Below, one piece after another: positions 1 to 32,669 of a stretch of 32,669 nucleotides of DNA (positions are counted from its first letter, which is position 1; each line of letters begins with the position of its first letter). Origin of the DNA: a bacterium (GTDB lineage: Bacteria > Patescibacteriota > Saccharimonadia > CAILAD01 > JADZBC01). The notes beneath the pieces are model-generated. The model did not search any database. It was not told the origin of the DNA and saw nothing but the letters and a program-made list of their open reading frames with translations. The stretch covers positions 1-32,669 of the forward strand of contig JADZBC010000017.1 in assembly GCA_020852295.1 (NCBI GenBank), read 5' to 3'. The translations under genes and the position numbers were made by a program.

Positions 1-39
1 CATTAGATTGCGTTTTTTTATGATTTCAGGTTTGGCATA

Positions 40-68
40 TTGACAAAACATAACTAATATGCTAATAT
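40..68 (+). promoter_or_regulatory. Near-consensus sigma-70-type promoter
   Basis: TTGACA at 40-45, a 17-base spacer and TAATAT at 63-68. The predicted transcript starts near 75. An 8-base inverted repeat, AAAACATA (45-52) and TATGTTTT (66-73), brackets the spacer and overlaps the -10, so it could be an operator. Because the ATG at 67 lies inside the -10 box, it cannot be the start codon of the following gene. Confidence 0.8.
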
Positions 69-105
69 GTTTTTCGCCCCGTTCCCCAGTAGAAAGGAGA
101 GGGCA

Positions 106-504
106 TTGGCGACCAAGCCGATTTTCCAGGTGCGTTCGTGCCCTCGGCGCAAGCTCCCACCGACGATCGAGGTCTTCCTCGTCGACGGCGATGGCTTGCT
201 GGCGCAGTGCCGTGAGGTGCTGCCCCTGCCGCCCGATGACATGTTCGGTCACGACGGCCTCTTCGCTGCGCTTCGCCAATTCGAAGAGGAGGTGCTTCGC
301 ATCGAGTACCACGAGCCCGACGCCGTCTACCGTGAGGTGGCCGGCTACGACGAGCTCGAGGAACTCCTCAAGGATCTGCTGAAGCCGCCCCCGCGGGCGG
401 AAGAGCGCACCACTCAGCTCCGCGACGAGCTGGTGCGCACGATGCTCCAGCGCATCCGTGAGAACGTCGATCCCGAGGGCAGCCACTGCGGCCTGTACCT
501 CTAG
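106..504 (+). CDS. Unknown 132-aa GC-rich protein, TTG start
   Basis: I do not recognise this protein. The start is taken as TTG at 106 because the upstream in-frame ATG (67) lies inside the -10 box, while AAGGAG (94-99) sits 6 bases before the TTG. The protein is soluble and acidic. An N-terminal segment (roughly residues 8-40) resembles a beta-rich start with IEVFLVDGDG. The middle and C-terminal part is rich in Glu and Leu and probably helical (LEELLKDLLK, then LRDELVRTMLQRIRENV). There is no signal peptide or membrane segment. Codons are strongly GC-biased (GAC, GAG, CTC, ATC), unlike the giant gene downstream. It is monocistronic, with its own promoter and a hairpin behind it. A recently acquired gene or a gene under special codon selection are both possible. 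Confidence 0.75.
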   Translation: MATKPIFQVRSCPRRKLPPTIEVFLVDGDGLLAQCREVLPLPPDDMFGHDGLFAALRQFEEEVLRIEYHEPDAVYREVAGYDELEELLKDLLKPPPRAEERTTQLRDELVRTMLQRIRENVDPEGSHCGLYL

Positions 505-537
505 TCGCTTCTGCGACACCAGCCCGCATGGGTCGTC

Positions 538-558
538 TGCCAGCGCGTTAGTCTGGCA
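538..558 (+). terminator. Hairpin after the first gene, weak terminator
   Basis: TGCCAG (538-543) and CTGGCA (553-558) form a 6-bp stem with a 9-base loop, 34 bases after the stop codon. There is no T-run behind it, so termination is plausible but not certain. Confidence 0.4.
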
Positions 559-606
559 CCACCCAAGTTCATAACTTTGTTGTGAGTTTAGGTGGAAAGT
601 AAATAC

Positions 607-635
607 TCGACAAATACAAAATAATATGGTATAGT
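607..635 (+). promoter_or_regulatory. Promoter with extended -10
   Basis: TCGACA (607-612), a 17-base spacer and TATAGT (630-635), with TGG directly before the -10 (extended -10). A short dyad, ATAGT (631-635) and ACTAT (641-645), overlaps the -10 and the start-site region. The predicted start near 642 leaves a leader of about 70 bases before the ATG at 715. Confidence 0.7.
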
Positions 636-714
636 ACATAACTATCGGTTGCCTTGCGCATCCGTGCTTTGCCCCTTCATACCCAATCCGATTCCCGATC
701 CAACGGGGGAGACA

Positions 715-1458
715 ATGATCAAGCGCTACATCCGCGCCCATCCCATCGCCAAGCTGGCGATCTTCGTCATCAGCCTGGCGGCGATGTACGCGATGTTCTA
801 CTGGTTCTACGGCAACCACCTCTCGGCGAGCATGCTCGTCGGCAGCGTGGCACTCCACGAACTGGGACACCTCGTCGCGTACCGCTACTACGGCTACACC
901 GGCGGTGTCGTGTTCCTGCCACCGATCGGCGCCGTCATGATCCCCAGCGACCAGGATGCGATGAAGAAGATGCCCGAGTGGCGCAAGGCCGTGACGGCCT
1001 TCGCTGGCCCGGGGGTCAACATCGCCCTGGCAGTGGTGGGTCTGGTCATGGCCACGGATGCGGATCTCCGCAACCTGGGCTTGATGATGGCCGCCCTCAA
1101 CGGTGTGCTGGCTGCGTTCAACCTGTTGCCGTTTCGGCTACTGGATGGCGGTCACATCGCCAGTGCGCTCTTCGAGAGCGCCGATGAGCCGGGGGATCGA
1201 CGCATCCTACAGGTCGTCACCACTTCGATGTGGATGTGCTTTGCAGCCATCGTGCTGTTCGGCTCGTTCAGCGTGATGCCGGCACTGTTCATCTGGCGGC
1301 TCTACAAGGCCGCTGAGGAGGACGACCCGGAAGGCTGGCGCAAGCCAGGGGTGATGTCGCGCCGCGAGATCCACCAGTTCACCGGCATCTACGCTGCCGC
1401 TGGTGCCTCGACGCTCTTCATCGCCGCCCTCTTCCAGTACTGGAACAGCTACCGGTAA
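715..1458 (+). CDS. Site-2-type membrane metalloprotease (M50)
   Basis: A 247-aa polytopic membrane protein of the M50/site-2 protease type, a family that cleaves substrates within the membrane. Visible motifs are HELGH at residues 48-52 (zinc-binding HExxH in a hydrophobic segment), AGPGVN at 97-102 (a typical M50 loop) and LDGGH at 143-147, where D144 would be the third zinc ligand. About five or six hydrophobic segments are present. ATG 715 is chosen because GGGGGAG (705-711) lies just before it. The upstream in-frame TTG at 649 would add 22 proline-rich residues that lie within the leader. CCCG (694-697) can pair with CGGG (704-707), partly covering the SD. Codons are strongly GC-biased and the gene stands alone with its own promoter and terminator hairpin. 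No PDZ domain is present, so the substrate cannot be guessed. Confidence 0.88.
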   Translation: MIKRYIRAHPIAKLAIFVISLAAMYAMFYWFYGNHLSASMLVGSVALHELGHLVAYRYYGYTGGVVFLPPIGAVMIPSDQDAMKKMPEWRKAVTAFAGPGVNIALAVVGLVMATDADLRNLGLMMAALNGVLAAFNLLPFRLLDGGHIASALFESADEPGDRRILQVVTTSMWMCFAAIVLFGSFSVMPALFIWRLYKAAEEDDPEGWRKPGVMSRREIHQFTGIYAAAGASTLFIAALFQYWNSYR

Positions 1459-1489
1459 CAACCAATGGGGCACCACCGCCTCTCTATGA

Positions 1490-1520
1490 CGAGATTCTCG
1501 CCTGGAGGGGCGGTTTCTCG
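1490..1520 (+). terminator. Hairpin terminator after the M50 protease
   Basis: CGAGA (1490-1494) pairs with TCTCG (1516-1520) and CGCC (1499-1502) with GGCG (1509-1512) across a small internal loop. TTGTATT follows. ACCGCC at 1475-1480 offers an alternative partner for the GGCGGT at 1509-1514. Confidence 0.6.
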
Positions 1521-1582
1521 TTGTATTGAACAAGGGTATATATGCGACAGTTATTTTATCATCCCGCGCCGTAGCATGAGCG

Positions 1583-1611
1583 TTTCAATTGCGGTTGGCT
1601 ATTGATATGAT
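1583..1611 (+). promoter_or_regulatory. Promoter placing the start site on the ATG (leaderless)
   Basis: TTTCAA (1583-1588), a 17-base spacer and TATGAT (1606-1611), preceded by TGA (extended -10). Six bases separate the -10 from the ATG at 1618, so the predicted first transcribed base is the A of the start codon. No SD precedes the gene. Confidence 0.7.
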
Positions 1612-1617
1612 TGAAAC

Positions 1618-4600
1618 ATGTCAGAACTCAGCACTGCACCAGCGCCATCGGAGGATAGCTTTACCCATGCAGAGCTATTAGCCGACTATGCGCGGTCTAA
1701 GGGCATGGTCGATCTGTATTTGCGGGAGCATTTGCCAAACGATCGGGCCGAAGCTGCTCGTCGTAGCGCACAAGAAATAGAAATAGGCACAATTGTAGCC
1801 GAGATTGACCCAAAACGATCACTAGAAATAGCAAAAACACTAATCGCTGCCGGTACGGACGTAAAACTGACGAAAGTTGTTGAAGCGGCACATCGCTATG
1901 ACCCCGCGGCTACCGTAGAATTCGTCCGTGAGCAGTTTGCAGCGCTGCGCGAATCCGATAAGCCACCACACCACCTCATTGCCCAGCTGAGCGAGATAGT
2001 CGCAGCCGATGACCCAGCGCTCGGTATGCAGACGCTAGATTTTCTCGCCACCAATGTCGAAGTAAATGCACTCAATATACTTAGCCTTGGTCTAGATGTG
2101 GCTATGGCAGATGATACGACGCGCGAGCGGATCGCGACTCATATACGGTCAGCCCTTCGAGTGAACAATAAATCGTCTGACTTTCTATCCACACGCAATG
2201 CGCTACTAAAAGAGTATCTCAGGATCGGCACACAAGACACAAAACTCGTACCATTTATTGTAGAGGCTCTTGATGCGGAGTTGGCCCTGAATGATTTACT
2301 TGATATCAGCCATGCGATAGCCCCAGAAGATGAGGTCGCTGCGCTAGACTTCATGGCAGCCCATGCAGAGGGGCGCCGGTTTGACTACGGCAGCGTCGAG
2401 CGACAACTCGCAAAAGTGGCGCATCTGTCGGCGGAGAAGCCCGAGTTCGCGCTAGATTTTCTGCAGTATTTCGAGGCTAGTCCTGCTGTTCAAAAACTGA
2501 CGAGTGATATCATTTCGGATCATCCGGATCTACTCGTAAAGGTGCTAGAAAATTCATCAGGCAACTCTCGCGTGCTTGAATATTGTCGCGTAGCCATGGC
2601 CGCGGACCCTGAGCGCGCTAAAGACGTTCTGGCATTTGTCTTACGGCCCAATGAAGAGAAGAGTGTACAGTCTTCTCAAAGTAATCAGGAGAAAGTTCTC
2701 TCCTGGGCGGCGGCGCTGGCACCTGATACCGCCCTTGAGCTAAGCGGCATTGATGTGCCAATAGAGGTCATTGCCGGCATTGCTACCGTTGATCCTGATC
2801 GCGCAATTCAACTAATCGCTGAACATAATGAAGCGATAGACCGAGGTGATATCGAACCGATAATCCGAAAACGGGGTGGTTATGGTCCAAGCGCTGGCGA
2901 AGACTTCGTTGCTAATAAATACTATGAGAGCCAAATTGCTAACGCGCTTTCAGTCGGCCTACATAAGGTTGACCCCGAAAGGGCTCAAGCATTTGATGAT
3001 AAAAATCACATTCGTCGAGCTGAGACTGAGGCGGATCGTGAGGCGCGAATGCAGAAATTCCTGCAAGACGTTGCCGATGATCCGAAAAGGCTCACACGGA
3101 TGCTCGACGATCATTGGCGCAGCGATAACGTAGGCAGTGTACTGCGGGTGGTTCAAGAAGTGGACGGCGGGGCAGACCTTGTTATGCAGCACTACTATGG
3201 CTTAGAGAGGGGCTTTTCAACGCAACGTGCAGATATGCCGCTGCTTACAGAGATCGCAGCACAAGAGCCAAAATATGCCGCGCGAATTTTTAATATCATT
3301 AGCTTCTTGAGCGAACGTACGCCTGAACGCTATACGAGCAATGGCTATCGAACTGGCGGAGACTATATCAAAGAGAATCAAGTGGCTAAAGCTGCAGCGC
3401 ACACCGAAATATTTCAAGAGCTCATGCGTGAGCATCCACTCGAATTACTGACCGCCATTAGCGAAACCCAAGCCGCTTCTCCATATAAAAGAGCCGGCGA
3501 ACAAATGGAGCTCGCCCAAGAGCTTGTAGCGAGTTGCCACGGCTTGGATGCTGAGCGAACACTTCAACTGGTGCGTGAGGCAAAGGGTGTATTTGCGCCG
3601 CATATTCTTGCTGCTGCACTGGAGTACGATTCGAGTCTCATTGACCTTGCAAAGGAAGTTGCGGTGCGCGAGCTAGCTGGCGAACAGGCCGACCTACAGC
3701 CAATTTCTAGAATAATTGACCACATGATGACCCAGCCGGAAGGCATTGAGCCAATCACAAGCCTGCTCGATGAAACGAGGTTCGCACCAAAGTTTTACTT
3801 GCTGCTACCTCACATAGCGAAGAAGCACCCGCCGCTTCAGGAATATGCCGGAGGGGAGATCGCATTGGGTCTCCGTAGCGCCACAGACGGCTGGTCGTTT
3901 CGTATGCCCAATGGCTTGGCGGAAGCCGCGGGTGAGATGTATTTCTTAAGTGAAGCTGCATCGAGTAGTGTAGATGATTTTATTGAGAGTAGATATAGCC
4001 GGAGCTCAGATCGAAATGATGCCTATTGGCGAGACACAGCAAAAAGAGAGATACTACGCTCGATCTTGCTTCAGGACTCCGACAAGGGCGCCGAGCTTGC
4101 AGTTAAGCATATCTCACTTCTCGATGACTACCATATGAGGCAAGTGCTCGAAAAAGGAATTCTTGAGAGCGGCAGTTCGTATTTGGATACTTTTCTCGAT
4201 AAAATCGGCGATAGGTCAACTACAACAAGCTTTTTTAACACAATACTCAAAAACATCAGCAAAACGAATGAGAATGGCCCGTTGCTCTATCGTGCAGTTG
4301 GTGAGGCAGTACTCAACTATGACTCATCAGAAGTACAGATGCGGGTACTCGAACAAATCCTGCCGCACGATCGGTCATTTGCAGCTGAGTATATGTTGCT
4401 CGTTGACGAGGGTGAAAGACCATCTCAAGGCTCATTAGCACCGCTCATTGCCGCCGTAGAACTGGCAACCAAAAGTCCAACCGCACTACAGGTCGGCAGA
4501 GAGGTGATGGGCGAGCGGAGCGGTATCGTCGAACCGTTTTCGACTGAACGTGACCGCTCGCTCAATTTCAACCTTATTACGAGCGAGATGATATGGCAAA

Positions 4601-7128
4601 ATGGGCGTCTGATCGATCTGCTCGTCTCGCAGACTGCAACAGTCGAAGAATTCAAAGCGCTTGTTCGACATCTAGATAGTCTGTTTGTCGATGACATGAT
4701 AGACCGCGACGATTACGGCCAGCCACCAAAAAGGGCGGAGGTATTTGAACAGGCTATCTGGTCGGCTATACGGCTTAAGCAGTTTGACGGCATGAAAAGC
4801 AGCTACCGTGAGCAGATACAGCTCAAAGCCCAAGACATCATCAACCCAATTACCGGCCAACCATGGGAAGTCGAGCATGGACTCTTCGCCCAGCTGCCAA
4901 ATATTGATTTATTGGCACGTATTTGCAACTACAATGTGACTGATCTGCTCGAGACTGCCTTTACTCTCGGCTACAATACCGATGCCCTGATTGACCACCC
5001 GTGGTTACTCAACCGGGATGTTCTACGAATTGCTGAGCCATTCCCGCATAATGGTAGTAAGCCCCAAAAACATAACTGGCTGGCCGAACATGCCTTCGTC
5101 CGTCTGGAAGGCTTCAATAAGAGCTCGATCGGCCAGATTATTGGCAATCGCCTCGCCAACAACATTGAGGAGTCACTCCACGACGCCTCGGAGTGGTTGA
5201 CGACATTTGCCATAAAGGAAGATCAGCCGATCGGGGTTTACAATCCTGAAACTGGATCGATAGAACAAAAAGTCGTATCCGATCTACAGGGCGAACGGAC
5301 ACTCGTAACGCTCTTGATGCACCCGGAAAATTTTTCAGCATCGATCATCCGTCGACTACCAAGTTTTGAATATCGCGATAGCCCCGACGACATCAATATT
5401 GATCGACTCAAGACCATATTCAACAATCCACTGAACGCAATTGCCTATGCGGGCATTATTCGATGTTTGCGCAAGCAAGATTTGGAGAATCTTCGGGAGT
5501 TATCGGTTGATGAAGTGATGGCCGAAATCGATAAGATGGGTGAGGTCATCCATGGCTGGCTTGGTGATAGCAAAGAAATCACGAAGCGAGAATTTGGCGA
5601 TCGAGAGCTGAGGATAATACGTGAAATATTATCTGACTTTGGGCCGCCCTTCCCTGATGTGGGGCAGACCCGCGATCAACAAATCAATCATCAGATAAGT
5701 TCACTTAAGTCTGTTGGCAAAGATCGAAAAGCGTATGTTGACGGTACTACCAATTGGCTGCGTCGCTACCAGAATATTTCTGCAAACACCCTGACACGCG
5801 CCTGGGGTGACCGAGCTATCGCGCTTGAGGCGGGAGTAGAAGATGATCCGCAAGCGATACTGAATTGGGCGAAAGAAAATGCCTTCCTGATCATGATGCG
5901 CGAGAGGGTCGCCGAAAAAGCCGAGCTTGAACGAATTATGCGAGAGTACGATGATGTCATTCGAGAACTGACAAGTCGCTATCCTGCCGAGACAGTCCTC
6001 CGAGCTGTGCAGCGACTCGACAAAGAAATAAGCGAAACTGCCGACTTTGTGCCTGCTGAGATAGACCTTGGTGAAGGCTTTGTCCTCAAAGTCTTTGACA
6101 AACATGATGCGGCGGGATTTACGATCGGTAAAGATACCGATTGCTGCATGACCCTCGGTGGCGTTAGTGAGTCGTGCATTTGGGCTGGCTACACTGATCC
6201 TCGGGCTGGCTTTATTGGGCTCTACGAAAATGGTCAGCTCTTATCGCAGTCATTTATATGGCACAATCAGGGTGAAAATGGTCCTACCTTGGTCCTTGAT
6301 AATATTGAAGCGCAGCGCGGCCGTTCGGTGGAGCGAATAGCCGAGCTGAATCGTCGAGGACTCGAGGTCTATCTAGCGCACTTGCTGGAGGCACGGCCAG
6401 ATTTGGGTATCCGAAGTGCCAATCTAGGAACTGGCTATCTGCAGCACGGCATTGCCGAACGTCTGGCTGCTGCAACACCGGTAAGACTGCCATTTGGCGA
6501 CTATGTCTATAGTGATGCAGACCGGCAACTCGCTCTTGTCACACCTCTGGATGATGAGCGAGTCGAGCAGATCATGGCAGAATCGACCGATTCTTTTCGC
6601 TGGACTGAGCAAGTGCGGCCATCAAAAGAGCCGCGCGAATCAGCCTCGTTTCCTTTGCTTTCGAGTGATGAACAGATGGTTGAGATGGTTGCCCTACTCG
6701 AACGCCAGATCTATCCAGATGCGATCCGGACAGGAGTTGCGGATATTGCCGAGGAGCTCAGCAGGTCCGATAACTTTAGCTTTACCATACTCAAAGAGGG
6801 CGCTGACTCAGCCATTGTTGGCTACATGATGGCATACTATGATGAATCTCGAGGCGGTATTTATGTGTCCGATCTCGCCATCCTGCCAGAGCAGCAGCGT
6901 GGAGGCTATGGCGCGCGTGCCTTCGTTCATTTACTACAAATCGCTGATGACCAAGGCATTGATCGCATAGAATTTGAGGCGCGCGAATCAACTTCGTATC
7001 CGGCACTATTATCCGAATCGGCCACAGCGATACTCAATCAGTTCGATTGTGAAATAACTTCTGTTATTCAGCAGGATGTCTATGATAATGGCGAAAAAAT
7101 GTACCTCGTTACCATTCAAAAAAGGTAA
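1618..7128 (+). CDS. Giant solenoid-like protein with C-terminal GNAT domain
   Basis: An 1836-aa protein, far longer than its neighbours, with no signal peptide or membrane segment, so probably cytoplasmic. Residues 1 to about 1450 are almost entirely helical. They repeat a loose pattern of a helix followed by Asp-Pro and an Ala/Leu-rich helix (for example DPALGMQTLDFL, DPERAKDVLAF, DPDRAIQLIAE), as in an alpha-solenoid. A separate module follows at about 1480-1660 with adjacent cysteines at 1509-1510, a third at 1520, and a GFIGLYENGQLLSQSFIW strand region. I do not know its family. The last ~155 residues look like a GNAT acetyltransferase: a beta strand ending in LAILP and then QRGGYG at 1760-1765, matching the acetyl-CoA loop Q/R-x-x-G-x-G/A. 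The acceptor is unknown. The gene is transcribed alone from a leaderless promoter. The fold of the first 1450 residues is inferred from repeat pattern only. Confidence 0.85.
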   Translation: MSELSTAPAPSEDSFTHAELLADYARSKGMVDLYLREHLPNDRAEAARRSAQEIEIGTIVAEIDPKRSLEIAKTLIAAGTDVKLTKVVEAAHRYDPAATVEFVREQFAALRESDKPPHHLIAQLSEIVAADDPALGMQTLDFLATNVEVNALNILSLGLDVAMADDTTRERIATHIRSALRVNNKSSDFLSTRNALLKEYLRIGTQDTKLVPFIVEALDAELALNDLLDISHAIAPEDEVAALDFMAAHAEGRRFDYGSVERQLAKVAHLSAEKPEFALDFLQYFEASPAVQKLTSDIISDHPDLLVKVLENSSGNSRVLEYCRVAMAADPERAKDVLAFVLRPNEEKSVQSSQSNQEKVLSWAAALAPDTALELSGIDVPIEVIAGIATVDPDRAIQLIAEHNEAIDRGDIEPIIRKRGGYGPSAGEDFVANKYYESQIANALSVGLHKVDPERAQAFDDKNHIRRAETEADREARMQKFLQDVADDPKRLTRMLDDHWRSDNVGSVLRVVQEVDGGADLVMQHYYGLERGFSTQRADMPLLTEIAAQEPKYAARIFNIISFLSERTPERYTSNGYRTGGDYIKENQVAKAAAHTEIFQELMREHPLELLTAISETQAASPYKRAGEQMELAQELVASCHGLDAERTLQLVREAKGVFAPHILAAALEYDSSLIDLAKEVAVRELAGEQADLQPISRIIDHMMTQPEGIEPITSLLDETRFAPKFYLLLPHIAKKHPPLQEYAGGEIALGLRSATDGWSFRMPNGLAEAAGEMYFLSEAASSSVDDFIESRYSRSSDRNDAYWRDTAKREILRSILLQDSDKGAELAVKHISLLDDYHMRQVLEKGILESGSSYLDTFLDKIGDRSTTTSFFNTILKNISKTNENGPLLYRAVGEAVLNYDSSEVQMRVLEQILPHDRSFAAEYMLLVDEGERPSQGSLAPLIAAVELATKSPTALQVGREVMGERSGIVEPFSTERDRSLNFNLITSEMIWQNGRLIDLLVSQTATVEEFKALVRHLDSLFVDDMIDRDDYGQPPKRAEVFEQAIWSAIRLKQFDGMKSSYREQIQLKAQDIINPITGQPWEVEHGLFAQLPNIDLLARICNYNVTDLLETAFTLGYNTDALIDHPWLLNRDVLRIAEPFPHNGSKPQKHNWLAEHAFVRLEGFNKSSIGQIIGNRLANNIEESLHDASEWLTTFAIKEDQPIGVYNPETGSIEQKVVSDLQGERTLVTLLMHPENFSASIIRRLPSFEYRDSPDDINIDRLKTIFNNPLNAIAYAGIIRCLRKQDLENLRELSVDEVMAEIDKMGEVIHGWLGDSKEITKREFGDRELRIIREILSDFGPPFPDVGQTRDQQINHQISSLKSVGKDRKAYVDGTTNWLRRYQNISANTLTRAWGDRAIALEAGVEDDPQAILNWAKENAFLIMMRERVAEKAELERIMREYDDVIRELTSRYPAETVLRAVQRLDKEISETADFVPAEIDLGEGFVLKVFDKHDAAGFTIGKDTDCCMTLGGVSESCIWAGYTDPRAGFIGLYENGQLLSQSFIWHNQGENGPTLVLDNIEAQRGRSVERIAELNRRGLEVYLAHLLEARPDLGIRSANLGTGYLQHGIAERLAAATPVRLPFGDYVYSDADRQLALVTPLDDERVEQIMAESTDSFRWTEQVRPSKEPRESASFPLLSSDEQMVEMVALLERQIYPDAIRTGVADIAEELSRSDNFSFTILKEGADSAIVGYMMAYYDESRGGIYVSDLAILPEQQRGGYGARAFVHLLQIADDQGIDRIEFEARESTSYPALLSESATAILNQFDCEITSVIQQDVYDNGEKMYLVTIQKR

Positions 7129-7179
7129 GGTGCCGAACAGATCTCAGACGTATAGTGAATGAATAGAGAGGGGAAAGCT

Positions 7180-7752
7180 ATGAAAATCGTACTTGGAGGA
7201 GGCTGCTTTTGGTGCCAGGAGGCAGCATACCAAATGGTGAAAGGCGTCACTAAGGTGACCTCGGGCTATGCCGGCGGCACTGTCGCGAATCCAAGCTACG
7301 AACAAGTAGTGGGTGGCGGCACCGGCCACGCCGAGGTGGTGATGGTGGAGTTTGATGAGTCAGCGGTGAGTCTTAATCAGATCCTTGATATCTACTGGAC
7401 GATTCATGACCCGACAACCCTGAATCGGCAAGGGGCCGACATTGGTACGCAATATCGCTCAGCAATCTTCTATGTTGACCCGCACCAGAAAGCTATCGCC
7501 GAAGCTTCGATGCAATCAGCCCAAAAACTTTGGAATCAGCCGATCGTAACGACCATCGAACCCCTCGAGGTTTTTTATGAAGCCGAGGAGTATCATAAAG
7601 ATTATTTTGGGCGACACCCGGAACAGGCATATTGCCAAGTAGTGATCAACCCAAAGTTAGTGAAGCTGCGCAAAAAATACCATCACTTGCTGAAACAGTC
7701 CTGGGGTTGTCCGTGTAAAAATACCGCTATTTTCAGCCAGAACTCAGCGTAA
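7180..7752 (+). CDS. msrA: Peptide methionine sulfoxide reductase MsrA
   Basis: Reduces methionine S-sulfoxide in proteins, repairing oxidative damage. The 190-aa product carries the MsrA signature GCFWC at residues 8-12 with catalytic Cys9, then the family blocks SGYAGG, TGHAEVV and GADIGTQYRSAIF. C-terminal cysteines in GCPC (177 and 179) are positioned to act as resolving cysteines. ATG 7180 is preferred over ATG 7159: MKIVLGGGCFW is the usual family N-terminus, AGAGGGG lies upstream, and a TATAGT -10-like box at 7151-7156 is only 2 bases from the earlier ATG. No fused MsrB domain is present. A small membrane protein gene follows after 45 bases and may be co-transcribed. Confidence 0.95.
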   Translation: MKIVLGGGCFWCQEAAYQMVKGVTKVTSGYAGGTVANPSYEQVVGGGTGHAEVVMVEFDESAVSLNQILDIYWTIHDPTTLNRQGADIGTQYRSAIFYVDPHQKAIAEASMQSAQKLWNQPIVTTIEPLEVFYEAEEYHKDYFGRHPEQAYCQVVINPKLVKLRKKYHHLLKQSWGCPCKNTAIFSQNSA

Positions 7753-7797
7753 TTGGTTTAAGTAATGTTACTAACGAATTGTAACGGTGAGGATCTC

Positions 7798-8097
7798 ATG
7801 AAGAAGATATATTATGCAGCCAAGATATTGCAGCGAGTGCCACTCAATAGCCCACAGCTGAAAAAAGCCGGCTTCGCCGTGATCATCGGCGCGGCATTGC
7901 TGTTTGGCTTGGCGGCCGTCGCGGTTATTGCTCTGGCGATTGTACTGTTCCAGCTGGTCTCAAACACCAATATCACCCTTGACGTGAATCAGCTCTTTTC
8001 GCAAGTTGGTAGTTGGTTTGGCGGCATTTTTGGGGCCGGCCAAGAAGCCCTACAGAATGCACCAGTCAAGATAGAAGTCTCGCCGCCATCGCCCTAG
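7798..8097 (+). CDS. Small single-pass membrane protein, unknown
   Basis: A 99-aa protein that I do not recognise. It has a basic N-terminus, one long hydrophobic segment at about residues 26-53 (Ala/Val/Ile/Leu-rich), and a polar C-terminal tail with a Gly/Phe-rich stretch ending in Pro-Pro-Ser-Pro. Charge distribution suggests a C-terminus outside the cytoplasm. ATG 7798 is chosen because GGTGAGGA (7786-7793) precedes it. An in-frame ATG at 7765 has no SD. It follows msrA closely and no convincing promoter lies between, so co-transcription with msrA is likely. Confidence 0.7.
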   Translation: MKKIYYAAKILQRVPLNSPQLKKAGFAVIIGAALLFGLAAVAVIALAIVLFQLVSNTNITLDVNQLFSQVGSWFGGIFGAGQEALQNAPVKIEVSPPSP

Positions 8098-8115
8098 GCT
8101 ATAGTTTACGGTGAG

Positions 8116-8124
8116 TGCTATAGT
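8116..8124 (+). promoter_or_regulatory. Extended -10 promoter, almost leaderless
   Basis: TGC followed by TATAGT (8119-8124) and 9 bases before the ATG at 8134. The predicted start lies within about 3 bases of the start codon. No good -35 is visible, as expected for an extended -10. Confidence 0.6.
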
Positions 8125-8133
8125 AGAGCCATC

Positions 8134-8715
8134 ATGAAAGGTACATCGTCTAAAAACCAGTTTATGCTCTGGCAAACACTTGCGGGCAGCTCGCTGATTG
8201 GCTTAGTGGCTCCATTTATTCAGACTGTGGAACGGATCAAGTTTGCCGACGATGCTTCCGCCAAACTCATCTGCGATGTAAACGCAAAGCTATCGTGTTC
8301 TTCAGTTTTTGATGCCTGGCAATCGTCGGTTTTTGGGTTTTCCAACTCAATCATGTGTCTGGCGTTTTTCAGCATCCTGCTTGGTGTTGCACTCGTTGGG
8401 GTAACGGGCAGTCGAGTGTCGCGAGGGCTCCGGCTCACAATGCACGCCGCCTCACTGTTCTTTTTGGGCTTCGGCGCTTGGTATCTGTGGCAAAGCTCGT
8501 TCGTCATTGGTAGCCTCTGCCTCTATTGTTTGTTCTGCTATGCGGCGGTCATAATCTTGAATGCAGCCTGGCTCCGCATTAATATTGCAGATTTGAAGCG
8601 AACTCCAAAAAACACTTGGTTGCAATTGAGTGTCACAAAAAATTATGACCTCATTGGCTGGACGTTGTATGCCTTGCTGATAGCGGCAATGATAGCGATC
8701 GGCGTCACGCGCTAA
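8134..8715 (+). CDS. Vitamin K epoxide reductase family (VKOR) protein
   Basis: A 193-aa membrane protein with four main hydrophobic segments and the cysteine arrangement of bacterial VKOR: C47 and C55 in the first extracytoplasmic loop (CDVNAKLSC) and the active-site pair CLYC at 129-132 at the end of a membrane helix. VKOR homologues reoxidise DsbA-like thiol oxidases using quinone, and so support disulfide formation in exported proteins. Here no thioredoxin domain is fused to it and no DsbA-like gene is in the window, so the partner would be elsewhere. The FSNS segment after residue 68 resembles the Ser/Asn-containing motif of the family. It is transcribed from a nearly leaderless promoter. 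Confidence 0.9.
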   Translation: MKGTSSKNQFMLWQTLAGSSLIGLVAPFIQTVERIKFADDASAKLICDVNAKLSCSSVFDAWQSSVFGFSNSIMCLAFFSILLGVALVGVTGSRVSRGLRLTMHAASLFFLGFGAWYLWQSSFVIGSLCLYCLFCYAAVIILNAAWLRINIADLKRTPKNTWLQLSVTKNYDLIGWTLYALLIAAMIAIGVTR

Positions 8716-8757
8716 TACTACGGTTTTGAACTTGTCGATCGCAGTATGAGCACGGTA

Positions 8758-8766
8758 TGCTATAGA
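8758..8766 (+). promoter_or_regulatory. Extended -10 promoter before the SulP permease
   Basis: TGC then TATAGA (8761-8766), 11 bases before the TTG at 8778. The predicted leader is only about 4 bases. The -35 region is unremarkable. Confidence 0.5.
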
Positions 8767-8777
8767 GCATAAGAGTA

Positions 8778-10478
8778 TTGAACTACGTGTTTATTAAACA
8801 GCCAAACATGCTTATACGAAGCTGGCGGAGAGCGGACGTACGGACCGACTTGATTGCCGGCCTTACCGTAGCGGCTATCGCGATACCGCAATCTATGGCG
8901 TACACCACGCTGGCCGGCGTCTCACTCAGTGTTGGGCTCTACACGGCGCTGATTGCCATGTTGGTGTTTGCGTTTTTCACATCTTCTCGACGGGTGATCG
9001 TCGGCCCAGATACCGCAATGAGTGTGATGGCTGGGGCAGCCATCGCGCCATTCGCTGCTGTTAATCCAACCGCTGCCGCTATGTATGTTCCGATTTTGGC
9101 TGCTATGGTCGGTATGATTCTATTGGTGGGGGCTCGATTTCGGCTACACTATATCGCCGAATTTTTGTCTCGACCAATCTTACTCGGCTATCTCGTTGGG
9201 GTTGCGCTCGTCATCATTTCGGATCAGATCCCAAAAACACTAGGCCTGCGTGTTGGCGGTGAGAATCTTTGGCTCAATATTATAGGTGTTATTGAAAAGT
9301 TTGGCTCAGTTCATTCGCCTACAATCTTACTGAGTATATTACTGCTAGCCCTGGGTGTCTTTCTCCAAAAATTTGTACCCAAGTTGCCGACAGCCATTGT
9401 CTTACTCGTGCTCGCTACCGTTATGTCGGCAGCACTTGATTTTCAATCGCTCAGCATTGCAACGGTTGGCTCGGTACCAGCAGGATTGCCGAATCTGTTA
9501 GTGCCCACCATCTCCATTGAGCTCATTCAAAAACTACTTTTTCCAGCAATTGCAATCGCCTTAGTAGCTTATGCTGACACGATCGCAATAGTACGTTCAT
9601 TTGCTTCAAAAATTCACGAACAGGTCGATACCGAGCAAGAACTCGACAGTCTCGGCACGACCAACCTGGCAGTTTCGCTGGTGGGCGGTATGCCCGTGTC
9701 AGCGAGCGGGTCGCGAACCGTGGTCAATGACGAGCTCAAGGCTCGCAGTCAGTTTGCGCAAATCTACGGGGCAATCATGATCGGACTCGTCCTCATTGCG
9801 TTTGCTCAGTATCTGCAATACATTCCACGCGCCGCATTGGCTGTTATCATCTTGATTTCGGCCTACAAGCTACTTGATTATGATGAGCTTGATGCGATCT
9901 GGCGTGGGTGGCGCAGTGAGGCGATTTTGGTCGTCATTACTGCAATCGGCGTGTCGATCTTTGGCATCCTCCAGGGTCTTGGTGCAGCCGTGGTGCTGGC
10001 AATACTCAATCTGATTCGACGCTCAGCTTTTCCGCACGACGCGACATTGGGTATCACTGAAGACGGCGCCACTTTTCGCGATACCTCACGACCGCCAAAA
10101 ACATACGACACGCCAGGTTTAATCATCTATCGGTTTGATGCGCCGCTGTTTTTCGGCAACGCCAATTACTTTCACGATCGTGCCATGGCGCATATCCGAA
10201 AATCAAAGGAGCCGGTTCGCTGGTTCCTACTTGATGCTGAAGCAATATCGAGCATTGATTCAACTGGTGCGAAGATGCTCAAGGCCATTATTGGCGAACT
10301 CGAAGAACTCGATATCATCTTTGCTACTGCTCGAGTGAAGGGTCCGATTCGCGACACGCTTCGACGGACTGGACTTGGCGCTCGGATCGAGAACCGTCCA
10401 CGCTTCGCCTCGATCGGTAAGGCTTACGAGGCGTATTGCCAGCGCTACGATCTAACAATGCGCGGCAAAAAACGATAA
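8778..10478 (+). CDS. SulP-family anion permease with STAS domain
   Basis: A 566-aa polytopic inner-membrane transporter of the SulP (SLC26-like) family, which moves sulfate, bicarbonate or other anions. The substrate cannot be read from sequence. The N-terminus carries the hallmark TDLIAGLTVAAIAIPQSMAY at about residues 22-41, followed by roughly ten to twelve hydrophobic segments to about residue 415. The C-terminal part (about 440-550) is a STAS domain containing LLDAEAISSIDSTGA. The start is uncertain: TTG 8778 gives a nearly leaderless message, while ATG 8808 (residue 11) is also possible and would keep all conserved parts. The neighbouring VKOR and peroxidase genes have their own -10 boxes, so this is probably monocistronic. 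Confidence 0.93.
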   Translation: MNYVFIKQPNMLIRSWRRADVRTDLIAGLTVAAIAIPQSMAYTTLAGVSLSVGLYTALIAMLVFAFFTSSRRVIVGPDTAMSVMAGAAIAPFAAVNPTAAAMYVPILAAMVGMILLVGARFRLHYIAEFLSRPILLGYLVGVALVIISDQIPKTLGLRVGGENLWLNIIGVIEKFGSVHSPTILLSILLLALGVFLQKFVPKLPTAIVLLVLATVMSAALDFQSLSIATVGSVPAGLPNLLVPTISIELIQKLLFPAIAIALVAYADTIAIVRSFASKIHEQVDTEQELDSLGTTNLAVSLVGGMPVSASGSRTVVNDELKARSQFAQIYGAIMIGLVLIAFAQYLQYIPRAALAVIILISAYKLLDYDELDAIWRGWRSEAILVVITAIGVSIFGILQGLGAAVVLAILNLIRRSAFPHDATLGITEDGATFRDTSRPPKTYDTPGLIIYRFDAPLFFGNANYFHDRAMAHIRKSKEPVRWFLLDAEAISSIDSTGAKMLKAIIGELEELDIIFATARVKGPIRDTLRRTGLGARIENRPRFASIGKAYEAYCQRYDLTMRGKKR

Positions 10479-10503
10479 TTAGTACAAAGTTAGTTTTATC
10501 CCA

Positions 10504-10509
10504 TATACT
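10504..10509 (+). promoter_or_regulatory. -10 box for leaderless transcript
   Basis: TATACT with exactly 6 bases before the ATG at 10516, placing the start site on the start codon. No clear -35; AGTACA at 10481-10486 is the only candidate at 17-base spacing. Confidence 0.6.
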
Positions 10510-10515
10510 AAGATT

Positions 10516-11004
10516 ATGAAATCAATCTATGAACTAACCATAAATGATACTACCGGTAAGCAAATCGACTTTTCAGATTATCGCGGCAAGGTTCTTCTTT
10601 TAGCTAACACCGCCACTAAGTGTGGTTTGGCGGGGCAGTTTGAAGAACTTGAGGCCCTGCACAAGAAATTCGCCAAAGATGGCTTGGTGGTGATTGGATT
10701 TCCGTGCGACCAATTTCTTGGTCAGGAGCCGGAGACAAATGAAACGGTTGTCGGCGTGTGCCGACTTAATTTTGGTGTGACCTTCTTACTCAGTGAAAAA
10801 ATCAATGTTAATGGCCCCAAAACTCATCCAGTGTTTAAATTTCTCAAGTCTCACACACGCATCGGCTTCGGTCGCCGCATTAAATGGAACTTCACCAAGT
10901 TTTTAGTAGCCCGTGACGGCGAAACGGTTAGCCGCTTTGCGCCAACGACCCATCCTAAGGATATGGAAACTGATATCAAGCGGCTTTTAGCTGCTACGAA
11001 ATAA
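10516..11004 (+). CDS. Glutathione-peroxidase-family thiol peroxidase
   Basis: A 162-aa cytoplasmic protein of the GPx/BtuE family, which reduces hydroperoxides. Bacterial members usually take electrons from thioredoxin. The peroxidatic residue is a cysteine (C36 in NTATKCGL, codon TGT), not selenocysteine. The second conserved block reads GFPCDQF (62-67: C64 as possible resolving cysteine, Q66 catalytic), with Asp where Asn is usual. WNFTKFLV near the C-terminus supplies the conserved Trp/Asn. Length is normal for the family. It is leaderless and probably monocistronic. With MsrA, VKOR and a rhodanese nearby it fits a sulfur-redox neighbourhood. Confidence 0.93.
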   Translation: MKSIYELTINDTTGKQIDFSDYRGKVLLLANTATKCGLAGQFEELEALHKKFAKDGLVVIGFPCDQFLGQEPETNETVVGVCRLNFGVTFLLSEKINVNGPKTHPVFKFLKSHTRIGFGRRIKWNFTKFLVARDGETVSRFAPTTHPKDMETDIKRLLAATK

Positions 11005-11009
11005 GCAAA

Positions 11010-11047
11010 CCCAGCAGGGACACCGACTCGCGTCGGGGTATACTGGG
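11010..11047 (-). terminator. Terminator of the minus-strand small gene
   Basis: On the minus strand CCCAG (11047-11043) pairs with CTGGG (11014-11010), and inside it CCGAC (11036-11032) pairs with GTCGG (11027-11023) around a GCGA tetraloop (GNRA type). TTTGCTTATTT follows. It lies between the convergent ends of the peroxidase gene and the small gene and may serve both. Confidence 0.7.
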
Positions 11048-11070
11048 TGGTTGGCTGCACAGGAGCGAAC

Positions 11071-11277
11071 TCATGACTTGATCTGCGTTCCGCCGAGCTG
11101 GCGATAGTTGCGCAGGAGCTTGGTGCGCTCTTGCATGAGAGTGTCGCGTTCGGTCTTGAGGCTCTCGAGAGCAACGAACTCGCCAGGGGCGAGGCTTGCC
11201 ATCGCGTCACGTACGTCAGCCAGCTGGCACTGGTTGCTGATCAGCGCGGCATGGGCGCGCATCAATTCTGTGTTCAT
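11071..11277 (-). CDS. Small GC-rich coiled-coil protein, unknown
   Basis: A 68-aa protein that I do not recognise. Most of it is probably one helical hairpin: residues 1-30 and 36-60 are rich in Ala, Leu, Glu, Gln and Arg with no glycine until LAPGE, and the C-terminus is GGTQIKS. No membrane segment or cysteine pair is present. Codon use is GC-biased (CTG, GAG, CGC), like the other cassette genes, and the gene has its own minus-strand promoter and terminator. No strong SD precedes the ATG, so the exact start is the least certain part. Confidence 0.65.
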   Translation of the reverse strand: MNTELMRAHAALISNQCQLADVRDAMASLAPGEFVALESLKTERDTLMQERTKLLRNYRQLGGTQIKS

Positions 11278-11327
11278 AGGTGCCGCTTTCTGCTAAGTGT
11301 CCGTAGCGGGGTGCCACGGAGCATTGT

Positions 11328-11356
11328 AGTATTGCGCTTTTTGTGACAACTGTCAA
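11328..11356 (-). promoter_or_regulatory. Promoter of the minus-strand small gene
   Basis: On the minus strand TTGACA (11356-11351), a 17-base spacer and AATACT (11333-11328). Arms TGACA and TGTCA separated by two bases (11345-11356) form a dyad over the -35. The leader to the ATG at 11277 is about 43 bases. Confidence 0.6.
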
Positions 11357-11454
11357 GGCTGTGGCGCTGCTTTGCGCAATGCGGCGATTCGCAAACACAA
11401 AGTGCTCATAATTCAATTTTCAAAACTATATAAGGCGCCAAACCTAGAATAGTT

Positions 11455-11463
11455 TGCTATACT
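11455..11463 (+). promoter_or_regulatory. Extended -10 promoter, near-leaderless
   Basis: TGC then TATACT (11458-11463), 9 bases before the ATG at 11473. It drives the ABC-permease-rhodanese operon with a leader of about 3 bases and no SD. Confidence 0.6.
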
Positions 11464-11472
11464 TTATGAAGT

Positions 11473-12177
11473 ATGATCGAAGTTAGAGACGTTACAAAAA
11501 CCTACGGTAAGGGTGATAACCTTTTTACCGCCCTTTATAAGGTGTCCGCAATAATTCCGACGGGCACGGCTGCGGCGATTATTGGCAAATCCGGTTCAGG
11601 CAAATCTACACTTATACATGTCATGAGCGGGTTGGATCATCCAAGCGATGGCGAGATACTAATCGACGGCAAGTCACTGCAGGATATGAAGGCAAAGCAG
11701 ATCGACACTTTTCGGGCTAACGAAATGAGTTTTATCTTCCAAGCATTCTTCGTCGAGGCCAATCAGACTTGCTACCAAAATGTCATGCTGCCACTGGAGA
11801 TTGCTAAAGTTGGCCGTCGAGATCGTCGTAAGAAAGTCGAGGAGGCTCTACGGGCAGTCGATCTGATTGATAAAATCGACACGCTGGCGACTAATCTTTC
11901 GGGCGGACAAAAGCAGCGTCTTGCAATCGCGCGAGCAATCGTCAATAAGCCAAAACTTATTTTTGCCGATGAGCCAACGGGTAATCTCGATAGTGCGACC
12001 GGTGAGCTGATCATCAAGCTACTGTTTGATCTCAATAAAAAACTCGGTTGCACGCTAGTAATAGTTACTCACGATGAAGAGCTGGCCGATCGCTGCAAGA
12101 TGAAGATCTATATGAAAGATGGCGAAATCAAGCAAATAACGCCTGCACCAAAGCAGGTCAAGGGGGCAAAGAAATGA
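11473..12177 (+). CDS. ABC transporter ATPase, MacB/LolD type
   Basis: A 234-aa cytoplasmic ATPase of the LolD/MacB/FtsE group, which powers FtsX-like permeases by a mechanical cycle and is not a classical import or export pore. Walker A is GKSGSGKST at residues 38-46. The Q-loop region reads FIFQAFFV, the signature LSGGQKQR, and Walker [14 protein letters not shown], followed by the H-loop VTHD. The lysine-rich tail beyond the core fold is unremarkable. The stop codon overlaps the ATG of the permease (ATGA at 12174-12177), so translation is coupled. Substrate unknown: export, lipoprotein handling or peptide resistance are all known for the group. Confidence 0.93.
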
Positions 12178-13547
12178 TTTTGCGAGATCTTATTCGTCGG
12201 TCCGGTCGAAGTATTAAAAGTGCCAAGGGTCGCACACTACTGACTGCACTCGCGATTGCCGTAGGTACATTCGCCCTCACGCTCACGCTGGCAGCGAGCA
12301 ATGGTGCCACGCAATACGTTAACAAAATTATCTCCGAAAACTTTGATCCGGCTGAACTAATTGTCAGCAAGGATGAGGCGATCTTCGGGCGAGGCGACAA
12401 CTCTAAGCCGCGCGAATACGATCCGAGCTTCACTACGATCCTGTCCAACGGCGGTGCCAATACACAGCTCAAGCGTGTTACCGATGACGATATTGCCAAG
12501 ATCAAGAAAGTCTCTGGTGTTGATCGAATCCGTGAAGATATCACGGTGAGTTTACAGTATGTGACTCGCGAAGGTCAGAAAAAATATGTCGGCAATGTCG
12601 CGGCCTACAATCCTTTTCAGAAAATCGAAGTAAAAGCGGGCGAGGCTACCCGTCGGCCCGAGGGCAAACAAATCTACTTACCGGAAGGTTACTTGGAAGT
12701 TTTGGGCTTCAAATCAGCTGAAGAGGCGATTGGCAAAACAATTACGCTTGCCATCAGCAAACCAATCACTGGCGACACGGCCAAGCAAATCGCCGCGACG
12801 GGCGCAAGCCAAGACCCCAATCAAATCGCGAAGCTCAGCGAACAAAATATTACCAGTGAAGAATTTACGGTGTTCTCCGTGCTCAAAAAACCGACTACGT
12901 CCCAGCCCGGCACCGAGCTCTATATGTACGTCAGTCAGGATGAAGCTCGCCGACTGAATGATATCGCCACGCAGGGGACAGTGAACTACCGAAAATACAA
13001 CTTTGTATATGTCAGGGTTGCCGGTGGTGAGGAAGCAAAAAAACTAATGGCCGTTCAGGATGAGCTAAAAAAGCAAAGCTTTAGCGCCCAGTCCGTCAAA
13101 GACACCCAAGAGTTTCTCACTAGTATTATCGGGGTGCTGCAGGGTATTGTCGCTGGCTTCGGTGCAATTGCTGTAATTGCCTCGGTCTTTGGCATCATCA
13201 ACACCATGTATATATCGGTCTTACAGCGCACCCGCGAGATTGGTCTCATGAAGGCACTTGGTATGCGCAAGCGGGATATTGGTCGATTGTTCCGATTCGA
13301 GGCGGCATGGATTGGATTCTTGGGTGGGATTATCGGTTCGACCGTCGCAGTGCTGGTTGGCTCCGGTCTCAACCCATGGATTACTGACAAACTAGATCTC
13401 GGCGCTGGCAATAAACTGCTCATTTTCCGCCCAACCGAAATCGTTGCCCTAATCATCATCCTTATGGTGGTGTCGATTTTCGCTGGTTGGCTGCCCTCAA
13501 GCAAAGCAGCCAAACTTGATCCGATAGAAGCACTGCGCACGGAATAG
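12174..13547 (+). CDS. FtsX/MacB-type ABC permease
   Basis: A 457-aa partner of the preceding ATPase. It has the family layout: one N-terminal membrane helix (about residues 21-43), a large extracytoplasmic domain (about 45-310) and three C-terminal helices (about 318-350, 375-400 and 422-445). QRTREIGLMKALGMRKRDI is the conserved cytoplasmic coupling stretch of FtsX-type permeases. The C-terminus ends PIEALRTE, typical of MacB permeases. The extracytoplasmic domain contains ATGASQDPNQ and other low-similarity stretches and would define the substrate. It overlaps the ATPase by 4 bases and is followed by a rhodanese gene 5 bases later. Confidence 0.92.
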   Translation: MILRDLIRRSGRSIKSAKGRTLLTALAIAVGTFALTLTLAASNGATQYVNKIISENFDPAELIVSKDEAIFGRGDNSKPREYDPSFTTILSNGGANTQLKRVTDDDIAKIKKVSGVDRIREDITVSLQYVTREGQKKYVGNVAAYNPFQKIEVKAGEATRRPEGKQIYLPEGYLEVLGFKSAEEAIGKTITLAISKPITGDTAKQIAATGASQDPNQIAKLSEQNITSEEFTVFSVLKKPTTSQPGTELYMYVSQDEARRLNDIATQGTVNYRKYNFVYVRVAGGEEAKKLMAVQDELKKQSFSAQSVKDTQEFLTSIIGVLQGIVAGFGAIAVIASVFGIINTMYISVLQRTREIGLMKALGMRKRDIGRLFRFEAAWIGFLGGIIGSTVAVLVGSGLNPWITDKLDLGAGNKLLIFRPTEIVALIIILMVVSIFAGWLPSSKAAKLDPIEALRTE

Positions 13548-13552
13548 CTAAT

Positions 13553-13807
13553 ATGATCCTGATCGACGTACGAACTACTGAGGAATTTATTCAGGGCCAT
13601 GCCGAGGGAGCGGTGAACTTTCCTGTCGAGCGACTGTCAGCTGGCGAGCGTCCAGAAATCCCGAGTGATCAGCCGATCCAGGTGTATTGCCGAAGCGGCA
13701 ATCGCGCAGGACTTGCGAAACTCATACTTGAAAACGAGGGCTACGCAGTAGAAAACCTTGGTGGCCTTAGCGATATCGAAAAAGCTGGTTACAATATTGT
13801 TGTCTAG
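13553..13807 (+). CDS. Single-domain rhodanese-like sulfurtransferase
   Basis: An 84-aa single rhodanese domain, a sulfur-carrier or sulfurtransferase fold. IDVRTTEEFIQGHAEGAVNFP (residues 4-24) is the typical first block. The active loop is YCRSGNRA with catalytic Cys46 in the CRSGNR form. It ends LGGLSDIEKAGYNIV, matching the usual LxGGxxxWxxAG end but lacking the Trp. Only 5 bases separate it from the permease stop codon, so it is the third gene of that operon; it has no SD of note. What it does with an FtsX-type transporter is not evident. Confidence 0.9.
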   Translation: MILIDVRTTEEFIQGHAEGAVNFPVERLSAGERPEIPSDQPIQVYCRSGNRAGLAKLILENEGYAVENLGGLSDIEKAGYNIVV

Positions 13808-13814
13808 CGACAGG

Positions 13815-13845
13815 TTGACATGATTCTTCTCGGGTGTAGTATAGA
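13815..13845 (+). promoter_or_regulatory. Promoter of the GC-rich 144-aa gene
   Basis: TTGACA (13815-13820), followed either by TAGTAT (13837-13842, 16-base spacer) or TATAGA (13840-13845, 19-base spacer). It is overlapped by the large dyad at 13831-13857. Confidence 0.65.
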
Positions 13846-13857
13846 CATACTCACCCG
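13831..13857. promoter_or_regulatory. 11-bp-arm palindrome over the -10, operator-like
   Basis: CGGGTG (13831-13836), one unpaired T, then AGTAT (13838-13842) mirror ATACT (13847-13851) and CACCCG (13852-13857) around a 4-base centre. It covers the -10 and the predicted start site, so most of it would not be in the transcript. No T-run follows, so it is not a good terminator for the upstream rhodanese operon. A repressor site is the simplest reading. Confidence 0.6.
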
Positions 13858-13888
13858 ACAGGGTTGAGTTCCCGAAAAGGAGGGGCCC

Positions 13889-14323
13889 ATGAGCCTCACC
13901 GACACGACGGTGGCACCCGCCACCGAGACGCACCGCGACATCATCGACGACACGATCCAGCCGCCGACCCGTCAGCAGGTCATCGCCAAGATCCAGGCCG
14001 AGGCCGGCTGCGACGAGAAGGCGGCGGCGGACTTCGTCACCTGGATCGAGAGCATCGTCAAGGACCACCGGAAGGCCAACAACGGCAACTGGGCCGGCGA
14101 CGTCTTCCACCTGCGGCAGCCGCACCTCAACCACTACCACGCCGTGATGGACTCGATCATGCCCGACGACGCCATCGCGGCGACCGGCTCCGGAACCGCC
14201 CATGACCTGCTCCAGCAGTACGTGCTCGACCCGGCCAAGGGTGAGCTCGGCCTGGTGCACGGCAAGGCCGGGGGCAAGGTGCAGGACTGCACCGTGACGC
14301 TCACCATGAGCACCACGGGCTGA
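13889..14323 (+). CDS. Unknown 144-aa GC-rich protein
   Basis: I do not recognise this protein. ATG 13889 follows AAGGAGG (13877-13883) with 5 bases between, a strong SD that settles the start. The N-terminal ~25 residues are Thr- and Asp-rich and probably disordered. Residues about 28-60 look helical (VIAKIQAEAG, then EKAAADFVTWIESIVKDH). A His-rich stretch follows at about 74-84 (HLRQPHLNHYH), and the C-terminus is Gly-rich and beta-like. The His cluster could bind a metal, but this is only a guess. Lys codons are almost all AAG and Ile codons ATC. It is a single-gene cassette with its own palindromic promoter and a strong terminator. Confidence 0.8.
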   Translation: MSLTDTTVAPATETHRDIIDDTIQPPTRQQVIAKIQAEAGCDEKAAADFVTWIESIVKDHRKANNGNWAGDVFHLRQPHLNHYHAVMDSIMPDDAIAATGSGTAHDLLQQYVLDPAKGELGLVHGKAGGKVQDCTVTLTMSTTG

Positions 14324-14346
14324 TCGGAGGTCCTCTTCAGCGGGCA

Positions 14347-14391
14347 GTGACCCCCGGGCTTCGGCTCGGGGGTCACGGACCTATTTTTTTT
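14347..14391 (+). terminator. Strong intrinsic terminator with UUCG tetraloop
   Basis: Arms 14347-14359 and 14364-14376 form a 13-bp stem (one G-U) closed by C(TTCG)G, with a run of eight T at 14384-14391. The T-run also contains the last codons of the convergent minus-strand gene that ends at 14381. Confidence 0.92.
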
Positions 14392-14617
14392 GATTGCGAA
14401 CCAATGCCAGGATCAATAGGATAATCCAAACCGGCGACAAGATAATCATGAGCACCGAAATAATGCCGGTGATTAGCAGGGTAATGTTGATTGCGATTTT
14501 TGCAGCGCTGTCCACGGCGACCGACCGGGTGGCGGCAGAAATGATGATATTAAATACAAGCAATGGATACGGTGCGACGAGTAGTCCTATCCATGGCCAA
14601 ATTGGTTTATTTTTCAT
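14381..14617 (-). CDS. Small two-pass membrane protein, unknown
   Basis: A 78-aa protein not recognised by motif. It has two or three hydrophobic stretches (about residues 8-28 and 38-72) and a basic C-terminus, NQKK. The ATG at 14617 lies 7 bases from a CATAAT -10 box read on this strand, so its message is predicted to be leaderless. Its stop codon lies in the T-run of the opposing terminator, so the two genes converge with no spare sequence. Composition matches the moderate-GC majority genes. Confidence 0.65.
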   Translation of the reverse strand: MKNKPIWPWIGLLVAPYPLLVFNIIISAATRSVAVDSAAKIAINITLLITGIISVLMIILSPVWIILLILALVRNQKK

Positions 14618-14653
14618 ACGTCAAATTATGCGGTAACATGCGTACTATGGCAA
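14602..14653. promoter_or_regulatory. Divergent promoter pair with overlapping -10 boxes
   Basis: Minus strand: TTGCCA (14653-14648), a 17-base spacer and CATAAT (14630-14625), then 7 bases to the ATG at 14617. Plus strand: TTGGTT (14602-14607), a 16-base spacer and AATTAT (14624-14629), then 8 bases to the ATG at 14638. The two -10 elements share five bases. The plus-strand assignment is weaker. Confidence 0.5.
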
Positions 14654-14808
14654 TAACACCCATCTGTGATAAGTGCGGCAGAGAGCTGACAGCCTTCGGC
14701 GCAATTTTATTCGGCCCACCAAACGAAAAGAGTGAAGTCAAGAAATTTCACATCTGCGTTGATTGCTATAACGCGATCGCAAGCGAACTAACGCAGCCGA
14801 CGTCGTAG
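14638..14808 (+). CDS. Small zinc-ribbon-like protein
   Basis: A 56-aa protein with two Cys-x2-Cys pairs, CDKC at residues 10-13 and CVDC at 40-43, spaced as in a zinc ribbon. The second is preceded by His38, and the linker between the pairs is 26 residues. The fold can be inferred from this spacing; a function cannot. The start at ATG 14638 is taken because it sits 8 bases past a possible -10; ATG 14647 is a close alternative. Longer in-frame starts upstream would overlap the divergent gene and its promoter. Its stop codon abuts the stop codon of the convergent gene with no bases between. Confidence 0.7.
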   Translation: MRTMAITPICDKCGRELTAFGAILFGPPNEKSEVKKFHICVDCYNAIASELTQPTS

Positions 14809-15396
14809 TTATTTTTTTGACTTCGATTTAGTGGTTTTTGGCCCGAGCAAACTTTTTGATTTTGCAGTATTTGATTTGGCAGAGATTTGCTTCTGAAATT
14901 CTTTGGCAAATGTTATATCGACCGCTTCAAGCGCCACTGGCGCGGCTGTTAGTCCAACGAGCTCAATATGTACGGTAGTTGATTTGAGTAGTCGATCGAA
15001 CACATTGGCGACAATGGTCATTTTTTGGATGTGATTATAGTTGATGACCGTAATGTGTTTGGTTAAAAAGCCGGTTTCAATGACAAGTCCTTGAGCGGTT
15101 ACATTGTAATGATTGCAGCGGACATCGGTCAGTGAACGAATGAGGGCATATACAAAGATAAGTCCGAAGTAGATTGGCAGAACTCGTGGCAGTGGCTTGA
15201 GAAACGCGGCAAGGATCTCGCCATCGCTCGCCCCGAAGGCATTACCACTGCGAATGAGGCCCACGGCTGCGTATGTAGTCGTCGCAATGAGTAGGATCAC
15301 TGTAAAACGTTTAATTACATTCCAGCTGTAATAGCCAAGAAAATACCAGAATGCCCGGGGTGACAACTCAATGCTATTAATTTTTTGTTGTGCCAT
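14809..15396 (-). CDS. Membrane protein with bacterial PH (bPH2-like) domain
   Basis: A 195-aa protein with two membrane helices (about residues 28-50 and 70-92) followed by a domain resembling bPH2/YdbS (DUF304-type). DVRCNHYNVTAQGLVIETGFLTKHITVINYNHIQKMTI shows the usual Y-x-(V/L)-T-x-x-x-(L/V)-x-x-x-x-G core. The C-terminal ~25 residues are Lys/Ser-rich, probably a disordered cytoplasmic tail. The family has no settled biochemical role. The ATG at 15396 is 6 bases from a TAATTT box preceded by TGC, so it is another leaderless gene. One G-x-x-Y-Y cluster precedes the first helix. Confidence 0.8.
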   Translation of the reverse strand: MAQQKINSIELSPRAFWYFLGYYSWNVIKRFTVILLIATTTYAAVGLIRSGNAFGASDGEILAAFLKPLPRVLPIYFGLIFVYALIRSLTDVRCNHYNVTAQGLVIETGFLTKHITVINYNHIQKMTIVANVFDRLLKSTTVHIELVGLTAAPVALEAVDITFAKEFQKQISAKSNTAKSKSLLGPKTTKSKSKK

Positions 15397-15402
15397 TACT
15401 CA

Positions 15403-15411
15403 AAATTAGCA
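15403..15411 (-). promoter_or_regulatory. Extended -10 promoter, leaderless, minus strand
   Basis: On the minus strand TGC (15411-15409) then TAATTT (15408-15403), followed by 6 bases to the ATG at 15396. Confidence 0.55.
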
Positions 15412-15510
15412 TTGATCAACAGCACTCGGCAATCATAACCAAGTTTGGATTTATCAAATAGTGGAACATTGATGGTGGTTTAGTTTACAATAGGTTAAAC
15501 GAGGAGGGGA

Positions 15511-16050
15511 GTGATTAAGTTTGATTTCATAAATCGACTCAAAGCTATCAATATGCGAAAAGTTCGTGTATCGGCACGAAATCTTTTTTCGAGCAAAAAG
15601 AAAATCGCCGTCATATCTGTGGCTGGGGTACTAGTGCTTGGGGGTGGTGTCTATGCGGCAACGCAACTAGGCGCCAAAAAGAACTCGGGCAAAAATAGCA
15701 ATGCTACGAAAAACAGTACAGCCTCTCAGCGTGGCAACAATCCTGCGGACGGTTCATCTCGTTCGAAATCATCCAATTCGAAGTCTGGTAGCCAATCAAA
15801 GCAGATGATCGCCACGCGTGTTGAGCGGCTGCAGCGACGGATCGATGATGCGGTGAAAAAAAAGCGTCTCACCAAAGAGCAGGCCGAGAAAGCGACTAAC
15901 AAGCTCAAAGAACTATCCGCCGCACGCGAGAAAGTAATTGATAAGCCGCGCGCAGAGCAGATCAAGTCACTGAGTGACACTCGAAAAGCCCTGACTGAGT
16001 GGGCTAAACAAAATAAAATTCCACACTCTTATTTCTCAGGCATACTATAG
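15511..16050 (+). CDS. Membrane-tethered Lys/Ser-rich surface protein, unknown
   Basis: A 179-aa protein. After a basic N-terminus (about 1-31) comes one hydrophobic helix (about 33-53, AVISVAGVLVLGGGVYAA). A low-complexity linker rich in Lys, Ser, Asn and Gly runs to about residue 97. A charged helical C-terminal region follows (about 98-165, including RLTKEQAEKATNKLKEL) and ends YFSGIL. It looks like an N-terminally anchored extracytoplasmic protein. I see no LPxTG-type sorting signal. GTG 15511 is preceded by AGGAGG at 15502-15507; ATG 15553 is possible but lacks an SD. Its stop codon is immediately followed by the ATG of the sortase gene, so the two are almost certainly expressed together. 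Confidence 0.75.
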   Translation: MIKFDFINRLKAINMRKVRVSARNLFSSKKKIAVISVAGVLVLGGGVYAATQLGAKKNSGKNSNATKNSTASQRGNNPADGSSRSKSSNSKSGSQSKQMIATRVERLQRRIDDAVKKKRLTKEQAEKATNKLKELSAAREKVIDKPRAEQIKSLSDTRKALTEWAKQNKIPHSYFSGIL

Positions 16051-16680
16051 ATGGTATTAACGAAAAAAAAGTTACTCATCGGTGGTCTCATCATAGCAAT
16101 GGTCACAGCGACCGTTTGGCTATTGGTTTCTAAAAAACCCAAGCAAGCTCCATCTACGGTGACATATTCTACCGATACACCGAGCGAGAAGAGGCCTGAA
16201 GAAGAGGGCTATGTTTGGCGTGGTGGGCCGTCAGAACCGAAGAAGTTAAAGATTGGCAGTATAGAAGTTGACGCATTTGTACAAAAAGTCGGCGTGGATC
16301 AGAACAAGCAAATCGCAGTGCCGACAAATATATTTCTAACTGGCTGGTTTGATCAGAGTCAAAAACCTGGAGAAAGGGGCTTAAGTATTATTGACGGACA
16401 TCTCGACGGCCGCATGACTGGTAGCAAGGCAGTTTTCTGGCGACTCGGTGAAATGAAAAAAGACCAAGTCGTCGAGGTTGTATTTGGCAACAACAGCACG
16501 AGGAAGTTCAGTGTCATGACGGTCGAGACAGTCCCAGCTCAAAAGGCCGCAGCGATACTCTTTTCGCAAGACCCGAAGGTCGAGAGCCAGCTAAACCTCA
16601 TTACCTGTACGGGAACCTATGACAAATCGGCCAAAAGTTATTCAGAGCGCATCATTGTTACTACAAAATTAATCAACTAG
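16051..16680 (+). CDS. Class-F-like sortase
   Basis: A 209-aa membrane-anchored cysteine transpeptidase. Residues 7-26 form an N-terminal anchor; a Pro/Thr/Glu-rich stalk runs to about 65 and the sortase beta-barrel follows. The catalytic triad is visible: H117 in SIIDGHLDG, C186 in LNLITCTGTYD and R200 in YSERIIV. The compact TCTGxYD...RIIV arrangement resembles class F sortases of Actinobacteria. Sortases join sorting-signal proteins to cell wall or pilins to one another. No obvious LPxTG-type substrate is in the window, so the substrate is elsewhere or has an unusual signal. It begins directly after the upstream stop codon and pyrB follows after 8 bases. Confidence 0.9.
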   Translation: MVLTKKKLLIGGLIIAMVTATVWLLVSKKPKQAPSTVTYSTDTPSEKRPEEEGYVWRGGPSEPKKLKIGSIEVDAFVQKVGVDQNKQIAVPTNIFLTGWFDQSQKPGERGLSIIDGHLDGRMTGSKAVFWRLGEMKKDQVVEVVFGNNSTRKFSVMTVETVPAQKAAAILFSQDPKVESQLNLITCTGTYDKSAKSYSERIIVTTKLIN

Positions 16681-16688
16681 GAGGGGGA

Positions 16689-17648
16689 ATGGATCAACCG
16701 CGAGCGAACGAAATTCGCCATATACTGAGAGGTCAAGATTTTGACCTAGAGCTGATTGAAGAATTATTTAAGCGCATCGACACGCTCGATGAGATACTCC
16801 GAGATCCGATAAAACTCGCAGAACTGCAGAACAACGGACGCGGACGACAAGTATTTACGGTGTTTTATGAGCCATCTACGCGCACTCGAATGAGCTTTGA
16901 GGCTGCAGCGAATAATCTTGGTTTTGCGGTAGTTGGTACCGAAAATGCCCGCGAATTCAGTTCGGCAGCCAAAGGGGAGACCATCGAAGATACTATACGG
17001 GTCATGTCAGGATATTATCCGGCTGCGATCGTCATGCGACACCATGAAGATGGCGCTGCAACGCGTGCAGCCGCCGCTAGTAATGTACCGATCATTAACG
17101 CCGGTGATGGTCGTGGCCAGCACCCCACTCAGGCGCTGCTCGATCTCTATACGCTGCATCGGGAACTTGGCAGAACCAAAGATCTGACGGTCCTAGTTGG
17201 TGGTGATTTAGCCAATGGACGAACAGCCCGTTCGCTCGTGTATTTGCTCTCGAAGTTTAATAACATCGAGTTTATCTTTGTAGCACCCGAGAGCCTGAAG
17301 ATGAGTGATGATATCAAACTGCATCTTGATGAACGCGGCATAAAGTATACCGAAACCGAAGATCTAGAGAACCTCCTACCGGAAGCCGATGTCGTGTACT
17401 GGACTCGCGTGCAAAAAGAACGATTGGCAACCGGTGTTAATTACGAACAGGTCAAAAAACAATATGAGCTCAGCAAAAATCATCTCGCTCTCATGAAGAA
17501 AGATGCCATCATCATGCACCCACTGCCACGCATCAATGAAATACAGATCGAGGTCGACGAAGATCCGCGCGCAGCCTATTTCCGCCAAGCTGCCTATGGC
17601 CTACCAGTTCGCATGGCGCTCTATGAGTGGGTGACTCATCTTCTCTAG
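16689..17648 (+). CDS. pyrB: Aspartate carbamoyltransferase catalytic chain
   Basis: Catalyses carbamoyl phosphate plus aspartate to N-carbamoyl-aspartate, the first committed pyrimidine step. The 319-aa product has the carbamoyl-phosphate loop FYEPSTRTRMSFE (STRTR at 63-67), then GDGRGQHPTQALLDLYT in the middle, VGGDLANGRTARSL at the start of the aspartate domain, and MHPLPRINEI for aspartate binding. This is ATCase, not ornithine carbamoyltransferase. GAGGGGGA directly precedes the ATG. No regulatory chain (pyrI), pyrC or other pyrimidine gene is in the window. It is the third gene behind a surface protein and a sortase, an unusual place for it. Confidence 0.95.
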   Translation: MDQPRANEIRHILRGQDFDLELIEELFKRIDTLDEILRDPIKLAELQNNGRGRQVFTVFYEPSTRTRMSFEAAANNLGFAVVGTENAREFSSAAKGETIEDTIRVMSGYYPAAIVMRHHEDGAATRAAAASNVPIINAGDGRGQHPTQALLDLYTLHRELGRTKDLTVLVGGDLANGRTARSLVYLLSKFNNIEFIFVAPESLKMSDDIKLHLDERGIKYTETEDLENLLPEADVVYWTRVQKERLATGVNYEQVKKQYELSKNHLALMKKDAIIMHPLPRINEIQIEVDEDPRAAYFRQAAYGLPVRMALYEWVTHLL

Positions 17649-17655
17649 TTCGTTT

Positions 17656-17670
17656 TCGGCGACGCGCCGA
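17656..17670 (+). terminator. Short GC hairpin after pyrB
   Basis: TCGGCG (17656-17661) and CGCCGA (17665-17670) form a 6-bp stem with a 3-base loop 7 bases after the pyrB stop. There is no T-run after it; a T-run precedes it instead, so termination is doubtful. Confidence 0.35.
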
Positions 17671-17704
17671 CCGTAAATCCATATACACTGCGTTTTATCT
17701 ACGC

Positions 17705-17719
17705 TATACTATTTATAAT
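17705..17719 (+). promoter_or_regulatory. Tandem -10 boxes before the MoxR operon
   Basis: TATACT (17705-17710) and TATAAT (17714-17719) lie 38 and 29 bases before the GTG at 17749. A leader of about 23-32 bases includes the AGGTAGGA SD-like site (17736-17743). No clear -35 is seen. Confidence 0.55.
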
Positions 17720-17748
17720 AGTTATGCTAAATAGCAGGTAGGATACTG

Positions 17749-18792
17749 GTGGGCAATCAAGCTGGTCAAGTCACGCAACCACAGCAAGGGGCAACAGCGG
17801 CATCAACAGGTGCAATCAATGAGCAAGAGATTGTAGCTGTACAGGACATTATTCGTAAACTTACTGCGGCGTACCAGCAAAATATTCTTGGCCAACTTGA
17901 GTTTATTAACTCGATCATTATCAGCCTCCTGTGCGAAGGTCATCTACTTGTAGAGAGCGTACCAGGGCTCGCTAAAACCAGAGCCGTACGGGTGGTGGCC
18001 AAAGTGCTCAATGCTCGTTTTCATCGCGTGCAATTTACTCCCGATCTCCTGCCTTCCGACATCGTCGGCACTCAAATCTACAACCAAAACACTGGTGAGT
18101 TCAAAACAGAGTTTGGGCCGATATTTACGAATCTTCTGTTGGCCGACGAAATAAACCGAGCGCCCGCAAAAGTACAGTCGGCGATGCTCGAAGCCATGGC
18201 TGAGCGCCAGCTCTCAATTGCTGGCGAGACCTTTGAGTTACCCCGACCGTTTATCGTCATGGCGACACAAAACCCGATCGAACAAGAGGGTACGTATGAA
18301 TTGCCTGAAGCGCAGCTAGATCGCTTTTTTATGAAGCATGTCATGACCTATCCGACGCCGGCCGAAGAAGTGCAAATGCTAACGCTGTTGCAGCAATCCG
18401 ACGATCTAAATGTCGCCGGCACCATGCAGGTTGAGCCCGATCAAATCATTCAAGCCCAGCAGCTCGTTGGTCGCGTCAATGTCACCGATACACTCAAGGG
18501 GTATATCACGACAATCGTGGCAGCGACACGGGCGCCACAAAACTATGGCCTGGCAGACTTGGCAAACATCATCCGACTACCGCTCAGCCCGCGCGCCACA
18601 ATTGGGTTGATGTATGCCTCTCGCGCTCAGGCGATCATCGCTGGACGTAACTATGCCACACCAGAAGACGTCAAGCAGGTTGCACACCGAGTACTGCGTC
18701 ATCGGGTTGGCATCATGTTTGACGCCGAGCTCTCTGGGGTAACGAGCGATTCAGTTATCGATCGCATACTACAAACAATACCAGCTCCATAG
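17749..18792 (+). CDS. MoxR-family AAA+ ATPase
   Basis: A 347-aa MoxR-type AAA+ ATPase, a chaperone-like class that usually works with von Willebrand factor A (VWA) proteins encoded next to it. Walker A is the MoxR form ESVPGLAKT at residues 69-77. Walker B is LLADEINRA at about 129-137, sensor 1 is in VMATQNPIEQEGTYELPEAQLDRF, and the C-terminal lid runs from about 230. The GTG at 17749 is supported by AGGTAGGA ending 5 bases upstream. The first ~25 residues are Gln/Ala/Thr-rich and likely disordered. It is the first gene of a six-gene run with overlaps or gaps under 10 bases. Confidence 0.95.
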   Translation: MGNQAGQVTQPQQGATAASTGAINEQEIVAVQDIIRKLTAAYQQNILGQLEFINSIIISLLCEGHLLVESVPGLAKTRAVRVVAKVLNARFHRVQFTPDLLPSDIVGTQIYNQNTGEFKTEFGPIFTNLLLADEINRAPAKVQSAMLEAMAERQLSIAGETFELPRPFIVMATQNPIEQEGTYELPEAQLDRFFMKHVMTYPTPAEEVQMLTLLQQSDDLNVAGTMQVEPDQIIQAQQLVGRVNVTDTLKGYITTIVAATRAPQNYGLADLANIIRLPLSPRATIGLMYASRAQAIIAGRNYATPEDVKQVAHRVLRHRVGIMFDAELSGVTSDSVIDRILQTIPAP

Positions 18793-18800
18793 GTCCAGCA

Positions 18801-19712
18801 ATGCTGATCGACTCTAAGCATATCCCACCAGCGCTCAAGTCGCTCGAACTGCCGTTTCCACCGAAGATATTTTCACTACTGAGTGGTTTTTACAATTCAC
18901 AAAATCGCGGTAGCGGCATCGAGTTCTCTGAACTACGCGAGTATGTTATTGGTGATGAAGTACGTTCAATCGACTGGAAGGCCAGCGCGCGCGGTCATGC
19001 CACGTTCGTCAAAACGTATATCGACCTACGCAACCAAGATGTGATCTTTGCCATTGATGGCTCCTCCTCAATGGTGATGGGCGGCATCAATGATACCCAG
19101 TCGCCGCTGTTCATCGGCGGCAGCCTGATCGGGCTCATCATGCGACTCGCTCTGAATCGCGGTGATCGTGTTGGATTTATTTCAAGTCAGGATGATAGTG
19201 TCGTACGGAGCCAAACAACCGGTCAAAGTACCAAGGCACTTGGTATGTATTCACAGCAATATGCCGCAATTGCTACGGCCCAATATCAAATTTTGCATTG
19301 GGCAGACTTTTTGAAGAAAGTACGACTAAATGTGCATCGCCACTCACTCATCGTCTTTATTAGCGATGACTTTGAGGTAGATGATGTAATCCTTCAGCAG
19401 CATCGCCTACTGCGCGCGAGCGGACATCGGTTGTGGTGTATGCGCGTGCGCGGCAAAACCATGAACCCAGACGCTGTTTTGCAAAACTACAACACGACGG
19501 ATATCGAGACAGGGGAATTGACCGACTGGGCTGTTCTCGATAGGCGGGTGATGGCCGAGTACGAACAGACCGAGACGCAACGCAGTGCTCAAATTGACGC
19601 TCAATTGCGTGCCGTAGGCGTAGAAGTCGCCACTTTGGCTGATCGAAAGGGCGCAATCCCGCTCGTAGCGCACATTTTGCAAAGATATAAACGCAATAAA
19701 AACAAGACGTGA
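18801..19712 (+). CDS. DUF58 protein with VWA-like fold
   Basis: A 303-aa DUF58 protein. The family motif is clear at residues 40-65: IEFSELREYVIGDEVRSIDWKASAR fits ...YxxGDxxRxIDWKASAR. A VWA-like domain follows, with the metal-binding D-x-S-x-S signature intact (D86, S88, S90). No membrane helix is present; it is probably cytoplasmic, bound to the MoxR ATPase. The start lies 8 bases after the moxR stop and the stop overlaps the next ATG. The role in this operon type (envelope integrity, stress or complex maturation) is not settled for any member. Confidence 0.92.
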   Translation: MLIDSKHIPPALKSLELPFPPKIFSLLSGFYNSQNRGSGIEFSELREYVIGDEVRSIDWKASARGHATFVKTYIDLRNQDVIFAIDGSSSMVMGGINDTQSPLFIGGSLIGLIMRLALNRGDRVGFISSQDDSVVRSQTTGQSTKALGMYSQQYAAIATAQYQILHWADFLKKVRLNVHRHSLIVFISDDFEVDDVILQQHRLLRASGHRLWCMRVRGKTMNPDAVLQNYNTTDIETGELTDWAVLDRRVMAEYEQTETQRSAQIDAQLRAVGVEVATLADRKGAIPLVAHILQRYKRNKNKT

Positions 19713-20212
19713 TGGGCTTATCAGCAAGTTTTCCCCTAATCGAGATATCGACTCTTTTTAACTTGAGTTGGCGTTCATGGCTACCAATCGGGGCTAGTAT
19801 TCTCTTAGTCGCGGGCATTATCGTGGGGCGCCTGATCCAGCTTCGACCCAAGCACACGTCTTATCCGAAGACAGCTGCGCAAGCACATCCTCGAAGTATG
19901 GCTAGTATACGCGCCGAAACAGTTGGGCTCTTAACTAAGCTCGATCAACAGATCGCCAGTCAAGCAATTTCTCCAGAATATGGTGCAAACAATCTGAGTG
20001 CGATCGCACGTAACCACGTCGATCAAGTGCGATTGCAGCGATCGCGGACAATGACACTCGAGGAAGTCCGTGCAATGTCGATGCCGGGCTGGCTGGTTGA
20101 ACTTATGACACAGTGCTACGAGTATGAGTTTTCCGCCCGCACAGGGGTGGACATCGCTCACTTGAGAGAACTTGTCGCGCAAACCATCAAAGAGGTGCAG
20201 CAATGGCAGTAA
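19712..20212 (+). CDS. Single-pass membrane protein of the VWA operon
   Basis: A 166-aa protein in the position where DUF4381-like small proteins occur in MoxR-VWA operons. One hydrophobic helix at about residues 22-41 follows a short extracytoplasmic N-terminus. The rest (about 45-166) is a cytoplasmic helical domain, for example AETVGLLTKLDQQIAS and PGWLVELMTQCYEYEFS. ATG 19712 shares its A with the upstream TGA stop; a GTG at 19709 is directly before it. The gene overlaps the next one by 10 bases. Family membership is inferred from layout and size more than sequence. Confidence 0.8.
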   Translation: MGLSASFPLIEISTLFNLSWRSWLPIGASILLVAGIIVGRLIQLRPKHTSYPKTAAQAHPRSMASIRAETVGLLTKLDQQIASQAISPEYGANNLSAIARNHVDQVRLQRSRTMTLEEVRAMSMPGWLVELMTQCYEYEFSARTGVDIAHLRELVAQTIKEVQQWQ

Positions 20213-21225
20213 AGTATCCGATTGTCTTGCTCTTTGGTCTTATTGGTTTAGCTACTTTGTCGCTGGGCCTGATGACATATCAGTACCGACAACGGCAGCG
20301 TCTCGCACCTGGCGTAGCTCAGCTGAAGCGCATCAAAGACACGGCCCGTTTTAAACGTCTTCGTCGACAACAAAACATCTTCAAGCTTATCCGATCGCTG
20401 AGCTTTGTTGGTCTATGTGTAGCGCTACTGTTTGTGGCCTCTCGACCGGTGAGTGTTCAGACCACGACGCGAGACAACAAGGGTCTTGACGTCATGATGG
20501 TGCTCGATGCCTCTGGCTCAATGAAAGAGTACTTTCAGCCGCTTGGCGCCAGCCTAAAAGAGCTTATTGGGCGGTTTAAAACCGACCGACTTGGACTAAT
20601 TATTTTCTCGGGTGAGGCCCAGCAGAGCCTACCCCTGACCGACGACTATACTGAGCTTGCCGAGGTATCTACTGCGATGGCCACCAAAGATCCAACCCAA
20701 TTTCGCAACGAATATGCCTATGGCGTCGCGGGTGGGACCGATATCTCATCGGGGCTCTATCTGGCGAGTATCAAGATGGCCAATATTCCCGCCGAACGAA
20801 CAAAGATTGTCCTGCTCATGAGTGACGGCGAACAGACGACCTCTACGAAAGACGATCCATCAGGCACGGCACCAATTGACGAGGAGATCGTCGTACGAGC
20901 CGCCAATTCGCTGGCCAAGAAAAACATTCGTGTCATTGCGCTCGCAACACCCGGTGACCAAATAGCGTATGGTAACGAGCGTCAAGGACGAGCACTGCTA
21001 GAGCGAGTCGCCAGCGCCACCAATGGCAAAGTCTATGATGTGGCAAGCCCCGGTGCGACCCGCGAGGTTTTCAATACGATCAATACTTCGCTGCGCACCG
21101 ACCTGGCTGGCGATACGGTAACAACCCAATACGAAACACCTTGGTTTTGGCTTACAGTCACGATATTCATGCTCGGAGCCTTTCTTCTTAGTTCAGCGAT
21201 GCGGTATGACGGAGGGTCAAGCTGA
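20203..21225 (+). CDS. BatA-like VWA membrane protein
   Basis: A 340-aa protein with two N-terminal membrane helices (about 5-25 and 60-80), a VWA domain and a C-terminal membrane helix (about 310-332). The metal-ion-dependent site is DASGSM with D102, S104 and S106, followed by a threonine-containing loop near GGTDISSG and LLMSDGEQT for the third motif. These match a functional MIDAS. BatA/BatB-type proteins are named from Bacteroides aerotolerance operons, but their biochemical role remains unclear. It overlaps the genes on both sides (10 bases upstream; TGATG downstream). Confidence 0.92.
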   Translation: MAVKYPIVLLFGLIGLATLSLGLMTYQYRQRQRLAPGVAQLKRIKDTARFKRLRRQQNIFKLIRSLSFVGLCVALLFVASRPVSVQTTTRDNKGLDVMMVLDASGSMKEYFQPLGASLKELIGRFKTDRLGLIIFSGEAQQSLPLTDDYTELAEVSTAMATKDPTQFRNEYAYGVAGGTDISSGLYLASIKMANIPAERTKIVLLMSDGEQTTSTKDDPSGTAPIDEEIVVRAANSLAKKNIRVIALATPGDQIAYGNERQGRALLERVASATNGKVYDVASPGATREVFNTINTSLRTDLAGDTVTTQYETPWFWLTVTIFMLGAFLLSSAMRYDGGSS

Positions 21226-22286
21226 TGTTGATTGCACTATCAATTACTATAATCTTAGCGTTTGGTGTTGGCTGGATTGTACTGTACCGTCGTCAACTCT
21301 CACATCTTATTACGCAACCAAAACCCCAGCTGGTCAAAATAGTATTAGTACTGTTGAGTTGTATTCTACTGGCAGTCGGTTTCCTGCCAATAAATCCGCC
21401 AGCTGGTCCGTCGGCTCTTTATAACAAAAACCTTGATGTGTATCTCGTACTTGATACATCCCTGAGCATGAAAGCCAATGATTACGCCGGTAACAAAACC
21501 CGGTTAGACGGTATGAAGACCAAACTTGGCGAATCGATTGAGGCGCTCAACGGTGCACGCTTTACGCTGATTAGCTTTCACGGCCGGGCAACCGTCGAAC
21601 TGCCAGGGATGTATGATACGACGGTTCTGCGCGAACAAATACAGAGCCTCGAGCCTCCCACGCTCTACGATGCTCAGGGGACAGCCTTTGCGCCAGCCCT
21701 CCAGCTGGTCGCGGATCGTATCGAGCGAGCTCGCAAACAAGATAATCTAGCCTCAATGCGCCGCGTAGTAATTATTGTCAGTGATGGCGAGCAAGTTGGA
21801 AAAAACAATGAAAGCGACACGGCAATCAAGGCCGTACGCGAAAAAATTGATAGTGCACTCGTGCTTGGAGTTGGCACCAAAGAAGGCGCTACCATGAAGG
21901 TCGTCTGGACAAATTATGGCGGGCCAAACTACGACCAGCCTGAAGAAAAGTATGTGACTGACCCAACTGGAAAAAGTGATGGACCAAAGGATGAAGATGG
22001 TATACCGCTTGCCGTCTCAAAAGCAGATTTCGATAACCTCAAACGAATCGCAACTGGACTCAATGGCAAGTTTGCCGTGCTCACGCCAAACTATCAGCTT
22101 AAATCTGACTTAACCACGTTTGCCAATACAACTGAACTGAAAGATAGGGGACAAACGACCAATGTACTAACCGCACCAAACCAATACTACTGGTTTTGCG
22201 CACTGGTCGCGCTCATTTTGCTTGTAATATTTAGGTTCTTGCCAAGACGAAGCACACGAACAAAAATCAGAGGTGGGAAGCAATGA
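21225..22286 (+). CDS. BatB-like VWA membrane protein
   Basis: A second VWA protein, 353 aa, paralogous in layout to the preceding one: helices at about 3-20 and 36-55, VWA domain, C-terminal helix at about 320-338. The MIDAS is DTSLSM (D77, S79, S81), with TAFAPAL and IIVSDGEQ for the later motifs. An insertion of Asp/Lys/Gly-rich sequence (about 225-262, PEEKYVTDPTGKSDGPKDED) interrupts the second half of the VWA domain and is absent from the first copy. It starts inside the upstream stop codon (TGATG) and its own stop overlaps the next ATG (ATGA). Confidence 0.9.
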   Translation: MLIALSITIILAFGVGWIVLYRRQLSHLITQPKPQLVKIVLVLLSCILLAVGFLPINPPAGPSALYNKNLDVYLVLDTSLSMKANDYAGNKTRLDGMKTKLGESIEALNGARFTLISFHGRATVELPGMYDTTVLREQIQSLEPPTLYDAQGTAFAPALQLVADRIERARKQDNLASMRRVVIIVSDGEQVGKNNESDTAIKAVREKIDSALVLGVGTKEGATMKVVWTNYGGPNYDQPEEKYVTDPTGKSDGPKDEDGIPLAVSKADFDNLKRIATGLNGKFAVLTPNYQLKSDLTTFANTTELKDRGQTTNVLTAPNQYYWFCALVALILLVIFRFLPRRSTRTKIRGGKQ

Positions 22287-22927
22287 AGGCCCAAAAAACA
22301 AAGTTTCTCAACCGCACCACCATCACCGCGCTGGCTGGAGCTAGTTTACTGTTCGCAAAAACCATCTCTGTGGTTGGCTTTGCTGCAGTTGGTAACACGC
22401 TCTATAGTCAGACGCAGTACGGTGACGCCCGGCTGCTATACGTCCTGACGTGGCCGCATCTCATTGACGCCGAAGTCATTCACTATAATATCGGCCAGAC
22501 ACTGTATTATGAAAAAAAATACCAGCCGGCCGAAAAAGAATATCAGCTCGCACTCGATAGTATGGCCAACACCGATCCACGACAGTGTACCGTACGCATC
22601 CAGCTCGTCAATGCCCAGCTTCGGCCACTCGAAAACGAGTTTGATCAGGGAAGGATCCAGGATCATCGTGCACTCGTGTCAGAAGCAATTACTACATTAA
22701 AAGGCTGCCTGCAAATTGATCCAAAAAATGCGGATGCCGCCAAAAACATCGCAACTCTCGAGCAGGCACTTGATTCAAAGGGCAAGCCCAAGCCAACGAA
22801 TTCACCAGACACCAAAGATGATCAGCAGACCGAAGAAGACGTTAAGAAAAATGACGAAGAAGCACGCCGACAACAAAAAGAACGTAATCAGGACCGAAAT
22901 GATAATGACTACGGGCCAAACTGGTAG
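22283..22927 (+). CDS. TPR-containing membrane protein of the VWA operon
   Basis: A 214-aa protein with one N-terminal hydrophobic segment (about 13-37), then two or three TPR-like helix pairs. The clearest is HYNIGQTLYYEKKYQPAEKEYQLAL at about 71-95, with another ending around LQIDPKNADAAKNIATLEQAL. The C-terminal ~45 residues are a highly charged disordered tail rich in Asp, Glu, Lys, Arg and Asn. This matches the BatC/BatD position of MoxR-VWA operons, where TPR proteins are thought to scaffold the complex. It is the last gene of the run. Confidence 0.88.
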   Translation: MKAQKTKFLNRTTITALAGASLLFAKTISVVGFAAVGNTLYSQTQYGDARLLYVLTWPHLIDAEVIHYNIGQTLYYEKKYQPAEKEYQLALDSMANTDPRQCTVRIQLVNAQLRPLENEFDQGRIQDHRALVSEAITTLKGCLQIDPKNADAAKNIATLEQALDSKGKPKPTNSPDTKDDQQTEEDVKKNDEEARRQQKERNQDRNDNDYGPNW

Positions 22928-22935
22928 TGTACATA

Positions 22936-22963
22936 TTGCGCTCATGCTTATCTAGGATATACT
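22936..22963 (+). promoter_or_regulatory. Promoter for leaderless PP2C-FHA transcript
   Basis: TTGCGC (22936-22941), a 16-base spacer and TATACT (22958-22963), with exactly 6 bases before the ATG at 22970. No SD is present. Confidence 0.65.
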
Positions 22964-22969
22964 AGAAAC

Positions 22970-24406
22970 ATGCCAGATCTTGATCCATCACTCGATCCCG
23001 GAAATCCCGAGGCCCGTAAACCAAAGGGTGGCCTTGAAGTCGGTGCCGAGTCACTTGCAAAAAACAACCCCAACCAAGACGCGCTTTTAGCTGATGAACA
23101 GCTGGGTGTTTATGCAGTATTTGACGGCGCTGGTGGGCACGAAGGGGGAGATGTCGCTGCAAATGTTGGTCGTGACACACTCCGCGAGCAATTTCGCGCC
23201 AACCCCAATGCAGACCTCAAAAAGGTTACTCAAAAGATATCGCAAGAAATTGGTGATAATACCCGAGAAGGTGTTACTACTGCCGCTATAGTCCACACGC
23301 TAGAGTATTCACCGATAGAAGGGGTGGCAAAGGTAGAAATGACCACGGTGGGTGATAGCCGTGTTTATATTATTGGTGCGGATGGCGAGTTTCGTGGTGT
23401 CACGATTGATAATGTTTCAGCCTCCACAAGTAAAGAGGTTCGCGATTTAACATATACCCGTCAAACGAATTTATCTACTGCAACCGAATTAAAGCACCTC
23501 AGTGAGGAAGACCAGCGCGCTTACAATCGTCGCAATGTAATTGCTGAATATTTAGGCCAAGGTAAAGACCAGGATCCCGCAATCTATCAAATGGACATTC
23601 GAGAAGGTGATATTGTGCTCATTACTTCAGACGGTGTACACGATAATCTAACTGATGCTGAGATCCTCGCAATTGTACGACAAAATAACGGACTATCTGC
23701 TCAGGAAATCGCATCACGAGTCGCCAATGCCGCTCGAGATCGAGCCATAAATGATAGCCAGCACTTCCGTGCCAAACCCGATGACACCACGGCGCTCGTA
23801 CTTCGCTACTCCAAAGATATGCCGAGCAAAGTGGACAGTAGTCAGTCGCCACGCAGCGAGAGCGGCCCCAATGCTACATCGTGGCTTGCCGACCTACCAA
23901 TTGCCACTCGTCCAGAAGAACCAACGGCGCAACAACCTATCATTGATGCGGCTGATGTACCAAAGGCTAGTTCGGCCGAATGGCAGGAAGGCTATGCAAT
24001 TACGTTCAAGGACTTTACTGAGGGTAAGCTCCGCAAACAATGGCCCGAAGCACTTCGCTCCGAAACCATTCCATTTCCAGTCACCGTAGAACTCGGAGAT
24101 ACAAAACTAGAACTCAGTGCATTGACTGACGATCAAGGTAAGCTCATGGAGTATGTTCTCGCCGTGCCCGGCAAGTCGGTCGGCGACTACTTATCTGGTA
24201 AGTATATCGCGCGAATACCGGCCTCCATGAATCCCGAGAGCGAGGGGATAGTATTTGGGCGCGGCCAAGCTTCGAGTACAGAGCTAGGTCTTGATGATGA
24301 TCCGCACGTCTCTCGTAGTCATTTAAAAATCAAAACCTACGGCGGTATTATCGAATTCACCGATTTGAGCGCAAACGGAACTGAAATTCGGAAAAATCGA
24401 GATTAG
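22970..24406 (+). CDS. PP2C-type phosphatase fused to an FHA domain
   Basis: A 478-aa soluble protein. Residues about 20-285 are a PP2C/PPM serine-threonine phosphatase: NQDALL (35-40, metal ligand D37), VFDGAGGHEGGD (50-61, D52), ITSDGVHDNL (D221) and KPDDTT (D271/D272). This gives the expected metal-binding aspartates. A linker and a beta-rich stretch (about 290-415) follow. The C-terminal ~60 residues are an FHA domain, which reads phosphothreonine: FGRGQ near 428 and SRSHLKI near 448-454, then NGTEI. Fusion of a phosphatase and a phosphothreonine reader implies signalling by Thr phosphorylation, but no kinase is in the window. It has its own leaderless promoter, yet its place right after the MoxR-VWA genes suggests a common process. 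Confidence 0.93.
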   Translation: MPDLDPSLDPGNPEARKPKGGLEVGAESLAKNNPNQDALLADEQLGVYAVFDGAGGHEGGDVAANVGRDTLREQFRANPNADLKKVTQKISQEIGDNTREGVTTAAIVHTLEYSPIEGVAKVEMTTVGDSRVYIIGADGEFRGVTIDNVSASTSKEVRDLTYTRQTNLSTATELKHLSEEDQRAYNRRNVIAEYLGQGKDQDPAIYQMDIREGDIVLITSDGVHDNLTDAEILAIVRQNNGLSAQEIASRVANAARDRAINDSQHFRAKPDDTTALVLRYSKDMPSKVDSSQSPRSESGPNATSWLADLPIATRPEEPTAQQPIIDAADVPKASSAEWQEGYAITFKDFTEGKLRKQWPEALRSETIPFPVTVELGDTKLELSALTDDQGKLMEYVLAVPGKSVGDYLSGKYIARIPASMNPESEGIVFGRGQASSTELGLDDDPHVSRSHLKIKTYGGIIEFTDLSANGTEIRKNRD

Positions 24407-24426
24407 CTTAGTAATAATTTGAGTGG

Positions 24427-24450
24427 GCGGGGTGCTGTGACGCACCCCGC
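24427..24450. terminator. Perfect 9-bp hairpin between convergent genes
   Basis: GCGGGGTGC (24427-24435) and GCACCCCGC (24442-24450) around a 6-base loop, between the stop codons of the PP2C-FHA gene and the minus-strand ABC gene. T-tracts are weak on both sides, so it may act in both directions. Confidence 0.7.
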
Positions 24451-24474
24451 TGGGCACCCTCCTTTCTATGTCAG

Positions 24475-26259
24475 TCAGTCAAGATGTGTTCCCATCTCGC
24501 GGGCGACCATGGTGGCGTAGCGACCGCCGAGCGCCATGAGCTCCTCGTGGGAGCCTTGCTCGACAATCTCACCGTCCTCCATGTAGCACACCGTGTCAGC
24601 CGATCGAACCGTGCTGAGGCGATGCGCGATGATGATGTTGGTGGAGCTACGGGAGCGAATCCGCTCATCCACCGTCTGCTGCACCAGGTGCTGTGACTCG
24701 GCATCGAGCGCACTCGTTGCTTCGTCCAGGATCAACACGCGGGGGTTACGCAGCAGCGCTCGCGCAATGGCAATACGCTGCTTTTGACCACCGGAAAGTC
24801 GCACGCCATTCTCACCAACCGACGTTTGATAGCCGGCCGGAAGCTTGGCGATGAACTCATCGGCGTGCGCCAGAATGGCGGCGGATTGGACATCGCCCTC
24901 ACTGCTCGACATGTCACCCATGCGGATGTTGTCCGCGATCGTGCCGTCCAGAAGCTGGACGTCCTGGCTGACCATGACCACCACGCGCGAACGCAGGTAG
25001 TCGTAGTCGTAGTCACGCAGGTCCACATCATCGAAGTAGGCCGCGCCAATGGTCGGGTCGAACTCACGACACAGCAATGAAGCGAGCGTCGTCTTGCCGG
25101 ATCCCGATGGGCCCACCAGCGCTACCGTTGCTCCAGGCTCGATCCGAAGATTGAGACCGCGGAGCGTATGGTCGCCGTTGTCGGAATAGCAGAAGCTGAC
25201 ATCGTCCAGCCTCACGCCACCACGCAAGTCACTTGGCACAGTCGGCTGAGCCGGCTGCGTGATCTGCGGTTGGGCGCGAAACAGGTCGATATAGACCTCC
25301 AGGGCGGAGATGCCCTCACTGATGCGGCGCTGCACATTCCGGAACTGATAGAGGTTCACGAAGACCCTCTGCAGCCACGTACTGAGCAGCACCACGGTGC
25401 CGACATCGCCGGTTTGCCCATACTGCTTGGCAAGCAGCAGGTACATGACCGGAAAGGCCAGCATCAGCGTGTATTCCGCCCGACGCTGGTAGTGCCGCCA
25501 CTGACGGTTGCGCGGGATATCCACTTGGTAGTGGTTCTCCAGCTTATCCCGGAAACGGCTCGCGAAAATCGCCTCCACCCCAAACTGCTTGAGCATGCGG
25601 GCCCGCGTGGACAATTCGGTGCCACGCGAGTGCATGTCAGTCCAGTCGTGGTGGAAGGAGTCATCGAGCTGCTTGATATGACGGCGGTAGTTGTAGCCCA
25701 TGACCACGCTGTAGCCGAGCACCGCCACCGATGCCAAACCGGCGAACAGCGGACTGATGAACAGCAAGACCACGATGGTCAGAACCACGCGTACAACCAG
25801 CGGAAGCCCTTCGTAGAGCAGGGCACTGACGAGGTTGTCGATGCGTTGGACGTTCTTGCCAATCATCGACTCCTTTTCGTTGGTGCCATGCTGGACATGC
25901 CAGGCCACATCCATACTGAGTTGCTTGGTATGACCAAAGCCAAACAGTAGGGTGTAGTCCTGCCAGTCCACCCAGTGACGGGTCAGATGCATGTAGTTGG
26001 TGACGACGCGAACGACGATGTCCACGACGATCATACTGCCAACCACGAGCGCGAGGTAGCCAAAACTCCGCTTCTGGGCGACCCCATCAACGAAGTACTT
26101 GATGGGGTAGAGCTGGATGATCTCCAGCAGTTCGGTCACGATCAGTAGGGCAAACGCTGTTCGGGCAGTTCGCTTGAGGCGAGTCACCGGAGCATGTGCC
26201 TCCGGATAGCGACCGATGAGCCCAATGAGCTCAAAGAGTTTACGGACAACACCCAGCAT
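24475..26259 (-). CDS. GC-rich ABC exporter (membrane plus ATPase fused)
   Basis: A 594-aa half-transporter of the ABC exporter (ABCB-like) type, likely a homodimer. Residues about 28-310 hold the membrane domain; the ATPase follows. Walker A is GPSGSGKTT at 383-391; the signature is LSGGQKQR, Walker B VLILDEATSALD and the H-loop IIAHRLSTV. ATG at 26259 is supported on the minus strand by AAAGGAG (26272-26266) 6 bases upstream. Codons are strongly GC-biased compared with the second exporter (29678-31480). The gene has the best promoter in the window, an unusually long structured leader and its own terminator hairpin. Possible substrates are peptides, lipids or drugs; sequence does not say. 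Confidence 0.93.
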   Translation of the reverse strand: MLGVVRKLFELIGLIGRYPEAHAPVTRLKRTARTAFALLIVTELLEIIQLYPIKYFVDGVAQKRSFGYLALVVGSMIVVDIVVRVVTNYMHLTRHWVDWQDYTLLFGFGHTKQLSMDVAWHVQHGTNEKESMIGKNVQRIDNLVSALLYEGLPLVVRVVLTIVVLLFISPLFAGLASVAVLGYSVVMGYNYRRHIKQLDDSFHHDWTDMHSRGTELSTRARMLKQFGVEAIFASRFRDKLENHYQVDIPRNRQWRHYQRRAEYTLMLAFPVMYLLLAKQYGQTGDVGTVVLLSTWLQRVFVNLYQFRNVQRRISEGISALEVYIDLFRAQPQITQPAQPTVPSDLRGGVRLDDVSFCYSDNGDHTLRGLNLRIEPGATVALVGPSGSGKTTLASLLCREFDPTIGAAYFDDVDLRDYDYDYLRSRVVVMVSQDVQLLDGTIADNIRMGDMSSSEGDVQSAAILAHADEFIAKLPAGYQTSVGENGVRLSGGQKQRIAIARALLRNPRVLILDEATSALDAESQHLVQQTVDERIRSRSSTNIIIAHRLSTVRSADTVCYMEDGEIVEQGSHEELMALGGRYATMVAREMGTHLD

Positions 26260-26316
26260 GGGGTGCTCCTTTCAGTCGGGGAACGGAACGGGAACTATGG
26301 TTGCTGACTTGTTAAA

Positions 26317-26392
26317 GAACACGCGCTATCACTGATAGCTAGTTGCTCAGACTGATCTCTGAGCGGCGTGTTCATTAAGAAGCGAGCAACTA
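26317..26392 (-). promoter_or_regulatory. Structured leader of the ABC exporter: three-way junction with competing pairing
   Basis: Read on the minus strand. Outer stem GAACACGC (26373-26366) pairs with GCGTGTTC (26324-26317). Inside it, hairpin one is GCTCAGA (26364-26358) with TCTGAGC (26351-26345), loop 6. After a 5-base linker, hairpin two is the palindrome GCTATCA (26339-26333) with TGATAGC (26331-26325). Upstream, TAGTTGCTC (26392-26384) is perfectly complementary to GAGCAACTA (26348-26340), which is the 3' arm of hairpin one plus the linker. CTCTGAG (26399-26393) is complementary to its 5' arm (26363-26357). The two folds exclude each other. The junction ends about 57 bases before the ATG. 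Riboswitch or attenuator behaviour is inferred, not shown. Confidence 0.65.
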
Positions 26393-26475
26393 CTCAGAGC
26401 AGCACCGTTGATGCGGCCGGAGCCACACCTGAGCCGAGACGGCTGAATGGTGTTACTTTTGACATAGTGGTCGCT

Positions 26476-26504
26476 ATTATAAGCATAAGCGCTCGACTTG
26501 TCAA
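26476..26504 (-). promoter_or_regulatory. Perfect consensus promoter of the ABC exporter
   Basis: On the minus strand TTGACA (26504-26499), a 17-base spacer and TATAAT (26481-26476): both boxes perfect. The predicted start near 26469 gives a leader of about 210 bases. It is divergent from the helicase promoter. The gene-free stretch 26260-26563 holds these promoters and the structured leader and nothing else I can see. Confidence 0.88.
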
Positions 26505-26547
26505 GACTTTCTGTGGCTATTTCTTGTGTCGAGCCAATAAGTCCATT

Positions 26548-26556
26548 TGCTATAAT
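26548..26556 (+). promoter_or_regulatory. Extended -10 promoter, leaderless, helicase
   Basis: TGC plus TATAAT (26551-26556), a perfect extended -10, then 7 bases to the ATG at 26564. The predicted first base is at the start codon. Confidence 0.7.
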
Positions 26557-26563
26557 GAGTGTA

Positions 26564-28087
26564 ATGAATCAAGCTTTGGCCCTAGAAATCATGCTTTCGG
26601 GTGAGAGCGTGCTTTTGACCGGTGCAGCTGGCTCTGGAAAAACACACTTACTCAATCGCTTCATCCAAATTGCGCGCAGCGAGGGGAGATTGGTGGCTGT
26701 CACCGCTACGACCGGGCTCGCGGCCACCCATCTCAATGGCAACACGATTCACTCTTGGAGCGGTATCGGTATTCATAATGAGCTGCCATATCGACATGCC
26801 GAAAATTTGCCGCAATCCCGGCGCGACACAATCGAATCAACCGACGTCTTAGTCATCGACGAGATATCAATGCTCCATGATTTTCGGCTCGACATTGTCG
26901 ATCAGCTGCTGCGCAGTGTGCGCAATAGCGATGAACCATTTGGCGGCCTGCAAGTCATCATGTGCGGTGATTTTTTTCAGCTGCCGCCGATCAACCGCCC
27001 AGGCGAAAGAGAGGGCGGCTTTGTGGTGCATTCGCAGGTCTGGCAGCAACTCAATCCGGTGATTTGCTACCTCGATGAGCAGCACCGCCAAGATGATGGT
27101 GATTTTCTTGATATTTTAGAGGCAATCCGCTCAGGCAACGTTCGTCGTGGCCACGTGGAGCGCCTGCTCGAACAGCGCGATGCTGAACTTGGCTACGGAC
27201 AAGACTATACTCAGCTTCATACCACCAATGCCGATGTGGATGCTCAAAATAATACAAAATTGCAAAGTCTCGATTCCGAATCACGTATTTACTCAATGTC
27301 CACGACTGGTAAAGAAAACTATGTTGATTCGCTTAAGCGTTCATGCCTTGCCCAAGAAGAGCTCGAGCTCCGCAAGGGCGCTTTGGTTATGTGTATTCGC
27401 AACAGTCAAGATAAAAAATTTGTTAACGGTTCAATTGGAACCGTCATAGGCTTTGAAGCTACCACCAATTATCCAATGGTAGAGCTCAGATCGGGCCGAA
27501 AGATCGTTATCGAACCAGCCACTTGGGAGCTGATGGATGGCGACAAAAAACGCGCTTCCTTGACCCAGATTCCGCTCCGCCTGGCCTGGGCGATCACCGT
27601 CCATAAGAGCCAGGGCATGACGCTTGATGCGGCAAGGATTGACCTGCGTCGAGCGTTTGTTGAAGGGATGGGTTATGTGGCTTTGTCACGTGTACGAAAC
27701 CTAAGTGCGCTATCGTTAACCGGCATCAACGCAATGGCGCTAAAAGTTAGTTCTGACGCGCTCGAGATTGATGCTAGTCTCCGTGCCAAATCAAACCAGG
27801 ATCGCCTTCGTTTTTCCCATCTGCAAGAAAAAGCTCAGAGTCGGGCCGACAAACCAGCACCAACTCAGCAGCCAAAAAAATCATGGGCCGATCGTGTGGC
27901 CATCATGCGACAGACGCACCCCAAGGCATTTACACCCTGGAAACCGTCAGACGACGAAAAACTCCTCAAGCTTTTTAATAGTGGTGCTGGGATGAGCGAG
28001 ATTACTTCGGCGCTACAACGCCAACCTGGCAGTATTAAAGCTCGTCTCAAAAAGAGCTTTGGTTATAATGTCGAAATACCAACCTAG
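26564..28087 (+). CDS. Pif1/RecD-like helicase with C-terminal Myb-like domain
   Basis: A 507-aa SF1B helicase, 5'-to-3' by family. Walker A is GAAGSGKT at residues 20-27, Walker B VIDEIS with D99/E100, then CGDFFQLPPI (motif III), and the C-terminal block ITVHKSQGMTLDAARID (motif V-VI region) followed by YVALSRVRNL. The last ~55 residues (about 452-507, TPWKPSDDEKLLKLF then EITSALQRQPGSIKARL) resemble a SANT/Myb-like helix-turn-helix, probably DNA binding. ATG 26564 is chosen because it lies 7 bases past a perfect -10. Earlier in-frame starts would precede the predicted transcript start. Likely role: replication-fork or recombination DNA unwinding. Confidence 0.92.
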   Translation: MNQALALEIMLSGESVLLTGAAGSGKTHLLNRFIQIARSEGRLVAVTATTGLAATHLNGNTIHSWSGIGIHNELPYRHAENLPQSRRDTIESTDVLVIDEISMLHDFRLDIVDQLLRSVRNSDEPFGGLQVIMCGDFFQLPPINRPGEREGGFVVHSQVWQQLNPVICYLDEQHRQDDGDFLDILEAIRSGNVRRGHVERLLEQRDAELGYGQDYTQLHTTNADVDAQNNTKLQSLDSESRIYSMSTTGKENYVDSLKRSCLAQEELELRKGALVMCIRNSQDKKFVNGSIGTVIGFEATTNYPMVELRSGRKIVIEPATWELMDGDKKRASLTQIPLRLAWAITVHKSQGMTLDAARIDLRRAFVEGMGYVALSRVRNLSALSLTGINAMALKVSSDALEIDASLRAKSNQDRLRFSHLQEKAQSRADKPAPTQQPKKSWADRVAIMRQTHPKAFTPWKPSDDEKLLKLFNSGAGMSEITSALQRQPGSIKARLKKSFGYNVEIPT

Positions 28088-28112
28088 CATTTACTTAATT
28101 CGTAACTTATGT

Positions 28113-28142
28113 TATAGTATATTTTCCATGTAGCCTATACTA
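28113..28142 (+). promoter_or_regulatory. Promoter and dyad of the GC-rich 80-aa gene
   Basis: TGT then TATAGT (28113-28118) as extended -10; TTACTT at 28091-28096 is a 16-base-spaced -35 candidate. TAGTATA (28115-28121) and TATACTA (28136-28142) form a 7-bp inverted repeat 14 bases apart that spans the predicted start site near 28125. The repeat shares the AGTAT/ATACT core with the dyad at 13831-13857. Confidence 0.55.
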
Positions 28143-28156
28143 AGGGGGTGCAAAAC

Positions 28157-28399
28157 ATGGAAACCACGCTGGCAGAGTACCAGTTCATGGTGGTCTGGCC
28201 CGATGGCCAGGCAACAACACTGACAGACGACGAGCGCAAGCTGCTCGGCGTCGCCGCCACCTACACCGATTCGGACGATGTCTGGAACGAGGCGGTCATC
28301 GGACCGGTTGCGCGCTACGCAACGCAGATCTTCCGGGTCGACGGCCGCAAGATCGTCATGGTCCGCTCTGACAAGGGCGAGATCGCTTCCTGGCCGTGA
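28157..28399 (+). CDS. Unknown 80-aa GC-rich protein
   Basis: I do not recognise this protein. It is soluble and acidic, with a beta-rich start (YQFMVVWPDGQATTL) and end (IFRVDGRKIVMVRSDKGEI) around a helical middle. That suggests a compact single-domain fold. AAGGGGGTG (28143-28150) precedes ATG 28157 by 6 bases; a GTG at 28148 lies inside the SD. Codons are GC-biased (ATC, GTC, GAC, CTG) and the gene stands alone with a promoter and terminator of its own. Confidence 0.7.
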   Translation: METTLAEYQFMVVWPDGQATTLTDDERKLLGVAATYTDSDDVWNEAVIGPVARYATQIFRVDGRKIVMVRSDKGEIASWP

Positions 28400-28448
28400 G
28401 GTGGAACCGCAGGGCGGGCGAGGCAGTCGATGGAGCTGCTAGCCCACG

Positions 28449-28483
28449 GCGGTCCGGGATATCCCTGGGCCGCTTCTTCTTTT
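28449..28483 (+). terminator. Intrinsic terminator after the 80-aa gene
   Basis: GCGGTCC (28449-28455) pairs with GGGCCGC (28467-28473; one T-G pair), with the GGGATATCCC palindrome as a second stem inside it and one bulged T. TTCTTCTTTT follows. It abuts the -10 box of the next gene. Confidence 0.8.
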
Positions 28484-28487
28484 GCGT

Positions 28488-28493
28488 TATACT
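28488..28493 (+). promoter_or_regulatory. -10 box for leaderless transcript
   Basis: TATACT with exactly 6 bases before the ATG at 28500. The -35 region falls inside the upstream terminator stem and is poor. Confidence 0.55.
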
Positions 28494-28499
28494 ATATGT

Positions 28500-29180
28500 A
28501 TGTACTACAACTACAAAACATATCCATCCACAAACTCCAAATCGGTAATCTTCTTCGCTGCGCCGTTTGGTATCAAAATCAAGCAGCTCAATTGGGCGAT
28601 CAAATCACTCCAGAAAGAAGGCTACACGGTTGTGGCCTATGACGCCGATGATAAGATTCTTACCCTCGGAAAGCCAGAACTTCTTGAGGAAACTGTACGA
28701 AATATTGCGGTAGACATCAAGGACCAGATTGATGCCTATAAATCGGGCGGCTACACTGATTTTGGTTTCTTCGGTAGTAGCTTGGGGGCTTTTCTGATGT
28801 ACTACTGTGTTGCCACCATACCTGAGCTCAAATGGGGGGTACTCAATACCGGCGGCGATGCAGCTGAGGCCGTCTGGCGTCACCCCGAACTACGCAAACT
28901 ACATCAAAAGCTCGGAACAGATCCAGATTTCATTGCTCGAGCGTGGCGTAAGCTGCAGTATCCGCGCTTTAAAAATATGCGCGGCAAACGCATCTTATTT
29001 GTCTCGAGCAACTTCGACTTTGTTTTGCCGCGCAGCGAGATCGATCCATTCTTAGAACCAATGCGGCAGGCCGGAGCCAAGGTTGAAGTTATGGAGGTCA
29101 ATATCTGGGGGCACAACCTGACAGTACTTTTCGGCCTTATTCAGGCAAAAAAGTTAATCAAAGAAGTACATCAGGTTTGA
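28500..29180 (+). CDS. Alpha/beta-hydrolase-like protein
   Basis: A 226-aa cytoplasmic protein with the core of an alpha/beta hydrolase: first strand SVIFFAAPFG (15-24), nucleophile elbow GSSLG with S94, acid D173 (SSNFDFVLP) and H205 (WGHNL) in the right order and spacing. The catalytic triad is therefore plausible. The substrate is not evident; esterase, lipase or thioesterase activity is possible. ATG 28500 lies 6 bases past a TATACT box, hence leaderless. A second gene starts one base after its stop codon. Confidence 0.82.
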   Translation: MYYNYKTYPSTNSKSVIFFAAPFGIKIKQLNWAIKSLQKEGYTVVAYDADDKILTLGKPELLEETVRNIAVDIKDQIDAYKSGGYTDFGFFGSSLGAFLMYYCVATIPELKWGVLNTGGDAAEAVWRHPELRKLHQKLGTDPDFIARAWRKLQYPRFKNMRGKRILFVSSNFDFVLPRSEIDPFLEPMRQAGAKVEVMEVNIWGHNLTVLFGLIQAKKLIKEVHQV

Positions 29181-29181
29181 T

Positions 29182-29652
29182 ATGGCAGTCTGGAAGCAGC
29201 CTCACATCAGCAAAACCTATGAAGCAATCGGTGGCGTCGGTGACGACCGTATAGAAGTGAAAGGCAATACTGCAAAAGTCTATTCCTCTAGCCGTGGTAA
29301 GTATTATGAGGTTAAATGGGACCCAGCCACCCAAACGATTAGCTCAAATGACAACTCATCATACTGGGTAGGAGAGTTGGGCTATCCGTCAATTATGCTG
29401 CTTATCAAGCTCGGCGTAATCGATTGCGATGAGAGTCTCTTTGAAATTCTGCGCGGCTTTGCCTGGAAAGACATCAACCAGAAATACAAAAATAAATTTG
29501 ATAAGACGGTGAAGGAGGTCCGAGACGTACTCGAACAGCGCGGCGTCGATATGGCTGATTTTGATACCAAACTCAATCACGTCGTTGATCAGGTGAACAC
29601 TCTAAAACTCAACAAGCCAACCACAAAAAAACGCCCACCAGCCGGCTACTAG
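29182..29652 (+). CDS. Unknown 156-aa soluble protein
   Basis: I do not recognise this protein. The N-terminal part (about 1-70) is beta-rich (DDRIEVKGNTAKVYSSS, then KYYEVKWDPATQTIS). The rest is helical, with ELGYPSIMLLIKLGVIDCDESLFEILRGFAWKDIN in the centre and a basic, Pro-rich tail. No membrane segment or signal peptide. It begins 1 base after the hydrolase stop codon, so the two form an operon and probably work together. Confidence 0.8.
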   Translation: MAVWKQPHISKTYEAIGGVGDDRIEVKGNTAKVYSSSRGKYYEVKWDPATQTISSNDNSSYWVGELGYPSIMLLIKLGVIDCDESLFEILRGFAWKDINQKYKNKFDKTVKEVRDVLEQRGVDMADFDTKLNHVVDQVNTLKLNKPTTKKRPPAGY

Positions 29653-29662
29653 ACCATTTTTT

Positions 29663-29671
29663 TGCTATCAT
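29663..29671 (+). promoter_or_regulatory. Extended -10 promoter, leaderless
   Basis: TGC then TATCAT (29666-29671) and 6 bases to the ATG at 29678. Confidence 0.6.
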
Positions 29672-29677
29672 ACTTGT

Positions 29678-31480
29678 ATGAATGCCGAGCCCAAAGATAA
29701 AAAGCCGCTTGGCAAATTTTTTACTCTCAGCCTCAGACTTCAGTGGCAATTAACCGGCTGGCGCAGTTTAGTATTTCCAGTTTTCGACGTCGGGCTCACT
29801 GTCATCTCAATTTGGCGAAGCTACCTCTATGCTCAAATAATCAACCTGATTGGATCGTACCTGGCAGGTAGAGTCGAGACCGTATTTCCACAATTCTGGT
29901 GGCTGATTATCATTACCGCCGCAACCGGTATTTTTGAGCCGGTAGCCCGAAATATTCAAAATTATTTCTCTGACAACATGAACCGACGTGCCGAGTATAA
30001 GCTGGACCAGTTAATCGCGAAGCGCTGTTCGGAGCTCGATGCACAGTATTTTGAAGATCCAAAATTTCAAGATGTTCTTTCTCGAGTCCAAAGGCTCAAT
30101 GTCGGCTGGATCATGAGAAACCTATCGGGTATTTTGAGTGACATCGTCACAATTGCGATCTCTGCCGTCGCAGTACTGCGTCTCAATTGGCTACTCTTTT
30201 TTATCGCAATCGTAGCGACATTACCTCGACTATACTCATCCTTTTATACCGCCGGTCGCTATCGAAAAATCAATATCATGCTCTCCGAAAAGCGCCGCCT
30301 GAATTGGTATTTACGCGACAACCTTACGGAGTGGCGAGCATTGATGGAGCTAAGGCCCGCTGGTGCGATAAAAAGTTTCTTCAAACGGATGGTCGGCAAT
30401 CAACAAGAAATGCTCGACGTTGAGATGAAGGCACAAAAGAAATTTTCACTCATTGAGGGGGCCAGTGACGTGATCGGGATTGCCGCTTCGGTGGTGTCTC
30501 GCGTCTGGCTATTCCTGCGGATCATATCTACCAAGGGTAGTTTTGGACTGGGCGACTACACGTTTTACGATAGCCTGATCTCACGCCTGGAAAATAGTAG
30601 CAGTTCTTTAGTACGTAATATTCGAGCCGTATATGAAGAACTTATTAATGTCGAGGACTATTTCATCCTTATGAATTCGGTGCCCGTAGTCGAACACCGC
30701 AGTGATGCCATCGTTCTCAAAGAAGGTTCTGGTATCCCAACAATCGAGTTTCGCAATGTCTCATTTACATACCCCGGAACACAGAAAAAAGTCCTCAATG
30801 GCCTGAGCTTTCACCTCCAGTCCGGTCAAAAGATGGCACTGATTGGAGTCAATGGCGCGGGCAAAACGACCATCGTCAAGCTACTGCTCCGTTTCTATGA
30901 CCCAAGCGAGGGACAAATACTGGTTGATGGAGTTGATTTGAAAGATATCAACCTCGAGAGCTGGTACAAAAAGCTGGCAATTATCCAGCAAGACTTCAAT
31001 CGCTATCCGCTGACAGTTGCCCAAAATATCACGTTTGATCCTATTGGCAGGGCGGACACCAAGAGACTGAAGCAGGCGATCTCAGACGCTCAAGCAGACT
31101 TCGTATATGATCTGCCGAAAGCCGAAAAGACAGTCCTAACTCGCTTCTTTGACGACTCAGTTGATCTCTCCGGTGGGCAGTGGCAAAAAATTGCCCTCGC
31201 GCGGGCCTTCTATCGTCAAGCCGAGATGCTTGTTCTTGATGAACCAACTAGCGCGATCGACGCTCGAGCGGAGGCTGCCATCTTTCATCGGCTCTGGCAG
31301 ATGCAAAAAGACAAGGGTGCGATTGTGATATCGCATCGCTTTAGTACCGTCCGCGACGCTGATCTCATCGTGGTCATCGACAATGGAAAAATTGCTGAAC
31401 TGGGCAACCACGAACTACTCATGAAGAAGGGCGGCGTTTACCACGAACTCTTCACCAAGCAAGCCAAAAGCTATCAGTAA
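29678..31480 (+). CDS. ABC exporter (membrane plus ATPase fused)
   Basis: A 600-aa half-transporter. The membrane domain (about 30-320) has about six helices. The ATPase has Walker A GVNGAGKTT (390-398), signature LSGGQWQK (497-504), Walker B MLVLDEPTSAIDA near 520, and the H-loop VISHRFSTV. It shares its domain layout with the GC-rich exporter at 24475-26259 but differs in codon use, start-site architecture and details (no A-loop match in detail, LSGGQW instead of LSGGQK). It is leaderless. Drug, lipid or peptide export is possible; none is indicated. Confidence 0.93.
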   Translation: MNAEPKDKKPLGKFFTLSLRLQWQLTGWRSLVFPVFDVGLTVISIWRSYLYAQIINLIGSYLAGRVETVFPQFWWLIIITAATGIFEPVARNIQNYFSDNMNRRAEYKLDQLIAKRCSELDAQYFEDPKFQDVLSRVQRLNVGWIMRNLSGILSDIVTIAISAVAVLRLNWLLFFIAIVATLPRLYSSFYTAGRYRKINIMLSEKRRLNWYLRDNLTEWRALMELRPAGAIKSFFKRMVGNQQEMLDVEMKAQKKFSLIEGASDVIGIAASVVSRVWLFLRIISTKGSFGLGDYTFYDSLISRLENSSSSLVRNIRAVYEELINVEDYFILMNSVPVVEHRSDAIVLKEGSGIPTIEFRNVSFTYPGTQKKVLNGLSFHLQSGQKMALIGVNGAGKTTIVKLLLRFYDPSEGQILVDGVDLKDINLESWYKKLAIIQQDFNRYPLTVAQNITFDPIGRADTKRLKQAISDAQADFVYDLPKAEKTVLTRFFDDSVDLSGGQWQKIALARAFYRQAEMLVLDEPTSAIDARAEAAIFHRLWQMQKDKGAIVISHRFSTVRDADLIVVIDNGKIAELGNHELLMKKGGVYHELFTKQAKSYQ

Positions 31481-31495
31481 GTTGCGTGGTAGGAG

Positions 31496-31501
31496 TATAA
31501 T
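31496..31501 (+). promoter_or_regulatory. -10 box before the ABC-2 genes
   Basis: TATAAT, 16 bases before the ATG at 31518. The predicted leader is about 10 bases, with AAGG as the only SD-like site. TATAAG at 31501-31506 is an alternative. Confidence 0.5.
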
Positions 31502-31517
31502 ATAAGCAAGGTAGCTT

Positions 31518-32390
31518 ATGTCATCGACTATTGTTCAGCTCAAAAAAATCACGAAACGTTATGGCCAAAAAAACGCCAATGATGCCGTTTCGCTATCGTT
31601 AACAAGTGGTGAAATCTACGGCTTTTTGGGCCCAAATGGCGCGGGGAAGACGACAGCGATTCGTATGATAATGGGGTTTGCTCACCCAACCGAAGGTAGT
31701 ATTAAACTCTTTGGCAAATACCGCCCGGGAGACGAAGCGGCACTCGCCAGAATCGGATTTCTTTCGGCCGACTCAGTTTTTTATCCGCAGTGGACAGCGA
31801 TGCAGCATATTCGCTTCGCCGACAGTCTGCATGGCGGCCACAAGCGCGCGCTCGAGCTTGCCAACCAATTTGGTCTCGAGCTAAATACTAAGTTTCACCG
31901 ACTATCATCAGGCAATAAACAAAAGCTTGGGTTGATCTTGGCACTCATGCATGACCCAGAGCTGCTTATCCTGGATGAGCCGACCCGCGGGCTCGACCCG
32001 CTCTTGCAGCAAGAACTTTATGAACTATTGCTCGACTTTGCTAAAAAGGACGGTACCGTCTTTATGTCGTCTCACAACTTAAGTGAGGTTGAGCACATTT
32101 GTGATCGGGTTGGCATTATTCGAAGCGGCAAATTGGTGGCCAACGAAACGATGCAGACCCTGCGGCAAATGCATGTCCACTCAGTGCGTGTGGTTTTTGC
32201 CAAATCGATACCAAGCGAGCTACTGAACCTCAAGAATGCTACGGTACAAAGCCAGCAGGACAAAGCACTCACGCTCCACGTTACCGGCGACCTCAACCCG
32301 TGCCTTCAGCTGGTCAGCAAACATAAGATAGTCGATATCCAGATAGATCATGTCAGCCTTGAGGATATGTTTATGAGGTATTACCAATGA
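31518..32390 (+). CDS. ABC-2-type transporter ATPase
   Basis: A 290-aa cytoplasmic ATPase of the CcmA/DrrA group that powers ABC-2 permeases for drug or lipid export. Walker A is GPNGAGKTT (38-46). The signature is LSSGNKQKLGL, an allowed variant of LSGGQ. Walker B is LLILDEPTRGLDP, and the H-loop is MSSHNLSEVEHICDRVG. A C-terminal beta-rich domain (about 215-290) is typical. Its stop codon overlaps the ATG of a permease gene (ATGA). Confidence 0.93.
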   Translation: MSSTIVQLKKITKRYGQKNANDAVSLSLTSGEIYGFLGPNGAGKTTAIRMIMGFAHPTEGSIKLFGKYRPGDEAALARIGFLSADSVFYPQWTAMQHIRFADSLHGGHKRALELANQFGLELNTKFHRLSSGNKQKLGLILALMHDPELLILDEPTRGLDPLLQQELYELLLDFAKKDGTVFMSSHNLSEVEHICDRVGIIRSGKLVANETMQTLRQMHVHSVRVVFAKSIPSELLNLKNATVQSQQDKALTLHVTGDLNPCLQLVSKHKIVDIQIDHVSLEDMFMRYYQ

Positions 32391-32669
32391 ACACACTGCG
32401 ACAGATATTTTATAGCGCCGCCAAGGAATTGCGACAACGCAAATGGGCACTCATCAGTTACTCAGCTATCTCCGTCGGCTTTGTCTGGCTTTATGTAGCG
32501 ATCTTTCCGTCATTTGCCAAAGAGTCCGAAAAATTCAATGAACTACTCAAGGCATATCCAAAAGCCCTACTCGAAGCGTTCAATATAAATCAATTGCAAT
32601 TGAGCAACATTGAGGGTTATATATCTGCCGAGCACTTTAGCTTCATTTGGCCCCTTATGGCGATTCTGC
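32387..32669 (+). CDS. ABC-2-type permease, cut off by the window end
   Basis: The first ~94 codons of an ABC-2 permease. The N-terminus MNTLRQIFYSAAKELRQRKWAL is a cytoplasmic amphipathic start, then one hydrophobic helix (about 23-42) and an extracytoplasmic segment. The start overlaps the ATPase stop codon by 4 bases, so it is the transporter partner. The rest lies beyond the window. Confidence 0.8.
   Translation, partial: MNTLRQIFYSAAKELRQRKWALISYSAISVGFVWLYVAIFPSFAKESEKFNELLKAYPKALLEAFNINQLQLSNIEGYISAEHFSFIWPLMAIL

Follow-up and report, generated by a model that had tools for sequence, protein, structure and literature searches.

A probable ribosome-sensing leader ahead of an ABC exporter gene, with a three-way junction as its predicted 'off' structure

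The leader of a minus-strand ABC exporter gene was analyzed in a DNA stretch of 32,669 nucleotides (the window). The result indicated that this leader is likely a ribosome-mediated leader-peptide attenuator with an unusual three-way junction as its 'off' structure. The sensor would probably be a ribosome on the leader peptide, not a small molecule binding the RNA directly. The features of the leader, all on the minus strand, are as follows.

26476..26504 (-): consensus sigma-70 promoter TTGACA-17-TATAAT, with 12 of 12 consensus positions and GCGCTTATGC in the spacer
26394..26465 (-): predicted leaderless leader-peptide ORF MSKVTPFSRLGSGVAPAASTVLL followed by a stop, 23 codons; ATG 10 nt past the -10 box, stop codon UGA at 26396-26394
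26384..26399 (-): switch block, made up of the last Leu codon, the stop codon and the next 10 nt; a ribosome at the stop codon would cover it
26317..26373 (-): three-way junction of an 8-bp outer stem, hairpin 1 and hairpin 2, found in this genome only
26373-26366 / 26324-26317 (-): outer stem of 8 bp, GAACACGC / GCGTGTTC
26364-26345 (-): hairpin 1 of 7 bp, GCTCAGA-GATCAG-TCTGAGC
26339-26325 (-): hairpin 2, GCTATCAGTGATAGC, 6 bp and a 3-nt loop as folded
26300..26316 (-): 3' strand UUUAACAAGUCAGCAAC, which lengthens the stem of the junction through pairs with 26390-26374 in the minimum free energy (MFE) structure
26265..26289 (-): short hairpin GUUCC...GGAGC that would mask the Shine-Dalgarno site of the exporter, AAGGAG (26271-26266), by predicted pairing of its bases
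24475..26259 (-): ABC exporter, the regulated gene, 594 aa, an ABCB/MsbA/Sav1866-like half transporter with PF00664 and PF00005

Exporter, promoter and leader peptide

The exporter shares its domain order and profile matches with half exporters of the ABCB/MsbA/Sav1866 type, and its PDB relatives are ABCB1 and Sav1866. However, its NCBIfam matches are MsbA-related and those shown all lie far under the curated cut-offs. A genome search within the class gave eight orthologs with 32-37% identity. The leader set of the order comprised seven members, namely the window leader, L010, L012, L014, L015, L016 and L017.

The transcript was predicted to start at about 26470 (26471-26468), which is upstream of the structure; the first-pass annotation had regarded a start downstream of 26317 as fatal to its proposal. 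That annotation described the structures correctly but overlooked the promoter (26504-26476) and the leader ORF. Moreover, a partly palindromic element resembling GCATAAGC or GCTTATGC lies within the promoter spacer in all seven leaders of the order (window, L010, L012, L014-L017), and it is possibly an operator, as judged from its sequence. The same GCATAAGC spacer element was seen in a promoter at another locus, L067 (G000:C15:1-20000, about 16440-15950, minus strand). It is followed there by an apparently noncoding, probably structured transcript of ~470 nt, which ends in a terminator and has no curated Rfam match.

The leader ORF lies between the promoter and the regulated gene, and its translation is predicted. 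Its stop codon falls inside the switch block (26399-26384). A reassigned UGA was considered and rejected: UGA terminates 7 of the 24 long ORFs in the window, and the UGA at 26396-26394 was therefore taken as a true stop. In six of the seven leaders (window, L010, L012, L014, L015 and L016), an ATG stands exactly 10 nt past the -10 box and opens an ORF of 23-42 codons behind a consensus-like promoter. In the seventh, L017, the ORF is preceded by a Shine-Dalgarno site instead. As a separate observation, a second in-frame ORF of the window, MNTPLRDQSEQLAISDSACSLTSQQP followed by a stop (26374-26294, minus strand), begins at the junction foot without a Shine-Dalgarno site.

The codon changes between relatives indicate that selection acts on the leader peptide. 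Between L012 and L014, 21 of the 35 differences in the peptide ORFs were at third positions, and the amino-acid identity was above that of all random placements of the same substitutions (p <0.0002). The same held for L010 and L014 (p 0.0006 against random substitution placement), while the comparison of L010 with L012 was uninformative. Furthermore, the C-terminus of the window peptide (VAPAASTVLL, stop) resembles that of L016 (VSPASAAVLA, stop), with the third base differing in all five shared residues; the p of ~1e-4 is uncorrected for about 12 tests, and the likeness was spotted before the test. Between the window peptide and that of L010, too, there was a local match; its p of 0.004 is for one of 10 pairs, and by eye it reads LGSGVAPAAST against LGMATVPVRAT. 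No convincing alignment of the window peptide with those of L015 and L017 was found.

The promoter followed by ACTATG at the 10-nt spacing was searched for in 393 genomes of the class and gave 12 matches, and the reversed control gave none. Five of the 12 were the exporter leaders described here, and most of the others directly start genes of normal length, such as a ClpC-like ORF. This indicates that the clade uses leaderless starts. In addition, among the promoters of the same genome, ORFs that look L34- and L31-like by eye were seen to start without a leader.

Leader fold and alternative pairings

The ~210-base leader with a three-way junction proposed in the first-pass annotation was present, with hairpin 2 folding as 6 bp and not as 7. 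The 57-nt junction had an MFE of -28.1 kcal/mol and a z of -5.45, and none of 200 shuffles was as good. The full 215-nt leader reached -82.6 kcal/mol (z = -6.4). For comparison, 160 upstream regions were drawn from about 738 kb of this genome; their mean z was -1.0 with an sd of 1.7, and the leader ranked at or near the extreme.

The claimed perfect complementarity of the block to both arms of hairpin 1 was confirmed. Nine bases, UAGUUGCUC (26392-26384), pair with GAGCAACUA (26348-26340), and seven bases, CUCUGAG (26399-26393), pair with CUCAGAG (26363-26357). When the upstream part was shuffled, a perfect match of 9 bases turned up in 0.8% of cases. A test of duplex energy between the ORF end and hairpin 1 fell short of significance (p 0.12). 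As modelled, the block overlaps the stop codon and can pair with either arm of hairpin 1, so that the position of the ribosome would alter the choice of hairpin.

The alternatives with the block could compete with hairpin 1 on roughly equal terms only as long as transcription had not gone beyond ~26325. Once the leader was complete, the junction was ahead by ~19 kcal/mol (-82.6 vs -63.6 and -63.0), and therefore any switching must be kinetic, that is, co-transcriptional. The idea that this is a regulatory leader whose pairings exclude each other is supported. In the MFE structure, the block also pairs with AGCAAC (26305-26300), which lengthens the junction, and it therefore also stabilises the junction that it supposedly opposes. 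The junction is followed by a weak U-tract, UUCUUUAAC, and no convincing terminator was found in the window leader. Since the hairpin at the Shine-Dalgarno site was predicted to be closed in nearly every modelled state, the modelling shows no route to a change in expression.

Terminators in relatives and a second attenuator

For the relatives, the ORF end overlaps a terminator. L010, L012 and L014 each have an intrinsic terminator with a terminal U-tract, and its 5' arm pairs with the VSR codons (UGUCUCGAG) close to the end of the ORF; the arms in L010, for instance, are GCUCGAGA...UCUCGAGCUUUUU. In L015, there is a weaker version of this pairing with a different sequence (p = 0.08). The terminator arms of L014 and L010, as read from the sequences, co-vary from A-U to G-C, and the ORF pairing is kept by way of a G-U pair. 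On sequence grounds, this overlap is read as the classic geometry of ribosome-mediated attenuators of the trp and bmrB kind. These terminators were found by folding and by reading the sequence; a consensus terminator scan missed them, probably because their loops exceeded its limit. As candidate off states, there are thus terminators in four relatives, and in the window the weak U-tract and the almost always closed hairpin at the Shine-Dalgarno site.

Two further likenesses among the leaders were observed. L016 and L017 carry a nearly identical hairpin, GCGGTGCAGATGCATACGCACCGC, which lies at about -150 to -95 from the start of the exporter, and the rest of these leaders differs. L011 and L013 have long leaders (~500 nt, from about -540 to the start codon) with shared blocks and with short ORFs behind a Shine-Dalgarno-like site (MVVTLFTMVGA and MLIITFMSAGK, each with a stop). 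No tRNA- or tmRNA-like elements were found in these two long leaders.

The same genome has a second leaderless leader peptide, at L052 (G000:C9:240001-260000, about 15288-15130, minus strand). Behind a consensus-like promoter lies an ORF of 22 codons, MKQTANQFHYHFWNSHSAERSF followed by a stop, whose peptide is rich in aromatic residues and His. A 10-bp antiterminator stands at the ORF end (p = 2e-4), followed by a terminator with a U-tract and then by a gene for a HAD-like hydrolase, for which no close match was found in the other genomes of the order. From its sequence, the L052 leader is possibly an amino-acid-responsive attenuator.

Proposed mechanism and competing explanations

Similar arrangements have been described in other bacteria. 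In Bacillus subtilis, ribosome-targeting drugs slow the translation of bmrB, and an antiterminator forms ahead of bmrCD (PMC4191407). As in that system, the window has a short leader peptide ahead of an ABC multidrug-type exporter with the position of a ribosome as the proposed sensor, and four relatives show a terminator/antiterminator where the leader ORF ends. However, bmrB is about 162 nt long with its terminator within the ORF, whereas the window ORF has 23 codons, is leaderless and precedes a three-way junction that no good terminator follows. A further difference is that BmrCD is a heterodimer. The likeness to bmrB concerns mechanism only and is claimed without a comparison of peptide sequences. 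The macrolide-inducible leaders of erm, msrD and mef (ermCL, MsrDL; PMC10314930, PMC4335068) also have a short ORF on which a stalled ribosome reshapes a downstream hairpin and turns on a resistance gene. Their targets differ from that of the window, and ermC acts on the Shine-Dalgarno site, which may or may not be so in the window; again the likeness claimed is one of mechanism.

The attenuator model builds on the computed promoter, ORF, ORF conservation, pairings and analogous terminator switch in relatives; within it we infer the translation of the peptide, the stall site, the inducer, and termination or a translation block as the off state. The transcript from about 26470 would be translated at once from the leaderless AUG at 26465, giving a 23-residue peptide. 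A ribosome reaching the UGA (26396-26394) would cover the block (26399-26384), hairpin 1 and the junction would fold, and the exporter would stay low. If a ribosome were held within the peptide, the block would be free during the transcription of hairpin 1; by pairing with one or the other arm it could hold up the formation of the junction, and the exporter would be made. The stall would most likely occur around the conserved V-x-P motif, caused either by a drug that targets the ribosome or by a nascent chain prone to arrest. Judging from the exporter type, the most plausible candidate inducer is an antibiotic of this ribosome-targeting kind.

In the first-pass annotation, the three-way junction had been suggested as the aptamer of a ligand-binding riboswitch. 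The strong multi-helix fold and the exclusive pairings in the leader of a transporter gene agree with this, but the tests against databases and relatives make it very improbable. Rfam gave only chance snoRNA matches to the leader at curated and relaxed thresholds. When a covariance model of the junction was run on the eight orthologous leaders, on ~705 kb of this genome and on all of the 16 remaining genomes of the order, no convincing further copy came up. The matches of the model at window 19076-19130 (minus strand, E 0.012) and to the junction's own complement were taken as chance or symmetry. The leader DNA, compared with its own genome, matched only itself and short chance stretches. Because the junction is absent from all the orthologous leaders and the 16 genomes, the expected covariation gives it no support, and the relatives are too distant for a covariation test of the window's own structure. 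No conserved aptamer with covariation across relatives was found, and the window's version of the junction may be lineage-specific. Moreover, a conserved leader ORF is present, and the relatives retain it without the junction.

An amino-acid-responsive attenuator of the trp type, in which scarce charged tRNA stalls the leader ribosome, would have the same leader-peptide architecture. Indeed, the relatives and the second leader of this genome show the ORF end, antiterminator and terminator geometry of trp/his-type attenuators, and the aromatic/His-rich L052 peptide is of the fitting kind. However, no single regulatory codon recurs in a run in the leader peptides of the exporters, the residues of these peptides vary between relatives, and what is controlled is an efflux-type exporter instead of a biosynthetic gene; this explanation was considered quite improbable. 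The leader might also be merely a structured 5' UTR that confers stability or insulates. In that case, a regulator that binds DNA might act on the GCATAAGC element of the promoter, and the small ORF would set the basal level and sense nothing. The spacer element shared by the promoters of all seven leaders is in agreement with this, as is the strong preference for one structure at full length, but peptide-level selection and the overlap of terminator and antiterminator in relatives are left unexplained. Such a structured UTR appears unlikely.

A more specific form of the leader-peptide attenuator can also be put forward. A family of leaderless arrest peptides with a V-x-P-x-x-[AS]-[ST] core, in an uncultivated lineage with small genomes, might act in the ribosome tunnel as sensors of an inhibitor of translation or of a substrate of the exporter, and a three-way-junction switch might have replaced the usual terminator in the window lineage. 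This is held as a tentative proposal, on the doubtful side. With similar reserve, the junction switch would have no described counterpart among leader-peptide attenuators.

The genome has 0.82 Mb, and its lineage probably belongs to the Patescibacteria, for instance to the Saccharimonadia. A literature search found no case of leader-peptide attenuation of a drug-type exporter for a reduced-genome, probably Patescibacterial lineage. The present leader points to control of a drug-type exporter by leader-peptide attenuation in such a lineage. In addition, the results suggest repeated use there of leaderless initiation and ribosome-sensing attenuators. The leader peptides are short and testable, and they could reveal compounds that these cells must expel.
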